Assembly: GCF_024227435.1 (NCBI RefSeq)
Contig: NZ_CP100445.1
Coordinates: 124,001 to 188,000 of the forward strand
From: Natrinema caseinilyticum
GTDB taxonomy: Archaea > Halobacteriota > Halobacteria > Halobacteriales > Natrialbaceae
Reading direction: 5' to 3'
DNA length: 64,000 nucleotides
Of this stretch, positions 1 through 64,000 are shown piece by piece (the stretch's first letter is position 1; each line of letters opens with the position of its first letter). The position numbers and the translations under genes are program-made. The notes under the pieces are model-generated. The model was not told the DNA's origin and searched no databases. It saw nothing but the letters and a program-made list of their open reading frames with translations.

Positions 1-72
1 GGCTCTCGACGCGTCGAGCGCAAAAATGAAGATCGACGTCGGTGTCGGTGTTCGGATGCGATACGGAGACGG

Positions 73-381
73 TTACGGTGGGCCGACACTGCTGATCGGC
101 TCTGGTGGGCCGCCGTAGAAGACGATGCCGATGAGCACGGTCAGAATGAACATTCCGACCCACATCGACGTCGTCAGTCCGACGAGATAGCTCACACCGA
201 GGAGTCCGGTCTTCGTGTCGCGGGGTTCACCCAGGAACCAGGCCGCGAGCATGATGTAGACCGGGACCAGAATAACGGCGAAGATGATGTAGGTCCCTTC
301 GTTGGCGAAGCCGGTGAAGCCGCCGGTGCCGTCGTAACCGTGGTACAGCAGTGTGGACAGGATCGTTTGTGTTGAACTCAT
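73..381 (-). CDS. Small membrane subunit of an NrfD-type redox complex
   Basis: The 102-residue protein has a short hydrophilic N-terminus and hydrophobic segments at about residues 28-48 and 60-90, so it is an integral membrane protein. Its ATG overlaps the stop of the NrfD-type gene by four bases (ATGA), which indicates translational coupling and a role in the same complex. I do not recognise a named family. It may be a small anchor or assembly subunit. No catalytic molybdopterin subunit is inside the window; if one exists it would lie beyond position 1 or elsewhere. Confidence 0.8.
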   Translation of the reverse strand: MSSTQTILSTLLYHGYDGTGGFTGFANEGTYIIFAVILVPVYIMLAAWFLGEPRDTKTGLLGVSYLVGLTTSMWVGMFILTVLIGIVFYGGPPEPISSVGPP

Positions 382-1733
382 GCTTCCACCTCGGGTTCGG
401 CCGGTTCAGCGTGTTCGTGTTCGTGGTCGCCACGCAGGTGTTCGATGGCGTGGAGTTCGACCACGGGAACTAGCTTCGCGAGGTTGAGGAATAAAAGTGC
501 AACCAGCGCTGTCGTCCCGACGAGCGAGAGCCACTCGATCGCACTCGGGAAGTAGGTCCCTGGCGTCGCCGCGTAGATGTCGAACGTGGGGTGGAGGAAT
601 CCTTCGACGACGAAGAGAACTTTCTCGGTGAGCGTCCCACAGAGAATTACCCCGCTCGCGATGAGCGCTCGCTTCTTGCTGAACAGGGCCGGTCGAATCC
701 CCTGCAAGAAGATGTACACGAGCGTGCCGAAGATCATTGCCATCGCGACTCTGTAGACCGGATGGGCGATCTTCGCCTCGACCGCGACCGACTGGTTAGA
801 CGGTCCGAGGAAGACGCCGTTGATGACCTGCTGGAGCTGGAACCACAGGAACAACAGAGTGAAGAACCCGAGCCACAGGAGCAGTCCGCGGAAGATATCG
901 TCGGTGATGATGTGGTCCCAGTCGTAGGCTCGGCGGAACGCGTAGGCGATGATCGTTATGCCGCTGATCGCCGACATCAGCGCGATGCTGAGGAACGTCG
1001 GCCCCTGAATCGCGCCGGTCCAACCGGGCATCGCCGGAAGGAGTGCGAACAGCCACGGGATCACGCCGCCGTGGAGCAAGAGCGGAGCCATGATGATGAC
1101 TGCGGCGGCGAGCCACCAGACCATCCGATCGATGACCGCGTCTTCTTTCTCGGTGTAGCCAATGGTCAGTATCTTGTAGACCGGTTCGAACATGTCCGGC
1201 AGATCGTCTCGCAATCGGCTGACGTCGTACCGGAGCGTCAGGCCGAGGTACGTCGCCGACAGCACGAAGTAGGCCGTGATGACGGTCACGTCCCACACGA
1301 GCGGCGAGTTATTGACCGTGATGTGGTAGTGGCCGATGACGCTGGTCACCATCCGGTCCGGCCGTCCCATGTGGACCAGGATGTAGAAACCGGCGGCGGA
1401 GAGGCCGCCGATCGTCGTCATCTCCGCGAGCCGAGCGACTGGCATGTACCGGTCCATGCCCAGCAGACGGACCGCGGCTGAAAGGATGATACCGCCGTGA
1501 GCGACACCGACCCACCAGATGAACGCGCCGATGTACAGGCCCCACGTAGAGCCGCCACCGGAGCCCCAGTCGCCGAGTCCGGTGACGATCAGCCCCTTCT
1601 GGAGCTGATAGGCCCACGCGACGAGAAAGGCCACGAGACCCAGCGCCGCGACGCCGTACACCGCCATGTATTTTTTCGAGAACGTGCCGATCGGACGGAG
1701 AATGTCCTCCTCGGACGGCGTCTTCGTGCTCAT
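378..1733 (-). CDS. NrfD/PsrC-type polytopic membrane subunit (quinone-reactive)
   Basis: A 451-residue protein with many membrane segments and the layout of the NrfD/PsrC/ActC family. These proteins anchor Fe-S subunits of molybdoenzyme-type complexes and exchange electrons with quinones in the membrane. The C-terminus is a charged Glu/His-rich tail. It overlaps the upstream Fe-S gene and the downstream small membrane gene by four bases each, so the three form one minus-strand operon. The substrate is not predictable because the catalytic subunit is not visible. The menaquinone genes elsewhere in the window fit the expected electron carrier. Confidence 0.88.
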   Translation of the reverse strand: MSTKTPSEEDILRPIGTFSKKYMAVYGVAALGLVAFLVAWAYQLQKGLIVTGLGDWGSGGGSTWGLYIGAFIWWVGVAHGGIILSAAVRLLGMDRYMPVARLAEMTTIGGLSAAGFYILVHMGRPDRMVTSVIGHYHITVNNSPLVWDVTVITAYFVLSATYLGLTLRYDVSRLRDDLPDMFEPVYKILTIGYTEKEDAVIDRMVWWLAAAVIIMAPLLLHGGVIPWLFALLPAMPGWTGAIQGPTFLSIALMSAISGITIIAYAFRRAYDWDHIITDDIFRGLLLWLGFFTLLFLWFQLQQVINGVFLGPSNQSVAVEAKIAHPVYRVAMAMIFGTLVYIFLQGIRPALFSKKRALIASGVILCGTLTEKVLFVVEGFLHPTFDIYAATPGTYFPSAIEWLSLVGTTALVALLFLNLAKLVPVVELHAIEHLRGDHEHEHAEPAEPEVEA

Positions 1734-3397
1734 AGCGACACCCCGTCGATCCGACCGACGGTCTCATCGTCGAGGTACTCCTGTCGCTTATCGAGCAGGT
1801 CGACGTCCTCGTACTTGGTCGGGCCGGGAACCTGCTGGGCCTCCGGTCCGGGCTCCTGTCCGAGGTACGTAACGTTCGGGTTCGTCCCGATGTCCTCGAG
1901 CAGTTTGAACGAGGTCGGTTCGCCAGTGTACTGGTGGAGCAGAAACCTCGCCTGTTGTTTGCTCCCGTCGCCGAGTTGCAGTTCGTCGAGGGCGTCGTCG
2001 CTCTCGAGGTCGACGTACTGTTCGAAGGCCTCGACGGCGGCGAGGATATCTTGTTCGCTACTGAGAATCGTGTTGTTCTCTCCGTCACCGGGTTCGGTGC
2101 CTTCGCTGATGATTTCGACCGCCTTCATGACCGCGAGGATGTCCTCGGTCAAGCCTTCGACATTCCCGATCGCGGTCTCGAGATCGTCGCCGTCGCTGAG
2201 TGCGCTGTTTATGTCGTCTACCGACGGCGCGGATTTGCTGCTTTCGGTACCGTTCGTCAGGTGGACGATCGCGCGACTCTTGCTCGGATACTCGCGGTGC
2301 TGATACGGATCGCTTTTCTCGTCTTTGACGTTGCCGAACTGAATCGCGTCCGGGGGACAGGCGCTTTCACACGCCGTCGTTCCGACTTTGTCCTCGCCCT
2401 GTTTGCCGTCCTGCATGGACGGACACATCGTACACTTGCTCATCGTGCCGCGGGGGGCGCGGCTGTCGACCCAGCGTTGGCCGTACTCGTACTTGGCGTG
2501 CGTGATCTCGTCCGGATTCTCGGGGCTTTCGAGTCCGTCGATTTCGTCGTACGGCACGTCGGGTTCGTCCCACTGGAAGTAGTTGACACCGTAGGGACAG
2601 GCGACCTGACAGTACCGGCACCCGATACAGACGTCGTAGTCGGTCAGCACCAGTCCGTCCTTGTCGCGGGTGTGCCGGGCCGTCGTCGGACAGACCTTCT
2701 CACAGGGAGCGTCCGTGCAGTGCTGGCACGGTCGCACGAGCATATTGAACTCGCTCCCCATATTGAAGTCGGTATAGCCACCGGTTTCGTTCACGCCAGC
2801 GCCACCATCAGGGGAACTGTGCAGTTCGTCCTCCCACGCCATGACGTACATCCAGTTAACGCCCATGTCGAGGTCGTTTTCCTGGGAACAGGCGCTCATA
2901 CAGGTAAGACAGCCGTCACAGCGATCGAGGTCGATCGTCATCCCCCACTGTACGTCACTGTGTTCTTGGGTTTCCGTCCCGCCGTGGCCACCTTCGCCGG
3001 CGACGCTCTCCGTAACGTCGCCGGCTTTGCCGCCAAATGCACCCACACCGACTGCGGCTGCGCCGACCCCCATCTTCTTCATCGTCTCGCGGCGGGTCTC
3101 CTCGCCGTCGCCGTCGAACGCATCGAGCATCCGGGAGAACGTGCCCTTCGCCTCCTCCTGAGCTGCTTCGTACGCCTCGGCGGTCGGGCGCTGGTCCTCG
3201 CCGAATTCCTCCATCACGTCGTCGTGATACCGTTCGTGGAATTCGGCCTCGGAGAGTTCGCCTTTGGTGACCCGCATCGCGTCTTCGGCCATCTCCATAC
3301 CGAGCTTGCTGTCGTACTCGGTATCGTCGAGCATCGACTCGAGTTCGTCTTCCCACTCGTTCCCGAGCGGATGAAATGATTCGTCGTCCGTGCTCAT
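1730..3397 (-). CDS. Fe-S electron-transfer subunit (PsrB/DmsB type) with four cluster motifs
   Basis: 555 residues. Four Cys groups typical of DmsB/PsrB/ActB subunits are visible at about residues 160-170, 224-236, 257-267 and 322-347, enough for four [4Fe-4S] clusters that pass electrons between a molybdopterin subunit and the NrfD partner. About 100 acidic residues precede an Arg-Arg pair (102-103) followed by Lys-Lys and a Gly/Ala-rich hydrophobic run (about 110-124). This looks like a Tat-type signal placed unusually deep in the protein. After residue 380 there is a roughly 150-residue segment without Cys that normal family members lack. ATG at 3397 is the start giving this frame; a later start is possible. 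Confidence 0.88.
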   Translation of the reverse strand: MSTDDESFHPLGNEWEDELESMLDDTEYDSKLGMEMAEDAMRVTKGELSEAEFHERYHDDVMEEFGEDQRPTAEAYEAAQEEAKGTFSRMLDAFDGDGEETRRETMKKMGVGAAAVGVGAFGGKAGDVTESVAGEGGHGGTETQEHSDVQWGMTIDLDRCDGCLTCMSACSQENDLDMGVNWMYVMAWEDELHSSPDGGAGVNETGGYTDFNMGSEFNMLVRPCQHCTDAPCEKVCPTTARHTRDKDGLVLTDYDVCIGCRYCQVACPYGVNYFQWDEPDVPYDEIDGLESPENPDEITHAKYEYGQRWVDSRAPRGTMSKCTMCPSMQDGKQGEDKVGTTACESACPPDAIQFGNVKDEKSDPYQHREYPSKSRAIVHLTNGTESSKSAPSVDDINSALSDGDDLETAIGNVEGLTEDILAVMKAVEIISEGTEPGDGENNTILSSEQDILAAVEAFEQYVDLESDDALDELQLGDGSKQQARFLLHQYTGEPTSFKLLEDIGTNPNVTYLGQEPGPEAQQVPGPTKYEDVDLLDKRQEYLDDETVGRIDGVSL

Positions 3398-3419
3398 TAG
3401 ATCAGAACACCTCTGAATA

Positions 3420-3456
3420 TGACACTGGTGTCATGCCGGAGGTACTGAACGGCATG
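3420..3456. promoter_or_regulatory. Two inverted repeats upstream of the redox operon
   Basis: TGACACTGGTGTCA (3420-3433) is a perfect palindrome with 6-base arms around a 2-base centre. It is followed directly by CATGCCG/CGGCATG arms (3432-3438 and 3450-3456). Both lie 23-59 bases upstream of the Fe-S gene ATG, where an archaeal TATA/BRE or operator would sit. They may bind the Bat/DmsR-type regulator encoded upstream, but that link is inference. Confidence 0.5.
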
Positions 3457-3940
3457 CACTTGAAATCGTTCATTTGTTGATCCTCATTCCCCGTCTCACA
3501 ACCGAACTCCGATGAAATATAGAGCCGATTTCCAGCACTTGAGAATCGACGCGATCATGTTCGGGCAGTTAAGTCAGCCGGGGCTGCGATGGAAACCCCC
3601 CACTCGTCCGGATCGGCTACCGGTACGCGTTCGAAACGGTGAAACGACGATATCAGCGTCGGTCTGTGAGAACGCACGGCACAGTATCGTCGTCGGAAGC
3701 TGTGATCCCGCACCTGAGACTGCGTCTGTCGGGTTGTGACTGCGATTGTCTCTGATTGTCTCTTTGTCTTCCCGCGCCAGCACACGAACGAATCGCGGCG
3801 AGCGGTGGAACGAATCGCGGAGACAACGATACCGACGACGGCAGCCGGCCCGCCAGGCGCAGCTCGCAAAATACGTCGGCAGAACGACCGCACGGACAGT
3901 TACCCCCACTGCACGGCTCGGCCGGGTCCGGTCGATTCGA
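3457..3940. other. Intergenic region between redox operon and regulator
   Basis: About 480 bases without a convincing gene. A CTATATTT element on the minus strand (about 3517-3524) could be a TATA box for the redox operon. The short open frames here are Arg/Ser-rich, as expected from noncoding GC-rich DNA. Nothing else was recognised. Confidence 0.5.
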
Positions 3941-4615
3941 TCACTGGCTCGCGATCTGTTCTTCGAGCGGCCCCTCGTCGTCGATGTTCGGTAAATTCTC
4001 GACGAACCGCTTGATGACCGCCTCTTCGGCCCGATGGAGGGTCTCGCTGCAGGTCGATTTGGCGATGTCCAGATCGCCGGCCAGTTCCGTCAGCGAGCAG
4101 CACCGCGGCGTATCGTAGTACCCCGCGTCGACGGCGGCGGCGATCACCTCGAGCTGTCGCTCGGACAGTACCTGGCTCTCGTGGAGCCGTTCCCTGACGT
4201 GTTCGATCCGGTATCGGAGTCCGAACGTTTCGAGTTGATCCGCGAGTTCCGAGAGGCGTTTTCGGGAACCGGTGACCTCTATCGTCGCCTCGCCGTCCTG
4301 AATCTCGACCGGCAGTTCGATCGGCATGCCCGACTCCCGAGCGGAGAACATCAGGAGCGGTGCGGTGGTCTCGAAGTGGACCGTCGCCTCGTTGTCGCTC
4401 CACTGAGCGAGCGAGAGTTCGGTAATCTGCGAGTGATCGTCCATGCTCTCGACGATATCCGGGACGGACGACCCGGCGATCCGGACGAGAGCGAAGCCGG
4501 TTTCGGAGCCGGGAACGGCAGCCAGCACCCGAAACGTCGATTCGGGATACGCCGTCGATATCTGCTGAATCCAGACCTCGTCGGGCATCGTCAGAGTGAG
4601 CGTCGCGTGGGCCAT
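3941..4615 (-). CDS. Bacterio-opsin-activator/DmsR-type HTH regulator
   Basis: 224 residues. The C-terminal part (about 151-205) has the HTH_10 pattern of haloarchaeal Bat/DmsR regulators: a SERQLEVI start, a GYYDTPR turn, then a recognition helix around LDIAKSTCSETLHRAEEA. The N-terminal 145 residues form a ligand- or redox-sensing type domain that I cannot name. Regulators of this class often lie next to the respiratory operon they control. Here it precedes the Fe-S/NrfD operon on the same strand, so that operon is its likely target. Confidence 0.85.
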   Translation of the reverse strand: MAHATLTLTMPDEVWIQQISTAYPESTFRVLAAVPGSETGFALVRIAGSSVPDIVESMDDHSQITELSLAQWSDNEATVHFETTAPLLMFSARESGMPIELPVEIQDGEATIEVTGSRKRLSELADQLETFGLRYRIEHVRERLHESQVLSERQLEVIAAAVDAGYYDTPRCCSLTELAGDLDIAKSTCSETLHRAEEAVIKRFVENLPNIDDEGPLEEQIASQ

Positions 4616-4747
4616 ACGAACGTGTTCCTAGTAGACCTATATCCCGGTGGCTACGAATATGTTCGGCTTTTTCCAACGCCGCGGGAACAGCGGCGGCTCC
4701 GAACACGTTCGGACGAACGTCCGCGCCACCGCCATCCGAACGACTGA

Positions 4748-4990
4748 TCGACGGCAACCGAACCCACGGAGCAAACGCTCGACGTTCGAGAGACCGAGAG
4801 ACGACCGTTCGACGATATCCCGACCGCACTCGACGCACTCGAGTCGGGCCGGCGACTGCAATCGATCGCGCCGTTCGAACCGAAACCGCTCTCCGGTGAA
4901 CTCGACGCTCGGGGGTACGCTCACGAGAGCGAGCAGCGTGACGGCTGCCTCTGGTACACGTGTACGTTCGTATGGAACGCACGTTCCTGA
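4748..4990 (+). pseudogene. DUF2249-like gene remnant without a start codon
   Basis: Reading from a stop at 4745-4747, the frame encodes TLDVRETERRPFDDIPTALD, then ALESGRRLQSIAPFEPKPL and ends in TCTFVWNARS. This has the pattern of DUF2249 (SirA/TusA-like) proteins: an LDVR start, a central helix ending in LESG, and a IAPFEPKPL strand. No ATG, GTG or TTG lies between the upstream stop and the conserved domain, so it looks truncated or frameshifted at the 5' end. It is too degraded to be called a working gene on this sequence. Confidence 0.55.
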
Positions 4991-5153
4991 TCAGTCCAAC
5001 GTACCCGCGCAGTCTACCCGACCCGGGTTCTCGCGGGCGGGCGTCGAATACCAGACGGGATGGCCCACTCGAGACCGGCGGTCTTTCCGGCTACTCGACG
5101 CCGAAGGTGTTCGCACAAACTGCCTTGTCGCGAGCGTCCCGACTCCGGGTCAC

Positions 5154-5387
5154 ATGACCCGACTCGACGTCAGAGACGTGCCGCCGGCGAACCGTCATCC
5201 GACCATCCACGAGGAATTCGAGGCCCTCGAGCCGGGCGAGACGCTGACGATCGTCAACGATCACGAGCCAACGCCCCTGTTCTACGAGTTTCAGGCCGAA
5301 GTCGAGCGCTTCGACGCCGACGGCTATGAGGTCGAACAGATCGCCCCGGACGAGTTCGTCGCTAGATTTCCGAAACGGGAGGCCTGA
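5154..5387 (+). CDS. DUF2249 (TusA/SirA-like fold) protein
   Basis: 77 residues from the ATG at 5154, beginning MTRLDVRDVPPANRHP, with the motifs LDVRD, FEALEPGETL, IVNDHEP and PLFYEF. This is the full length of a single DUF2249 domain. The same frame continues upstream to 4647, but that part is Arg/Ser-rich and lacks similarity, so the internal ATG is the better start. In haloarchaea such proteins often cluster near respiratory or denitrification genes with unknown molecular function. Here it lies between two decayed relatives, making it the only intact member of the group. Confidence 0.82.
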   Translation: MTRLDVRDVPPANRHPTIHEEFEALEPGETLTIVNDHEPTPLFYEFQAEVERFDADGYEVEQIAPDEFVARFPKREA

Positions 5388-5410
5388 CGCCGCACGTCGA
5401 TCGGTCCACG

Positions 5411-5701
5411 TCTTCCATCACCGATCACGTCGCAGTCTGCAACCGTCGTCGACCGCACGGACGCACCGTCGGGCCAGCCCCGGGAAACGATCGCCGTTCG
5501 CTCGCACGGTCCCTCGCAACCGCTCCAGCGAACCCTCGAGACGCTCGCCGATCTCCCCGCGGAGACGGTCCTGAACCAGCGAAACGACCGCATATCCAGT
5601 TTCGGGAACAGAAACTGGACGACCACGACTATCGCCACGAGACCGTCGAACGTGACGAGGACGTCGTGACAATCATTCGGCGTTCGTCGACCCGAACGTG
5701 A
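5411..5701 (+). pseudogene. Frameshifted DUF2249-like gene
   Basis: Two adjacent frames join into one recognisable protein. The first reads VRSHGPSQPLQRTLETLADL followed by PAETVLNQRNDR. The second, shifted by one base near 5585-5592, reads PHIQFREQKLDDHDYRHETV and ends in VVTIIRRSSTRT before a stop at 5701. This resembles the second haloarchaeal DUF2249 subtype. No start codon is visible upstream; an ACG near 5400 may mark a lost ATG. A base deletion, by mutation or sequencing error, explains the break. Confidence 0.55.
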
Positions 5702-6104
5702 CCGGTCAGAACCGCCTGGGGAGGCAGACCTCGGACGATACCGGCCGGGGAGCGGAGATACCGACCAGAATTTGATGCCGACCGCTGTCGAGCGACGAGA
5801 TTCAGGTGACGTAACGAGAGTCCGGCGACCTGTGCTCGGAGACGGTCCCGGAGGCGAGGGTCGTTCTGTGACGAAGCTCAGATCGGTGGATTATCCGGGA
5901 CTGGTGGTGCAATGATCAGCTCCTGTCCCTCGCCTATGAGGGCAATCTCAGAGCAGTGTTATCAAACTGCTGGCCATTTCACGCTGCTCACAACCCGTCG
6001 AAATCGCGTTCGAGGGGAGACGTCGCCCGATACCTGACCGACGGGGACGCAGTCGTTGCGTCGTGCCTTCGGCGTTCGAGTTCTGAGTCGCATCGAGTGT
6101 GGGA
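5702..6104. other. Region without a recognised gene
   Basis: About 400 bases between the decayed DUF2249 gene and the end of the minus-strand membrane gene. Neither strand has a frame with haloarchaeal codon pattern and a plausible start. It may hold further remnants of the DUF2249 group, but I could not recognise any. Confidence 0.4.
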
Positions 6105-6890
6105 TCAGTATCCCTGATCGTTCTCGAACTCGTATCGTCTCGCGGCTTTCTGTATGGCCTTCCGTCGGCCGGTCCTGTTCGGACCGTCCGCTTCCACTCC
6201 GTTCCGTTCTTCTTCGATGGCCCACTCGGTGATGAGTTCTCTCGCCTTCTCCTCGACTTCCTGTTCGCGCCGCTGTTCCCGAATCGAGACGATCAGTCCG
6301 TAGCACGATGCGCTGACCCCCACCACGAGCACGAGAATGAAGCCTTTGCCCATCTGCGGCTGTGCGAGGTACCAGTTCCAGCTCACCGCCCCGGCCGTCA
6401 GAACGTATTTCGAAATCGCGAGCGACGCGACGACGCCAGTCGAAAGGTGGCCGGACAGGTACGTGACTATTGCCTCGTACTCCTCGTTCTCGGCGACGAG
6501 CGGTGTCAAGTGTGCGAGTGACGTCAGGAGTACTCCACAGACGAGCAAGATCGAGGCGGGATAGTGATCGAATATCAGCGGCTCGGTCGTTGTCACCGAG
6601 ATGATCGTGTACGTAGAGAACCCACCGAACAGGAACCAATTCGAATCTGTCTCCAGGTCCTTTAGCGACGAGCCGAGATAATAGCCCATTCCGAGTCCGA
6701 TTGCGGACATCTTGATAGAACGTATAATTTCGCCAGAAATGTCCTTCAGTTCGGTCGAGTGTCCAATCGCACCCCCGAGCAACGCGAGAAAGAGAACGAA
6801 CAAAATTCCGAGCAGAAAAGCCGTCGCTGGATCGTACCATCGATGATTCCGAATCCGCTCTGCAATCTGCTTCCCCCCCTTGTTTGTCAT
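6105..6890 (-). CDS. Hypothetical membrane protein (about 5-6 TM)
   Basis: 261 residues. Hydrophobic segments lie at about residues 22-45, 60-75, 85-105, 112-130, 145-165 and 180-198, followed by a charged, probably cytoplasmic helix (about 200-261) rich in Glu and Arg. No family is recognised. It is less acidic than neighbouring proteins, uses more A/T-ending codons, and sits behind an unusually AT-rich promoter, so it may have been acquired. It has no operon partner: both flanks are intergenic for hundreds of bases. Confidence 0.75.
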   Translation of the reverse strand: MTNKGGKQIAERIRNHRWYDPATAFLLGILFVLFLALLGGAIGHSTELKDISGEIIRSIKMSAIGLGMGYYLGSSLKDLETDSNWFLFGGFSTYTIISVTTTEPLIFDHYPASILLVCGVLLTSLAHLTPLVAENEEYEAIVTYLSGHLSTGVVASLAISKYVLTAGAVSWNWYLAQPQMGKGFILVLVVGVSASCYGLIVSIREQRREQEVEEKARELITEWAIEEERNGVEADGPNRTGRRKAIQKAARRYEFENDQGY

Positions 6891-7229
6891 AGCCAGCCTA
6901 AGATTAGGACTTCCCGTATATATTATTAATGCAATATATACACATTATTTACCACACTCGGTCTTAATCCGTGCTCGTGCGGACCCACAGGATACCGAAC
7001 GGAGTGGGAGTGAAGGGAACCAGATATGTTTGAAACGCTGACCGACGTGTCGAACTGACGAGGTCTCCGTTCGTCACCGCGACGTCGGTCACCGCCGCTC
7101 GGCCAGTACCGACCAAGAAGGTTCGAGCGCGACGGTCGTGCTACTCGACGTGTTTCGCCCGAGGTGTGCCGGAACGTGTGTGGGGTGAGCCAGGACTGTT
7201 CGCGCAGGTCTTGCGAGGATGGTTGCGGA
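6891..7229. promoter_or_regulatory. AT-rich promoter region and empty intergenic DNA
   Basis: Positions about 6900-6950 are very AT-rich (for example TATATATTATTAATGCAATA), well placed as promoter for the minus-strand membrane gene starting at 6890. The remaining 270 bases to 7229 show no gene. Confidence 0.5.
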
Positions 7230-8150
7230 CTACCCGTCGAAGAGGTGTTCGAGGAGCAATTCTGTCAGCTGAGTCGGTTCCTCGTGGGGAACCCAGTGGC
7301 TCGTCCTCGACAGTAACTCGAGACGGCTGTCCGTACAGTAGTCGGCGCTGTCGACTGCCAGCGAAGGGACGAGCGCCGCGTCGTCTTCACCCCAGACCAC
7401 GAGCGTCGGCGCATCGACCCGGTCAGTCGGTGTCGTCGTCGGGTATCGCGCGACTGCCCGGTACCAGTTCAGCATGCCGGTGAGTGCACCGTCCCTGTCC
7501 CAGGCACGCCGATACCGAGCCAATTCGTCGTCGGTGAACGTTCCCGGCGCGGCCTGGTCTCGAAGCGATCGCTCGAGCAAGCGGTAGTCGTCGTACCGAC
7601 AGGCCCGTTCCGGGAGCCACGGGAGTTGGAACAGGACGGCGTACCAGCTTCGACGGAGTTGTTCGGGATTCGCGAGGAGCTGCCGGCGATAGGCGGACGG
7701 ATGCGGTGCGTTGACGACGGCGAGCCGTTCGACGGTATCGGGAAATCGGAGTGCGAGGTCCCAGGCGACCAGTCCGCCCCAGTCGTGTCCGACGACGTAT
7801 GCTTCGTCCCGTCCGTCGGATTCGATCAGGTCGACGACGTCTTGCGAGAGTTCGCGCCTGCGATAGGCCGACACAGCCGCGGGCTTCTCGCTTCGATTGT
7901 AACCCCGTTGATCGGGGACGAGTACCCGACAGCCCGCCTCTACGAGGGCCCCGATCTGATTTCGCCAGCCGTACCAGAACTCCGGAAAACCGTGGAGTAA
8001 GACGACGAGCGGATTTGCTTTCCCGCCGGCTTCGACCACGTGCAACCGATTGCCGTTGACGATCCGTCGAGTCGAACGTGCGTCGACTTCGACCGCAGCG
8101 GCAGATTCGCCCCTCTCGTCGACGGTCCGTGACTGATCGGACGCACCCAT
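7230..8150 (-). CDS. Alpha/beta hydrolase, epoxide hydrolase type
   Basis: 306 residues from ATG 8150. HGFPEFWYGW (about 53-62) is the oxyanion-hole motif and GHDWGG (about 121-126) carries an Asp nucleophile in place of Ser, the mark of epoxide hydrolases and haloalkane dehalogenases. A late SHWVPHEEP segment supplies the catalytic His. The cytoplasmic enzyme would hydrolyse an epoxide to a diol; the substrate is unknown. The frame stays open upstream to 8303, but that part overlaps a palindromic repeat and reads as noncoding, so the internal ATG was chosen. It is transcribed alone. Confidence 0.85.
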   Translation of the reverse strand: MGASDQSRTVDERGESAAAVEVDARSTRRIVNGNRLHVVEAGGKANPLVVLLHGFPEFWYGWRNQIGALVEAGCRVLVPDQRGYNRSEKPAAVSAYRRRELSQDVVDLIESDGRDEAYVVGHDWGGLVAWDLALRFPDTVERLAVVNAPHPSAYRRQLLANPEQLRRSWYAVLFQLPWLPERACRYDDYRLLERSLRDQAAPGTFTDDELARYRRAWDRDGALTGMLNWYRAVARYPTTTPTDRVDAPTLVVWGEDDAALVPSLAVDSADYCTDSRLELLSRTSHWVPHEEPTQLTELLLEHLFDG

Positions 8151-8226
8151 AATGCCAGGGTGGGCGCCGAGACCGTAAATCGATTCGGACAGAAACGGTC
8201 GGTCACGAGTCCCGGGTCCGCTCGGA

Positions 8227-8315
8227 CTATAGTAGTCGTTGCAAGTCATTGCATACCCCGCTCGCGAATTCGCGGCCAGCGAGCGGTGGGTAAATCGTTT
8301 CAACGACTACTATAG
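8227..8315. repeat. Palindromic REP/MITE-like element with nested arms
   Basis: The outer arms CTATAGTAGTCGTTG (8227-8241) and its exact complement (8301-8315) match over 15 bases. Inside are arms CCGCTCGC (8258-8265) and GCGAGCGG (8279-8286), around a 12-base perfect palindrome CGCGAATTCGCG (8263-8274). The whole 89 bases can fold as a nested hairpin. It carries no coding frame and lies between the hydrolase and the small zinc-finger gene. I believe similar palindromes are dispersed in haloarchaeal genomes, but this window holds only one copy. Confidence 0.7.
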
Positions 8316-8339
8316 AAATCCCGCCGGAACTGCGGGCCC

Positions 8340-8465
8340 TCACGTCCAGACGCGTAGGCAATCCGTCGAGCAGAAGTGGAGGTCGACGCTCTCCTGGCCA
8401 CCGGATTCGACGTACGTCGTCAGGGTGTACGCCACCTCGTCTGACTCGCAGTTGTCACAGTCCAT
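8340..8465 (-). CDS. 41-residue zinc-finger-like protein
   Basis: ATG at 8465, TGA at 8340-8342. The product starts MDCDNCESDEVAYTLTTY and ends HFCSTDCLRVWT. Two CxxC/CxxxC knuckles (CDNC and CSTDC) frame a short beta segment, the layout of the small zinc-finger proteins that are abundant in haloarchaea. It is acidic like its neighbours. Function is unknown; such microproteins may bind nucleic acid or a partner protein. The last codon is only 25 bases from the palindromic repeat. Confidence 0.72.
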   Translation of the reverse strand: MDCDNCESDEVAYTLTTYVESGGQESVDLHFCSTDCLRVWT

Positions 8466-8673
8466 ATTCGGACATCCCCTACGACGTTCTTGAGTATGAA
8501 CTGATTAGCCGACGCTCCCACCAGTTAGTCCAGTATTGGGACGGCGCAATATTTGCTTACGATCGCGGTTTCGGATTCCGATCGCGGATCCTCGCGAGGG
8601 GAGAACGCGTGCTGGAACGAGGACGCGATCGCGATCGAAAGCGGATCCTCACGGACGACGGACGTCCCGTAGC

Positions 8674-9663
8674 TCACCGTGAGGACGCGACGCCCTCTTC
8701 GGCCTCGAGCAGTTCGTGATATCGATTTCGGATGGTGACTTCGGAGATGTTCGCAACCTCGCTGACCTCGTTCTGGGTGACCGTCTCGTTGGTCAGAAGC
8801 GCGCCGGCGTATACCGCGGCCGCGGCGAGCCCGACCGGCGACTTCCCGCTGTGGGATCCGGTTTCTTTCGCCGTTGTCAGGAGCTCCCGAGCGCGTCGCT
8901 CGGTTTCGTCGGACAGATCGAGATCGCTCGCGAACCGCGGGACGTAGTGTTCGGGATCCGCCGGCTCCATTTCGAGCCCGAGTTCTCGGGCGACGTAGCG
9001 ATACGTGCGAGCGACCTCGGATCTCTCGACGCGGGAGACCGCCGCGATCTCGTCCAGGCTACGGGGAGTACCGTTCTGGCGGGCTGCCGCGTACAACGAT
9101 GCCGTCGCGACGCCTTCGATCGATCGACCCGGCAGGAGGTCGTCCTCGAGTGCGCGTCGGTAGATGACGCTCGCCATTTCGCGGACCGTTTCGGGGAGCC
9201 CGAGCGCGGAGGCCATCCGGTCGATTTCCCCGAGCGCTTGCTTGAGGTTCCGTTCCCTCGAATTTCGGGTCCGGAACCGCTCGTTCCACTTCCGCAACCG
9301 CTGCATCTTCTGGCGCTGACGCGAACTCAGGGACCGCCCGTAGGCGTCTTTGTCCTGCCAGCCGATCGTCGTCGACAGTCCCTGATCGTGCATCATGTTC
9401 GTCGTCGGTGCCCCGACTCGAGACTTCTCGCTTTTTTCGGTGGCGTCGAACGCCCGCCACTCGGGACCGCGGTCGATCTCACCTTCCTCGACGACGAGCC
9501 CGCAGTCTTCACAGACCGTCTCGGCGTGTTCGTCGTCGACGATGAGTCGACCGTGACATTCCGGGCACCGTTCGTGCTCGCGACTGTCCGCTTCCTGCGT
9601 CGTCTCCGACGACTCGGCGACTCGCTTCTCGCTCGCGTGGGTTCGAATGGGTGGAGTGGGCAT
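8674..9663 (-). CDS. tfb: Transcription initiation factor TFB
   Basis: 329 residues. The N-terminal zinc ribbon has Cys pairs at about 33/36 and 51/54. It is followed by the B-reader/linker segment (GPEWRAFD, then SRVGAPTTNMMHDQGLSTTI) and two cyclin-like repeats (about 125-215 and 225-320) ending in a helix-turn-helix that reads the BRE. TFB bridges TBP and RNA polymerase at archaeal promoters. Haloarchaea carry several TFB paralogues with different promoter preferences, and this could be any one. It is divergent from gatC, and a TTTTAATA element (about 9731-9738) may be its TATA box. Confidence 0.95.
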   Translation of the reverse strand: MPTPPIRTHASEKRVAESSETTQEADSREHERCPECHGRLIVDDEHAETVCEDCGLVVEEGEIDRGPEWRAFDATEKSEKSRVGAPTTNMMHDQGLSTTIGWQDKDAYGRSLSSRQRQKMQRLRKWNERFRTRNSRERNLKQALGEIDRMASALGLPETVREMASVIYRRALEDDLLPGRSIEGVATASLYAAARQNGTPRSLDEIAAVSRVERSEVARTYRYVARELGLEMEPADPEHYVPRFASDLDLSDETERRARELLTTAKETGSHSGKSPVGLAAAAVYAGALLTNETVTQNEVSEVANISEVTIRNRYHELLEAEEGVASSR

Positions 9664-10062
9664 TGCTCAATTCGAGGCTAATCGCTCGCTGGTGGACTGC
9701 GCCGACGCATATTCACCCACTCAGGTACCGGTATTAAAACCCCTGTTACCAGCAATGGATTTTCAGCTCTAAGTGATGGAAATATGGCGGACAGTTTTCG
9801 ACGCGGTTCTCCGTCGGGTCTGTTGGTGTGGCACTCCGGACTCGAGATTTTGGGTCCGACGCACTCGTCTCTGGACGTGATAACTCGCCGCCCGGTCTGG
9901 CCCCGTAGCGGGACGATGCCCGAAATACGCGGGTTCCCGGTGCGGGCCACTCCCCGCCGGGCAACTCGGACGTCCCACACCGTGAACCGCTGGCACCCAT
10001 GAGCGGTCTCGTCGCGTACCCGTATCGAAACCCTTACTCTCTGGAGGCCGGTGCGAACACGT
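9664..10062. promoter_or_regulatory. Divergent promoter region tfb / gatC
   Basis: About 400 bases between divergent genes. A TTTTAATA element on the minus strand near 9735 suits tfb. The CCTTACTC area just before 10063 may serve gatC with a very short leader. The middle part holds no recognised gene; the open frames there are Arg/Pro-rich and start-poor. Confidence 0.45.
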
Positions 10063-10341
10063 ATGAGCGACGACGCCGTCAGCCCCGAGGAAGTCCGTCA
10101 CGTCGCGGACCTGGCTCGAGTCGACCTCGACGACGACGAGGTCGACCGGTTCACCGGGCAGTTCGCGGATATCCTCGAGTACTTCGAGACGTTAGACGAG
10201 GTTCCGGAAGTCGATCGAACGGTCGACCTCGCGAACGTGATGCGACCCGACGAGGAGCGCGCATCGCTCGACAGCGAGGAAGCGCTCCGAAACGCACCGG
10301 AAACCGAGGACGGCTACTTCAAAGGCCCGAACGTCTCCTGA
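10063..10341 (+). CDS. gatC: Asp-tRNA(Asn)/Glu-tRNA(Gln) amidotransferase subunit C
   Basis: 92 residues starting MSDDAVSPEEVRHVADLARV; the upstream ATG at 10051 would only add four residues. The typical GatC pattern is visible: the first helix, the FADILEYFETLDEVPEVD segment and the C-terminal ALRNAPETEDGYFKGPNVS. GatC wraps around GatA and joins it to GatB in the complex that converts Glu-tRNA(Gln) to Gln-tRNA(Gln) and Asp-tRNA(Asn) to Asn-tRNA(Asn). The gatA ATG follows two bases after its stop, so the two form an operon. gatB is not in the window. Confidence 0.95.
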   Translation: MSDDAVSPEEVRHVADLARVDLDDDEVDRFTGQFADILEYFETLDEVPEVDRTVDLANVMRPDEERASLDSEEALRNAPETEDGYFKGPNVS

Positions 10342-10343
10342 TC

Positions 10344-11612
10344 ATGGCGGAGAACATTTTCATCACCGACGAGCGGATCGAGGGGGCGGAAGACGGCCCG
10401 CTGGCCGGGCGGACCGTCGCGGTAAAGGACAACATTTCGACGGAGGGCGTTCGGACGACCTGCGGTTCGCGGATGCTCGAAGACTACGTCCCGCCCTACG
10501 ACGCAACGGTCGTCTCTCGGCTCAAAGAGGCGGGTGCGACCATCGTCGGAAAGGCCAATATGGACGAGTTCGGGATGGGAACGACCACCGAAACGTCGTT
10601 CTTCGGCCCGACGGACAACCCCGCCGCCCCGGGCCACGTTCCCGGCGGTTCCTCCGGTGGCTCTGCGGCCGCCGTCGCGGCTGGCGAGGCAGACCTCGCG
10701 CTCGGTTCCGACACGGGCGGTTCGGTCCGCTGTCCGGCCGCGTTCTGTGGCGTCGTCGGCATCAAGCCGACCTACGGGCTCGTTTCGCGGTACGGTCTCG
10801 TCGCGTACGGCAACAGCTTAGAGCAGATCGGTCCGTTCGGCGAGTCGGTCGAAGACGCCGCTCGATTACTCGACGTCATCGCCGGAAGCGACGATCGCGA
10901 CGCGACTACCCGGACGGAGGGAGACGATTCGAGCTACGCCGACGCCGCGACGGGCGACGTCGACGGGCTTCGGATCGGGGTTCCCACCGAACTGCTCGAG
11001 GGGGCCGACGAGGGCGTCGTCGAAACGTTCTGGGACGCGCTGGGGACGCTCGAAGATCGCGGCGCGACGTATCACGAGGTCAGTCTCCCGTCGGTCGAAC
11101 ACGCGGTGGAGGCGTACTACGTGATCGCCATGTCCGAGGCGTCTTCGAATCTCGCGCGGTACGATGGCGTGCGATACGGACACGCGGGCGATGCGACCGG
11201 GAACTGGAACGAAACGTTCGCGCGGGCTCGCGAGGAAGGCTTCGGAGACGAGGTCAAGCGTCGGATCTTGCTCGGAACCTACGCGCTCTCTGCCGGATAC
11301 CACGACAAGTACTACAAGAAGGCCCAGGACGCGCGTGCCTGGGTCAAACAGGACTTCGACGGGGCCCTGTCGGAGGCGGACGTCCTCGCGTCGCCGACGA
11401 TGCCCGTTCCCCCGTTCGAACTCGGCGAGAGTTTGGACGATCCGCTCCAGTTGTACCTGGCCGACGCGAACACGGTCCCGGTCAACCTCGCGGACCTGCC
11501 CGCGATTTCGATTCCGGCTGGCGAAACGAACGGTCTCCCCGTCGGTCTCCAGCTCGTCGGTCCGGCGTTCGGGGAATCGGTCCTGATTCGGGCCGCGAGC
11601 GCCCTCGCTTGA
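10344..11612 (+). CDS. gatA: Asp-tRNA(Asn)/Glu-tRNA(Gln) amidotransferase subunit A
   Basis: 422 residues from ATG 10344. Amidase-signature residues are present: the catalytic Lys in VAVKDN (about residue 28), the cis-Ser in GGSSGGSAAA (about 103) and the nucleophile Ser in SDTGGSVRCPA (about 127). GatA hydrolyses glutamine and channels ammonia to GatB. It is shorter than many bacterial GatA proteins (about 480), mainly at the N-terminus, as in other haloarchaea. The frame is open upstream to 9999 but overlaps gatC, so the start two bases after gatC is right. Confidence 0.96.
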   Translation: MAENIFITDERIEGAEDGPLAGRTVAVKDNISTEGVRTTCGSRMLEDYVPPYDATVVSRLKEAGATIVGKANMDEFGMGTTTETSFFGPTDNPAAPGHVPGGSSGGSAAAVAAGEADLALGSDTGGSVRCPAAFCGVVGIKPTYGLVSRYGLVAYGNSLEQIGPFGESVEDAARLLDVIAGSDDRDATTRTEGDDSSYADAATGDVDGLRIGVPTELLEGADEGVVETFWDALGTLEDRGATYHEVSLPSVEHAVEAYYVIAMSEASSNLARYDGVRYGHAGDATGNWNETFARAREEGFGDEVKRRILLGTYALSAGYHDKYYKKAQDARAWVKQDFDGALSEADVLASPTMPVPPFELGESLDDPLQLYLADANTVPVNLADLPAISIPAGETNGLPVGLQLVGPAFGESVLIRAASALA

Positions 11613-11751
11613 CATCGGTCGGCCGGGCGACCGGACGATCCGGTTGGGTGAGGAGACTATTCAACGAATTAATCTGTCGCTTCGCCGGATACATTTTTAT
11701 ACGCCACTGACAACAGTACCCATATCGAACCGACCATTCAGGTTGACTCTC

Positions 11752-12165
11752 ATGAAAATTGCACGGGATCAAGAAGTCGATTTCGACGAGTTTTCGCGGG
11801 CGTGTGATCTCGTCGAGAAATATTTCGACGATAGCATCGACAACGTCGCGCTGCACGCTCCCGTTTCGCGTCGGCAGCTCGTCGACGTCCTCGCTCGCGC
11901 ACAGCTCTCCGGTCGTCAGCTCGCGATCGACGGACTGACTGAGAAAGGAGAGGTCGTCTACCAATCCAACTCGGAGACCCTGCTCTGGCTCGACGGCGGC
12001 TTCTGGACCGACATGCGCGGCCGCCACCATCTGGAGCCCGACGAGGGGCGGGCCGCACGCGAGGTTCACCGGCGGCTCATCGAAGCGATCGACGGCGACG
12101 TCTCGTACTACAATCGCGAACGCGACCCGTTCGTTCTCATCGAACAGTTCGATCCCTACGAGTAG
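11752..12165 (+). CDS. Conserved haloarchaeal hypothetical protein
   Basis: 137 residues from ATG 11752. The protein is soluble and acidic, with an alpha/beta look (DEFSRACDLVEKYFDDSIDN, then RQLVDVLARAQLSGRQLAID) and no known catalytic motif. A TTTTTATAC element at about 11694-11702 gives a TATA box about 50 bases before the ATG, so the transcript has a short leader. I think it is a conserved haloarchaeal family but cannot name it. The frame extends upstream to 11644, but that part covers the promoter. Confidence 0.75.
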   Translation: MKIARDQEVDFDEFSRACDLVEKYFDDSIDNVALHAPVSRRQLVDVLARAQLSGRQLAIDGLTEKGEVVYQSNSETLLWLDGGFWTDMRGRHHLEPDEGRAAREVHRRLIEAIDGDVSYYNRERDPFVLIEQFDPYE

Positions 12166-12196
12166 CACGCGTCCTCGATCCGAGGCTTCCACTGCT

Positions 12197-12245
12197 GGTA
12201 GTCCGGTCTGGCCCCAGTGGAGCGACGGTAATCCGATCTGACCCC
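12197..12245. repeat. Imperfect 19-base direct repeat
   Basis: GGTAGTCCGGTCTGGCCCC (12197-12215) recurs with three changes at 12227-12245, a 30-base period. The first copy is also enclosed by TCCACTG/CAGTGGA arms able to form a hairpin. It lies between the hypothetical gene and the FNT channel gene, where it could act as a terminator or regulatory site. Confidence 0.5.
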
Positions 12246-12327
12246 AACCGAGCGAGCCGTCGGAGCGCCAGTAGCCGTGGCGTATTCATGTCTGTCGCTT
12301 AACTGTCAGTGAACGCCTATCGAAGGC

Positions 12328-13128
12328 GTGTCCGTCGCTCCCGACCCGGAGAAGATTTTCGACCGAGCGGTTGAAGAAGGCGAACGACGGCTCGAGCAGC
12401 CGCTACTCGAGCTCGTTTCGACGAGTTTTATCGCGGGGTTTACGATCGTCTTCGGCATCGTCGCGCTGGGCGTCGTCGACGCGCTGGTCGAACCGCAGTT
12501 CGGCGACGTCGCCCACGTAGCGGGTGCGCTCGCCTTCGGCGTCGGCGTCGTCTTCCTCGTCGTCGGGCGTACGGAACTGTTCAACGAGAACTTCCTCGAT
12601 CCGGCCGCGAAGGCGGTCGATCAGCCCGACTCGTGGCTGCTCGCACCGCTCTTTCGACTGTGGGTCGTCACCCTCGTGTTCAACCTCGTCGGCGGATTTC
12701 TATTCGCGCTGGTCTTCGCTGTCGACGGCGTCCTTCCCGCGGGGACGGCCCACGCCCTGGGACGGACCGCAGAAGAGATCGTTCACCGGCCGACGGCGGC
12801 GGTGTTCGCGAGCGCCATCGTCGGAGGCGCGCTCGTGAGCCTGCTGTCGTTTCTACTGGCGGGCGTCGATACCGTCGGAAGCCGCATTACGTTGGCCTAC
12901 GTCGTCGGTTTCCTGCTGGCTCTCGGGCCCTTCGACCACGTGGTCGTCACCGCGATTCACGTCTTCTTCGGGATGCTCTTCGATCCGGTGATCGGTTACC
13001 GAACGCTCGTCGAGACGATCGTGGTCGCGACCGCGGGGAACTTCGTCGGGGGACTGGGACTGGTCACGTTCACTCACGTCGCTCAAGTGCGGGGCGCACG
13101 AAAATCGAGCGACGCGGACGAGTCGTAA
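12328..13128 (+). CDS. Formate/nitrite transporter (FNT) family channel
   Basis: 266 residues with about six membrane segments and the FNT fold pattern. A VGRTELFNENFLDPAAK stretch (about residues 78-94) matches the conserved ELFTxN-type re-entrant loop, and a later stretch around FDHVVVTAIHVFFGMLFD carries the second loop with His. It is closest in style to YfdC-type members, whose substrate is uncertain (formate, nitrite, short acids or other small anions). The start is a GTG. It is transcribed alone, convergent with a winged-helix regulator. Confidence 0.85.
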   Translation: MSVAPDPEKIFDRAVEEGERRLEQPLLELVSTSFIAGFTIVFGIVALGVVDALVEPQFGDVAHVAGALAFGVGVVFLVVGRTELFNENFLDPAAKAVDQPDSWLLAPLFRLWVVTLVFNLVGGFLFALVFAVDGVLPAGTAHALGRTAEEIVHRPTAAVFASAIVGGALVSLLSFLLAGVDTVGSRITLAYVVGFLLALGPFDHVVVTAIHVFFGMLFDPVIGYRTLVETIVVATAGNFVGGLGLVTFTHVAQVRGARKSSDADES

Positions 13129-13149
13129 CCGGACGCCTCGAGACGCCGG

Positions 13150-13509
13150 TTATTCCTCGTACGCGAGGTTCATGATCCACTGCGAGAAGGCGTCGCTGTT
13201 GGGGTCGACTTCCTCCTCGCCGATGAACGGCGAGAGCATGTCGCCGGCCATCAGGAGCGTGAAATCGAGGTCACGGGCGGTCGGCGTGATGTAATAGGTG
13301 TTGTGACCGTCGTAGACGGTTTCCTCTCGATCGACGAGTTCCTTCTCGACGAGCGATTCGACGATGCGACTGCCCTTTCGCGAGGAGACGTCGAGTTCCT
13401 TCCAGAAATCGCTCTGGTGGATGCCGCCCGACTCGCGGACGAGCTCGAGGCCAGCCCGCTCGTCGTTAGAGAGTTCGGCTTCGGCCGCGGTAACGCTCAC
13501 GGTGACCAC
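13150..13509 (-). CDS. Winged-helix (MarR-like) DNA-binding protein
   Basis: 119 residues. The middle (about 12-75) reads as a winged helix: ERAGLELVRESGGIHQSDFW, then KELDVSSRKGSRIVESLVEK as recognition helix, and a beta wing (VYDGHNTYYITPT). The C-terminus is an acidic tail. This type is conserved in haloarchaea as a small transcriptional regulator with unknown targets. Two GTG codons (13509 and 13500) are possible starts. It is convergent with the FNT channel gene and divergent from nothing close; its target is not evident. Confidence 0.75.
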   Translation of the reverse strand: MVTVSVTAAEAELSNDERAGLELVRESGGIHQSDFWKELDVSSRKGSRIVESLVEKELVDREETVYDGHNTYYITPTARDLDFTLLMAGDMLSPFIGEEEVDPNSDAFSQWIMNLAYEE

Positions 13510-13633
13510 CTCTCCGTGCGCTTCGCTACAGGCAGGAGTACGTCCATACCCATACGAGGTAGAGCGAGCCGCTTAAATGTGCCCTTCCCCGTCGGCGGTT
13601 GATTCGATTCCGTCCCGCTCGCATGGGTGACAG

Positions 13634-14425
13634 TTACTCGGCCATGCCCTCGCCACAGCCTTCGATACGCGACTCGGGCGTTCCATCGTCGAGCGTCGTG
13701 ACAGTCCGATAATTCGTCCGACAGGGCGGCCCCGGTGCAAATTCGTATTCCCTCGCGTCATCGCCGAGAGCGATCAGCGACGACGAGCGGGTTCCGAATC
13801 CGTTTCGGTGGATACAGACGCCGTACTCGTGATCGCCGAGGACGTCGCCCGCGCGTTCGAGCCAGTCGCCCGCGGTCTCGTTCGGTTCGACCGCGAGCGT
13901 GTCCCGGACTGCTCGAGCGTTCGACGCCTGCGTTCGGCCGGCGGCCGTTCGAATCGACGGCACGTCGACGTGGTCGTCGACTGCGACGTTGACGACGACG
14001 TGGACGCCGGGGTCGAACTCGATCAGGGCCAACTCGCCGTTCCACTGGTAACAGAACGCGTCCGCCGCGTCGGCGACGACGAGGTAGAAGCCGCTGTACT
14101 CGTCGTCGTCGGTCGCACCCTCGACGATCGATTTCGCTTCCAGGGCGGATCGTGCCTCGAGGACGTCGGCGACGAGGAGTCCACGCGAGCGCTCGCCGGC
14201 GAGGTCGCTGTCGTTCCACTTGTTCGTGATCCCGACGAAGACGCCGAACTCGTTGTATCCGATCCACGTGCCGCCGGCTTCGCCGTCTCGCGGCGCGACG
14301 ATCAGTGGCCTCTCGTCGTAGACTCCCGGCGGCTCGGACTCGCGTCCGATCGCCTCGTCACGGTTTGCGGCGACCGCGACCGGAACGTTGTCGAACACCT
14401 GCCAGGCGAGTGCGAGCGTACACAC
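13634..14425 (-). CDS. NRDE (TANGO2) family protein
   Basis: 263 residues starting at GTG 14425 (VCTLALAWQ, read as Met). The family signature NRDE sits at about residues 21-24, followed by APRDGEAGGTWIGYNEFGVF and GITNKW, then a Ntn-hydrolase-like alpha/beta core. The N-terminal Cys at position 2 is typical of the family. The role is poorly defined; TANGO2 relatives are linked to membrane traffic or heme handling in eukaryotes, and nothing here specifies the haloarchaeal job. A frame extends far upstream but lacks family similarity. Confidence 0.88.
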   Translation of the reverse strand: MCTLALAWQVFDNVPVAVAANRDEAIGRESEPPGVYDERPLIVAPRDGEAGGTWIGYNEFGVFVGITNKWNDSDLAGERSRGLLVADVLEARSALEAKSIVEGATDDDEYSGFYLVVADAADAFCYQWNGELALIEFDPGVHVVVNVAVDDHVDVPSIRTAAGRTQASNARAVRDTLAVEPNETAGDWLERAGDVLGDHEYGVCIHRNGFGTRSSSLIALGDDAREYEFAPGPPCRTNYRTVTTLDDGTPESRIEGCGEGMAE

Positions 14426-14669
14426 GATTCGGGGTTGGAACGCCAGCGTCTTAACTTCCGTTCCGGCGGCAATCCGTTTCCGACGGCCTTCGACGGATCG
14501 CGCCCTCGAGTGTGGCATCCGCTCTGTCACGTCGATCGATACGAAGGATACTTGCGTGATTAGCGGCGGGATTGGAGACACGTCTGATGGTGACTCACGA
14601 ATCTGTGAGTAGCAACGGTACGCTGCCGACTGACTGCGGTACAGACGGCGGTATCGGGTGGGTCGAACG

Positions 14670-16265
14670 ATGAACGCGAGCGAACTCTTCGGACTCGAGG
14701 AGGCGTCGCGGGCGGAGCGGGCCCTCTTCGTCGTGACGATGGGCGTGATGCTCTCGCTCGGCGCGGTCGGCTTCCTCCGCCCGTCGGCGCTGAGTAGCGC
14801 GCTCACCGGCGCGAAGGGGTGGATTCTCACGTACTTCGGCTGGTGGTTCATCCTCCTCGGATTCGTTCTGCTCGTCGCCGTCTTCGCCTTCACGGTCTCG
14901 CGATACGGCCGACTCCGTATCGGCGGCCCCGGCGCCGAACCGGAGTTCGACGTGTTCTCGTGGCTGTCGATGGTGTTCACCGTCGGTTTCGGCGCCTCGG
15001 TTCTCATCTGGGGCGTCGCGGAACCGGTGTCGATCGCCCAGCATCCGCCTCCGGAGCCCGTCCCCGTACAGGGCGCATCCGTCGAGTCGATGGCGCTTGC
15101 CTTCATGTTCATCCACGAGGTGTTCCCGGGGCTCGCGATGTGGTATCTCCCCGTCGCGATCGCCTTCGGGATCGTGGTCTACACGGACGGCGTCGGCGAC
15201 TACAAGATCAGTTCGATGCTCGCCGGCGTCGTCGACGAAGATCGCATCCCCGGTCTCTACTGGCTGGTCGATCTGGCGGCGCTCGTCGCCACGATCGGCG
15301 GCATCTCGACGACGCTCGGGTTCAGCGCGCAGACGATGTCTGCGATCCTCGGGCGAGTGTTCGGACTCGACGCGGCGGTTCTGACGTACGCTGTGTTCGC
15401 CCTCATCGGCGTCGTTTTCCTCGCCGACGTCTGGCTCGGTCTTCGGAAGGGGATCCGCAACGCGGCCCGCGCGACGGTGGTGCTCATCGGCGTCGCGATG
15501 GCCCTGCTCGTGGTGGTCGGACCGAGCCTCTACATGCTCGAGTTGAGTCTGGACGCGACCGGCGTCTGGCTCAGCGAGATGTTCCGGTTGACGCTGTACA
15601 CCGCACCGGGGTCCGACGGCAACTGGGCGGCCAACTGGACCGGCTTCTGGTGGGCCTGGTGGGCCGCCTGGAGCATCTTCGTCGGGAGCTTCGTCGCTCG
15701 CGTCTCGAAGGGACGGACCATCCGAGAACTGTTCGCCGTGCTCGTCGTGGTTCCGACGGTCTTCACCTGGGTGCAACACGGTCTCATCGGCGGCTGGGTC
15801 CTCGCGCCGGGCTTTCAGGAACCGGTGGCCGAGGCGATGGCGTCGGCGGGGAAGCCCGCCGCGATCGCGAAAGCGCTCCAGATCACCCCGCTCGGAACGG
15901 TGCTCGCCGTGCTGTTCGTCTTCATCATCGCCGGCTACATCGTCACGTCGCTCGACTCGGCGGTGTTCATGATTTCCGCCATCACGCTCGGCGACGAGAA
16001 TCCGAACCCGCGAAACCGCGCGTGGTGGGGCGCGCTGCTCGCACTCTTCGGGATGACGTCGCTCCGCCTCGAGGAGTTTAGCGCCATCGAGTCGCTCTCG
16101 GTGACGATGGCGCTCCCGTTCTCGCTGTTCCTGCTGCTCGTCCTGTACGGGAGTTACGCCGTCGCCTGGAACTACACCCGCGAAGACGAGGACGAGACGT
16201 CCCGTTCGGACCCCCAGCGGCCCCGTCCGCAGCCGGCCCCTCACAGCGTTCCCGACGACGATTGA
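14670..16265 (+). CDS. BCCT family transporter (betaine/choline/carnitine type)
   Basis: 531 residues with about 12 membrane segments. The BCCT signature is clear: WTGFWWAWWAAWSIFVGSFV followed by ARVSKGRTIREL (about residues 328-360). An aromatic substrate box around GFGASVLIWGVAEP is also present. These Na+- or H+-coupled carriers take up compatible solutes such as glycine betaine, which suits a halophile. The C-terminal tail is Arg/Asp/Pro-rich. Start at ATG 14670; an upstream GTG adds four residues. It is transcribed alone; its neighbour menE is convergent. Confidence 0.93.
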   Translation: MNASELFGLEEASRAERALFVVTMGVMLSLGAVGFLRPSALSSALTGAKGWILTYFGWWFILLGFVLLVAVFAFTVSRYGRLRIGGPGAEPEFDVFSWLSMVFTVGFGASVLIWGVAEPVSIAQHPPPEPVPVQGASVESMALAFMFIHEVFPGLAMWYLPVAIAFGIVVYTDGVGDYKISSMLAGVVDEDRIPGLYWLVDLAALVATIGGISTTLGFSAQTMSAILGRVFGLDAAVLTYAVFALIGVVFLADVWLGLRKGIRNAARATVVLIGVAMALLVVVGPSLYMLELSLDATGVWLSEMFRLTLYTAPGSDGNWAANWTGFWWAWWAAWSIFVGSFVARVSKGRTIRELFAVLVVVPTVFTWVQHGLIGGWVLAPGFQEPVAEAMASAGKPAAIAKALQITPLGTVLAVLFVFIIAGYIVTSLDSAVFMISAITLGDENPNPRNRAWWGALLALFGMTSLRLEEFSAIESLSVTMALPFSLFLLLVLYGSYAVAWNYTREDEDETSRSDPQRPRPQPAPHSVPDDD

Positions 16266-16306
16266 GTGACGCCGGAGTTCGCCTGAATTCGGGCCGATAT
16301 CCGAGC

Positions 16307-17929
16307 TTACGACCAGTCGCTCACGTCGGTCCCCGCCGTAATCAGCCGCTCTCGAACGGCCTGGCGGTCGACGGTCCCGGACGCCGTCCGGGGAAGCGAC
16401 TCGGCGAACCCGATCGTCTTCGGCTGCTTGAACCCGGCGAGGTGCTCGTCGCAGTGTGCGAGCAGCGACCGGACGACGAGCGATCCGTTCCCGTCCGCCT
16501 CCGTCCGCTCCGAGACCACGAGGGCCGCGACCTGTTCCCCCCACTCCTCGTCGGCGAGTCCGACCACCGCGGCGTCCTCGACGAAGGGGTGCGATCGGAG
16601 GGCCGCGAGCACCTCGCCGGGATCGACGTTCTCGCCGCCGGTAACGATTCGATCGCTGCGGCGGTTGAGGATCCACAGGCGGCCGTCTTCGTCACGATAG
16701 CCGACGTCGCCCGTCTGGAGACCGCGATCGCCGAACGCCGCCGCTGTCTCCGCCTCGTCCAGGTAGCCCGGCGTAACCGTCGGCCCGGAAACGACCAGTT
16801 CTCCCGGTTCACCGGGCCCGACCGGTTCGCCGTCCTCGACGACGGACACGTCGGTACAGACCAGCGGCTGTCCCACGGTCTCCCGATGGGTATCGATCTC
16901 TGCTGGCGTGGCGGTCGCAATCTGGGATGCCGTTTCGGTCATCCCGTAGGTCGGATGGATCGGCACCTCCCGCTCCAGGCAGCGCTCGAGCAACTCGTCG
17001 GACGCCGGGGCGCCGCCGAGGAGGACGAACCGCAGCGCGTCGGCCGGTCGCCAGCCGGCATCGAGCAGGCGCTTGCACATCGTCGGGACCAGGGAGACGC
17101 CCGTGACGTCGTACTCGGCGAGCACGCGCGCGGTCGATTCCGGGTCGAACGCACGCTGGATCACGGCCGGAGTGCCGTACAGCACCGACCGGAGGACGGG
17201 CGCCAGTCCGCCCATGTGGTACATCGGGAGACAGCAGAGCCACCGATCCGCCGGATCGACGCCGAGCCGGAACGCCGAGGCGGTCGCGCTCGCGACGAGG
17301 TTGCCGACCGTCAGCCGAACCCCCTTCGGCTGCCCGCTGGTGCCCGAGGTGAACATGATCAGTTGCGTCTCGTCGCGCTCGAGCGCGACCGGTTCGACCG
17401 TTCGGGAGTCGGAACCGGCCGTCTTCCGCGCGGTCGTCGGGGAGTCGGAACCGGTCGCATCCGGCTCGGTCACCGCGGCCGTCGGAAGGTTTCCGACCCG
17501 CTCGTCGACCGGGTCGTCGACAGAGCGGACGTCGATCGAGCCGATATCGGCCGCGATTTCGAGCGCCGCATCCTCGGTCCCTCGTTCGCAGACGATCGCG
17601 GTGGGATCGGTTCGTTCGACCTTCGCCGCGAGTTCGGCCGTCGTCTCGCGGACGTTCAGCGGGACGACGGTCGTTCCGGTCCGCATCGCGGCGAAAAAGA
17701 GGGCCGCGAACGCCGGTCTGGTGTCCATAAGAAGGGCGATTCGCGTTCGATCGGTTCCGGCAGACACCGCGGATTCGAGGCTCGATGCCGCGCTATCGAC
17801 ACGCCGATCGAGTTCGCGGACGGTCCACTCCGTTCCCGTCGCGACGTCGATCACGGCCGTCCGCTGGGGCGTTGCCGACACACGGTGAGCGACCAGATCG
17901 CGCGTCGGCCACTCGAGGAAGCCGGTCAT
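16307..17929 (-). CDS. menE: o-Succinylbenzoate-CoA ligase
   Basis: 540 residues of the ANL acyl-CoA synthetase superfamily. The AMP-binding P-loop IMFTSGTSGQPKGV, the later HPTYGMTETAS motif, LQTGDVGYRDEDG and a C-terminal GGENVDPGEV hinge are all visible. MenE activates o-succinylbenzoate for ring closure by MenB in menaquinone synthesis. The ATG at 17929 overlaps the menC stop by four bases (ATGA); four extra residues from 17941 are possible but less likely. It is the last gene of the menA-menC-menE run and convergent with the BCCT transporter. Confidence 0.92.
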   Translation of the reverse strand: MTGFLEWPTRDLVAHRVSATPQRTAVIDVATGTEWTVRELDRRVDSAASSLESAVSAGTDRTRIALLMDTRPAFAALFFAAMRTGTTVVPLNVRETTAELAAKVERTDPTAIVCERGTEDAALEIAADIGSIDVRSVDDPVDERVGNLPTAAVTEPDATGSDSPTTARKTAGSDSRTVEPVALERDETQLIMFTSGTSGQPKGVRLTVGNLVASATASAFRLGVDPADRWLCCLPMYHMGGLAPVLRSVLYGTPAVIQRAFDPESTARVLAEYDVTGVSLVPTMCKRLLDAGWRPADALRFVLLGGAPASDELLERCLEREVPIHPTYGMTETASQIATATPAEIDTHRETVGQPLVCTDVSVVEDGEPVGPGEPGELVVSGPTVTPGYLDEAETAAAFGDRGLQTGDVGYRDEDGRLWILNRRSDRIVTGGENVDPGEVLAALRSHPFVEDAAVVGLADEEWGEQVAALVVSERTEADGNGSLVVRSLLAHCDEHLAGFKQPKTIGFAESLPRTASGTVDRQAVRERLITAGTDVSDWS

Positions 17930-19017
17930 CGCACCCCCCACACGTCCGAGACGCCGAGTCCTTTGGCCTGTGGAACGACCGCCGATCCCTTCTCGAGCAG
18001 GACGGGGTCCCGTCCGAGATCAGTCGCGAGCAGATCGCCGGTCGCCAGCCCGCACGCGGGGACGTTCGGTATCGCGGCGGCGAGGTGAACCGCACCCGTC
18101 CGCGCGACGACACCGTCGATGGTGGTCGTCACCAGCGGCGTGACGTCGAGTTCGGCCAGCCAGGCCGCGACCTTCCGCGCGATGTCGATCCCGCCGAGCG
18201 CCATCGGTTTCAGGACGACGACGTCCGCCGCGCCGGCGTCGCAGATCGCGTCGACGCCGTGCTCGAGCAGGCCCTCGTCGAGGGCGATCGAAACGCCGCT
18301 ACTGTGCGTTCGGAGATCGGCGTGCCCCTCGAGGGCGCCCCCGGGCAGCGGTTGCTCGAGCATCGACACGCCGAGATCGGAGAACCGATCGAGCGCCGAT
18401 GTGGCCTCCTCGTAGGTCCACGCCTCGTTGGCGTCGACTCGGAGCTCGACGCCGGGCCCGACGGCCTCGCGCACGCGTCGAACACGTTCGACGTCCTCCT
18501 CGACGGTCCGAAGCCCCACCTTCAGCTTACAACTGCGAAACCCGCGGTCGACGGCCGACAGCGCCGCGTCGACGGTTTCCGTCGGCGAACCGTCGCCGAT
18601 CGTCGCGTTGACCGGAACCCGGCCGACCATCGGCCCCTGACCGAGGTACCGGTACAACGGCGTCGCCTCCCGGGTGGCTTGCAGATCGGCGAGCGCGAGC
18701 GACAGGCCGTGACGGGCCGCGACCTGTCGATCGACGGCCTCGAGCGCTTCGCTCGGGCCCTCCCGAATCGCGTCCCGGGCGCGTTCGAGGGCCTGCTCGC
18801 AGTCCTCGATCGACTCCGTCCACCCCGGCAGCGGCGTAGCCTCGCCGTAACCCACGGCGAAGCCGTCGGCGGAATCCGCCGTTTCGGACCCCTGGTCGAT
18901 CAACCGGACCAGAAATCCGTGACGGGCGTCGATCGTCCCGTCCGCCGTCTCGAGCGGATCGGCGAGGTCGAGCGAGAACGGCTGAAACTCGAGTGAGAGG
19001 TCTTCGGCGGTGCTCAT
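17926..19017 (-). CDS. menC: o-Succinylbenzoate synthase
   Basis: 363 residues, enolase superfamily. Visible signatures: SCKLKVGL with the catalytic Lys (about residues 161-168), VDANEAW with the first metal ligand, MLEQPLPG with the second, and ALDEGLLEHG leading to VVLKPMALGG with the second Lys. MenC dehydrates SHCHC to o-succinylbenzoate. It overlaps menA upstream and menE downstream by four bases each, so the three are translationally coupled. The start MSTAEDLSLEFQPF has an appropriate length for haloarchaeal MenC. Confidence 0.93.
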   Translation of the reverse strand: MSTAEDLSLEFQPFSLDLADPLETADGTIDARHGFLVRLIDQGSETADSADGFAVGYGEATPLPGWTESIEDCEQALERARDAIREGPSEALEAVDRQVAARHGLSLALADLQATREATPLYRYLGQGPMVGRVPVNATIGDGSPTETVDAALSAVDRGFRSCKLKVGLRTVEEDVERVRRVREAVGPGVELRVDANEAWTYEEATSALDRFSDLGVSMLEQPLPGGALEGHADLRTHSSGVSIALDEGLLEHGVDAICDAGAADVVVLKPMALGGIDIARKVAAWLAELDVTPLVTTTIDGVVARTGAVHLAAAIPNVPACGLATGDLLATDLGRDPVLLEKGSAVVPQAKGLGVSDVWGVR

Positions 19018-19958
19018 AGCAGTACCATCCCCCCGGCGAAACAGATGGCGTACATCGCGAGCAGTTTACCGGTTTGCTCGAGCGCCGGATTGAGCGCCTC
19101 GCCGTCCGTTCGGGTCCACACAGTCCGCGTGATCATCACCGCGTACGGAAGCGTGACCATCGGGAGCACGGCGCCCGGACCGAATCCCGCCGCGAGCCAG
19201 AACCAGACGGGGACGACGTAGGCGAGCGCGAGCAACGCGGCGTACTCGAGCCGGCTCACCCGGTATCCCAGGCGAACCGCGAGCGTCCGTTTCCCCGTCT
19301 CGGCGTCGGTCTCCCTGTCTCGAACGTTGTTGACGACGAGAATGGCCGTCGAGAGCCCGGCGACGGGCAGGCTCGCGGCGACCGCTTCGCGCGTGATCGT
19401 TCCAGCGGGGACCGTCGTCGCGAACGGGTCCGCGAGGACGGCCGCCGCCTGGACGTAGTACGTTCCCGTCACGGCGACGAGACCGAAGAAGACGAACACG
19501 AAGAGGTCGCCCAGCCCGTGATAGCCGAGCGGGTAGGGCCCGCCGGTGTAGGCCCACCCGCAGAGGACGCTCACCAGTCCGACGACCAGGATCGGGACGC
19601 CACCGACGTAGACGAGGTACGTCCCGCTGAGTATCGCCAGGACGAAGGTCACGACGGTCGCGAGTTTGACCCGCTCGGGCGAAATGAGTCCCGACTGGGT
19701 GACGCGGGTAAACCCCTCCCTGTCGTCGGTATCGGCACCCTTGACCGCGTCGTAGTAGTCGTTCGCGAAATTCGTCCCGACCTGAATCAGTGCCGCACCC
19801 ACAAACGCCAGTACAGCCGGTACTGGCGCAAACACCCCCTCGGAGGCTGCGAGTCCCGTCCCCACAAGTACCGGGGCCGCAGCCGCGGGCAAGGTCTGTG
19901 GGCGGGCCGCCATCAGCCACGCCTTCGTCCGTGAGATTTCGACCTCGGCCGAACTCAT
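19014..19958 (-). CDS. menA: 1,4-Dihydroxy-2-naphthoate polyprenyltransferase
   Basis: 314 residues with about nine membrane helices. The UbiA-superfamily Asp-rich motifs are present: NFANDYYDAVKGADTDDR (about residues 64-81) and NNVRDRETDAETGKRTLAVR (about 209-228). MenA attaches the isoprenoid chain to DHNA in the membrane, giving demethylmenaquinone. It overlaps menC by four bases and is the first gene of the menA-menC-menE run. The upstream P19-like lipoprotein gene ends 50 bases before it, so the run may continue from menB. Confidence 0.94.
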   Translation of the reverse strand: MSSAEVEISRTKAWLMAARPQTLPAAAAPVLVGTGLAASEGVFAPVPAVLAFVGAALIQVGTNFANDYYDAVKGADTDDREGFTRVTQSGLISPERVKLATVVTFVLAILSGTYLVYVGGVPILVVGLVSVLCGWAYTGGPYPLGYHGLGDLFVFVFFGLVAVTGTYYVQAAAVLADPFATTVPAGTITREAVAASLPVAGLSTAILVVNNVRDRETDAETGKRTLAVRLGYRVSRLEYAALLALAYVVPVWFWLAAGFGPGAVLPMVTLPYAVMITRTVWTRTDGEALNPALEQTGKLLAMYAICFAGGMVLL

Positions 19959-20007
19959 GGCTCGAGTGTCCCACTCGAGAGAGTGTCAACGTTGGCATTG
20001 CGAGTCG

Positions 20008-21255
20008 TTATCTCGGGAGAGGTCCCGCCGCGTCCGGGACCACCAACTCGAGCGACTCCATCTCCAAAAACGCCGTCTCGTATCCCTGGTGACGGGCCGT
20101 CTGTGGCGGCGAATCGACGTCGATCCGCACCGTATCGCCGGGTCTGACGTCCGCGACCGATCGCCCGTAGTGGTGGCCGAACTCGCCGTCGAGACGCGCC
20201 TCGAGTTGCCCCTCGAACCCCATCGCGCCGTCGCGGTCGACGGTCGCACGAAGCGACGCGTTCGCGAGCGGAACGCGATTGTACGGCGTCCGCGGTGAGA
20301 CGAGCAGGTACTGCCGGTCGTCCTCGCCAGCAAGGCGCGTCTCGGGTTCGAGCAGCGTCACGACGAACGCCGCGTCATCGCTCCGCGGAAGCGCGTTCGG
20401 TTCACCGTCCGAATCGATCAGCCGCGTCCCGGGGTACTCGTCGGCCGGTCGGAGCGCGGAGTACGGAATCTCCGCGCCCGTTCCCTCTGGGGCGTGTTCG
20501 CCGCCGGCCGGTCCGTCGCGCTCGCTGTCGCCGGTCATCGGCGCGAGCGCGCCGCGTTTCCCCCAGCGCTCGCGATCGAGTAATTCGATGCCGTCGACGA
20601 CGTCCTCGCGAAACGTCTCGTCGTAGGTAAATTCGAACGTCGCGGTCGCGCGGTCCGCGAATCGGCCCTCGAACGAGCCGGTTCGTCGCGTCGGAATCGG
20701 TCCCAGCACGACCTCGGCAGTGTAGGTGCCGTCGGCCGGAAGGACGACGTTGTCGCCGAAATGGAACCCCATCTCCTGGGAGAGCATGGGCCACAGCGAC
20801 CGCGACGCGACTCGTTCGTCGTCACGCTCGATCGTCACTCGAGGACCGATATCGACCGGAACGACCGTTTCCGTCTCCGGATCCCAGACCGCGATCATCA
20901 GGTGGACGCCGCGGCCGGCCGCGGGTTCGACGGGGTGTCCGTCGGTTCCGGTGACGACCCAGAACGGATGGGGGTACGTAAGCATCGGCGCAACGGCGTA
21001 GTCGCCGGCTTCGACCGGCTCGAGGGCGTGCATCGACTTCCGATGTCCGGGAAGGTAGACCGCCTTCGGCGGGTCGTCGATACGTGGGATGAGCGGCGTT
21101 CCCGTGACCGTCTCCCCGCCGCTATCCGCCGCGTCGTCGTCACCGTCGGTGCCTTCGGTTTCGGTATCGGTCCCACTACCCGGTGCCGCACAGCCCGCGA
21201 CGGCCGCCGCGACCGGAAGCGCGCTCGTCTCTCGAAGGAACCGTCGCCGATTCAT
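20008..21255 (-). CDS. Tat lipoprotein with two P19/Tp34-like domains
   Basis: 415 residues from ATG 21255. The signal MNRRRFLRETSALPVAAAV ends in a lipobox (AGCAAPG), so a Tat-exported lipoprotein is expected. An acidic linker follows. The first domain (about 75-230) contains MGFHFGDNVVLPADGTYTAE, very like the metal-binding P19/Tp34 iron-uptake fold. The second (about 290-415) repeats the pattern with GEFGHHYGRSVADVRPGDTV. These proteins bind metal ions outside the cell. It lies between menB and menA on the same strand, which suggests co-transcription, but a functional link to menaquinone is unproven. Confidence 0.8.
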   Translation of the reverse strand: MNRRRFLRETSALPVAAAVAGCAAPGSGTDTETEGTDGDDDAADSGGETVTGTPLIPRIDDPPKAVYLPGHRKSMHALEPVEAGDYAVAPMLTYPHPFWVVTGTDGHPVEPAAGRGVHLMIAVWDPETETVVPVDIGPRVTIERDDERVASRSLWPMLSQEMGFHFGDNVVLPADGTYTAEVVLGPIPTRRTGSFEGRFADRATATFEFTYDETFREDVVDGIELLDRERWGKRGALAPMTGDSERDGPAGGEHAPEGTGAEIPYSALRPADEYPGTRLIDSDGEPNALPRSDDAAFVVTLLEPETRLAGEDDRQYLLVSPRTPYNRVPLANASLRATVDRDGAMGFEGQLEARLDGEFGHHYGRSVADVRPGDTVRIDVDSPPQTARHQGYETAFLEMESLELVVPDAAGPLPR

Positions 21256-21372
21256 GTCCTCTGTCTTCCCGCTGTCGTCACCGGATGCGTTCCGGCTACT
21301 TGTCGCTGTGGTCTCGAGGCGTGTTCCTCGCCAGCGGTCTCTCGAGACGCGTCTCCCCGCTCGGGCCGTCAC

Positions 21373-22266
21373 TCAGTAGTGCCACGGGTAGTCGTCGAAA
21401 TCGGGGTCGCGACCCTCGACGAACGCGTCTCGTCCTTCCGCGGCCTCGTCGGTCATGTAGCCGAGGCGCGTGGCCTCGCCGGCGAAGACCTGCTGGCCGA
21501 CCATGCCGTCGTCGGTCATGTTGAACGCGTACTTGAGCATCCGCATCGCCGTCGGGCTCTTCGAGTTGATCCGCCGACCCCACTCGAGGGCGGTCTCCTC
21601 GAGTTCGTCGTGGGGAACGGCCTCGTTGACCATTCCCATCTCCGCGGCCTCGGCGGCGGAATACGTCTTGCCCAGGAAGAACACCTCGCGGGCCTTCTTC
21701 TGGCCGATCTGTTTGGCGAGGTACGCCGAGCCGAAGCCGGCGTCGTAGCTCGCCACGTCGGGGTCCGTCTGGAGGAACTTCGCGTGCTCGGCGCTCGCGA
21801 GCGTCATGTCGCAGACGACGTGCAGCGAGTGACCGCCGCCGACGGCCCAGCCCGGCACCACGCAGACGACGACCTTCGGGACGTGCCGGATCAGCCGCTG
21901 CACCTCGAGGATGTGGAGTCGGCCCTGTTCGGAGGCTCGTTCTTCGTCACCGTCGTACTGATACCCGTCCTCGCCTCGTATCGTCTGGTCGCCCCCCGAA
22001 CAGAACGCCCAGCCGCCGTCTTTCGGCGACGGGCCGTTGCCGGTCAGCAGAATACAGCCGACGTCCGTCTGGCGCTTTGCGTGATCGAGCGCATCGTACA
22101 ACTCGTCAACCGTTCCCGGTCGGAAGGCGTTGCGAACCTCCGGGCGGTCGAACGCGATCCGGACCGTTCCGGAATCGACCGCGCGGTGGTACGTGATATC
22201 GCGAAAGTCGCGGTCGACGTTCTCGACCGACTCCCACTGCTCCTCGTCGAACAGTTCCGAAACCAT
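21373..22266 (-). CDS. menB: 1,4-Dihydroxy-2-naphthoyl-CoA synthase
   Basis: 297 residues, crotonase fold. Typical MenB features: RPEVRNAFRPGTVDELY, a FCSGGDQTIRG oxyanion segment, the VPGWAVGGGHSLHVVCD stretch, and the C-terminal MGMVNEAVPHDELEETALEW with the DFDDYPWHY end. MenB closes the second ring of menaquinone. It is the first gene of the minus-strand run menB, lipoprotein, menA, menC, menE. A second crotonase at 62343-63155 lacks these MenB-specific motifs. Confidence 0.95.
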   Translation of the reverse strand: MVSELFDEEQWESVENVDRDFRDITYHRAVDSGTVRIAFDRPEVRNAFRPGTVDELYDALDHAKRQTDVGCILLTGNGPSPKDGGWAFCSGGDQTIRGEDGYQYDGDEERASEQGRLHILEVQRLIRHVPKVVVCVVPGWAVGGGHSLHVVCDMTLASAEHAKFLQTDPDVASYDAGFGSAYLAKQIGQKKAREVFFLGKTYSAAEAAEMGMVNEAVPHDELEETALEWGRRINSKSPTAMRMLKYAFNMTDDGMVGQQVFAGEATRLGYMTDEAAEGRDAFVEGRDPDFDDYPWHY

Positions 22267-22320
22267 TGTACGTGTCTCGTCGGCGGCGGCTGAAATAGAT
22301 TCTCGTCTCGAGGGTGGGGA

Positions 22321-24900
22321 TCAGGCGCCAGCGCCGGCGCGTCCGTCGTAGCCGGTGAGACGGATCCAGACCGCGAGCAAACTCGGCAGGACGAGGATGC
22401 TCGCGAGGAAGGCGTATCCGATGGCGACGCTCGTGACGAATCCGAACCGCTGTAGCGACGGCACGAGGGCGAGGACGAGGACACCGAAGCCCGCCGCCGT
22501 CGTGACAGCACTCGCGAGCAACGCACCGCCCGTTCCGCGGACGGTCCGTCGAAGCGCGGTGATGCTGTCCCCCCGGCCGTGATACTCCTCGAGGAACCGC
22601 TCGCCGATGTGAATGGCGTAATCGACGCCGATCCCGATTCCGATCGCCGCGATGATGGCCGTCTCGGGGGTGAACGCAATCCCCGCGAGATACATCGTCC
22701 CGAACAACCACGCTTGCGCGAGCAAGACGGGGGCCAGTACGACAGCCCCGAGCGTCACCGTGCGATATCGGAGCCAGAAGATCAGCGTCAGGAAGACGAT
22801 GATGACCCCGAAGGTGATGAGGAATCCGTCGACGAGGGTCGTGAGCAGCCCCTGCTGGACGAGTTCCTCGATGATCGGGCGACCGGTCGCGGTTACCGTC
22901 AGGTCGGTCTCGCCTTCGATCGTCGTCGCCACGGTGCGCATCTCGTCGGTTATCGTTCCGGTGTCCGCCCCGCCGGAGAGTCCCACCGAGAGTCGAAGCG
23001 ACCGATACTCGCCGTCTTCGCGGTGAATCGTGGCGGCGGCCCGCTCCGGCGCCGCGTCGTACACGGCGTCGTAAATCGCGGCCAGGTTCTCGTCGGGAAC
23101 CCCGTCGTCGTCCGTATCGGCCTCGGCGACCATCGCGGCGACCGTCTCGTTGGTCTCGGCGACCGACTCGATGGTCTCCAGCGGGCCCGTCACCTGAAGC
23201 CCGCCGTCGGCCAACACCACCGCGGACGACGTGTTCGCCGCCCGTTCCGTGCCGGCCGCGATCCGCTCGAGCGTGTCCGGGTCGGTGACCGGCCCCTCTA
23301 TCAGGAATTCGGCCTCCGACCGGTCGCGGGACTGGGCGAAATTCGTGTTTATGTACTCGGCGTTCTCCCGGAGGTCGTAGTCGCTCGGCTGAAACGATTC
23401 CGGAAGCGAATCCATCCAGGCCGGCGAGTCCCGCGGGAGGAAGTCCGTCTGGTCCACGGACGTCTCGATATCCGTCGCGGCCGCACCGCCCGCGACGCTC
23501 AGGACGACGGCGATCGCGATCACGACGTACGGGGCTCGACGGGCGACGTCCGCGCCGACGCTGAGGACGTTCCCGGCCGCGCCGGCGCGTCCGAACGCGG
23601 CCTTCCGACGCGACAATCCGATCCGACCGAGCAGCCCGTCGAGTTCGAGCTTCAGCGCCGGAAGCAACAGTCCGAAGACGAGAAACGCCGCGACGATTCC
23701 GACCCCGCTGACGATCCCGAACTCACGAATCGACTCGAGCGGGCTGACCGCGTTCGAGAGGAACCCGACGGAGGTCGTAAACGTGGCCGCGCCGATAGCG
23801 ACGACGACCCCGGCGAGCCCGCGGCGCATCGCTTCCCCGGGCGTCGCGTCGGGATCGTCGAGTTGGGCCTCGCGGTACCGCATCACCACGTGTAACGCGT
23901 AGTCGATGCTCAATCCGATCAGCAGGAACGGGACGGCGATCAGGATCTGCGTCACCCCGATTCCGGCCCATCCCATGAACCCGGCCATCCACGCGAGCAC
24001 GAGCGCGACGCCGACGAGTCCGAGCGCGACGTCGAAGAGATCCCGATAGGCGACCCCGAGTACGCCCAGAATCAACAGGAGCGCCACCGGAGAGATGATC
24101 GCGAAGCTCTCGCCGGTCGCCTGGGTGCTCTCCTCGTCGACGATTCCCGCACCGAAGACGAAGCTCTTGGACGAAGAGATGGTACGCGAGGAACTGTCCT
24201 CTAACTCGAGTTGGGCATCGACGACGGCCTGTGGCAGGTCGTCACCGGTCGCGTCGCTCGTATCCTGGAACACGAACAGGACGCGTCCCGGCGCGGTCGT
24301 CGATCCCGGCTCGTAGTCGGTCGACAAAAGCGAGTAGGGATCGACCGGCCCTCCGAGTTGCGAATCGGGATCCAGGACGCGTTCGACGGTCGCTTCGACG
24401 TCGCTCTCCGACATCGACTCGAGTTGCGAGATCTGCACGTCGAGCGACGGTGTCGCCGACCGGGCACCCGGCTCGGATCGCCCGCCGGTCGCGTTTCCGG
24501 CCCGGGGGTCGGCCGTCGACTGGCGGATGGCCGTCGTCGCGACGACGTTCGACAGACCGACCATCGGGCGGTTTTCGCGCAACGTCGCGTTCACTGCCGG
24601 ATCGTCGGCGACGGCCCGCTGAAATCGCAAGCCCTCGAGGAGCGATTCCTTCGAAAGGACGTTTTCCCCCCGGATGACGACTTGAACGACCGTCGTGTTC
24701 TCCTCGTCGGTCGTGAAGTTCTGCTGGAGTGCGTCGTATTTCTCGGCTTCGGTGGAATCGCTGCTGAAACTCGCGATCGAAAGCCCCGAATCCACGCTTC
24801 CGGCCGCGCTCCCGACGACCAGCGTCGCCACCAGCATGACCGCGACGATGAGTTTGCTGTGATCGGTCACGAACGCCGCGTACCGCTCGGCCGGCTTCAT
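22321..24900 (-). CDS. MMPL/RND superfamily exporter
   Basis: 859 residues. Each half has one N-terminal helix, a large extracytoplasmic loop (about 50-260 and 460-660) and a bundle of five helices with SIDYALHVVMRYRE (about 328-341) and GVDYAIHIGERFLEE in equivalent places, the proton-relay pattern of MMPL transporters. Such carriers move lipids, carotenoid-like or other hydrophobic compounds. It is divergent from a TrmB-type regulator across a 143-base AT-rich spacer, so that regulator likely controls it. Its 3' end lies 54 bases from menB, same strand, so partial read-through into the men genes is possible. Confidence 0.9.
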   Translation of the reverse strand: MKPAERYAAFVTDHSKLIVAVMLVATLVVGSAAGSVDSGLSIASFSSDSTEAEKYDALQQNFTTDEENTTVVQVVIRGENVLSKESLLEGLRFQRAVADDPAVNATLRENRPMVGLSNVVATTAIRQSTADPRAGNATGGRSEPGARSATPSLDVQISQLESMSESDVEATVERVLDPDSQLGGPVDPYSLLSTDYEPGSTTAPGRVLFVFQDTSDATGDDLPQAVVDAQLELEDSSSRTISSSKSFVFGAGIVDEESTQATGESFAIISPVALLLILGVLGVAYRDLFDVALGLVGVALVLAWMAGFMGWAGIGVTQILIAVPFLLIGLSIDYALHVVMRYREAQLDDPDATPGEAMRRGLAGVVVAIGAATFTTSVGFLSNAVSPLESIREFGIVSGVGIVAAFLVFGLLLPALKLELDGLLGRIGLSRRKAAFGRAGAAGNVLSVGADVARRAPYVVIAIAVVLSVAGGAAATDIETSVDQTDFLPRDSPAWMDSLPESFQPSDYDLRENAEYINTNFAQSRDRSEAEFLIEGPVTDPDTLERIAAGTERAANTSSAVVLADGGLQVTGPLETIESVAETNETVAAMVAEADTDDDGVPDENLAAIYDAVYDAAPERAAATIHREDGEYRSLRLSVGLSGGADTGTITDEMRTVATTIEGETDLTVTATGRPIIEELVQQGLLTTLVDGFLITFGVIIVFLTLIFWLRYRTVTLGAVVLAPVLLAQAWLFGTMYLAGIAFTPETAIIAAIGIGIGVDYAIHIGERFLEEYHGRGDSITALRRTVRGTGGALLASAVTTAAGFGVLVLALVPSLQRFGFVTSVAIGYAFLASILVLPSLLAVWIRLTGYDGRAGAGA

Positions 24901-24936
24901 TACCGGTCCGTTCTGCCCCGTGGTGCATAAATATTG

Positions 24937-24962
24937 TATATTTCTACTAAATTTATATTTAG
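24937..24962. promoter_or_regulatory. AT-rich divergent promoter with inverted repeat
   Basis: Between the MMPL exporter (start 24900) and the TrmB gene (start 25044) the DNA is very AT-rich. TGTATATTTC (about 24936-24945) resembles a TATA box for the exporter. CTAAAT/ATTTAG arms with a 4-base loop (24947-24962) form a candidate operator for the TrmB-type protein. Confidence 0.5.
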
Positions 24963-25043
24963 GCCGGGATCCCCGTTACTCATAGGGCCACCGGCCGAAG
25001 AGCCGAGCGACAGAATCGGTATCTCGAACACTGAACGCTATCT

Positions 25044-25805
25044 ATGAGCACACAAGATGCAGTCGCGGCGTTGAAGCGGCTCGGTTTGCCGACCTATCAA
25101 GCGCGTATCTTCGTCGCCCTCCAGCAGTTGGGTGCCGGAACCGCCCAGGAGATCAGCGAGGTCTCCGACGTCCCCCGATCGCAAGTGTACGGTGCGGCCG
25201 ACGATCTCGTCGAGCGCGGACTCGTCGAGGTGACCGAATCGTCGCCGAAGCAGTATCGTCCCGTGAGCCTCGCGGCGGCCCGCGAGCAGTTGACCGACCG
25301 CCTCGAGCGAGAACGGGAGCGAGCGTTCGACAACCTGGCCGAGTTGCGGACGACGCCGTCGGAACGCGGAGACGACGGGGCCGTCTCGACACTTCGCGGC
25401 AGCCAACCCATCGACGAACGGATCGCGGACTTGATTCAGTCGGCCGACTCGAGCGTCGTCTTCGTCGCACCGGCGGGCAATTCTCTGTCGGGACGGATCG
25501 AAACGGCGCTTCGGAGCCAGGCTGCACGCGGCGCGTTCGTGACCGTCGTCACGGCCGAGGAATCGGAGCGCGAACGGTTCGATGACAGTCCTATCACCGT
25601 GATCGTGATGGGGGAGGACAACCCGGCCGATTTCGCGGGGCGGGCGCTCATGGTCGACGACAGGACGGTCCTGCTGTCGGTTCAAACTGACGACGAGACC
25701 GTCGACGAGGAGGCCATGTGGACCGCCGGCAGTAGCATCGGCCGCATTCTGGCGCAATTCATGCAGTCCGGAATCGAATCGGGTCGCGAACGAACCCCGG
25801 ACTAG
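25044..25805 (+). CDS. TrmB-family transcriptional regulator
   Basis: 253 residues. The N-terminal winged helix (about 5-75) reads LKRLGLPTYQARIFVALQQL, then SEVSDVPRSQVYGAADDLVE, the standard TrmB start. A coiled linker follows (about 80-105), then a PLD-like effector domain (about 120-240). TrmB proteins repress or activate transporter and metabolic genes in response to small ligands. The divergent MMPL exporter is the natural target. Its 3' end is convergent with the tfx side. Confidence 0.9.
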   Translation: MSTQDAVAALKRLGLPTYQARIFVALQQLGAGTAQEISEVSDVPRSQVYGAADDLVERGLVEVTESSPKQYRPVSLAAAREQLTDRLERERERAFDNLAELRTTPSERGDDGAVSTLRGSQPIDERIADLIQSADSSVVFVAPAGNSLSGRIETALRSQAARGAFVTVVTAEESERERFDDSPITVIVMGEDNPADFAGRALMVDDRTVLLSVQTDDETVDEEAMWTAGSSIGRILAQFMQSGIESGRERTPD

Positions 25806-26088
25806 AACACAGCCCCCGATCGGCGGGCCCTGGCGTCTCTTCGACTGTCTCGCGTTCCGCCCGAAATCGACCCCCGGCATCGCCCCGCGGCGTCCCGAAG
25901 ACGGCCACGAGACGGTCGGCGGGGTGACACCCGCCCGCTCGCCGACCCGTCGATCCGCTCGAATCGACGCACTCGACTCTCTCGAGTATCGGCGTCCGTT
26001 CTGTGTCCTCGGCCGCCGAGACCGCCGCGTCCACCTGCGTTCGTGCGCACACGGCACATCCGCTCGCGTGTATCGCCACCACCGTCAC
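25759..26088 (-). CDS. Possible Cys-containing protein downstream of tfx (doubtful)
   Basis: A 109-residue frame begins MTVVAIHASGCAVCARTQVD with ATGA overlap of the tfx stop, the spacing used by true operon partners here. The first 50 codons are mostly G/C-ending, and a CxxC pair lies near the N-terminus. Against it: the second half is rich in Arg and Gly, and the 3' end overlaps the TrmB gene by 46 bases in antisense. It may be real, real only in part, or chance. Confidence 0.28.
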   Translation of the reverse strand: MTVVAIHASGCAVCARTQVDAAVSAAEDTERTPILERVECVDSSGSTGRRAGGCHPADRLVAVFGTPRGDAGGRFRAERETVEETPGPADRGLCSSPGFVRDPIRFRTA

Positions 26089-26567
26089 CGCTCGCGTGTC
26101 TCTCCCTCTCCCGGGTCGTCACCCGCCGAGCCGTCGCCTGACCCCACGCTGTCTCTAAACACCTTCACCTCGCCGTCTTTCGTCAGGCCGATCGTGGTCG
26201 AGTTCGTGAGCTGGTTCGCGGTGGTGACCGCTTCGAGTTTCCCGTACAGGTGGGTGTACAGTTCCGGTCGACAGTACGCGATTTTGATACCCGCTTCGTC
26301 GCCGTGACCGTACACCCGGCTGACGAGTTCTTCGAAGGAGGTTCCGGCCGAGACGGTAAATTGCGCCGGAGCGCGGAGCGTCCGAACGAGTTCGAGCGTC
26401 CGACGCGCCTTCTCGACGTTCTCCTCTGCGGCCCGCTCGACAGCGCTCACGTTCGAGCCGGTCGTCCCCAGTTCGTCGGCAACCTCCCGCTGAGTGTACC
26501 CCTTCTCGCGCAACTCGAGTACCTCCACCTGTCGGTCCGTCAGCATCGTCGTGCGGCTCTCTGCCAT
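26085..26567 (-). CDS. Tfx-family DNA-binding regulator
   Basis: 160 residues. The N-terminal HTH reads MLTDRQVEVLELREKGYTQR, then EVADELGTTGSNVSAVERAA, the Tfx pattern. The C-terminal half (about 65-140) is the Tfx-specific domain beginning APAQFTVSAGTSFEELVSRV. Tfx of methanogens binds the molybdenum formylmethanofuran dehydrogenase promoter. Here tfx is divergent from the molybdate/tungstate transporter across 59 bases, supporting a Mo/W-related role. A Ser/Gly/Asp/Glu tail ends the protein. Confidence 0.9.
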   Translation of the reverse strand: MAESRTTMLTDRQVEVLELREKGYTQREVADELGTTGSNVSAVERAAEENVEKARRTLELVRTLRAPAQFTVSAGTSFEELVSRVYGHGDEAGIKIAYCRPELYTHLYGKLEAVTTANQLTNSTTIGLTKDGEVKVFRDSVGSGDGSAGDDPGEGETRER

Positions 26568-26573
26568 ACGAGG

Positions 26574-26612
26574 TCAAACAGAAGTGTTTGAGATAACCTT
26601 ATTGGTCAAACA
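26574..26612. promoter_or_regulatory. TCAAACA operator sites between tfx and wtpA
   Basis: TCAAACA (26574-26580) and its exact complement TGTTTGA (26585-26591) form an inverted repeat with a 4-base loop just 7 bases before the tfx ATG. A third TCAAACA follows at 26606-26612, within 15 bases of the wtpA ATG. A CCTTATT element (about 26597-26603) lies about 27 bases before wtpA and could be its TATA box, giving a leaderless transcript. The sites would block both genes if bound, presumably by Tfx. Confidence 0.62.
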
Positions 26613-26626
26613 GGTAACGTTGTGTT

Positions 26627-27547
26627 ATGGCCAGCGACGACGTTCCGATCGGCCGACGGTCAGCTCTCTCGGCCATCGCCGCCGGACTCTCCGGCCTCGC
26701 GGGCTGTTCGAGCGGACTCGGAGGCGGTGGCGACCGGTCTGGGTCCGTCTCGATGCTCGCTGCGGGAAGTCTGAACAACGCGCTCGAAAACGGATTGCGA
26801 TCGAACGTCGACGCGCCCGTCGAAATCGAAGCCCACGGGTCGGCCGAGATCGCCCGCCTCGTCGCGGAGGGGCAGAAAGATCCCGATATCGTCTCGGTCG
26901 CGGATACCGCTCTCTTCGACTCGCCGCTCCGGCCGGAGTGGTTCGCCGAATTCGCGACCAACTCGATCGTCATCGCGTACAACCCGGGTACGGACGGCGG
27001 GCAACGGCTCGCCGACGCCGGACCCGAGACGTGGTACCGACCGCTCGTGAACGGAGATATCGCGCTCGGGAGGACGGATCCCGATCTCGACCCGCTCGGC
27101 TACCGCGCGCTGTTCACGCTCGAGCTCGCGACCGGCTACTACGGGACGGACGCGAACCTGCGAGAAGCGATTCCGAGTACCGAACAGATTTTTCCCGAGA
27201 CCCAGCTCATCAGCCAGTTCGAGACCGGTTCGATCGACGCCGCCATCGCGTATCGAAACATGGCCGTCGAGCGTGGGTACGACTACATCGACCTCCCCGC
27301 CGAAATCGACCTCAGCGATCCGGCGCACACCGATCTCTACTCGTCGTCCACCTACGAACTCCCGGGCGGCAAGGTGGTCAACGGCGGGGTCGTCAGCTAC
27401 GGATCGACGATTCGCCACCGGGGGCCCGCCGTCCTCGACGTGTTCGCGGAACACGTGACCGGTCAGTACGTGGCCGAGTTCGGATTCGTCGTTCCCGACG
27501 GGTACCCCAGATTCACCGGTGATGTTCCAGATGCAATCACAAACTGA
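26627..27547 (+). CDS. wtpA: Molybdate/tungstate-binding lipoprotein
   Basis: 306 residues. A Tat-type N-terminus (GRRSALSAIAAGLSGLAGC) ends in a lipobox Cys near residue 27. The mature protein starts SVSMLAAGSLNNALENG, the usual beginning of ModA/WtpA binding proteins, and continues with IEAHGSAEIARLVAEGQKDP and DIVSVADTALF. It captures the oxyanion outside the cell for WtpB/WtpC. Tungstate-preferring WtpA and molybdate ModA cannot be separated by eye. Its end overlaps the permease gene. Confidence 0.88.
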   Translation: MASDDVPIGRRSALSAIAAGLSGLAGCSSGLGGGGDRSGSVSMLAAGSLNNALENGLRSNVDAPVEIEAHGSAEIARLVAEGQKDPDIVSVADTALFDSPLRPEWFAEFATNSIVIAYNPGTDGGQRLADAGPETWYRPLVNGDIALGRTDPDLDPLGYRALFTLELATGYYGTDANLREAIPSTEQIFPETQLISQFETGSIDAAIAYRNMAVERGYDYIDLPAEIDLSDPAHTDLYSSSTYELPGGKVVNGGVVSYGSTIRHRGPAVLDVFAEHVTGQYVAEFGFVVPDGYPRFTGDVPDAITN

Positions 27548-28331
27548 TACCGCCGTCGAGCGGTTCGACTGGCTCTCGGTGGCGTTCCTGCTCGGCGGGG
27601 TGTTGCTCTGTTACTACCTGTTGCCGCTCCTGTCTCTCGTCTTCAGTCAACCCCCGGGAGCCGTCGTCGAACGGCTGACCGGCCCCGAAGTCGTTTCAGC
27701 GGCGACCACGTCACTCACCGCGTCGGCCACGAGTGCGGCTATCGCGACGCTGTTCGGACTACCGCTTTCGTACTGGATCGCACGGGCTGACGGACGGGTG
27801 AAGACGGCCGTCACCGCCGTGGTCATCCTGCCGCTCGTACTGCCGCCGGTCGTTAGCGGTATGGTGTTGCTCACCGTCGTCGGTCCGAACACGTTCCTCG
27901 GGGAACTGGCGTCGGCGAACGGGATCCAGCTTACTCGGTCCTTCGCTGGAATCGTGCTGGCCCAAACGTTCGTCTCATCGCCGTTCGTCGTAATCACGGC
28001 CAAAGCGGCCTTCGAGAGCGTCGACCGAAGCCTCGAGTACGCCTCTCGGTCGCTCGGAAAGAGTCGACTGACCACCTTCCGGCGGGTCACACTGCCGCTC
28101 GCCTGGCCCGGAATCCTCGCCGGTATCACCCTCGCGTTCGCTCGCGCGATCGGCGAGTTCGGAGCCACGATCATGCTCGCATACTACCCCCGGACGATGC
28201 CGGTCCAGATATGGGTCTCCTTTACGACGCTCGGATTAGAGAACGCGTTCCCCGTGGCGATCATCCTCGTCGGAATCGCCGTTGGGACGCTGGTGATTTT
28301 GAACGTCCTCGGCACGAATCCGCTGGAATAA
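27531..28331 (+). CDS. wtpB: Molybdate/tungstate ABC transporter permease
   Basis: 266 residues from ATG 27531; GTG 27519 and ATG 27522 would add a few residues. About six membrane helices and the permease EAA-type loop (SLEYASRSLGKSRLTTFRRV, then TLPLAWPGILAGITLAFARA) that docks on the ATPase are present. It forms the membrane channel of the oxyanion importer. It overlaps wtpA by 17 bases and ends three bases before wtpC, so the three are one operon. Confidence 0.9.
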   Translation: MQSQTDTAVERFDWLSVAFLLGGVLLCYYLLPLLSLVFSQPPGAVVERLTGPEVVSAATTSLTASATSAAIATLFGLPLSYWIARADGRVKTAVTAVVILPLVLPPVVSGMVLLTVVGPNTFLGELASANGIQLTRSFAGIVLAQTFVSSPFVVITAKAAFESVDRSLEYASRSLGKSRLTTFRRVTLPLAWPGILAGITLAFARAIGEFGATIMLAYYPRTMPVQIWVSFTTLGLENAFPVAIILVGIAVGTLVILNVLGTNPLE

Positions 28332-28334
28332 ACG

Positions 28335-29378
28335 ATGCTCGACGTAACGTCTCTCCGTAAAACGTACGGCGATTTCGAGTTCGGTCCCGTCGACCTCGCG
28401 GTCGGAAACGAAGTGCTCTCGGTACTCGGTCCGTCCGGAAGTGGCAAGACGACACTGCTGTCGCTGATCGCCGGGACCGTCGACTCGGACGGCGGAGCCG
28501 TCTCCCTGAACGGCGACCGACTCGATGGGCGTCCCCTCCAGGAGCGCCGGACCGGCCTCGTGTTTCAGGACGGGGCGCTGTTCCCGCACATGACCGCCCG
28601 CGAGAACATCGGGTACGCCGCGGTCGACGGGGATCGGATCGGCACGCTCGCATCGCTGCTCGAGATCACCGACGTGCTGGATCGGCGGCCCCGGACACTG
28701 TCCGGCGGGGAACGACAGCGTGTCGCGCTCGCTCGGACGCTGGCGGCGGATCCCGACGCGCTGTTGCTGGACGAACCGCTGTCGAGTCTCGATGCCCCCA
28801 TTCGGCGTCGCCTCCGCGGTGAACTCCACTCGCTCTTCGAATCGCTCGAGATCCCGGTTATCTACGTCACGCACGATCAGCGGACGGCGACAGCGCTCGG
28901 TGACCGAACCGTAATCTTCCGGGACGGCGCGATCGAACAGATCGGATCACCGACGACCGTGATCAACCGTCCCGCAACGCCGTTCGTCGCGAGATTTACG
29001 GGCACCGAGAACCTGTTCGATGCGACGGTGGTCGAGCGGGGCGAAGAGGCCGTGCTCCTTCGAATCGGGGACGTACGTCTCCGGGCCACGAAGACGGAAG
29101 CAGCCGAGACGACTGTCACCGTCTGTCTCCACCCGTCACGTGTCCAGGTCCACGCGCCGACCGATGGCGGCGGTACTCGCCGCGAAAATTGGATCGCGGG
29201 AACAATCGACCGGTGGTTGAACGAAGGGGACGAGTACCGAGCGGAAATCACCCTCGACGACGCACCGATTACGGTTACGGCGACGATTCGCCCGCCGCGG
29301 TTCGAACGATTAGCGATCGACGCCGGTTCGAACGTTCGAATTTCGATCCGACCCGAAGCGATCCACTGTCTCCGCTGA
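28335..29378 (+). CDS. wtpC: Molybdate/tungstate ABC transporter ATP-binding protein
   Basis: 347 residues. Walker A GPSGSGKTT (about 36-44), signature LSGGERQRVALARTL (about 119-133), Walker B LLLDEPLSSLD and the H-loop VIYVTHDQ are all present. The C-terminal third (about 230-347) is a TOBE-type domain, which may bind the oxyanion for feedback inhibition. It powers import through WtpB. It is the last gene of the wtp operon; 360 bases without a gene follow. Confidence 0.92.
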   Translation: MLDVTSLRKTYGDFEFGPVDLAVGNEVLSVLGPSGSGKTTLLSLIAGTVDSDGGAVSLNGDRLDGRPLQERRTGLVFQDGALFPHMTARENIGYAAVDGDRIGTLASLLEITDVLDRRPRTLSGGERQRVALARTLAADPDALLLDEPLSSLDAPIRRRLRGELHSLFESLEIPVIYVTHDQRTATALGDRTVIFRDGAIEQIGSPTTVINRPATPFVARFTGTENLFDATVVERGEEAVLLRIGDVRLRATKTEAAETTVTVCLHPSRVQVHAPTDGGGTRRENWIAGTIDRWLNEGDEYRAEITLDDAPITVTATIRPPRFERLAIDAGSNVRISIRPEAIHCLR

Positions 29379-29740
29379 CTGTTGCCGTCCGACAGCACTC
29401 GAACGCCCCTGTCGCCGAATCCCCACGCCCGAGCGGCATCGCTTCGGACGGCCGTTTCGGCCCGCGAATATTCGATCGGCTGACCCGTTTTTCGAGGTCG
29501 AAACCACGAGCGAACCGGTTTCGCGGCCCACGGAACGCGGGTCGAGACGTATTCGACTCCCCCGTCCGAACAGCCCTCTCCGAACCGGTATTTGCTATAG
29601 CAGTATGTGATTTACGGGTCGGATACGCGTCCCCCACGGTCCCAGTCCGGACGACCAGAACCGGTCGATCGACCGCGTGGAACTGGTGGCGACCGTCCGG
29701 CCCGGACGACGTCGTTCCCGGCCGTCAAACTGGGTACGAG
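29379..29740. other. Intergenic region before the J-domain gene
   Basis: About 360 bases without a recognised gene. A CTATAG element at 29595-29600 is followed by GATTTAC (29609-29615); a similar string occurs at 51522-51542. The open frame that crosses the region toward the J-domain gene is Arg/Pro/Ser-rich and not a credible N-terminus. Confidence 0.45.
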
Positions 29741-30430
29741 ATGGGCGAGACGTACTACGAGGTCCTCGGGGTCGGTCCGGACGCGACCCGGGACGACATC
29801 GAGTCGGCCTATCGCGACCGCGTCCTCGAGACCCATCCCGACCACTCCGATGCCGCCGACGCTGCCGCGCAGTTCCGGCGCGTCACGACGGCGAAGTCGG
29901 TCCTCACCGACGGCGCCGGACGGGCGCGATACGATCGACTCGGCCACGAGGCGTCCGCCGGACTCGCCCGGGGGTCGGTGTCGGGCGGCGAATCGGGTAC
30001 CGACCGTGCCGGTCCCGGATCAGCAGCCGCTGAACACGACGGCCGCGAACGACGACGCGGGATTTCGCTACTCCGTCCACGACTGGGACGGCGAGGTCGG
30101 TCTCGAGTGGAACCGGCCGCCGACGGATCAATCCACCGCCGTGACGGTCGTGTCCATCGCTCTGTTGTACCCGTGTTCGTCACGGCGAGTCTGACGCCGC
30201 TGTTTTCGGTCCCGGTCAACGCGGTCATCGCCGCGTGTACGGTCGGCTACGTGCTCACGGTGACTCGGATCGCGATCGCCGTGTTCGGGAGTTGGAGCGT
30301 TCTCTTTCCCGTCGGACTGCTTCGTTTCTCGCTCGTCGATCAGGGCTCGTCACTCGGGTTCGTCGTGCTCGCGTTCGCATGGGTCCCCCTCGGGTACGCC
30401 GTCGCGCTGTGGTGGACGCTTCGGCCGTGA
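29741..30430 (+). pseudogene. J-domain membrane protein gene with two frameshifts
   Basis: ATG 29741 starts a J domain: MGETYYEVLGVGPDATRDDI with HPD in ETHPDHSDA (about residues 32-35). The following reading is broken. A hydrophilic FRYSVHDWDGEVGLEW segment and a first hydrophobic stretch (TAVTVVSIALLYP) are found only in the +1 frame. The final membrane part (VFVTASLTPLFSVPVNAV to the TGA at 30430) returns to the first frame. I recall HDWD and the following helices as conserved in haloarchaeal J-domain membrane proteins. The second shift fits loss of one G at about 30172 (TTGTACCCGTG). The gene is either damaged or mis-sequenced. Confidence 0.6.
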
Positions 30431-30488
30431 CCGGGCTACACGGTTTCGGTCCGTCATCGGCGACCCGCGGGATGTGTGCCACGGGCGA

Positions 30489-30505
30489 CTCGCGGAAACC
30501 GCGAG
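30489..30505. terminator. Hairpin between convergent genes
   Basis: CTCGCGG AAA CCGCGAG forms a perfect 7-base-pair hairpin between the end of the J-domain gene (30430) and the end of menD (30608), which converge. There is no T-run, so a terminator role is only suggested by place. Confidence 0.4.
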
Positions 30506-30607
30506 CGGCCCGAGCGACGGTATCGAGCGAACACCGTACACAGCCGCCGCTCGTTGTGGGATTCGCGATCGAGATCCGTTCGGAACTGTCCGCGGGGGCT
30601 CCGAGCG

Positions 30608-32467
30608 TCACTGCGAGTCGGCATCGAAGGCGGCACCGATCGCGTTCTCGAGGCGTTCCTCGAGGCGCTCTCGCCGCCGGTGACTCGATTCCGCGTCGAA
30701 TTCGACCGCCAGCACCTGCGTCCCGGGTCGGTCGAGCGACCGACGATACGCGGATTCGAACGCCGCCGGTGCGACGGTCTCGAACTCGAGATCGTAGAAC
30801 GCCGCGAGGTCGTCGAACTCGAGCCCGTGTGGCGTCTTGAACTGATCCGTGAACGGGGGGTCGACCGTCTCGATGGGGAGTTTGTGAAAGATGCCGCCGC
30901 CGTCGTTGTTCAACAGGACGATCGTCGCGTCGACGCCGCATCGGTCGACGGCGAGTAACCCGTTCGAATCGTGGTAGAACGCCAGATCGCCGGTCACCAG
31001 CACGAGCGGCTCGTCGGTCGCGCTGCCGGCACCGAGTGCCGTACTCGTGATGCCGTCGATTCCGCTCGCACCGCGGTTTCCGAGCACCGTCAGCGCGCCG
31101 TCCCTGGGCCGGCCGAACCGGTCGGCGTCCCGGATCGGCATACTGTTCGAGACGAACACCGTCGCTCGATCCGGAGCGCTCGAAAACACCGACGACAGGA
31201 TCGCTCCCTCGAGCGGGTCGGACTCGAGTTCCTCCGCGGCGAACGCGTCGTCACAGATCCGCCAGTGTTCGCGTTCCGCCGCCTCGAACTGGCGACGCCA
31301 GTCGGCGTCGGTCGTCGCTCGTGGATTCGCGTCGCCCGACCGGTCCCCCGCGTCGACCGGAGCGAGTGCCTCCAGCAACCCGGTGACGACGGCTCCCGCT
31401 TCGGCGCCCAGCAGATCGGTCGCGGTGAACGTGGCTTCGCGCCACGCGCCCGCGGGGTCGACCAGAAACTGACGGGCGTCCGCATCGCGCAGCCAGTGGC
31501 GAAGCGCCTTCGAGGTGGGCGATGCCCCGAAGCGGAGGACGACGTCCGGACTCCGCACCGTCGAGATGTAGGCGTCGTAGCCGCCGTAGATCGTCCGCCG
31601 TTGGCCGCTGATCCCGCCGGCCCCTCCCGTTGAACCGACGTGCGAGCCGAACCGAAGTCCAGAGAGCGGATCCGCGAGGATCGGCGCACCGAGCCCCTCG
31701 GCGAGTTCGACCGCGGCCGACCGGTCGAGCGTCCGGAGCGCCGCCGGGTCCGCGGGGCCGGCGACGATCACCGGTCGGTCCGCGGTCTGGAGCGCCCGCC
31801 GGAGGGAACGGAGCTCGGCATCGGAGAGCGTTCGCGTCCCGGACGCCGTTTCCACGAACGGGCCCTCGCGCCCCCGTGCAGCCGCCGTTTCGGCGAACGC
31901 TTCGGGAACGTCTCCCGGAACCTCGATCGGCTCGAGCGGCTTGCGAAACGGACAGTTGAGGTGAACGGGGCCCGGCGGAACGCCGGTCGTTTCTGAGAAC
32001 GCGCGTGCGGCTGTCGTCCGGAGGCTCCGGACGGTTCGCTCGGAGGTGTCGGGTTCGGGCAGTTCGGCGTACCACCGGACGGCGTCGCCGTAGAGTTTGA
32101 CTTGGTCGACGGTCTGGTTCGCACCGCTGTCGCGCAGTTCGGGCGGCCGGTCGGCCGTGAGCACCAGGAGCGGAACGCGAGCCCGATCCGCCTCCATCAC
32201 CGCGGGGTGAAAATTCGCCGCTGCCGTCCCGGAGGTACAGATCAGGGCCGTCGGCTCGCCCGTGCGGCGAGCACGTCCGAGCGCGAAGTAGCTCGCGGAG
32301 CGCTCGTCCAGGTGCGAATAGACCTCGACGTCGGGATGGTCGGCGAACGCGACCGTCAACGGCGTCGAACGGCTTCCAGGAGCGATACAGACGGCCTCGA
32401 GGCCGCTTGCCGCGAGTTCGTCGGCGATGATGCGGCCCCACAACGTCGCGCGGTTCGGTATACTCAT
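30608..32467 (-). CDS. menD: SEPHCHC synthase (2-succinyl-5-enolpyruvyl-6-hydroxy-3-cyclohexene-1-carboxylate synthase)
   Basis: 619 residues, a thiamine diphosphate enzyme. It opens SIPNRATLWGRIIADELAAS with IAPGSRSTPL, the MenD N-terminal substrate motif. ERSASYFALGRARRTGEP carries the conserved Glu near the cofactor, and VTGDLAFYHDSNGLLAV plus VLLNNDGGGIFHKLP form the ThDP-binding segment. It adds 2-oxoglutarate to isochorismate at the first committed step of menaquinone synthesis. ATG 32467 overlaps the menF stop by four bases; further upstream in-frame codons lie inside menF. Confidence 0.95.
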   Translation of the reverse strand: MSIPNRATLWGRIIADELAASGLEAVCIAPGSRSTPLTVAFADHPDVEVYSHLDERSASYFALGRARRTGEPTALICTSGTAAANFHPAVMEADRARVPLLVLTADRPPELRDSGANQTVDQVKLYGDAVRWYAELPEPDTSERTVRSLRTTAARAFSETTGVPPGPVHLNCPFRKPLEPIEVPGDVPEAFAETAAARGREGPFVETASGTRTLSDAELRSLRRALQTADRPVIVAGPADPAALRTLDRSAAVELAEGLGAPILADPLSGLRFGSHVGSTGGAGGISGQRRTIYGGYDAYISTVRSPDVVLRFGASPTSKALRHWLRDADARQFLVDPAGAWREATFTATDLLGAEAGAVVTGLLEALAPVDAGDRSGDANPRATTDADWRRQFEAAEREHWRICDDAFAAEELESDPLEGAILSSVFSSAPDRATVFVSNSMPIRDADRFGRPRDGALTVLGNRGASGIDGITSTALGAGSATDEPLVLVTGDLAFYHDSNGLLAVDRCGVDATIVLLNNDGGGIFHKLPIETVDPPFTDQFKTPHGLEFDDLAAFYDLEFETVAPAAFESAYRRSLDRPGTQVLAVEFDAESSHRRRERLEERLENAIGAAFDADSQ

Positions 32468-33822
32468 CGGTGTGAGGGAGAGCGCAGTTCGTCGAGGATC
32501 GGTCGGAATTTTAGCTGTACTTCGTCCCACTCCTCCGTCGGATCGCTGTCGGCGACGATCCCGTTACCGGCAAACAGCGTCACCGTCCCGTCCGTTGCGA
32601 TCCCGGAGCGAAGCGCGACGGCGAACTCGCCGTCGCCGTCGGCATCGAACCAGCCCACCGGAGCCGCGTACCATCCGCGGTCGAACGTCTCCGTGTCGCG
32701 GATCGTTTCCCAGGCCGCGTCCGGCGGGACGCCGCCCACCGCGGGCGTCGGATGCAACGCTTCGACGATCTCGAGGACGTGACGGTCGGCCTCGAGCGTC
32801 GCCTCGATCGGCGTCTGAAGGTGCTGAATCGTCGCCAATCGGCGAATCGTCTGCTCACTCACGACCAGTTCCCGCGCGAGCGGTGCGAGTTGCTCGCGGA
32901 TCGCGTCCACGACCAGTTCGTGCTCGTGCTGAAGCTTCGCGTCGCCCCGCATCCGCTCGACGTGAGCCTCGTCTTCGGCCGACGTTTCACCCCGCGGCAC
33001 CGATCCGGCGAGCGCCTCCGTCTCGACGCGGTCGCCCCGTTTCGAGACCAGCCGCTCGGGCGGCGCGCCGAAGAACGTGCCCCCGACACCGTAGCCCACG
33101 AGAAACCGATAACAGTTCGGGTACTGGCTGCGCAACCGCTCGAGCATCGCGGGGACGTCGACCGGCGTCTCGAGATCGACCGAGAGCGACTGTGCGAGGA
33201 CGACTTTCGTCAATCGACCGCCGGCGATCCGCTCGAGTGCGGTCTCGACTTGCCGAGCCCAGGCGTCGCGCGAGGTCGTGCGCTCTGTCGTGGCGACGCC
33301 GGGCGTCGTCCCCGTCCGTTCGCTCGTGGGCAGCGCCACCAGACGTTCGTGCCATCGTTCGAGTCGCGCATCGGCTTCGTCCGGCCGATTCGCGACCGTC
33401 GTCACCCACGTTCCGTCGTCCGTGCGGACGACGAGAACCCGCGGAACGACGAACGACGCGGCGTCGAAGCCGGTCCAGGGCGCTTCCGGCTCGTGGCCAT
33501 CGTGGAACGAAAACCCGCCGAAAGCCCGCGGACGGGCCTGATCGGGGCCGTCGTGTGAGACCTCATCGAATACCCGGTCCGCCTGCGTCCGAATCCGGTC
33601 GAATCGCTCGGGTCCGCCTGCGGTAAATCGGGCGGCAACCCCGCGTCCGACGATTTCGACCCCGGCGGGCGTGGCCCACCGGACGCGCGGTTCGCCGACA
33701 CCGTCCAGAACCCCGTCGAAGGAAACGTCCTCGAGTTCACGACTGCGGCTAACCAACTCCACGACGCGGTCTGCCGAGCCCGTCCCACCAGCCAGCCGAC
33801 TTTCACCCGACGATCGGTCCAT
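32464..33822 (-). CDS. menF: Isochorismate synthase
   Basis: About 452 residues from ATG 33822; GTG 33831 adds three. The chorismate-binding fold is clear: GGRLTKVVLAQSLSVDLE, VGYGVGGTFFGAPPERLVSK, ETEALAGSVPRGETSAED and LHPTPAVGGVPPDAAWETI. It converts chorismate to isochorismate for MenD. Coupled to menD by four-base overlap, it starts the second men block, 10 kb from menB. The TATA-like region lies upstream of 33830, where the YedY-like gene ends nearby. Confidence 0.92.
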   Translation of the reverse strand: MDRSSGESRLAGGTGSADRVVELVSRSRELEDVSFDGVLDGVGEPRVRWATPAGVEIVGRGVAARFTAGGPERFDRIRTQADRVFDEVSHDGPDQARPRAFGGFSFHDGHEPEAPWTGFDAASFVVPRVLVVRTDDGTWVTTVANRPDEADARLERWHERLVALPTSERTGTTPGVATTERTTSRDAWARQVETALERIAGGRLTKVVLAQSLSVDLETPVDVPAMLERLRSQYPNCYRFLVGYGVGGTFFGAPPERLVSKRGDRVETEALAGSVPRGETSAEDEAHVERMRGDAKLQHEHELVVDAIREQLAPLARELVVSEQTIRRLATIQHLQTPIEATLEADRHVLEIVEALHPTPAVGGVPPDAAWETIRDTETFDRGWYAAPVGWFDADGDGEFAVALRSGIATDGTVTLFAGNGIVADSDPTEEWDEVQLKFRPILDELRSPSHR

Positions 33823-33887
33823 CGACCGCACGTGAGGACCGACTCGCCTTCAGCCTAACTATTTGCCGACCGGCAGTTCGAGCGGCG

Positions 33888-34484
33888 CTAGCTATATCGT
33901 TCCTCTTCCCAGGGATTGGCCGTGCTCGAGTATCCGCGTCGCTCCCAGTACCCGCGCTGGGGGTCGGTACAGAATTCGACGCCGTCGACCCATTTTGCAC
34001 CCTTGTAGGCGTACTTGTGCGGCGTGACGACGCGGAGCGGACCCCCGTGATCCGCCGGCAAGGCGCTCCCGTCGAGTCCCCAGGTGAACAGAACGTCGTC
34101 GCGGAGGCAATCTGCGAGCGGTAGATCCGTGGTGTAGCCGTCGAGGGCCGAAAACATGACGTGGACCGCGTCGTCGCGAACGCCCGCTCGCTCCGCGAGT
34201 TCGGGAAACGGGACTCCCGTGAACTCGCAATCGAAGCGGCTCCACCCGGTCACGCAGTGGAAGTCCTGCGTCTGGGTCGCACTCGGCAGCGCGCGGAAGT
34301 CGTCCCACGAGAACGACAGTTCCGTCTCGACTGCGCCGGTGACGGTAAACTCCCACGTCTCGAGGCCCCAGTCGGGCGTCCCGCTCTTCGAGAGGACCGG
34401 AAACTCGCTGGTCTCTCGCTGTCCCGGCGGCAGTCGATCGTCGCCGAACTCTTCGTAGAGATCCGTCACGTCAGTATCGTCCAT
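33888..34484 (-). CDS. Sulfite oxidase-like (YedY-type) molybdoenzyme domain
   Basis: 198 residues of the oxidoreductase molybdopterin-binding fold. The Mo-coordinating Cys is in TQDFHCVTGWS (Cys about 77), and GGPLRVVTPHKYAYKGAKWV (about 145-164) is the other conserved stretch. It lacks a signal peptide and heme or dimerisation domain, so a cytoplasmic single-domain enzyme is likely. The substrate is unknown. It depends on molybdopterin and so on the wtp transporter, which lies about 5 kb away. It runs on the same strand as menF, 66 bases upstream of it. Confidence 0.85.
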   Translation of the reverse strand: MDDTDVTDLYEEFGDDRLPPGQRETSEFPVLSKSGTPDWGLETWEFTVTGAVETELSFSWDDFRALPSATQTQDFHCVTGWSRFDCEFTGVPFPELAERAGVRDDAVHVMFSALDGYTTDLPLADCLRDDVLFTWGLDGSALPADHGGPLRVVTPHKYAYKGAKWVDGVEFCTDPQRGYWERRGYSSTANPWEEERYS

Positions 34485-34730
34485 ACGCCTCCGTACGTGC
34501 CAACCGACGTAGGTGTGGCGTCTCCCGGCGCCGTCCGCAGCCGGAGAGAGGAGGTGGGCCGACCGTCGGATGCGATATGCGACGTCCCCGTGCCGGGACG
34601 CGCCCCCTCAGAAAGGGGAAATTAGCACGACTGCAGCGGGATTGAAACAGCCGAATCGAGGCCGCATTCGGTAGTTTCCAGTGAAACCCTCGTCATCACT
34701 TTGTACGATATCCCCGAGAGGTACCGTTGC

Positions 34731-35030
34731 ATGGCGAGCAGACAACAACTAACGGAACAGGAAGTGACCGAACAGGAACCACAAGCGGTCGGCGAACAGG
34801 CGATGGGCCCCGCAGTCCTCGCATCGGCCGCATCGGTCGGCCTTTCGTTGTACTACTATTTCTTCCGCGGGGAGCGAGAGCTCGGGACCTTCGTCGGTCT
34901 CTGGCCGCCGACGATACTCGCGTTCGCGAGTTACTTCAACCAGCGGCAGATGCAAAATCAACTCAACACCCTGACCCAGCCGGGAGCGACGCTACGGAAC
35001 GCGATCGACTCGGTGATGGGGAACCGGTGA
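34731..35030 (+). CDS. Small two-TM haloarchaeal membrane protein
   Basis: 99 residues from ATG 34731. The first 20 residues are Gln/Glu-rich, then hydrophobic segments at about residues 24-43 (PAVLASAASVGLSLYYYFF) and 51-70 (FVGLWPPTILAFASYF) are separated by a short loop. The C-terminal 30 residues look helical (QRQMQNQLNTLTQPGATLRN). No family name is known to me. It has no operon partner; the function is unknown. Confidence 0.72.
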   Translation: MASRQQLTEQEVTEQEPQAVGEQAMGPAVLASAASVGLSLYYYFFRGERELGTFVGLWPPTILAFASYFNQRQMQNQLNTLTQPGATLRNAIDSVMGNR

Positions 35031-35203
35031 GGCGAAGCAATACCCGCGTTCTGATCGCTGCGTAGCCCTTCGCACACGCACAGGGGCTAGCGTTAATCTG
35101 GCCATCGGGCACCATCGACGGTCCCCCATCCTGTGATACCATTGGTTATTTTGTTTCGATCAGCGTGTCATAGAATTCTTCTCGTCCGGTTCGAAGTGAC
35201 CGA

Positions 35204-35268
35204 AGTGATAGATACAGGTAACGGTCCTATCAGGCTGTGATTTCATATTTCGAGGAAAATCTATCACT
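35204..35268. repeat. 10-base inverted repeat upstream of the MFS gene
   Basis: AGTGATAGAT (35204-35213) and ATCTATCACT (35259-35268) are perfect complements 45 bases apart, ending 34 bases before the MFS ATG. The region is more AT-rich than its surroundings. It may be an operator or the edge of an inserted segment. Confidence 0.5.
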
Positions 35269-35302
35269 CGCTTCCCCGTCAACCTCAGTCGGTGACAGCT
35301 GA

Positions 35303-36552
35303 ATGGCCCTCTCTTTCGAGTCGAGGCGAGTGTTGTTTCGTAATCGGTTGTTTCGCCGGTTATTCGGTGGGCACATCGTTAGTGTGGCCGGCGATGCACT
35401 CTATCTCGTCGCGGCGCTCTGGCTCGTCTACACGCTCACCGGCTCATCCACGTATACCGGGCTCGCCGGCGCACTTATCCGAGCGCCACGTCTCTTCCGG
35501 GCCTTTACCGGTCCCCTCGTTGACCGGTGGCCGCTCCGTATTATCCTCGTGCTCTCTGAAGTGGTACAGGGAATCATTATCCTCGCAGTCCCGCTCGCGG
35601 CTGCATTCGGGAACCTACAAGTTTCCGTCGTGCTCGCCGTGCTCCCGGTTGTCGCGTTTGTTGGACAATTCGCCGGCCCCGCCCAGAGCGCAACCCTGCC
35701 ACGGGTCATCGACCAGGAGAACATGGTGTCCACCAATTCGACCATCCAGTTCTCGACCCAAAGCGTGCAAGCCATCACCCGGGCGGTTGCAGGGGCGGCG
35801 ATTGCCGCTATCGGTGCGGTCGCTCTCTTCCTCGTCGATGCGATAACCTTCGCGGTCGCCGCCGTGACGTTCGCTACCATCACAATCCCAGGTGACGAAA
35901 CCGCTGAGAATTCGCTCCCCACACGGTCTGAATACGTCGCGCAGTTACGGGCGGGCGTAGCCTTGCTTCGTGAGTCGGTGCTCGGTCATATGGTCGTGGC
36001 CGTCGCCGGACTAACCTTGTTCTCGAGTGCAGCGATGGCGGTCCTCCCAGCTTTCGCGGCATCGGTTGGTGGCCCCGGAACGTATGGCTTCTTTCTGGCG
36101 GCCTTCGCGGTCGGCACACTAACTGGGACGTTGCTCGCTGGACACATCGATACATTTCCGACTGGACACATGGTTATTCTGGGATTCGTGCTTGCTGCGC
36201 TCAATTGGACTACTGCTGTCGTGGTTTCCCGGGTGCCACTCGCTGTGGCCTTCTTCGCATTGGCGTATGTCCGATTGGTGGATATAATGTTCTCGCAATG
36301 TCGGCCCTGCAGGTTGGAGTCCCTGACGAGATGGTGGGACGCGTATCGGCAGTGACCGGGAGCCTCGTAGGGGTCGCTGGGCTATTTGGCATGCTCGCCG
36401 GTGGCATCGGTGGCGACACATTCGGGCCGGTCTCCGTCCTATTCACCGCTAGCATCGGCTTCGCGACAGCAGCAATCTACTGGGTTGGAGTTCCGGCCCT
36501 CCGAACCTTCCCAGCCATCACCAATCTCGAACCAGGAGAGTTCGCCTCCTAA
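35303..36552 (+). pseudogene. MFS transporter gene broken by one frameshift
   Basis: The first frame from ATG 35303 encodes about 320 residues of a major-facilitator protein (LFRRLFGGHIVSVAGDALYL, a RVIDQENMVSTNSTIQF linker, about nine helices). Near 36269 the membrane pattern stops. It continues in the next frame as PIGGYNVLAMSALQVGVPDE then MVGRVSAVTGSLVGVAGLFG and a last helix to the stop at 36552. One base gained or two lost repairs it to about 415 residues. It resembles the MFS carriers of the macrolide-efflux/enterobactin-exporter style. Lower GC than neighbours suggests transfer. Confidence 0.75.
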
Positions 36553-36726
36553 CCGAAAGTAGCAGGTACCGTCTGTCCCAAGGCTTACGTTCGCACACGT
36601 ATCTAACAGCCATCTCGCTGAAGACCAGGTAGAACTCGATTCCTCAGGAATAATCCTATGACATGTTTTCTATTGCTGTCGAGTCCCCGTCAAACCTAAA
36701 TACCCCCTCGCCGAAAGCCGAATCAG

Positions 36727-36954
36727 ATGCCGAAAGTAGAGATCACCATACCGGAACACCTCGAGATGCAAATCGCCCAGATGGTCGAGCGTGGCGAATT
36801 CGTCAACCGTGAGGAGGCGATCGAGGACCTCCTCTCGACGGGGATCAAAGCCTACAAGACCAGCGGACCGATGGACGAAGACGAAGCGGGCACCGGCGGA
36901 ACTGGCCTCGAAGACGACGGGATGATGGGCCACGACGACGAATACGTCTTCTAA
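36727..36954 (+). CDS. Ribbon-helix-helix (CopG-like) regulator
   Basis: 75 residues. The N-terminal 45 residues (PKVEITIPEHLEMQIAQMVE and RGEFVNREEAIEDLLSTGIK) form a strand-helix-helix RHH DNA-binding domain that would dimerise. The rest is an acidic, Gly/Met-rich tail (about 48-75). It is related in style to small RHH regulators conserved in haloarchaea, including the CdrS-type cell-division regulators, but I cannot assign it to that gene. A CTAAATA element about 25-30 bases before the ATG suggests a leaderless transcript. Confidence 0.85.
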   Translation: MPKVEITIPEHLEMQIAQMVERGEFVNREEAIEDLLSTGIKAYKTSGPMDEDEAGTGGTGLEDDGMMGHDDEYVF

Positions 36955-36955
36955 C

Positions 36956-37132
36956 TTATACGCCGACGGTCACGAGCGGGATTCCGAACGCGATTGCCGC
37001 ACCGACCACAGCGACGGCCCCGCCGATCACCACGTCGCGCGACGAGTACTCGCTCATCGGGGCCGTCGTTCGCTCAGCGTCGAGGTCGTGCCCGACGTCG
37101 GCTCCTGAATCCGCTTCGGTGTCGTCAGTCAT
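36956..37132 (-). CDS. 58-residue single-TM protein
   Basis: ATG 37132 to TAA 36956-36958. The product begins MTDDTEADSGADVGHDLDAE, then RTTAPMSEYSSRDV, and ends in one hydrophobic helix (about residues 35-57, VVIGGAVAVVGAAIAFGIPL). This acidic-head plus C-terminal helix layout, with TAPM before the helix, is common among tiny conserved haloarchaeal membrane proteins. It is convergent with the RHH gene and ends one base after that gene's stop. Function unknown. Confidence 0.68.
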   Translation of the reverse strand: MTDDTEADSGADVGHDLDAERTTAPMSEYSSRDVVIGGAVAVVGAAIAFGIPLVTVGV

Positions 37133-37290
37133 ACTCGGCCGTTCACGACGCCGTCACTTAAACGCACTCACACGGCGCTGACCGTCCGCTCGGACCGCAG
37201 CGCTCGCGTCACAGCGTCGTGTGTCGTCGCCGCCCCGAGCGATCCAGATTCCTTTACTACCCTCGGCCCGAATCACCCGATAGGAACCAC

Positions 37291-38106
37291 ATGGTACTGA
37301 CCAAACGAGTCATCCCGTGTATCGACGTGGATCTGGACGACGACGGGAACCCCGCCGTCTATACCGGCGTCAACTTCGAGGACCTCGAGTACACCGGCGA
37401 TCCGGTCGAGATGGCGCGCGCGTACAACCGCGCGGGCGCCGACGAATTCGTCTTCCTCGACATCACCGCGTCCGCGGACGGTCGCGAGACGATGCTCGAC
37501 GTCGTCGAGCGCGTCGCCGACGAGGTTTTCATACCCCTGACCGTCGGCGGTGGCATCCGGACGACCGAGGACATCAAAGAAACGCTCAGAGCCGGTGCGG
37601 ACAAGGTTTCGATCACGACCGGCGCACTCGAGCGACCGGAACTGGTAAACGAAGGCGCCAGGGCGTTCGGCAGTCAGTGTATCGTCATCAGCGTCGACGC
37701 CAGACGGCGGTTCGACGAGGACGGCGAACACTACGTCGAGATCGATGGCGAATCCTGCTGGTTCGAATGTACGAAGAAAGGCGGCCGCGAAGGGACCGGA
37801 ACCGACGTCCTCGAGTGGGCCGGCGAGGCAGAGTCTCGCGGCGCAGGTGAGTTGTTCGTCAACTCGATCGACAAGGATGGGACGAAAGACGGCTACGATC
37901 TCCCGCTGACCGCGGCCGTCTGCGAGACCGTCGACACGCCGGTCATCGCATCCTCGGGCTGCGGTAGTCCCGAGGATATGTACGACGTGTTCACCGAGGC
38001 CGGCGCCGACGCCGGACTCGCCGCTTCGATATTCCACTTCGACGAGTACTCGATCGAAGAAACGAAAGCCTATCTCGACGATCACGGGGTTCCGGTTCGA
38101 CGCTGA
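37291..38106 (+). CDS. hisF: Imidazole glycerol phosphate synthase cyclase subunit
   Basis: 271 residues from ATG 37291, beginning [20 protein letters not shown] with the catalytic Asp in [17 protein letters not shown] and [14 protein letters not shown] are the two phosphate-binding loops, and ISVDARR holds the second catalytic Asp. HisF uses ammonia from HisH to make imidazole glycerol phosphate and AICAR in histidine synthesis. No other his gene sits beside it, but a HisG-like protein is encoded at 50475-51401. The frame extends upstream to 37219 without similarity. Confidence 0.95.
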
Positions 38107-38187
38107 CGGCGGGACGGATACCCATCGTCTCCGTTCCGACGGTCGGAATCTGTCCGGACGGCCCGGCGCCGTTCCGCGTTCCGTACG

Positions 38188-38193
38188 TTTATA
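38188..38193 (+). promoter_or_regulatory. TATA box for the zinc-ribbon protein gene
   Basis: TTTATA lies about 27 bases before the GTG at 38219. This supports a leaderless transcript beginning at or next to that GTG, and so supports the start choice. Confidence 0.55.
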
Positions 38194-38218
38194 CCGTCGT
38201 GGTCCTCGATTTCTCTCT

Positions 38219-39085
38219 GTGAAGTGGCGGTGTACGCGGTGTGGCAAACCCCACGCGCGGAACGATCCACCCTGTACTGCCTGCGGGCACACCACGTTCG
38301 AGCGGGCGGTCGTCCGTGCGGACGAGGTGACTGAGACCGAGAGCGGTCAGTCTCCGGATTCGACGGCGACTGAAACCGTCGACACCGGCCCCGAGTACGT
38401 CTGGGCGTGTTCGAACTGCGGCCGTCAACACGTGCGGAACAGCCCGCCGTGTTCCCGCTGTGGCAGTCCGGATCTCGAGAAGGTAGAACAGACCTACGAC
38501 GGTCTCGAGCGCGATCTCACCACGCCGAGCTGGCTCGACGTTGCCAGGCCTTACCTCCCGATTCTCGCCGGTATCGGGCTGGTGATCGCGCTGTTCGCGA
38601 CGGGTGTCGTATCGCCGTCGATGCTGCCGGGGATCGGCCCTCCGACACCGCCCGACGCGCCCGGGCAGGGTGCCGAGGCCGCGGGGATCGACCTCGAGGC
38701 TGCGGAACGCGAGGTTCACGAGAGACTCGAGGCCGAGCGCAACTCCGGGGAGCGGCGACGGTTCGACGACGGGCTCGCGGCCTACGCGGAGTACCAGAAC
38801 CGTGGGCTGGTCGCGGTCGAATTCGACGACGCGGAGCCAACCGGCGTCAGCCCCGGCGAGTTCGGACACTCCTGCGGTGACGTCACGCCGGTCGGTGCGC
38901 CGCTGGTCGCCTCCGAGATATCGATCGACTCGGACGACGATGAGGGAGCGTTCGCAACGGCCGTTGCCGACGCGCTCCTCTCGTCGCGATTCGAAGAGGC
39001 GGTCCGATCGGGCTACGACGCCGAGGGGATCGACATCCACGTCGCACCGAACGGTGATCTGTACGTCTTCTACGCGGTGTGTTGA
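38219..39085 (+). CDS. Membrane protein with two zinc ribbons
   Basis: 288 residues from GTG 38219. Two zinc ribbons, CTRCGKPHARNDPPCTACG (about residues 5-23) and CSNCGRQHVRNSPPCSRCG (about 63-81), are near copies. A membrane helix follows (about 109-135, PYLPILAGIGLVIALFATGV). The C-terminal 150 residues form a soluble alpha/beta domain with VHERLEAERNSGERRRF and YDAEGIDIHVAPNGDLYVFY. This last part resembles the CAP/SCP-type domains found in haloarchaea, but the match is loose. Function unknown. Confidence 0.78.
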   Translation: MKWRCTRCGKPHARNDPPCTACGHTTFERAVVRADEVTETESGQSPDSTATETVDTGPEYVWACSNCGRQHVRNSPPCSRCGSPDLEKVEQTYDGLERDLTTPSWLDVARPYLPILAGIGLVIALFATGVVSPSMLPGIGPPTPPDAPGQGAEAAGIDLEAAEREVHERLEAERNSGERRRFDDGLAAYAEYQNRGLVAVEFDDAEPTGVSPGEFGHSCGDVTPVGAPLVASEISIDSDDDEGAFATAVADALLSSRFEEAVRSGYDAEGIDIHVAPNGDLYVFYAVC

Positions 39086-39248
39086 CTGCTGTTGGCCTGC
39101 CCGTCCGGCCGACTTCGAGTGAGCGGGACGGAACACCCTCGCGAAGGTGCGAGGTGCGCAGTACGAGACGAGACGGAAAAACGGGGTTACGAGACGAAGA
39201 GAAAGGCGGGAACGAGCGACGGGAAATCGAGAGACGCCTGCGGACGGC

Positions 39249-39533
39249 TCAGGCCGCTGCCTCGAACGCGTCCCGAAACGACCGCGCCTTTCGGCGGACC
39301 GTCACGGCCGCCTCTTCGAGGCATTCGAGCGGGTCGGCGCCCCCCTCGGTTTTGACCGTCAGGATCGGTTCGGTCTGGCCGCCCGATTGTTCCGGATTGA
39401 CGTCGTAAGTCGCTGCGCTGACGTCGTCGTGTTCGAGCAATGCGCCCTTGAGGACGTTCATGAACGTGTGGTCCTCGCCGGCGATCTCGATGGAGAGTTC
39501 GTCCTCGGTGCTCTCGGTGACCCGCAGTTCCAT
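39249..39533 (-). CDS. rpo11: DNA-directed RNA polymerase subunit L (Rpo11)
   Basis: 94 residues from ATG 39533, starting [20 protein letters not shown] with [20 protein letters not shown] and the C-terminal helix after [14 protein letters not shown]. This is the complete archaeal Rpo11/L, which pairs with Rpo3/D to assemble the polymerase core. The longer upstream frame has no similarity. It is divergent from the rhomboid protease gene across 190 bases. Confidence 0.95.
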
Positions 39534-39722
39534 GTCACCCAGTCCGTCCGTCGACTGCTTGTACCTTTCGAAGCAGACCCTCGTCGACCGCCCACCCGAG
39601 TCTGTCCCGGCGACGCGGTTCGTCCGTCCCGTCGAGACGCCACCCGATTCACCGGGCGGTTGCGCCTCAAGCGCCGTCCGGTGAAGGCAAATCACTATAC
39701 GCGTCCGTTCGAACCACGGACT

Positions 39723-41564
39723 ATGCGCTCGCTTCCGGTCTTGCTGGCGGTCGCCGTCGCCGCGACGGTAGCGGGGTCGATCGCGATCGTCGGGCGGATT
39801 CACGATCCGGAACGGAACTGGCGCGGCCGAGCGGCGGAACGGCTCGTCTACGGTGTTCCGTGGGGGTCGGTCGTCGTGATCGTCTTCGTGCTCTGCGTCT
39901 ATCTGTTCGTCCAGAGCGGATTCGAAGATTTCGACGATCCCGTGACGATCCCCTTCCGGACGTGGTCGTATTTCTACCCGCTCGGAATGGTCACGGCCCC
40001 GTTTTCCCACGCCGGACCCGGGCACCTCCTCGGAAATCTGGCCGGGACCGTCGTCGTCGCGCCGATCGCTGAATACGCCTGGGGACACTATCCCGACGGT
40101 CGTGATCGACACCAGGCGGCCTCGTGGTGGACCGATCCTCGAGTCCGAGCGTTCGCGGTGTTCCCGCTCGCGGTCATCGGGATCGGACTGATGACGAGTC
40201 TGTTCGCGCTCGGTCCCGTGATCGGCTTCTCGGGGGTCGTCTTCGCGCTCGCCGGCTTCGCCATCGTTCACTATCCGATCGTGACGATCGTCGCCACGTT
40301 AGGCGTTCAGGGCGTCGTACAACGGCTCTATTACGCGCTCCAGGAGCCGATCCGTATCTACACCGTCGAACCGAGTCCGCCCACGGCACCCTGGTGGGCG
40401 GGAATCGCTATCCAGGCCCACGCCCTCGGGCTCTTTCTCGGCTTCGTCCTCGGGATCGTCCTCCTCGAGCGTCGGGACACCCGCCCCGATCCGTTCCGAC
40501 TCTGGCTCGCCGTCCTCCTCTTCGGCTTCTCGAAGGGGCTGTGGGCGATCTACTGGTTCGGTGCCGACGACTCCTTCGTGCTCTTTCAGGGCCCCGGCGT
40601 CGCCATCGTCTCGGTCCTCGCGCTCGTCGTCACGCTCGCGATAGCCGGACCGGAGAACTCCCTGGTTCCGTCCCGACTCGAACGACTGTTTCCGGGACGG
40701 CGCCGGCCGTTCGGAGGATCGGACGACGACGCGCGACAGTCCGTTCGGCGCCCGCTCGAGTTGGTCGGGGCGGGAGACGGCGACGGCGCCATCAGGGCCA
40801 GGATCGGTCGTATCGAAGCGATCGCGAGCGGAACGCAACAGCGGGACCGCGAGTCGTCACTCCGATCCGCCCTGACCGGCCAGGGAGTCGCGTTTCTGGC
40901 GGTCGTCGGCGTTCTGGCGATCCTCGTCGGCGTAGCTATCCCGCCCAACTTCCTCGTCGTGGAGGACGCGACTGCGTCCTCGGACGCCGCCGTGCAGATC
41001 GATGATTACACCGTGGAATACGTCGAGGGAGTTCCGAACGGCCTCGTCAATGGTATCGGTATCGAAGCGTTCGAGAGCGACGAGGGCCTCGAGTCCAGCG
41101 GCGTAATCGTCGCGAGCGAACAGCGTGCCGTCTGGTTCGAGGCGGTTAGCACCCAGCGGCTCGCATTTACCGGCGAGGAGACGGTTTACGTCGGGGGCCC
41201 CGGCTGGCGAGAAGCGGTACACGTCGAGCGCACCGGGTGGGAACCGGTCGGCAACGAAACGGTCTATCAAGTCTGGCTCTGGAAGGGCGACACGGATCGC
41301 AGACTCGCGTACGAATCCAACGATTCGCGCGCCGAGGTCCGGGTCGCAGGGAGAAACGTGACAATCGGCTCCGAGGACGGCGAGTTCGTCCTCGCGGTCG
41401 ACCCGAGCGGGATCGGCGCCGATTCGACGGCACCGTTTCCGGACGAAAACGAGTCGACGAGCGTCGGCGGACTCCTCTTCGAACGCCAGAACGAGACGGT
41501 TTACGCGGCCGCCGACGGGACGCGGGTCGCGGTCGCGAGCGAGGAAACGTACAACGGATACTGA
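39723..41564 (+). CDS. Rhomboid-family intramembrane protease with large C-terminal domain
   Basis: 613 residues from ATG 39723. Rhomboid features: [13 protein letters not shown] with the conserved His/Asn (about 96-108), the catalytic Ser in [13 protein letters not shown] (about 170) and the His in [12 protein letters not shown] (about 233). These cut membrane proteins within the bilayer. Unlike a plain rhomboid it continues with a cytoplasmic linker (about 320-390), another membrane helix (about 395-420) and about 190 residues of beta-rich, probably extracellular domain. TATA-like ACTATA lies about 30 bases upstream. Confidence 0.88.
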
Positions 41565-41623
41565 CCGCCGGAGCCCGCCGGTGGTGCCGTCGTTCGGGGC
41601 CGATTCGAGTGACTCACACGAGA

Positions 41624-41669
41624 ACGGCACGCGGACGCGGGAGAGGGCACGGCACGCGGACGCGGGAGA
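41624..41669. repeat. Short tandem repeat (21-base unit, period 25)
   Basis: A 21-base unit beginning ACGGCACGCGGACGCGG is present exactly twice, at 41624-41644 and 41649-41669. It lies between the convergent ends of the rhomboid and methyltransferase genes. Confidence 0.7.
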
Positions 41670-41743
41670 ATCGATCGGCGTTCCCTCCGGCACACGGGCC
41701 TCGAGCGAACTCGAGTACTACGGGTGAGCGGGCGTCCCGATCG

Positions 41744-42388
41744 CTACTCCCGCTCGTCCCATTCGATCCGGAAGACCTCCGCCTCGAGCGTTTCCTCCGC
41801 GGTCGTGTGAAACGCGAACCGCCTCGGAATCGGGAACGCTGCGCGGAATGCGTGGGTCACCGTCCCGCCCTCGTCGTCGGCGAACGACTCGACGAACGCC
41901 TGGCTTCCTTCGTTGTGGATCGTATAGGAGACGGCGCCGATCTCGGCCGCCGTCTCGAGGAACCGACGGTCGGCGTGTCGGTTCCCACGCTGTGCGCCGA
42001 AAGGCGGGTTCGAAAGGACCGTCGTGTCCGTGACCGAGAACGGGTGTCGAGCGACGTCCCCGCGTACCCACTCGACTCGGGGTTCGTCGCCGCAGTCCGC
42101 CGCAACCGCGCGGACGTTTCGACGGGCCACTTCGAGCGCCTCGACGTCGACGTCGATCCCGACGACGCGGTCGGCTCCGGCGAGGGACGCACCGATCGCG
42201 AGCATACCCGTTCCGGTGCCGAGGTCGACGACCTGTGCGCCGAGGTCTCCCTGCAACTGCGCCAGGTGACAGAGGTGGGACGCGAGCTCGGGCGGCGTCA
42301 GATACTGCTCCAGACGAGCCGACGGCTCGGTAAAATCCGCGACCGACTCGAGGCGCCGAGCGACCGTTCGCCGTGCGAGGCCCGACAT
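41744..42388 (-). CDS. METTL5-like adenine-N6 RNA methyltransferase
   Basis: 214 residues. The SAM-binding motif VVDLGTGTGMLAIGASLAGA (about residues 53-72) and the acidic loop VVGIDVDVEAL are followed by TVLSNPPFGAQR (about 125-136), the NPPF catalytic motif of N6-adenine methyltransferases. The N-terminal LEQYLTPPELASHLCH matches METTL5-type enzymes, which methylate an adenine in small-subunit rRNA in eukaryotes. The archaeal target is probably equivalent but unproven. It is divergent from a small zinc-ribbon gene. Confidence 0.85.
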   Translation of the reverse strand: MSGLARRTVARRLESVADFTEPSARLEQYLTPPELASHLCHLAQLQGDLGAQVVDLGTGTGMLAIGASLAGADRVVGIDVDVEALEVARRNVRAVAADCGDEPRVEWVRGDVARHPFSVTDTTVLSNPPFGAQRGNRHADRRFLETAAEIGAVSYTIHNEGSQAFVESFADDEGGTVTHAFRAAFPIPRRFAFHTTAEETLEAEVFRIEWDERE

Positions 42389-42503
42389 AGCCGGTTGTTC
42401 GGGCCTCGAGCGTAAAGGGTCTCTCGAGTTCGACCGCTCGCAGAATTCATTGCCGAATGAAATGTTCGAATAGAGTTAAGGATATCCCGTGAAAGTTACA
42501 GGT

Positions 42504-42674
42504 ATGGACGAGTGTCCACGGTGTAGGGGGCCCGTAGAAGAACTCTCGCTGGGGGAGGTGTCGACGCTCACGTGCCCGCACTGCGGGTTCGCCGACGTTC
42601 CAGTCGAGCACCAGCCCCGGCGTGAGGAGTCGGAATCCTGGCGGGACGCGTTCAATCGATTCTACGACCACTGA
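42504..42674 (+). CDS. 56-residue zinc-ribbon protein
   Basis: ATG 42504. The product starts MDECPRCRGPVEELSLGEVS and continues TLTCPHCGFADVPVEHQP, with two CxxC knuckles (CPRC and CPHC), then a charged C-terminus with SWRDAFNRFYDH. This is a compact zinc ribbon, frequent among haloarchaeal small proteins. An upstream GTG at 42489 is in frame but adds five unneeded residues. The METTL5-like gene is divergent, so both may share a short promoter region. Function unknown. Confidence 0.85.
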   Translation: MDECPRCRGPVEELSLGEVSTLTCPHCGFADVPVEHQPRREESESWRDAFNRFYDH

Positions 42675-42742
42675 CTCGCTCGTCCGGGTCGAGTCGTCAC
42701 TGTCCCGACGTGACCCCTCGTCAGAAACCACAAATACGCGTC

Positions 42743-43771
42743 TTATTCGTTCGCGGCCGCCGCTTCCGCTTCGTCGTCCTCTGCGTGATCGACGTCCTCG
42801 TCGGAACGCGCGGCGACGAGGCCGCCCCGTGCGACACTGTACAGCGGTTCGTTCGCGTGCGTGACGCCACTGATCGAGAACGGGATATTTGCCTCCTCCA
42901 GGTGGTCGCGGAACAGTGCCTCGAACCCGCTCGGGCTCGAGGTACCACCGGTAACGACGACGGGAACGTCGAGCCCTTCTTCGACGTCTTCCTCGTCGAC
43001 TTCTGTGACGATGTTCTCGATAACGTAGTCGAGTAGGTTTTCGTAGTAGATCGACAGCGCTCCTTCGACACCGCCGACGTCGGTCGTGAAGTCGAGTTCG
43101 AAGTCGTCTTCCTTGATGGACGTGACCTTGTCGACGGGCGTGCCGGTCGCGCGCGCGGCTTGCTCGTCGACCCAGTCGCCACCGCGTGCGACGGAGAACT
43201 TCATCACGGGGACAGCGTAGTAGGCCAAACAGACGTTCGTCATGCCGGCGCCGAACGAGATTCCGAGGCCGGTGAAGTTGTTGTCCGCGAGTTCGGAGTA
43301 GATGACCGACATTCCTTCGTTGATGGGTTCGGCATCGTATCCCATATCGTCGAGGAAGGACTCGATCGTTTTCTGGTGATAGAGCGTCGAAAGTTCGGAA
43401 TCGATCGGGTCCGCGGGTGTCGAAAAGTAGAGCTTTTCGTCGGGATACGCGGGTTCGCCGACGACCTGTTCGATGATGAGTTTCATCATCGGGATCGCGC
43501 TCTGTTCGTCGTTCGAGAGGATCCCGTGTTTCATCGGGCGGCGCGTCTCCTTGTTGAAGATGTTCGCGAAATTGAGCGCGTCGTCACCGACGACGTACAC
43601 TTTGTCGTCCTTTCGGATGTGAAGTACTTCGCTTCGCGAGAGCATCTGCTCGGCCATGTCCGAGTACTCGATCTCTACGAAGGAGTTACGCTGTTGCACG
43701 AAAACCGTATCGTTCCCATCCTGCTGTGCTGACAGGATGTTCATCGTTCCAACGTCTAGGCCTTTGGCCAT
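42743..43771 (-). CDS. Salactin-type actin homologue
   Basis: 342 residues from ATG 43771. It begins [20 protein letters not shown], the phosphate-1 loop of the actin/Hsp70 fold, then has a second phosphate loop ([20 protein letters not shown], about residues 171-190) and an adenosine motif ([20 protein letters not shown], about 274-293). An acidic Asp/Glu/Ala tail ends it. Sequence style and length match salactin, a dynamically unstable actin homologue described in Halobacterium. It would bind ATP and form filaments. The minus-strand TTTATAA at 43795-43802 suggests a leaderless transcript. A membrane protein gene (43867-44796) lies upstream on the same strand. Confidence 0.82.
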
Positions 43772-43794
43772 GCAGTGGTAAGGAAACCATCGGA

Positions 43795-43802
43795 TTATAA
43801 AT
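43795..43802 (-). promoter_or_regulatory. TATA box of the salactin-type gene
   Basis: On the minus strand the sequence reads ATTTATAA about 27 bases upstream of the ATG at 43771. This fits transcription starting at the start codon itself and separates the gene from the upstream membrane gene. Confidence 0.6.
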
Positions 43803-43866
43803 CTATGTGCGCACTTCAATAACTGATACTACGAACGAAGACATAATTACTTTCGAACGACGCCCT

Positions 43867-44796
43867 TTAATTTCTTTTTGCCAGGTCGCGGAACTGTTCG
43901 ATCAGGATCGAAACCGGTTTCGTAACCGTAGCGATGCTACCGTCGTCGTCAGCAGTTGCCAACTCTTCGGCCCGCTTTTGTTTGCGAAGCGCCTTCAACT
44001 TCGCAGTCTGATCGTCGACCGTTGCACTCGAGGTGATCGTCTTCGTTTCGCCGCCTTTCAGTCCGTTGAGGCCCGCGACCTGCGCGTCCACGCCGGCCGA
44101 TCGGGTAGTCGTGGTGCCCGCGTCGGTGTCGACGGAGACGTCGTCGAAATCGTCGTTCGAGAAACTCAGCCGCCTGTGCTCGGTTTTTTCGACGCCTCCC
44201 CAGGAGAGTTCGACGTCCTCCATCGCGTCGTCGATGTCACGTTGGATTTGTGCATCGGTGATTTCGGGGTCGTCGTTCCCGTCGGCATCGGTGGTTCCGG
44301 TCCCGGCGGCGTCGGCTCGCTGGGCCATGGTCAGGTAGTGTGCGATCAGCGCCGCACCCGTCGATGCTGTGATGAACGCGAGGCCGACCGCATACGTCGC
44401 GATGACTTCGACGGTGTAATCGTTTCTGTAGCCGTTCCAGTCCTTCGGATACGCGACGAGGAAGCCGACGACAGCGGCGATCGTGATTGTGACGCCGCCC
44501 GTCGACGCGTACAGCACTCGCCGCTCCGATGGAAGGAGCGTGACGATCCCGAACATCGTAACGGGGAGTGCCGTCATCGCCAGTGCGTACGCGGGACCGA
44601 CCCACGCAAAGTACCCAGGGGATCGCGCCTCGAACGTGTTGCCCCAGAGAAAGAGCACGAGTCCGATCACCGCCAGCCCGATCCCGCCGAGGAACAGACC
44701 GAACCCGGCGTAGACGTCGGTTCGGTCCTCCGGTTCTCCGATATATCGACGATAGAGGTCGAAAAGATAGCCGTCTGAAGCCTGTTCCGCTGACAT
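43867..44796 (-). CDS. Haloarchaeal multi-TM protein with acidic soluble tail
   Basis: 309 residues. Four or five membrane helices lie at about residues 25-55, 60-80, 85-105 and 130-155. The remaining 150 residues are hydrophilic, with DDFDDVSVDTDAG, a GLNGLKGGETKTITS motif and a Lys-rich helix (AKLKALRKQKRAEEL). I believe this is a conserved haloarchaeal family of unknown function. It lies 95 bases upstream of the salactin-type gene on the same strand. That proximity suggests, but does not show, a joint role. Confidence 0.78.
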   Translation of the reverse strand: MSAEQASDGYLFDLYRRYIGEPEDRTDVYAGFGLFLGGIGLAVIGLVLFLWGNTFEARSPGYFAWVGPAYALAMTALPVTMFGIVTLLPSERRVLYASTGGVTITIAAVVGFLVAYPKDWNGYRNDYTVEVIATYAVGLAFITASTGAALIAHYLTMAQRADAAGTGTTDADGNDDPEITDAQIQRDIDDAMEDVELSWGGVEKTEHRRLSFSNDDFDDVSVDTDAGTTTTRSAGVDAQVAGLNGLKGGETKTITSSATVDDQTAKLKALRKQKRAEELATADDDGSIATVTKPVSILIEQFRDLAKRN

Positions 44797-45042
44797 TAAC
44801 CCCTCGTTTACCCTCCAGTACTATGACTGTTGGGTCGAGAAACGAACCCGACGTCCGATCAGTTCTCGGAACTCAGTCACGCCGAAGCGGACGGTTCCGC
44901 TACCGGATCGGACGCGAATAGTTTAGTACGCAGTGGCACTTCGTCGTTCGTGTCAATCCGCCCAGTTCACACCGTCCGGTCGGTCGAACATCATTCCATA
45001 ATTTGATATGTGTTGGACGCCCAGGTACCACCATCGCAAATT

Positions 45043-45642
45043 ATGTCTGGTGATACGAACGCCGTCCTCGTGGCAGATAGCGACCCCGAGGTCGTGGCCC
45101 GATTTCGATCGTGGCTCGCGGACGACTTCCGGGTCGAAACGACGACCGATGGCGACGACGCGCTCGCAATTCTCGAGGACGTAGATGCGACACTCGTCGC
45201 TCGAGATCTTCAAACGGCGTCCGGAACTGCCGTCGCGAGCGAGATTGAACGAAACGCGGCTCATACGATGGCGGTCCTCCGATACACGGAGCCCGGTACC
45301 GAACGCTATCGGTTCACGGGCGACTCACTCGTCAAACCGGTATCGAAGACGGCCCTGTTCGAGACGGTCGATCACCTGCTGCGACGCGCTCGATACGATA
45401 ACCTGGTGGCCGAGTGTGCGTCGCTGGCGGTCGAATGCGGGGCATTCGAGGCGCGTACGGACCCCGGATGCGAACTCGAGGCGGACGACGAGTACGCGGA
45501 CATCCAGCGGCGACTCGCGGACCTGTTTACGGAACTGGACGAACTGGTCCGGACGTTCGACAGGGACGACTTCCGGGCCGCGTTTACGACGTGCGGCTTC
45601 GGCGGGAATACCCCGTCTCAGCAGGCCGAGCGACTCTCGTGA
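45043..45642 (+). CDS. HalX-domain response regulator-like protein with degenerate receiver
   Basis: 199 residues from ATG 45043. The receiver opens NAVLVADSDPEVVARFRSWL but where the phosphoacceptor Asp should follow the third strand it reads ATLVARDLQT, with Ala in that place. The conserved Lys is retained (DSLVKPVSK). A HalX domain follows (about residues 118-185, RARYDNLVAECASLAVECGA). HalX receivers are common in haloarchaea. Loss of the Asp suggests the protein is not switched by phosphorylation. The frame extends upstream to 45010, less likely as start. Confidence 0.82.
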   Translation: MSGDTNAVLVADSDPEVVARFRSWLADDFRVETTTDGDDALAILEDVDATLVARDLQTASGTAVASEIERNAAHTMAVLRYTEPGTERYRFTGDSLVKPVSKTALFETVDHLLRRARYDNLVAECASLAVECGAFEARTDPGCELEADDEYADIQRRLADLFTELDELVRTFDRDDFRAAFTTCGFGGNTPSQQAERLS

Positions 45643-45694
45643 GCCAGACTCGCAAAGCGCCGCCGTTATACGTTCGTGGCCGTAAGGAGAGTCA

Positions 45695-46744
45695 ATGAGT
45701 CAGGAGTCGGAGTACAGCGGGGGCGACCTCAGGAATACCGGAATGCGTCTCAAACACGATCGCGAGTGGGACTACGAACTCGAGGAGATCGTCGACGCGA
45801 TCGAGGAGCGAGACGCGACCAAGGTCGGGTTGCAGTTCCCGGAGGGGCTGAAACGTCGCGGGCCGGCCGTGGCGGACGATCTCCGAGAACTGGCAGACGA
45901 CGACGTGACGTTCATGCTCTCGGGCCAGCCCTGTTACGGCGCCTGCGATCTCGACACGTACCTGATGAAACGCACCGACGTGTTCGTCCACTTCGGCCAC
46001 TCGCCGATGAAGAACACGGACAAGGTGATCTACGTTCCGCTGTTCTCGAACGTCGACGTCACGCCGATCATGGAAGAGGCCCTCGACACTCTCGAGGCCC
46101 CGGAGGAAACGGCCGGTGTCGGCCTCGTCACCACCGCCCAGCACATGAACCGCTACGAGGAAATGCGCGAATTCCTGGCGGAACACGGCTACGAGGTCCA
46201 CAGTCGCCGCGGGGACGAGCGGCTGACCCACGAGGGACAGGTGCTTGGCTGTAACTACGCGAGCGCGGACGTTCCTGCGGACCAGGTACTCTACGTCGGC
46301 GGAGGGAAGTTCCATCCGCTCGGACTGGCGATGGAACACCCCGAGAAACACGTCGTCATCGCGGACCCGGTCAACAACGTCGTCACGGTCGCCGACACGG
46401 AGAAATTCATGAAACAGCGATACGGGGCGATACACCGCGCGATGGACGCCGAAAAGTGGGGCGTCATCTTCTGTACCAAGATCGGCCAGGGCCGCTGGGA
46501 GACTGCGGAGAAGATTCTCGACGATAACGAGAACGCCTATCTGATCACGATGGACGAGGTCACGCCGGACCGGTTGCGGAATTTCGATATGGACGCCTTC
46601 GTCAATACCGGGTGTCCACGGATCACGACCGACGACGGGCCGCAGTTCCATAAGCCGATGCTCACACCCGGCGAGTACCGGATCGCAGTCGGCGACGAAC
46701 CGCTCGATAGCCTCTCGTTCGATACGTTCCACGGCACCTGGTGA
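45695..46744 (+). CDS. dph2: Diphthamide biosynthesis enzyme Dph2
   Basis: 349 residues. Three conserved Cys that hold the [4Fe-4S] cluster are visible: SGQPCYGACD (about residues 77-85), QVLGCNYA (about 181-188) and VNTGCPRIT (about 306-314). The archaeal radical enzyme transfers the 3-amino-3-carboxypropyl group from SAM to a histidine of elongation factor 2, step one of diphthamide synthesis. TATA-like GTTATAC lies about 27 bases before the ATG (near 45667), so the transcript is probably almost leaderless. Confidence 0.95.
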   Translation: MSQESEYSGGDLRNTGMRLKHDREWDYELEEIVDAIEERDATKVGLQFPEGLKRRGPAVADDLRELADDDVTFMLSGQPCYGACDLDTYLMKRTDVFVHFGHSPMKNTDKVIYVPLFSNVDVTPIMEEALDTLEAPEETAGVGLVTTAQHMNRYEEMREFLAEHGYEVHSRRGDERLTHEGQVLGCNYASADVPADQVLYVGGGKFHPLGLAMEHPEKHVVIADPVNNVVTVADTEKFMKQRYGAIHRAMDAEKWGVIFCTKIGQGRWETAEKILDDNENAYLITMDEVTPDRLRNFDMDAFVNTGCPRITTDDGPQFHKPMLTPGEYRIAVGDEPLDSLSFDTFHGTW

Positions 46745-46879
46745 ATTGCGTCGGGAGTCGAGCACCGGGGGTATTCTTCTACACTGCTTGTACAGTGACC
46801 CGACGCGCGAGTCGCTCCCGTCTGCCGCCGAGTTTCGATCGAGGGCGAACGATGCGCTACTCGCTTTTGCCACCAATCG

Positions 46880-46893
46880 TCACCGATCGGTGA
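46880..46893. promoter_or_regulatory. Perfect palindrome TCACCGATCGGTGA
   Basis: A 14-base perfect palindrome in the 316-base gap before the tandem winged-helix gene. A half-site with one extra match (TCACCGATCAGT, 47044-47055) lies immediately before that gene's ATG. The pair could be operators for autoregulation. Confidence 0.5.
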
Positions 46894-47001
46894 CGAACGT
46901 CTCAAACTACCAGTCTATCCTGTTATCAGAGCTTGAGTGCTATACACATGCAGAAAAATCTCGAGAGAGGGACTGTTTTGTCCAAGTATCGGTAATAGAT
47001 C

Positions 47002-47018
47002 ACTGATTCCAAATCAGT
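47002..47018. promoter_or_regulatory. Inverted repeat ACTGATT-CCA-AATCAGT
   Basis: 7-base arms with a 3-base loop, 43 to 59 bases upstream of the ATG at 47061, in an AT-rich stretch. It is well placed as a promoter operator. The rest of the gap 46745-47060 shows no gene. Confidence 0.5.
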
Positions 47019-47060
47019 TTGGAGCAGTTCTTTTGCACACTAGTCACCGATCAGTAGTCG

Positions 47061-47735
47061 ATGAGTAACTCACCTACGAGCGGGTCCGGCCCCGATTCTC
47101 GCGACGAGTTCTTTGGTACCCTCGCCGACGCCCGTCGACGGATCGTCGTCCGCATCGTCTCCGAGAGATCGCCGGAGGGAATCGGGAAAAACGATCTTGC
47201 GTTCCGACTCGCAGCGGTGATAATTGATACCCCGCCCGACACCGTTTCCGACAGCGACCACCAGCGAGCGCTCGTCGACCTCCACCATCGACTGTTACCA
47301 CAACTGGCGGACGCGGGGGTACTCGAGGAAACGGACGATGGGGCGGTCGTGACGACCGACCACCGGGCATTCGAGGATACCAGATTCGAACGGCCTGTGT
47401 CGATCGGTAGAGGTGACGAACCGGACGATCACGACGCGGTGTTCAAAGCGCTCGCCGACGACCGTCGACGGACGGTCCTGTCGGTGCTTGCCGGCCAGTA
47501 TCGCCCGATCGACACGGAAACGCTCGCTCGCGACGTCGCGGTCCGCGAGGCGGACGCGACCGAGCGCGAGATTTCGGACCGACGCGTTGACGATGTCTAC
47601 GTCTCGCTCGTTCACGTTCATCTCCCGCTTTTGACCGAAGCCACGCTCGTGAGCTACGATGCCGAGGAGGGACGGGTTTCCTACGAAGGCCATCCGCTCG
47701 TTCCGTCACCGAATACAATAACACTTACCGGGTAG
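47061..47735 (+). CDS. Tandem winged-helix (ArsR-like, DUF7344-type) regulator
   Basis: 224 residues containing two similar winged-helix domains. The first (about 15-105) has DEFFGTLADARRRIVVRIVS; the second (about 123-215) has DAVFKALADDRRRTVLSVLA. Each is followed by VDLHHRLLPQLADAGVLEET or LVHVHLPLLTEATLVSYDAE, the recognition and wing region. Single-domain versions occur widely in haloarchaea; the double form could bind DNA as an internal dimer. Palindromes lie just upstream (46880-46893, 47002-47018). The ATG is clear, and the UlaG-like gene follows after 18 bases on the same strand, so they may be one operon. Confidence 0.82.
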   Translation: MSNSPTSGSGPDSRDEFFGTLADARRRIVVRIVSERSPEGIGKNDLAFRLAAVIIDTPPDTVSDSDHQRALVDLHHRLLPQLADAGVLEETDDGAVVTTDHRAFEDTRFERPVSIGRGDEPDDHDAVFKALADDRRRTVLSVLAGQYRPIDTETLARDVAVREADATEREISDRRVDDVYVSLVHVHLPLLTEATLVSYDAEEGRVSYEGHPLVPSPNTITLTG

Positions 47736-47753
47736 CTCTTCGCATCTTCGGCC

Positions 47754-48587
47754 ATGATCGAAAGCGACTGGAGCGATTGGCTCGTCCGCGACGTCGCAGA
47801 CGCGACACCGGACGGGGTCGCGATCTGGTATCTCGGCTGCAACGGGTTCGTTTGCAAGGGATCCGAGGGAACGACGATCTACATCGATCCGTACCTCGGC
47901 CTGGGTGATCCGCCGCGGACGGTTCGCATGATTCCGGTACCGTTCGACCCGGCCGACGTCACCGAAGCCGACGCCGTCCTCGCGACGCACGAACACACCG
48001 ATCACGTTCACGGACCGAGCCAGGCACCCATCCTTGCGAATACGGGCGCGTCCCTGTACGCTCCCGACGACAGCATCGCAGTCGCTCGCGAAGACGAGAA
48101 CTGGACGGCCGAGTGGGACGTCACGGACGACCAGTTGACCGAAGTAGCCGAGGGGGAGACGCTCGAGTTCGGCGAGTTCACGATCCACGTCGAGGACGCC
48201 TACGACCCCGACGCGACGCATCCGGTAAGCTACGTGATAGAACACGATGCGGGTACGTTCTTCCACGGCGGGGACACCAAACCGACCGACGAGTTCGGTC
48301 GAATCGGGGACGAGTACGATATCGATCTCGCGGCGCTCGCCTTCGGAACCGTCGGCCAGATTCCCGACAAGCAGACCCGCGAGCCGACCCGGACCCGCTG
48401 GTACAACGACGAAAATCAGGTCATCGAGTGTGCTGACGCCCTCGAGTGTGAACGACTCCTGCCGAGCCACTGGGATATGTGGAAGGGTCTCACCGCCGAT
48501 CCGACGGCGCTGCACCACCACGCGCGCAGTTTCGAGCATCCGAGTCGACTCGAGATCGTCGAGGTCGGCGACCGCGTCGAACTCTGA
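47754..48587 (+). CDS. UlaG-like metallo-beta-lactamase-fold hydrolase
   Basis: 277 residues. THEHTDHV (about residues 79-86) is the metal-binding HxHxDH motif; FFHGGDTKPTDEF (about 169-181) and LPSHWDMWKG (about 238-247) supply other ligands. The fold resembles L-ascorbate-6-phosphate lactonase UlaG and related RNA- or lactone-cleaving enzymes. The natural substrate is unknown. It follows the tandem winged-helix gene by 18 bases. The long downstream gene starts 69 bases after it behind its own TATA box. Confidence 0.85.
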   Translation: MIESDWSDWLVRDVADATPDGVAIWYLGCNGFVCKGSEGTTIYIDPYLGLGDPPRTVRMIPVPFDPADVTEADAVLATHEHTDHVHGPSQAPILANTGASLYAPDDSIAVAREDENWTAEWDVTDDQLTEVAEGETLEFGEFTIHVEDAYDPDATHPVSYVIEHDAGTFFHGGDTKPTDEFGRIGDEYDIDLAALAFGTVGQIPDKQTREPTRTRWYNDENQVIECADALECERLLPSHWDMWKGLTADPTALHHHARSFEHPSRLEIVEVGDRVEL

Positions 48588-48623
48588 TCCTATCGTTCTC
48601 TCGATATGAGTCCGTCCGCACAA

Positions 48624-48631
48624 TTTATAAT
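48624..48631 (+). promoter_or_regulatory. TATA box of the acidic coiled-coil gene
   Basis: TTTATAAT about 29 bases before the ATG at 48657 gives a near-leaderless transcript independent of the UlaG-like gene. Confidence 0.6.
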
Positions 48632-48656
48632 AATGCTATGGTAACGTTGGTCTCAT

Positions 48657-50372
48657 ATGAGTAGCACCGCCGACACTGATGACGTGATCGAGATCAGTAC
48701 TGACGGAATATCCGTCCGGAAAACGTTCACGGCGGACGAATTTCCCGTTCCAGCGATCCGGTTCGAGATCGAATCGAACCGGGACGATCCGGTTACGTTT
48801 CAGCTTTCGGAAGACGTTCCGTCGTCGTTTCCGATGGATCGGGTCGGATTCCACCCGGACTATCATAGCGAGGACTGGACGGCTTTCCAGGACAATCACG
48901 TCGAGTTCACCGCGACGCTCGAGCCGAACGAACGCCTCGTAACGGTCTACGGGATCCAACTCGAGGACCTAAGTCGAGGTGCGGAATTCCTCTCCGAGCC
49001 GACCGTCGTGGAACGCAGCGGCGACGACGATATCGAGCAATCCGAAGCCGAGGAACTCGACGACGAGCTTATCGGCAATATCGTCTCCGAGGACGGTAGT
49101 CAGGCCGTCAAAGATATGATCAGCGGGGAGTCGGAGTCGATGCCTGGTCTCGAGGACGTAGAGACGATCGAGCCCGGTCCGGATGTCGATCTCGGAGACG
49201 ATGTCGGCTCTACCGACGAGACAGCGGAGGATACGATCGGCCTCGATCTCGACCTCAGTGACGTGGATCCAGAACCGATCGACGTCGATGCGGACGACGA
49301 GGACGAAGGGGATGAACCGCCGGATATCGATCTCGGGTTCGAAGAAGAAGAAATACCGGAGCCGGATACCGACGAGCCCGCGATCGACACGGATGCCGAT
49401 GACGCACCCGATCGACCAGGCGTCGATCTCGATATCGGGACCGAGACGAGTGAAACCGATATCGGCGGTGGCGCCGGCGAGGGGACCGCGGCCGACCCAC
49501 CGGACGATTCCGGCATCGAAATCGACCTCGGGCTCGACGATTCAGAAGCCAGAGACGGTGAGGACGACGCGCCGTCCGTGGGGTCCGACCTCGATTCGGA
49601 GCCGGTCGGAGAGACCGATCTCGACACTGATCCGGTTGGAGAGACCGATCTCGACACCGATCCGGTCGGAGAGGCTGTATCGGGCACAGAACCCGCTCTC
49701 GATTCGGAGCCTGACGCGGAGGCCGATCTCGATCCCGGACCAGGCGAACCGATCGGGACCGAACGTGAGGAGCGGACCGAGGAATCGACCTCGAGCGTCG
49801 AGATCGACGTCGCTGGCTCGGTCGCGGCGCGTCTCGCGACCGAGATTCGTGAAGGGTCGGTCGACGAGGAGGATCTCGAGGTTATTCAGTCAGAGTTCGA
49901 CCTCGAGCCGACGGGGGCCGACATCGCGAAGATCGATCACCTCCAGTCTCGCGTCGAGGAAGTCACCGCCTACACGGATTCGCTCCAGACGTTCCTCGAA
50001 GAAAACGGCACCGGCGCACAGCTCATCGACGAACTCCAGACCAAGATCGACTCGCTCGAAGCCGACCTCTCGTCGATGGACGAGCGGTTGACGGAGACGA
50101 ACGACCGGGTCGACGACGTCGAAGCCGACGTGGTCGATCTCACCGACTGGAACACCGATCTCGAATCCGACCTGGGGGCCGTAACGAACGACGTCGACGC
50201 GGTCGAGGGGACCGTCGACGAACTCGCACACGACATCGGGACTGTCGACGACGACGTCAAATCCGTCGCGGACGACCTCAAAGCGGTCGAGAGCGACCTC
50301 GAGGATGTCAGATCCGACGTGACCGAGATCCATGAGTGGCGCGAGGAACTCGGATCGATGTTCTCCGACTAA
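48657..50372 (+). CDS. Acidic-linker coiled-coil protein
   Basis: 571 residues with three parts. Residues 1-118 form a beta-rich domain (GISVRKTFTADEFPVPAIRF, ENPFL-free, ending LEDLSRGAEFL). Residues about 119-390 are an extremely Asp/Glu-rich low-complexity linker with repeats such as PVGETDLDTD. Residues about 395-571 are a long helical coiled coil (LQSRVEEVTAYTDSLQTFLE, then VEADVVDLTDWNTDLESDL) ending SMFSD. The design suggests a scaffold or bridging protein. No Walker, HTH or membrane motif is seen. A HisG-like gene follows 102 bases later on the same strand. Confidence 0.82.
   Translation: MSSTADTDDVIEISTDGISVRKTFTADEFPVPAIRFEIESNRDDPVTFQLSEDVPSSFPMDRVGFHPDYHSEDWTAFQDNHVEFTATLEPNERLVTVYGIQLEDLSRGAEFLSEPTVVERSGDDDIEQSEAEELDDELIGNIVSEDGSQAVKDMISGESESMPGLEDVETIEPGPDVDLGDDVGSTDETAEDTIGLDLDLSDVDPEPIDVDADDEDEGDEPPDIDLGFEEEEIPEPDTDEPAIDTDADDAPDRPGVDLDIGTETSETDIGGGAGEGTAADPPDDSGIEIDLGLDDSEARDGEDDAPSVGSDLDSEPVGETDLDTDPVGETDLDTDPVGEAVSGTEPALDSEPDAEADLDPGPGEPIGTEREERTEESTSSVEIDVAGSVAARLATEIREGSVDEEDLEVIQSEFDLEPTGADIAKIDHLQSRVEEVTAYTDSLQTFLEENGTGAQLIDELQTKIDSLEADLSSMDERLTETNDRVDDVEADVVDLTDWNTDLESDLGAVTNDVDAVEGTVDELAHDIGTVDDDVKSVADDLKAVESDLEDVRSDVTEIHEWREELGSMFSD
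49602..49673 (+). repeat. 30-base in-frame tandem repeat
   Basis: Inside the coiled-coil gene, a 30-base unit coding PVGETDLDTD is repeated at 49602-49631 and 49632-49661, with a partial third copy to 49673. Two third-position changes show it is not a very recent duplication. Confidence 0.85.
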
Positions 50373-50474
50373 CGCTGTCACGCGGGTGCAACCGACCCGG
50401 GTAGCGTCCGGTTGCAGTGCTCGTCTATCCCGAAAACACAACTCGTTTATCCGTCGCCGGTCGAGAACCGGTCG

Positions 50475-51401
50475 ATGGGCGAGACGATACCGATCGCTGT
50501 TCCACGGAAGGGCCGGCCGCTCGAGTCGGTACTCGACCGGCTCGCGAATCGACTCGACGTCCCCGAACTAGCGGACGACGTCACGTCGATCCTTCGTCAC
50601 GAAAAGGCGCTCACGAAGGGAACGATCGACGCCGACGAAACTGACGTCTACCATCGTCTCGCAGAATACAGTACCGTCGACGATCCGACCGCGCCGGAGT
50701 TCACCCTGCTGCGGGACGATCGCGCCGGAAAACCGCGCCGAATCGTCTTCGATAGCGTCACGATTCCGCTCGCCGACGTCGAAGGCGCGCCCGAAGACAC
50801 CGCAATTCAGCTCGTGGGGCGCGAGGAACCGTTTCGCGCCCTTCGAACCCACGAATTCGCACTCGGGTTCGACAGCGCGGATCTCGTTCTCGAGGAGGTC
50901 GTCGAGTTACGGCCGGAACCGCTCGAACGGATCGCCGACGTGAACGCTCGAATCAACCCGTCGGACACTGACGTCCAGGTCGTCACCGGCCTCGCAGACA
51001 CGGTCTACCACACGCTGTTGGCCACGCCCGAAGTCGTTCCCGCAGCAGGGTCGCTCGACCGAGCGTTCCTCGCGGAGTACGAGGGTCCGCTCTGCATCGA
51101 GCCGCGGTACGAACGTCTCGTTCAAGCTGTACTCGGTACGCAGACGCTCGACGGAGTAGAATTCCGCTATCCCGAGGCGAGCCGCGAAGAGGAGGCGGCG
51201 ATAGCAGACGCGGGACTGGGTGTCTATCTGACCGTCACCGGATCGACCGCGCGGGACCACGGCCTCCTGCTCGGCGAACGACTGTTCCCGAGCGAGACCG
51301 TCCTGCTCGAAAATACGGTGGAGACCACCGACACGATCGATTACGTCCGCTCGGTGGTGAACGGATCCGACCTCGAGACGGAACTCACTGTCGAACCGTA
51401 A
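50475..51401 (+). CDS. HisG-like (ATP phosphoribosyltransferase-fold) protein
   Basis: 308 residues from ATG 50475. It opens TIPIAVPRKGRPLESVLDRL, the usual HisG start pattern, and later has LADTVYHTLLA, PLCIEPRYERLVQAVLG, then EEAAIADAGLGVYLTVTGST and ARDHGLLLGERLF, matching the HisG order of strands and phosphate-binding loop. It is shorter and more divergent than a standard HisG in the middle, where an extra segment (about 60-130) intervenes. It may be a paralogue with another substrate rather than the histidine enzyme. The frame extends upstream but the first part is not similar. Confidence 0.6.
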   Translation: MGETIPIAVPRKGRPLESVLDRLANRLDVPELADDVTSILRHEKALTKGTIDADETDVYHRLAEYSTVDDPTAPEFTLLRDDRAGKPRRIVFDSVTIPLADVEGAPEDTAIQLVGREEPFRALRTHEFALGFDSADLVLEEVVELRPEPLERIADVNARINPSDTDVQVVTGLADTVYHTLLATPEVVPAAGSLDRAFLAEYEGPLCIEPRYERLVQAVLGTQTLDGVEFRYPEASREEEAAIADAGLGVYLTVTGSTARDHGLLLGERLFPSETVLLENTVETTDTIDYVRSVVNGSDLETELTVEP

Positions 51402-51460
51402 CTCGTCCCCTCGAGTCCGAACGAGAACGGTGCAGAAACCGTTCGACGCCGTGGGTCGTC

Positions 51461-51466
51461 TTTTTT
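51461..51466 (+). terminator. T-run after the HisG-like gene
   Basis: Six T residues about 60 bases after the stop of the HisG-like gene, in otherwise GC-rich DNA, fit an archaeal T-tract terminator. The rest of the gap 51402-51681 holds no gene. Confidence 0.5.
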
Positions 51467-51681
51467 GCAACGCTGTGTGGCGGTTCCTCCCATCGTCCTG
51501 TCGTGGCTCCGGGCCAATTCTGTATAGCGATATGGGATTTACTCGCCCGAAATATTCCGGAAATGTTGAGTACTCAAGTTGTACGTTCACCTGAATACGG
51601 CGGTGACTGCGCTGTGATTTTGTCACTCGATTCCCCCGCGAGAGCGGTCTCAGGCCCTCACGTCCACGTTCGTGAATCCGA

Positions 51682-52728
51682 TTACGCGGTGACGGCGTAG
51701 ATATGAGCGAGATAGGTTTCCCGGACGCGATCACCCCAGTTGTGGGTGTACGTGTCGATGACGTCACCGGCGACGTCACCGCGGAGGTACTGAACGATCC
51801 CTCGATCGCCGGTTCGGTCCCGGAGGTGCGTCGTGAAGAAGTGTCGGAAGTAGTGTGGCGTAACGTTCTCCTGTGTTCCGCCACCAGTCCGGTACCACCC
51901 GCGTCTTCGTGCGTGCTTTTCGACGATATAGCGAACGTCCGATGGAGAGAGCCGTTCGCCCCACGAATCACCGGTATCGAGAAAGAGCGGGCGGGCGGGC
52001 GATACCGCGTCCGGGCGAATCGCGAGCCACTCGAGCAACACACGCTCCAGTTCGCCGTCCACTGGAACGACCGTGTCTCGCTTTCGTTTGTTCGAGGCTG
52101 TCCGTTCTTCGCCGTTGACGGTCGTTCCACGGGCTGGCTCCGCCGAAACGAACAGCGAGGACGATCGGCGTTCGAGTCCGACGCGGGGCGTCCATTCGAT
52201 GTCGAGTGACCGCGGTTCGAGGTTCAGATCTCGAAGATCGAGGTTACAGAGTTCGCCGACACGCATCCCGGTCTTCAGGAGTGCGATCACGACGGCCCGT
52301 TCGAGTGGGTGCCCGATCTCGTCGACGAACGTCCGCATCTCTGCAACCGACAGATCACGCCTCGTGGGATTCGTATCGATCGATTCGGGCAGTTCCTCCA
52401 TCACGAGTCCCATCGGATTGGCTTCGAAGACACCGACACGGGTCATATAGTCGTAGAATCTGTTGAGATAGGAGGCGTAGGTCGCGATCGTGCTGGATTC
52501 GAATTCACCGCGCAGCGAGTGGATCCAGGCCATACACTCCCGTCGCTCCGGCGCAGCGACCGAATCGACGTCGAAGCGTTCGTCGACGAACCCCTCGAAC
52601 TGTCGAAGCACGCGCTCGTAGGCCTCGAGCGTCCGTTCGCTCTTGCCGTGGTATCGCTGGTCGTCGAGGAAATACGCGATGGGGTCGTCGACCTCCTCCG
52701 GTTGCGCCTGCCCGGGTTCAGTCGTCAT
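51682..52728 (-). CDS. Tyrosine recombinase (XerC/D-like integrase)
   Basis: About 348 residues. The N-terminal SAM-like DNA-binding domain (about 15-110) and the catalytic domain are both complete: TGMRVGELCN (Arg), NKRKRDTVVPVDGELERVLL (Lys), HYFRHFFTTHLRD (His-x-x-Arg) and DTYTHNW (nucleophile Tyr). It cuts and rejoins DNA as a monomer pair. No att site or phage gene is nearby, so it may be a chromosomal Xer-like enzyme. ATG 52728 overlaps the DUF5805 gene by 11 bases; GTG 52737 is another choice. Confidence 0.88.
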   Translation of the reverse strand: MTTEPGQAQPEEVDDPIAYFLDDQRYHGKSERTLEAYERVLRQFEGFVDERFDVDSVAAPERRECMAWIHSLRGEFESSTIATYASYLNRFYDYMTRVGVFEANPMGLVMEELPESIDTNPTRRDLSVAEMRTFVDEIGHPLERAVVIALLKTGMRVGELCNLDLRDLNLEPRSLDIEWTPRVGLERRSSSLFVSAEPARGTTVNGEERTASNKRKRDTVVPVDGELERVLLEWLAIRPDAVSPARPLFLDTGDSWGERLSPSDVRYIVEKHARRRGWYRTGGGTQENVTPHYFRHFFTTHLRDRTGDRGIVQYLRGDVAGDVIDTYTHNWGDRVRETYLAHIYAVTA

Positions 52729-53113
52729 CGTCACCACCGTCGACCGTCGTGTACCCTCCGTGGCGCCCGCTGTATCGGATTCGATTGTTCGTCTGCAGTT
52801 GCTCGATCGTCTCGTCCAGTCGCGACTCGATGTCTTCGGAAACCGCCTCGAGGAGTTCGTCCCACGAATACGTGTCAGCGGAAAGCAACTCGAGGACCTG
52901 CTTTTCGAGGCCGTTACCCCCAGGGTCTGGGTCCGGAGAAGAGGGTTCCATAGTGTCTGATTCGAAACCTTTTCGGCCGGCCTGAACCATCGCTCTGACG
53001 AATTCGCTTTGACTCATCCCGAGGTCGTCTGCGTGTGATTGCCATTCAGATTTCTGGTAGGCTGGGACGTACGTTTTGACAGCCGTTCGAGATGTATCCG
53101 ACGTTTCGCCCAT
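52718..53113 (-). CDS. DUF5805-type protein paired with the recombinase
   Basis: 131 residues. The N-terminal part (MGETSDTSRTAVKTYVPAYQ then KSEWQSHADDLGMSQSEFVR) reads like a ribbon-helix-helix DNA-binding segment. The C-terminal part (about 68-131, LEKQVLELLSADTYSWDELL then DIESRLDETIEQLQTNNRIR) resembles a winged helix. The order, RHH then wHTH, and the overlap with the integrase suggest a DNA-binding accessory or regulator of recombination. The pair is known from other haloarchaea to my recollection. Its AT-rich promoter is upstream of 53113. Confidence 0.82.
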   Translation of the reverse strand: MGETSDTSRTAVKTYVPAYQKSEWQSHADDLGMSQSEFVRAMVQAGRKGFESDTMEPSSPDPDPGGNGLEKQVLELLSADTYSWDELLEAVSEDIESRLDETIEQLQTNNRIRYSGRHGGYTTVDGGDDDD

Positions 53114-54019
53114 ATCCTCTCATCAATCGCGGTGACCTTCAATCTACCCATAATTCGAGCTAAGTGACCTTATCTCGACTCGTATATACCAATAGGCGCC
53201 AATTGTGTGCCTACAATTTGATATTGCAGTTGAATATGTGACATAGTTTCGGATATTAATTCCACACTGTTGGTACCACCATTCGAGATATGAGAATTGC
53301 GTGCGCCCGTCTCGAGTTGGTGTGTGGAATTTCGAACCGGACGAAACGAGGTCAGTGTGCCGTCTTTTCGCTCCTGCTGACGGTGACGGACGGTCGGTTG
53401 TCAGGGTCCCGGATGCGCTCCGTCGACGCGTACTCGTTGCGAGCGAACTGGTCCCCCGCTGTAGTAGTCTCTCTCGAGGGGCCGCCGACGCAGCTTCCGG
53501 CAGGCTTCCCGTCTGCCCTTTCTCTCAGTCGTCTTTCGAGGGGTCTCGATACGTCGGCCGACGGACGCACACACCGTCGAAGCGAAGTGACCGCTCTCGG
53601 TGGTGCCTCTGCGATGTAGACTCCGGCGACGAACGATCCTCGCCGATTACTGGTCGGATGCCGGGCGAGTTTCGGGCGGTCTCAGACGGCAACGGCTGGG
53701 TTCACGGACGAACTCTATTCGAGTGAAGCGGCACAGACCGACCCTACTCTCTTCGCGGACGGATACGTGCCCATCATCGCGAAATCGCTTTCCGGAGCCA
53801 CAGCGGCCGTCCGATCGCACCTCCGTCGGCTCACCGATTCCCGGTGCTCTCGGGACAGTTGCGCGAGTAACCGTACCCGGGGACTCGTGGGTGATTCGGA
53901 CGAAACGGGGCCTCGTTAATTGATACCGAGCATCATTATCTGGCGGTTGCTGTCGGACTTACAAACCTTATTTCGCTATACAAAGTTAGCAGGGGTGACG
54001 GAGCTTCGCCGACTCCCGT
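53114..54019. other. 0.9 kb region without a recognised gene
   Basis: The first 150 bases are AT-rich and probably contain the promoter of the recombinase operon. The rest contains several long open frames on both strands, but all read as Arg/Ser-rich and lack a family resemblance. Near 53930-53990 an AT-rich stretch ends at the 3' end of the PH-domain gene. It may hold an RNA or gene remnants; I recognise none. Confidence 0.5.
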
Positions 54020-55600
54020 TCACCGTTTGGAGTCGTCACCTCGCCACCCGTCCGTCTGCTCGCCCGAGTCTCGAAACCACCGGCCACCCGACCGGTGTCG
54101 ATTTCGTACACGGAGTCGGTCCTGAAGGCGCTCTTCGATTTCGGCTTGAATCTCGAGTCCGCGATCAGCGTCCACGTCGTGGGCCGTCGCCGCTCGACCG
54201 AAGAACGAGGCAGAACTCGCGGTGTCCGCCGTCACGCTGGCGAGTCGCCGTCGCCGCTGGAAGATCGTCGCTTCGTGAAGGACGGCCTGCACGCGGTAAT
54301 GCGGGACGATTTTGGTCGTCCGCCGCCAGAATCCCGTGCGCGTGAGCAAAAACCGATCGCCGACCCGGAACCCTCGGTTCACCCATTTCAGGTGGGCCGC
54401 GACCGGAACGACGACACCGATTACGAGGAGAACGTACCACTGCCGAACGACGGCAGTGTACCGGGCTCCGAGATACGCGACGGCGACGACGGCGGCGAGA
54501 ACGAGCAGGTACCGGACCGCATACCGTTCTCTGGCCCGCCTCGGTGGGGACTCGAGGTCCACCGGGCCGAAGGGTTCGATCGCCCGCGCGAGCGCGGTCA
54601 CGCGGTCGGTGTCTGCGAGCGGAATCGCGGATTCAGACCCGCGTGACTCCTGTCCGGGCGCGTATCCGGCCGTCTCGACGCTCAGCGCCGCGAAGCCGAA
54701 CCACCGAAACGGGATCGACTCGGAGATCGTAAGCGCCTGGACCTTCTCGAGGGGGATCGTCCCGCTGTAGCGCTGGAGGAGTCCACGTTCGTAATAGAGT
54801 TCGTCGTCGACGCGTGTGAGACGGAACCCGTAGTAACGGGTGAACGTGAGCGCTGCGCTGATGACCCAGGCTGCGAGCACGAAAGCCAGGAGTCCCCAGA
54901 CGATCGCACCCAGTCCCGTTACCGGTCCCGGTAGCTCGGCGGGCCGATCGACCGGAATCAACGTGCTGGGATCGAACCCACTGGCAAAAGAGAGCGCGAT
55001 ACCGCCCAGCACGCTCGCTCCGGGGTCGATCGTGAAGACGCTCAAGATCGCGAGTTCGCGCGGCTGGATTTCGAACAGGACGTCTTCGTCCTCCGCCGTC
55101 GCCGTCTCGAGTGACGCGGCGCGGTCTTCGTCCGTGGACGCGTCGCCGCCACCGGTTTCGGTGCGAGCGCCGCGTCTCAGTTGCCGTCTGAGACGGCGGG
55201 CCTCCGTTTCGTCTACGTACCGGAGACTGACTTCGGTCTCGCCGCCCCCGGCGGTTTCGATGTGGACCGCGGCGATACCGACGACTCGTTCGACGACGTT
55301 CTGTCTGATATCGACGTTTTGAATCCGCCCCAGCGGGAGTTCACGGTCCCGACGCGAAATCACCCCGGACGTGACGTCGAAGGTGTCCTCGGTGAGTTCG
55401 TACCGGAACCGCTGGTAATAGGCGAACTCGTAGACGATACCCGTGACGATACCGAACGCGACGAGACCGAAAACCGACAGCAGATCCATCCCGTTCCCGC
55501 CCGGGGAGACGACGACGCCGACGACGAAGAACACGAACCCGGTATTGAGACTCCGCGAGAGCGACCGGACGGCGATAGACGCTGGATGGAGCTTTCTCAT
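54020..55600 (-). CDS. YdbT-like protein with three PH-like domains (copy 1)
   Basis: About 526 residues from ATG 55600 (MRKLHPASIAVRSLSRSL), matching the start of its paralogue MNRLHPLS. Three bPH_2-type repeats are visible. The first follows TFDVTSGVISRRDRELPL with GRIQNVDIRQNV. The second reads YYERGLLQRYSGTIPLEKVQ. The third reads LTRTGFWRRTTKIVPHYRVQ. Pairs of membrane helices precede each. Bacterial YdbT works with YdbS; in Bacillus the pair gives resistance to the bacteriocin amylocyclicin. The YdbS-like partner precedes it by seven bases. Role here is inferred only. Confidence 0.8.
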   Translation of the reverse strand: MRKLHPASIAVRSLSRSLNTGFVFFVVGVVVSPGGNGMDLLSVFGLVAFGIVTGIVYEFAYYQRFRYELTEDTFDVTSGVISRRDRELPLGRIQNVDIRQNVVERVVGIAAVHIETAGGGETEVSLRYVDETEARRLRRQLRRGARTETGGGDASTDEDRAASLETATAEDEDVLFEIQPRELAILSVFTIDPGASVLGGIALSFASGFDPSTLIPVDRPAELPGPVTGLGAIVWGLLAFVLAAWVISAALTFTRYYGFRLTRVDDELYYERGLLQRYSGTIPLEKVQALTISESIPFRWFGFAALSVETAGYAPGQESRGSESAIPLADTDRVTALARAIEPFGPVDLESPPRRARERYAVRYLLVLAAVVAVAYLGARYTAVVRQWYVLLVIGVVVPVAAHLKWVNRGFRVGDRFLLTRTGFWRRTTKIVPHYRVQAVLHEATIFQRRRRLASVTADTASSASFFGRAATAHDVDADRGLEIQAEIEERLQDRLRVRNRHRSGGRWFRDSGEQTDGWRGDDSKR

Positions 55601-55607
55601 CTCGCCG

Positions 55608-56096
55608 TTACACTGCATCTTCTCCCGCGCTCTCGATTGCGAGTCGGCGCAACGCTTCCTGTAAATCTTCGGCGCGTGCAGGCGTCAGTCCGGGAATGGC
55701 GACGTCCGAGCTCCGCGAACCGGCGGTAAAGACGACGACCGTCGCGAGGCCGACGGTTCGCTCGAGTGGCGACCGCCGAGAGTCGACGTGTTGAACGCGG
55801 ACGTACGGGACGACCGTCTGGATCCTGGTGAAGACGCCGCGTTTGATGTACAGATCGTCGTCGCGGAGATCGAACCGCCAGACGGCGTACCGTCGCCAGG
55901 CGACGAAGACTCGGATAACGGCCAGTACGATAACGACGGCGGCCACCGCCGGAACGAAGACACTCGGTGCGGGGATCCAGAGATCGGTGCGGGAAAGCGC
56001 GATCGCCCCGCCGACGACGAGTCCGCCGAAGATCGCGGCTCGAGCGGTCGCGAGGACGAGCCAGACAACCCGAACCCGCGGGGTGAGCCGTTCCAT
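55608..56096 (-). CDS. YdbS-like single PH-domain membrane protein (copy 1)
   Basis: 162 residues from ATG 56096. Two membrane helices (about residues 10-35 and 45-70) precede a bPH_2 domain with RFDLRDDDLYIKRGVFTRIQ and VVPYVRVQHVDSRRSPLERT, then VVFTAGSRSSDVAIPGLTPA. The upstream in-frame extension to 56174 has no similarity. It forms an operon with the YdbT-like gene. The second copy pair lies at 59970-62079 with the same order and spacing. Confidence 0.82.
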   Translation of the reverse strand: MERLTPRVRVVWLVLATARAAIFGGLVVGGAIALSRTDLWIPAPSVFVPAVAAVVIVLAVIRVFVAWRRYAVWRFDLRDDDLYIKRGVFTRIQTVVPYVRVQHVDSRRSPLERTVGLATVVVFTAGSRSSDVAIPGLTPARAEDLQEALRRLAIESAGEDAV

Positions 56097-56326
56097 ACGT
56101 GTCTCGACGGAACAAACGGGATTAAAGGGTGGGAAAGCGACGGCAATTATCAGGGCGTGAGAGACCGGTCTCACGGAACCGCACGTATCGGTCCACCTCT
56201 CGACCTGCGTTTCGAAGTCCGGGACGGCGACGGCGGTCGAGCGAATACGTTCGGGTGCGCCGGGAACGACTGCGTGTTCTCGTTCGTCCGGCGTCGTCCG
56301 CGAGAAAATCTGCGCGAGGTCGGCCG

Positions 56327-56560
56327 TCAGTGGGTTGCGGTCCGAACGTCTTCGACGCGATACAGATCTTCCTGGAGTCCGTCCCCGTCACAGTCCTCGT
56401 TCGGACACTCGTAGTGCCACCCATCCTGGGTCGCTTCGCCTTCTCGGAATCGATCGCCACATACCTGACAGAAGAGTTGTCCCTTTTTGCACGTGTCTCG
56501 GTGTAACTCGAGGGCGAGCTCCGTCTGAAACGACTGGTTGCAGTTACGACAGGTGTGCAT
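56327..56560 (-). CDS. C2H2-type zinc-finger protein
   Basis: 77 residues from ATG 56560 (MHTCRNCNQSFQTELALELH). Finger one has CRNC and HRDTC at about residues 4-7 and 20-24. Finger two has CQVCGDRFREGEATQDGWHY with CPNEDCDG (about 30-60). ATG 56584 could add eight residues (MEARVRRN) but the shorter form matches the family length as I recall it. These short proteins are conserved in haloarchaea; binding to nucleic acid is likely but unproven. Neighbours are unrelated. Confidence 0.82.
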   Translation of the reverse strand: MHTCRNCNQSFQTELALELHRDTCKKGQLFCQVCGDRFREGEATQDGWHYECPNEDCDGDGLQEDLYRVEDVRTATH

Positions 56561-56864
56561 ATTTCGTCTGACGCGAGCCTCCATCAAAACTGCTTGGGTT
56601 CTTTTATTCCGACGGGATCCGAGGCGATTCGGCGTCACTCTCTCGATTTGCCGATAATACGTCGGGAAAAAAGAGCGAACCGGATTCGGGTTTTACTCAC
56701 TCGAGAGTATGACTTGTGCCGTCGGGCGTTCGGACGTTTGACCCTCTGTGTACGCCGATCGAACTTCCGTACGTGATCTGGAAATTCAGGGAACGAAGGA
56801 GCGACACGGAGAACGTGGCGTCTTTCACCAGTCCTTTGTATCCGAGGACGTAACGGTCGAAGTA
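56561..56864. promoter_or_regulatory. Divergent spacer C2H2 gene / CNNM gene
   Basis: About 300 bases with lower GC near 56580-56700. It should carry promoters for both divergent genes, but I cannot point to one clear TATA element. No gene is recognised in it. Confidence 0.4.
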
Positions 56865-57941
56865 ATGGATACGCTCGTCATCGGGGGGAGACTGATCGCA
56901 GGGGTGTTGCTCATCTTGGCGAACGCCTTCTTCGTCGCTATCGAGTTCGCACTGACTCGCGCTCGTCAGTTCACCGAGGAGGAATTCGTCGGCGGTGACC
57001 CGAAACTAGAGCGGGCGTGGGAAATGACGGACGATCTCGAGATCTATCTCACCACGTGTCAGGTGGGTATTACGGCCTCGAGCATCGCGGTCGGGATCGT
57101 CGCCGAACCAGCACTGGCTGCCATCTTCGAGCCTCTGTTCGAGAACACGGTACTGGCCACGATCGGCAGCGGGGCGATCATCGCCTTCCTGATCATCAAT
57201 CTCGTTCACCTGACACACGGCGAGCAGACGCCGACGTATCTCGGCGTCGAACGGTCGCGGATGGTCTGTCGGTACGGCGCGGCGCCGCTTTACTGGTTCC
57301 ACTGGATAATCTCGCCGCTCATCACGATCGGCGACGGCGTCGCGAAGTGGACCCTCAAACTCTTCGGGATCGAAATGACCGGCGCGTGGCTCGAGACCGA
57401 AGAAGACGTCATCGAATCCCGCGCAGACCTCCGGAACCGACTCGGATCGATCCTCGAGGAGGGCGATCTTCCGGACGAACGACGCGAAGAGGTGATGAAC
57501 GCGTTTCAGATCGGCGAACAGTCGATCCGGGACGTGATGGTCGGGTCGGAGGAAATCGTCGCGCTGTCGACGGACGACGACGCCGACGAAAATCTCCGAA
57601 AGATGGCCGAACGGCCGCAAACGCGGTATCCGCTGGCCGGCGCCGAACTGACCGACTTTCGGGGAATCGTCTACACGCCGGTCCTTCTCAGACACCGCGA
57701 GGAACTCGCCGATGGCGACGTCGACTTCGCCGAACTGGCCGCACCGCCGATGACCCTCTCACCCGATACGGACGTGAGCGACGCGGTCGACCAGTTTCAG
57801 GCGGAAAATCAGGAACTGGCGCTCGTGATCGAAGACGGGGAGGTCGTCGGACTCGTCACGATCACCGACTTGCTCGAGGCGGTGATGGGCGACATCGAGG
57901 ACCCGCTCGATTTGGAACGGCTCGAAACGGCCGATCGCTGA
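56865..57941 (+). CDS. CNNM/CorC-type membrane protein (DUF21 plus CBS)
   Basis: 358 residues from ATG 56865. The DUF21 membrane domain (about residues 1-185) has the typical LANAFFVAIEFALTRARQ start and the CQVGITASSIAVGIVAEPAL motif. Two CBS-like modules follow (about 200-345), including SIRDVMVGSEEIVALSTDDD and ELALVIEDGEVVGLVTITDL. This family handles Mg2+ or Co2+ efflux or sensing and is often labelled hemolysin. The upstream frame to 56748 has no similarity. Confidence 0.88.
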   Translation: MDTLVIGGRLIAGVLLILANAFFVAIEFALTRARQFTEEEFVGGDPKLERAWEMTDDLEIYLTTCQVGITASSIAVGIVAEPALAAIFEPLFENTVLATIGSGAIIAFLIINLVHLTHGEQTPTYLGVERSRMVCRYGAAPLYWFHWIISPLITIGDGVAKWTLKLFGIEMTGAWLETEEDVIESRADLRNRLGSILEEGDLPDERREEVMNAFQIGEQSIRDVMVGSEEIVALSTDDDADENLRKMAERPQTRYPLAGAELTDFRGIVYTPVLLRHREELADGDVDFAELAAPPMTLSPDTDVSDAVDQFQAENQELALVIEDGEVVGLVTITDLLEAVMGDIEDPLDLERLETADR

Positions 57942-58057
57942 ACGGCCCGCCGGCCGCGGGTCGGTACGACGTCGATCGCTCCGCGGTTCAGTCCGCGGAA
58001 TACCACCGCGCAAATCCACGGCTTTCGTTTTTGCCCGTCGGTCTGAAACTGGGAGCC

Positions 58058-58489
58058 GTGCACGACAATATTCTGGTGCCAACCGACGGAAGCGACGCGA
58101 GCGCCGCGGCCGTCGACGAGGCGATAGCAATCGCAGATCGGGAACGGACCACGGTCCACTTCCTCTCCGTCGTCGACACCGGCACGGAGATGTCCGCGGC
58201 CGCCTCGGGATCGATCGCCCCGCAACTTACGGAGACGCTCGAAGAAAAGGCCGAATCCGCACTCGACGAGGCCGCGAACCGCGCCGAACGGGCAGACGTG
58301 AACTACGACCGGACGACCCTCGAGGGCGATCCACACGAGGTGATCGCCGAGTACAGCACCGAATACGACATCGACCTCGTCGTCGTGGGGGCGAGCGGCC
58401 GATCGGGATTGAAAGAACACCTCCTCGGGAGTACGACCGACCGCGTCGTACGGACGGTCGAGACGTCGGTGTTGATCGCACGCCCCTGA
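58058..58489 (+). CDS. Universal stress protein (UspA family)
   Basis: 143 residues from GTG 58058. It begins HDNILVPTDGSDASAAAVDE and ends VVVGASGRSGLKEHLLGSTT, with the Gly-rich ATP-binding signature G-x2-G-x9-G(S/T). The middle has the usual HFLSVVDTGTEM strand. It is a single-domain UspA that would bind ATP and dimerise. Haloarchaea have many copies; this one has no evident special partner, but it lies between the CNNM-type gene and fumC. Function remains general stress response by inference. Confidence 0.92.
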   Translation: MHDNILVPTDGSDASAAAVDEAIAIADRERTTVHFLSVVDTGTEMSAAASGSIAPQLTETLEEKAESALDEAANRAERADVNYDRTTLEGDPHEVIAEYSTEYDIDLVVVGASGRSGLKEHLLGSTTDRVVRTVETSVLIARP

Positions 58490-58534
58490 GCAACGAAGCG
58501 GGATGCAAGAACGGATACGGCGTGCCGGACCGCT

Positions 58535-59950
58535 TCAGTCGTCCTGGCCGAGAATGCCGCGTTCGGTCATCTTCCGGGGGTCGAGCACTTCGTCGGCTTC
58601 CTCCTCGTCGAGATAGCCCTTCTCGAGGACGACCTCGCGGACCGTTTTTCCTTCCTTGAGCGCGGTCTTTGCGACCTCGCTTGCCTTATCGTAGCCGATG
58701 TGGACGTTGAGCGAGGTCGCCATCGCCATCGACTGTTCGACGCGGTCCTCGCAGTACTCCTCGTTGGCCTCGAGTTTTCGCACGAAGCGCTCGCCGAAGA
58801 CCTGACTCGCGTTCGAGATGAGTTCGGCGGACTCGAGGAAGTTGTGTGCGAGGACGGGTTTGTAGAGATTGAGATCGATCTGCCCCTCCGCCGCGCCGGC
58901 GGAGACGGCCGCGTCGTTGCCGACGACCTGTTTGTGGACCTGGTTGACGGCCTCGGCGACGACGGGGTTGATCTTGCCGGGCATGATCGACGACCCGGGC
59001 TGGTTCTCGGGCTGTTCGATCTCGCCGAGTCCGTTGCGCGGCCCGGAAGCCAGCAGGCGGAGGTCGTTGGCGATCTTGTTCAGCGACCCGGCGACGGTCC
59101 GCAACGCCCCGTGGGCCTCGGACATCGCGTCGTGAGCGGCCTGGGCCTCGAAGTGGTCGTCCGCTTCGCGGAACTGGACGCCCGTCTCCTTCGTGATGTA
59201 CTCGGCCGCGCGGCCGGGGAACTCGGGGTGCGTGTTCAGCCCCGTTCCCGTCGCAGTCCCGCCGAGTGCGAGTTCGCCGAGGTGGTTCCGGACGTTGTCG
59301 ACGCGCGCCAGCCCTTTCTCGACCTGCGTTCGGTAGCCGCCGAACTCCTGGCCGAGCGTGACCGGGGTGGCGTCCTGCAGGTGCGTTCGGCCCGTCTTGA
59401 CGACGTCGTCGAACTCGGCCTCTTTCTCCTCGAGCGCTTCGCGGAGGGTATCGAGCGCGGGAATGACGTCCTTCTCGACGGCCTCGAGGGAGGCGACGTG
59501 CATCGCGGTCGGGATGACGTCGTTGGACGACTGGCCGTAGTTGACGTGGTCGTTGGGGTGGACGACGCGGTCGCCGATCTCCGCGCCCATGATCTCGGCG
59601 GCGCGGTTGGCGATGACCTCGTTCGCGTTCATGTTCGAGGAGGTACCGGACCCGGTCTGGAAGATGTCGACCGGGAACTGCTCGTCGTGTTCGCCGGCGA
59701 TGACCTCGTCTGCGGCCTCGATGATCGCTTCGGCGACGTCGTCGTCGACCAGACCGAGGTCGCGGTTGGCTTGCGCGGCGGCCTTCTTGACGACGCCGAG
59801 CGCTCGGACGAAGCGGCGGCTGAACGTGATCCCGGAGATCGGAAAGTTCTGGATCGCGCGCTGGGTCTGGGCCCCCCAGTAGGCGTCCGCGGGAACCTGC
59901 ATTTCGCCGAGGCTGTCCTCCTCGATTCGGTAATCGTCTCCGTCTGCCAT
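58535..59950 (-). CDS. fumC: Class II fumarate hydratase
   Basis: 471 residues from ATG 59950. Signatures: TGSGTSSNMNANEVIANRAA, VHPNDHVNYGQSSNDVIPTA (catalytic His), TGRTHLQDATPVTLGQEFGG and the superfamily GSSIMPGKINPVVAEAV. It hydrates fumarate to malate in the TCA cycle. The upstream in-frame extension to 59998 lacks similarity. It follows the second PH-domain pair by 19 bases on the same strand, so partial co-transcription is possible. Confidence 0.96.
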   Translation of the reverse strand: MADGDDYRIEEDSLGEMQVPADAYWGAQTQRAIQNFPISGITFSRRFVRALGVVKKAAAQANRDLGLVDDDVAEAIIEAADEVIAGEHDEQFPVDIFQTGSGTSSNMNANEVIANRAAEIMGAEIGDRVVHPNDHVNYGQSSNDVIPTAMHVASLEAVEKDVIPALDTLREALEEKEAEFDDVVKTGRTHLQDATPVTLGQEFGGYRTQVEKGLARVDNVRNHLGELALGGTATGTGLNTHPEFPGRAAEYITKETGVQFREADDHFEAQAAHDAMSEAHGALRTVAGSLNKIANDLRLLASGPRNGLGEIEQPENQPGSSIMPGKINPVVAEAVNQVHKQVVGNDAAVSAGAAEGQIDLNLYKPVLAHNFLESAELISNASQVFGERFVRKLEANEEYCEDRVEQSMAMATSLNVHIGYDKASEVAKTALKEGKTVREVVLEKGYLDEEEADEVLDPRKMTERGILGQDD

Positions 59951-59969
59951 AGCGAAGCCTTGGAGGCGG

Positions 59970-61616
59970 TCAGGTAAAATCCACCGAAAGCCCGGCATCG
60001 TCCGACCGAGCGCGCTCGCGCAGGGCCGACTGCAGTCGTTGTCGGCCCGTACCGTGAACCTCGCGAGCCGTCTCGAGGCCGATGTCGTCGATCGTCGGGG
60101 TTCCCCAGGCGAACGTTCGCGAACTGGCGGTGTCGACGGCGAGCGTCGCCAGCCCGAGCCGACGCTGGAAAATCGAGCGCCGGGTCGAAACCGTCTGAAT
60201 CCGATAATACGGGACGACGGTCGTCCGGCGCTTCCAGAACCCGCTTCGAACGACGAGGTGGTCCTCGCCGACGAAGTAGCCCAGATTGACGTATTTCAGG
60301 TGTGCAGCGGGCGGAACGACGACGAAGGCGATCGCGGAGAGGTACCAGCGGCCGACGGTCGAAACCCGCGCGAGTCCGAATGCGGCCAGGACGACGACGC
60401 AGGCGAGTAGCGAGTACCGGACGAGATAGCGTCGCCGGGCCAGGGTCGGCGGTCGACGAAACGCGGGCGTTTCGACGCCGGTTACGTTCTCGGCGAACCG
60501 GTAGATGCGATCCGATTCCGCGAGCGGGACGGCCGACTGGCTGGCGCTCCCCACGTCGGGGCCGTAGCCGGCAGTTTCGACCCACAGGCCGGCGTACCCG
60601 ACCAGCCGTTGAAGCGGGTTCTCGGTAACCGTGACCGACTGGACCTTCTCGACGGGGATCGATCCGCTGTAGCGCTGGATCAGCCCGCGCTCGTAGACGA
60701 AGTCCTCACCCGCTCGTCCCAGTCGGAAGCCGTAGTAGTTCGCGATCGTATAGAGCGCGCTCGAGACGTACGTCGCACCGACCCACTGGAGGGTCGTCAC
60801 CCCGATCAACACGAGAAGGGGGCCGACGGCTGCGCCGTGGATCGCTTCCGGACCGCCGAGTGGCTGGGCTGCCAGCAAGACGAACTCCGGAACCGGACCC
60901 GAGCCGGAATCGGCGCTTTGGAAGAACAACAGTATCGCGACCGGGAAGACGGCCGCACCCCATCGGAACGAGGTCAGTGCGTAGACGAGGAGTTCTTTCA
61001 ACTCGAGTTCGAACAACGTGATCGGCCCGCTCTCGGCTCGAGTTCGTTCGGTCCGTGCTGATTCGCCGACGCCTGCAGCGTCGGCTGCGTCGGTGGATGA
61101 CGGTCGTTCGCCAGTGGTGGACGGCCGTTCGTCGGCGGTGGTCGGTCGTGGGCCGCCAGCGTGTGTCCCATCGTCGACGGAGGCCGTTAGCCGCCGGATC
61201 TCCGACTGAAGGCGTTCGGCTTCGGTTTCGCTCACGAAGTCCAGGCTGGCTTCCGTCTCGCCCCCGCCGGCGGTTTCGATCGAAACGACGGCGAGCCCCA
61301 GGATTCGCTGGACGGCCCCCTGGGACACGTCGACATTCTGAATGCGGCGATACGGTATCTCTCGAGACCGACGGGAGAGAACGCCCGAGGTGACGTCGAA
61401 CGTGCTCGCCGTGATCTCGTACGTAAATCGGTAATAGTAGGCGATTCCGTAGCCGATCCCGGCGACGAGACCGAGAGGAGACAACACGAACAACAGGTCG
61501 ATATCGACGTCGAAGACGCTGGATCCGACTCCCACGAGGAAAAACGGAATCGAAAATCCGGTCACCCCTCGCTGGAGGGCCGCCGTCACGGCGCTGAGTG
61601 GATGTAAACGATTCAT
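59970..61616 (-). CDS. YdbT-like protein with three PH-like domains (copy 2)
   Basis: 548 residues (MNRLHPLSAVTAALQRGVTG). Same architecture as the gene at 54020-55600: TSGVLSRRSREIPYRRIQNV (first PH), VYERGLIQRYSGSIPVEKVQ (second), VVRSGFWKRRTTVVPYYRIQ (third), with helix pairs between. A longer acidic/Ser/Thr linker (about 148-195) separates the first and second domains. The YdbS-like partner ends one base before its start, so it is coupled. The copy differs from copy 1 along the length, so the duplication is old. Confidence 0.82.
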   Translation of the reverse strand: MNRLHPLSAVTAALQRGVTGFSIPFFLVGVGSSVFDVDIDLLFVLSPLGLVAGIGYGIAYYYRFTYEITASTFDVTSGVLSRRSREIPYRRIQNVDVSQGAVQRILGLAVVSIETAGGGETEASLDFVSETEAERLQSEIRRLTASVDDGTHAGGPRPTTADERPSTTGERPSSTDAADAAGVGESARTERTRAESGPITLFELELKELLVYALTSFRWGAAVFPVAILLFFQSADSGSGPVPEFVLLAAQPLGGPEAIHGAAVGPLLVLIGVTTLQWVGATYVSSALYTIANYYGFRLGRAGEDFVYERGLIQRYSGSIPVEKVQSVTVTENPLQRLVGYAGLWVETAGYGPDVGSASQSAVPLAESDRIYRFAENVTGVETPAFRRPPTLARRRYLVRYSLLACVVVLAAFGLARVSTVGRWYLSAIAFVVVPPAAHLKYVNLGYFVGEDHLVVRSGFWKRRTTVVPYYRIQTVSTRRSIFQRRLGLATLAVDTASSRTFAWGTPTIDDIGLETAREVHGTGRQRLQSALRERARSDDAGLSVDFT

Positions 61617-61617
61617 C

Positions 61618-62079
61618 TCAAACGGCGTCCTCTCCCCCGCTCTCGACGGCCAGTTCGCGAAGCGTATCCTGCAGCTTTCGGGATCGAGACGGGGTCAAGC
61701 CCGGTATTCGGACGTCTGCGTTCCGGGAACCGGCCGTGTAGACGACGACGCTCGAGAGTCCCAGCACCCGTTCGATCGGGCCGAACTGGGTGTCGACGTG
61801 TTGGACGCGGACGAACGGGACCGCGGTTTCGACGAAGGTGACGACGCCTCGCTCGAGGTAGAGGGCGTCGTCCTGTAACTCGAACCGCCAGATCCGGTAG
61901 AGCCGGACGGCGTAGACGGCGCCGAGGGCGATCCCGAGGAGAACGACCACTACCAGGACGGACGTGGGAACGGTGACGAGCCACGTGTCGACCGCGGCGA
62001 GGCCGACACCGAGGAGAGCAGCGACGAGAGCGCCCCGGGCGATCCAGAGCAATCTGATGCGGGGGTGGAGCGATTCCAT
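61618..62079 (-). CDS. YdbS-like single PH-domain membrane protein (copy 2)
   Basis: 153 residues from ATG 62079. It starts MESLHPRIRLLWIARGALVA with two membrane helices (about 10-30 and 35-60), then a bPH_2 domain with RFELQDDALYLERGVVTFVE and VPFVRVQHVDTQFGPIERVL, then VVVYTAGSRNADVRIPGLTP. It is a clear paralogue of 55608-56096. Start supported by the match to that copy. It precedes the YdbT-like gene with one base between them. Confidence 0.82.
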   Translation of the reverse strand: MESLHPRIRLLWIARGALVAALLGVGLAAVDTWLVTVPTSVLVVVVLLGIALGAVYAVRLYRIWRFELQDDALYLERGVVTFVETAVPFVRVQHVDTQFGPIERVLGLSSVVVYTAGSRNADVRIPGLTPSRSRKLQDTLRELAVESGGEDAV

Positions 62080-62342
62080 ATTTCAAATGTGTCAGCACCG
62101 ATGGATAAAGCTACGGTTCCGCCGATTCGAATCGGCGGGAGGGACGAACGGTCCACGACCGATGCACCGTCGTCCGAACGACTGGCCGGCATCCTCCGAC
62201 CTCGAATAGCATCCCTCGGTGTCGGGAGCGACCCTCCGCAGCGAGGGCCGTCGGGAGGGCTGCAGGATGTGTGCGCTCGTGGCGAGCAGTCAACCGAGTG
62301 ACGAAGGAATTTATCACGGTCTCTGATCAACAGTTCTCACAC

Positions 62343-63155
62343 ATGGCTTCAGATGCGTCAGAGACGGATCAGTGGGAGAACGTCGAAATCAGTCACGACG
62401 GTCACGTCGGCCGGATCACGCTGTCTCGTCCCGAGGCGATGAACACGTTCAGTACCGGGCTCGCACGGGATCTCGATGCGGCCCTTCACAAACTCGACGC
62501 GGACTCCGACACGCGGGCGATCGTGGTCGACGGGGCGGGCGAGACGTTCTCAGCCGGGATCGATCTCTCGGAACACGGCGACCACGAGGACAAATCGGAG
62601 TACGAGGGGTGGGTGACCCGGATGGAAGAACCGTTCCACACGCTGACCGAGATGCGGACGCCCGTGGTGGCCGCGGCCCACGGCCACGCGGCCGCCAACG
62701 GGATCGGTCTGGTCGCGGCCTGCGATCTCGCAGTGGCCGCCGAGGGAACGCAGTTCGGGGCCACGGCTCCCAAAGTCGGCCTCTTCTGCATGGGGCCTGC
62801 GGTGCCGCTGATGAACGCGCTCAACAGAAAGCGCTGTCTCGAACTCATTCTGACCGGCGAACTGATCGACGCGGAGACGGCTCTCGAGTGGGGCTTGATC
62901 AATCGCGTGGTCCCCGAGGGCGACCACCTGGAAGCGGCGATGGAGCTTGCGGAAACGATGGCGTCGAAGAGCCCCACGGCGGTACAGATGGGAAAGCGAG
63001 CGTTCTACGAGATGGTCGAACTGGACTACGACGACGCGCTCGAGTACTCGAACGAGCGATTCGCCGCCCTCTGTACGACCGACGATGCACACGCCGGGAT
63101 CGACGCCTTCCTCGACGGGGAACCGCTCTCGGCCGATGAATGGCCCGAAACGTAA
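62343..63155 (+). CDS. Enoyl-CoA hydratase/isomerase family protein
   Basis: 270 residues from ATG 62343. Crotonase features: GRITLSRPEAMNTFSTGLAR, GAGETFSAGIDLSEHGD as first oxyanion segment, AAAHGHAAANGIGLVAACDLA with the NGIG loop, and TGELIDAETALEWGLINRVV. This hydrates or isomerises enoyl-CoA in fatty acid or related breakdown; the exact substrate is not predictable. It is not MenB (that is at 21373-22266). The frame extends upstream to 62271 without similarity. It is transcribed alone. Confidence 0.9.
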   Translation: MASDASETDQWENVEISHDGHVGRITLSRPEAMNTFSTGLARDLDAALHKLDADSDTRAIVVDGAGETFSAGIDLSEHGDHEDKSEYEGWVTRMEEPFHTLTEMRTPVVAAAHGHAAANGIGLVAACDLAVAAEGTQFGATAPKVGLFCMGPAVPLMNALNRKRCLELILTGELIDAETALEWGLINRVVPEGDHLEAAMELAETMASKSPTAVQMGKRAFYEMVELDYDDALEYSNERFAALCTTDDAHAGIDAFLDGEPLSADEWPET

Positions 63156-63200
63156 CGGTCGCTCTCATCGCGGGGGTCGGAACCGTCCCTTCGGTCCAGG

Positions 63201-63461
63201 TTACCCCTCTGCCTCGAGGTCGTCGTACTCCGCGGGCGTGTACGTCGAGAGTTCCAGGGCGTGGATGTCGGTCGTCATGTGTTCGCCGAGGCTGTCGTAG
63301 ACTTTCTGATGTTGTTGCACCAGCGGCAGGCCCTCGAATGCGGGCGAGACGACCGTCGCGGCGAGGTGGTCTTCGTCGTGTTCGTCGCGTGCGTGCGTGA
63401 CGGTCGCCTGGGCGTCCTCGAGATTCGATTCGATGAGTTCCTCGACGGCGGTCGGCTTCAT
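63201..63461 (-). CDS. BolA-family protein
   Basis: 86 residues. The BolA motif VVSPAFEGLPLVQQHQKVYD and SLGEHMTTDIHALELST are present, and the protein has the full size of a single BolA domain. BolA partners monothiol glutaredoxins in iron-sulfur regulation or transfer. A NifU-C protein gene (63542-63868) lies just upstream on the same strand, 80 bases away, which supports an iron-sulfur link. Confidence 0.88.
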   Translation of the reverse strand: MKPTAVEELIESNLEDAQATVTHARDEHDEDHLAATVVSPAFEGLPLVQQHQKVYDSLGEHMTTDIHALELSTYTPAEYDDLEAEG

Positions 63462-63541
63462 ACTGGAGGGTTCGTCGCTCGATGCAAAAGCGCCGCGGTC
63501 GCGGCAGCGGTTTCACGGCCGACGCCGACCCGATCGCTCGC

Positions 63542-63868
63542 TCAGAACGGAGTATCCGGCGGCACGTCGCGGCCCGAAGACCCCTGATCGGCCAGTCCGT
63601 CGAGTCCGGTGCTGACCGACACGTGGTCGATCGCGTCGATCTCGGTCGGCAACCGCCGTTGAATCGCGTGGGTCGTCATCGGGCTGATCCCACAGCCGCT
63701 GCACGCCCCGCTGAGGTTGATCGAAACGCGGCGCTCCTCGAGATCGATCTCGGTGATCGAGGAGTCACCGCCGTGCATCTCGATCTGGGGGAAGTTCCGG
63801 CGGAGGAACAACGACACGTCTTCGCGGACGGCATCTTCGGTGGATCGCTCCTGGTCGGACTCGCTCAT
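63542..63868 (-). CDS. NifU C-terminal domain protein
   Basis: 108 residues from ATG 63868. The acidic head (SESDQERSTEDAVREDVS) leads to a NifU-like core: FLRRNFPQIEMHGGDSSITE and GACSGCGISPMTTHAIQRRL, with CSGCG the scaffold motif that holds a transferable [4Fe-4S] cluster. It is an Fe-S carrier. The upstream in-frame extension to 63991 has no similarity. The remaining bases to 64000 show no gene start. The BolA gene follows on the same strand. Confidence 0.9.
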   Translation of the reverse strand: MSESDQERSTEDAVREDVSLFLRRNFPQIEMHGGDSSITEIDLEERRVSINLSGACSGCGISPMTTHAIQRRLPTEIDAIDHVSVSTGLDGLADQGSSGRDVPPDTPF

Positions 63869-64000
63869 GGACGGACGGAGGGTCTCCGGGAGTTTATAGT
63901 ATCGGTCGAACCGGTTCACGTAGCGCTCCGAACCCGGGGTATCCCGTCGAGTCGATTCGTGAGGCCGGGGTAGCGTGATTCTGCGGGCCACGAGGCGAAT

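Follow-up and report, generated by a model that had tools for sequence, protein, structure and literature searches.

A 308-residue protein encoded at 50475..51401 (+) in the window, the 64,000-nucleotide stretch of the Natrinema caseinilyticum genome analyzed here (C1:124001-188000; whole genome 4.77 Mb), is a divergent paralog of HisG that is confined to Halobacteria as far as we searched. HisG catalyzes the step that commits metabolism to histidine synthesis and is feedback controlled, and its fold is distinct from those of other phosphoribosyltransferases. We tentatively propose, with a little less than even confidence, that this HisG-like protein is a second, feedback-insensitive ATP phosphoribosyltransferase; we infer that it uses PRPP, takes ATP as the acceptor, and escapes feedback. 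A widespread paralog with a different architecture and an altered active site would mean either a natural replacement of the HisG step or a second reaction for the fold.

In our literature searches on haloarchaea, including Haloferax volcanii, we found no description of this protein, of a hisG paralog, or of a missing ATP phosphoribosyltransferase. In the available part of a Natrinema genome paper, a hisG/E/I/A/F/H/B/C/D set appears with no second hisG (PMC3402447), and in the available parts of three Haloferax volcanii papers that mention hisG, including PMC4300041, the name denotes an E. coli strain marker.

The protein resembles HisG weakly in sequence and strongly in predicted fold

The reading frame was confirmed to run from an ATG at 50475 to a TAA at 51399-51401. 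A TTG at 50412 offers a longer open alternative, and we preferred the ATG because orthologs align from it. Relative to the gene of a close relative (L003), we observed 9, 5, and 57 differences at codon positions 1, 2, and 3, respectively, and the excess of third-position changes indicates purifying selection. Among 33 orthologs, 96 of the 308 positions were invariant; the closest named relatives came from Natrinema. The ORF is confirmed as a genuine gene, beyond chance.

The original prediction had described the product as a divergent HisG-like protein encoded apart from any his operon and had called for a profile search against HisG. The likeness found by this search was weak: the Pfam HisG family (PF01634) matched at 13.2 bits, below its cut-off of 25.5, and NCBIfam returned no match. 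PF01634 was matched by 30 of the 33 orthologs at E ≤ 1 (best 2.4e-4), and TIGR00070 (hisG) by 12 of them at E ≤ 0.1 (best 0.0066). When the two families were compared profile to profile, the C-terminal loop alone aligned (E 0.0026, probability 11.5).

We then built an AlphaFold2 model from the 33 orthologs (pLDDT 90.3, pTM 0.87). All 50 Foldseek matches listed for this model were HisG (best E 3.2e-9), and with a second structural aligner the first 35 PDB rows were again all HisG, with Z scores of 12.3-14.8 over 190-218 residues; the row after these scored 9.6. The predicted model thus has the HisG catalytic-core fold, so the lack of any match to the phosphoribosyltransferase fold that might have told against the prediction did not materialize. 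Together with the sub-cut-off score and the absence of a recognized adjoining his gene, the fold upholds the description of a divergent HisG relative, whose likeness is weak in sequence and, by the model, strong in fold.

The genome also encodes one canonical HisG (C1:2250975-2251856, 294 aa), and its full length can be aligned with archaeal 2vd3. With this ordinary full-length enzyme present, the HisG-like protein is a second, divergent one, and not the only HisG of the genome, the finding that would have undone the original prediction.

Several other matches were rejected. Staufen double-stranded-RNA-binding domains in the PDB (E 0.64-0.94, profile positions 43-91) were judged to be chance, the strands in that region being explained by the model, as were Cyclin-L2 (E 0.29) and 8axj (E 1.1). 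We also rejected the Pfam winged-helix GDS1 (8/33 orthologs, best E 0.0067), the U-box (3/33, best 0.011), and other scattered matches.

A HisG core with an insertion and an altered active site

Judged from the model, the protein consists of the HisG catalytic core, interrupted after helix 1 by an insertion, and lacks the histidine-sensing C-terminal domain. We mapped residues to HisG by ungapped register tests and by manual placement following the succession of helices and strands in the model, counting residues in the 33 orthologs and in 19 HisGs; MAFFT and global hhalign alignments of the two families contradicted the secondary-structure order and were not used.

The original prediction had rested on an opening motif and late loops, and the motif and the late TGxT loop proved sound. 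The PRKGRPLE motif (residues 10-17; 50502..50525, +) is the counterpart of the HisG KGR motif, and its R14 aligns with Psychrobacter HisG Arg32; K12, G13, and R14 were kept in all 33 orthologs, and the motif registered with HisG starting at residue 1 (rank 1 of 171 offsets, 0/2000 shuffles). The late loop, GVYLTVTGSTARDHGL (residues 249-264; 51219..51266, +), is the counterpart of the HisG TGxT loop, the PRPP phosphate loop, and registered equally uniquely (rank 1 of 159, 0/2000 shuffles). Its T255 was T in 30 and S in 3 of the 33 orthologs, and G256 and T258 were present in all of them. These two registers were the only ones significant alone.

The middle of the protein differs from HisG, again as predicted: an insertion of ∼55 residues (about residues 28-85; 50556..50729, +), placed by hand from the secondary structure of the model, consists of two helices and one strand that lie between the elements corresponding to helix 1 and strand 2 of HisG. 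It is followed by a PRRIVFD motif (residues 87-93; 50733..50753, +), in which R88 (32/33 orthologs) and R89 (33/33) align with Psychrobacter HisG Arg56/Lys57; this register was the best fit (rank 1 of 179) and not significant alone (shuffle p 0.61). Both leaving-group arginines of the Psychrobacter enzyme, Arg32 and Arg56, therefore have counterparts here. Only 16 of the 19 HisGs carry R at the Arg56 position, so this position alone does not define the family. In the Psychrobacter enzyme, R32A costs 25-fold and R56A 42-fold, according to the part of the study available (PMC9734150).

Further segments gave mixed results. Segment 110-141 (rank 1 of 159, shuffle p 0.44) and strand 175-186 (rank 1 of 179, p 0.91) fell at the expected place, and segment 236-262 also ranked first (of 164, p 0.06); segments 167-186, 204-221, and 237-253 were not at the expected register (ranks 3, 66, and 14). 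HisG E143 fell on E238 (29/33 orthologs), beside the invariant E239/E240, and R116 lay one residue off HisG R49 in the best register.

Other positions count against an ATP phosphoribosyltransferase. Two aspartates present in 19/19 HisGs were replaced by Gly247 and Tyr251 in 33/33 orthologs, and Y251 occurred in all 111 HisG-like sequences counted (100 distinct), 10 of them from genomes without HisG. Psychrobacter Cys115 fell on Y178 (31/33 orthologs), and the register tests found no alignable counterpart of the HisG AT-x-x-P segment. In the same partly available study, C115S costs 117-fold and C115A only about 4-fold. On the other side, Asp179 of that enzyme is replaceable at about 4-fold cost, which speaks in favor of an ATP phosphoribosyltransferase (PMC9734150). 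Because both its score and the two aspartates depart from those of HisG, the protein should not be classed as HisG.

Structural alignments with 2vd3, 1h3d, and the C. jejuni and M. tuberculosis chains stopped at chain residues 209-222. The protein thus extends roughly to the end of the HisG core and has no counterpart of the histidine-binding domain found in long-form HisG; consistent with this, no C-terminal histidine-sensing domain was matched by Pfam in the protein or its 33 orthologs.

The consistently changed aspartates could also suit a non-catalytic HisG-fold ligand-binding protein or regulator that would sense PRPP, AMP, or another phosphate and possibly work with the coiled-coil neighbor found in 71/80 loci (see below). 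The fold is also related to that of binding proteins and of LysR-type effector domains (3uif, Z 9.4; 5ted, Z 9.3). However, charged residues that never vary are numerous, and several fall at positions of HisG motifs, a pattern that looks enzyme-like, and no DNA-binding family matched any of the 33 orthologs better than E 0.0067; we consider such a role improbable.

The HisG-like protein is the rule in Halobacteria and persists in genomes without HisG

An ortholog was found in 45 of 61 genomes searched, the present genome included. A named-genome scan confirmed 205 loci, of which 80 were kept, with names that we take to be haloarchaeal except for one "uncultured archaeon"; the two sets overlap in species, and Natrialbaceae weigh heavily. 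Full-length orthologs were present in 106 of 116 genomes of the class. Among 392 genomes of the phylum, full-length matches occurred in 72, all of one order, and none was seen outside the class. A further 16 phylum genomes matched over profile positions 204-287 only (E 9.4e-5 to 0.0057); we provisionally took these short out-of-class matches for ordinary HisG. In one genome (G134), which has a canonical HisG, the HisG-like gene lies in two pieces (C70:360651-361539) and is perhaps frameshifted or a decayed copy.

HisG and the HisG-like protein occurred together in 102 of the 116 class genomes. Such coexistence suits a function of its own for the HisG-like protein and counts against our preferred explanation. 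None of the 116 lacked both proteins, an observation in favor of that explanation.

Canonical HisG was found in 377 of 391 class genomes. The remaining 14 comprised G001, all six genomes of genus g50, all three of g170, two of g51, and one each of g54 and g40. The G001 assembly consists of 120 contigs, so its missing HisG is perhaps a gap, and HisG was present in at least five other g51 genomes. In the three g50 genomes tested, a 19-row HisG profile gave no match even at E 10, and HisD, HisB, and HisE were all found; one of these genomes (G087) is a single contig of 2.84 Mb. The same three proteins were present in G001. G087 HisE reached 96.8 bits (cut-off 42.7) as a phosphoribosyl-ATP diphosphatase, the enzyme whose known substrate is the product of HisG. 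A source of phosphoribosyl-ATP should therefore be expected in g50, where, going by the sequences found, the HisG-like protein would be the sole candidate of such kind. The original prediction had suggested a new substrate or a regulatory role; the absence of hisG from whole genera that keep the HisG-like protein, with later his genes present in the genus tested, points rather to an ATP phosphoribosyltransferase. Also in G087, a TIGR01548 HAD hydrolase gene lies about 1.7 kb from hisE. In the available part of a study of H. volcanii, strains with an insertion in a gene for a HAD hydrolase, which may or may not be of this family, required histidine (PMC4300041).

The HisG-like protein was present in 13 of the 14 HisG-less genomes; the exception, G485 of g51, lacked both proteins and counts against the ATP phosphoribosyltransferase reading. 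Given the base rate of 106/116, 13/14 is no enrichment. The HisG-less genera might obtain histidine in some other way, by uptake or by an unrelated ATP phosphoribosyltransferase, independently of the HisG-like protein. The prevalence of this protein in any case and the lack of both proteins in G485 agree with such an explanation, which is nonetheless rather unlikely in our estimate, as the three g50 genomes tested keep HisE, HisB, and HisD.

At columns invariant in the 33 orthologs, the g50 proteins carried A33V and S134A (6/6) and, inside TGxT, N or G for S257 (5/6); those of g170 carried V19A (3/3) and S257N (2/3). V19A and S257G also occurred in a HisG-bearing g54 genome, so substitutions in the HisG-less genera tell little.

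The genomic neighborhood is conserved and not obligatory

A gene for an UlaG-like metallo-beta-lactamase-fold hydrolase (47754..48587, +) and one for a coiled-coil protein with a conserved N-terminal stretch (48657..50372, +) precede the HisG-like gene. Of the 80 loci, 73 had the hydrolase upstream within 3.5 kb, and 71 had the coiled-coil protein within this distance upstream, in the same orientation; for the conserved stretch of the latter, no Pfam name was among the matches listed. In G088, which has no HisG-like gene, ORFs resembling a recombinase, coiled coil, hydrolase, and Dph2 followed in that order, and the coiled-coil and hydrolase-like ORFs thus persist there without it (L195, 8686-11225). 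Neither neighbor was found near the HisG-like gene in any of the six g50 loci (L174, L175, L176, L201, L202, and L203). In all six, the gene instead lies between homologs of GTP cyclohydrolase III and the BtpA family, families that were assigned in G087 only, with another ORF intervening between the gene and a flanking homolog in L201; a BtpA homolog was also present within 5 kb in two g54 loci. The link to the hydrolase and the coiled coil is loose.

On the other side of the gene, a tyrosine recombinase and a small DUF5805 protein are encoded in tandem (51682-53113, -). Each was near the HisG-like gene in 48 of the 80 loci, and they are apparently a conserved chromosomal recombinase pair.

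No his gene was recognized adjoining the HisG-like gene in the loci read. The original prediction had noted hisF 13 kb away, and hisF (37282..38106, +) indeed lies about 12.4 kb upstream. This distance means little because HisG, HisE, HisB, and HisD are also encoded far apart in the N. caseinilyticum genome. A second histidinol dehydrogenase match was observed on another contig (C2:568578-569786).

The non-his neighbors, both those conserved in most loci and the GTP cyclohydrolase III and BtpA homologs of g50, favor a HisG-fold PRPP-dependent phosphoribosyltransferase with another acceptor, which would have its own function beside HisG and perhaps a link to the hydrolase and coiled-coil protein. 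The retention of the arginines and the TGxT loop, yet with two aspartates changed and no AT-x-x-P counterpart aligned, fits this reading as well; both the aspartate changes and the presence of HisG in the same genomes are easier to reconcile with an acceptor other than ATP. We nevertheless regard it as unlikely overall, though worth serious consideration: it leaves the source of phosphoribosyl-ATP in g50 unexplained, and the neighbors are not obligatory, as the hydrolase and coiled coil of G088 and the g50 gene without the coiled coil illustrate. An independent supply of histidine in the HisG-less genera is compatible with either another acceptor or a non-catalytic role; because these explanations overlap, our probabilities for them do not sum to one.

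A candidate second ATP phosphoribosyltransferase

Under the preferred explanation, a second ATP phosphoribosyltransferase, the HisG-like protein has most likely kept the transfer of phosphoribose from PRPP. The HisG fold of the model, the retained R14, R88/R89, and TGxT residues, and the HisG-less genus with later his genes speak for it. In this scheme, the 5'-phosphate would sit in the TGxT loop, the ribose would be bound by an acidic residue (E238-E240), and R14 with R88/R89 would assist the departure of pyrophosphate; ATP is the most likely acceptor. Long-form HisG senses histidine through its C-terminal domain, and a protein without this domain is probably not inhibited by histidine. In most species, the protein would work beside HisG, and in genera that lack hisG it would supply the histidine pathway by itself. 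We put forward with more doubt the broader claim that Halobacteria have an unrecognized second form of ATP phosphoribosyltransferase, free of feedback and with a Tyr-for-Asp site, that took over the first histidine step in at least one, and possibly two, hisG-less genera. Genomes in which HisG is missing and later his genes are retained allow the question of function to be tested directly.

Comparison with known systems

With long-form HisG (PF01634 plus a regulatory domain; 2vd3, 1h3d), the protein shares the predicted core fold, the order of elements, the KGR arginine, the RK/RR pair, and the TGxT loop. Unlike long-form HisG, it scores below threshold, has the ∼55-residue insertion, lacks the C-terminal domain, has two Asp residues replaced, and is encoded with no his gene seen adjoining. 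With short-form HisG, which acts with HisZ (Psychrobacter arcticus 6fca, Lactococcus lactis 1z7n), it has in common a core without the C-terminal domain and counterparts of both leaving-group arginines; however, it reaches about 300 residues through its internal insertion, compared with 200-230 in the short form, and its genome also encodes a long-form HisG. Type II periplasmic-binding-fold proteins share the two-domain fold in general, with Z scores of 9.4 (3uif) and 9.2 (1sw1) compared with 12.3-14.8 for HisG.
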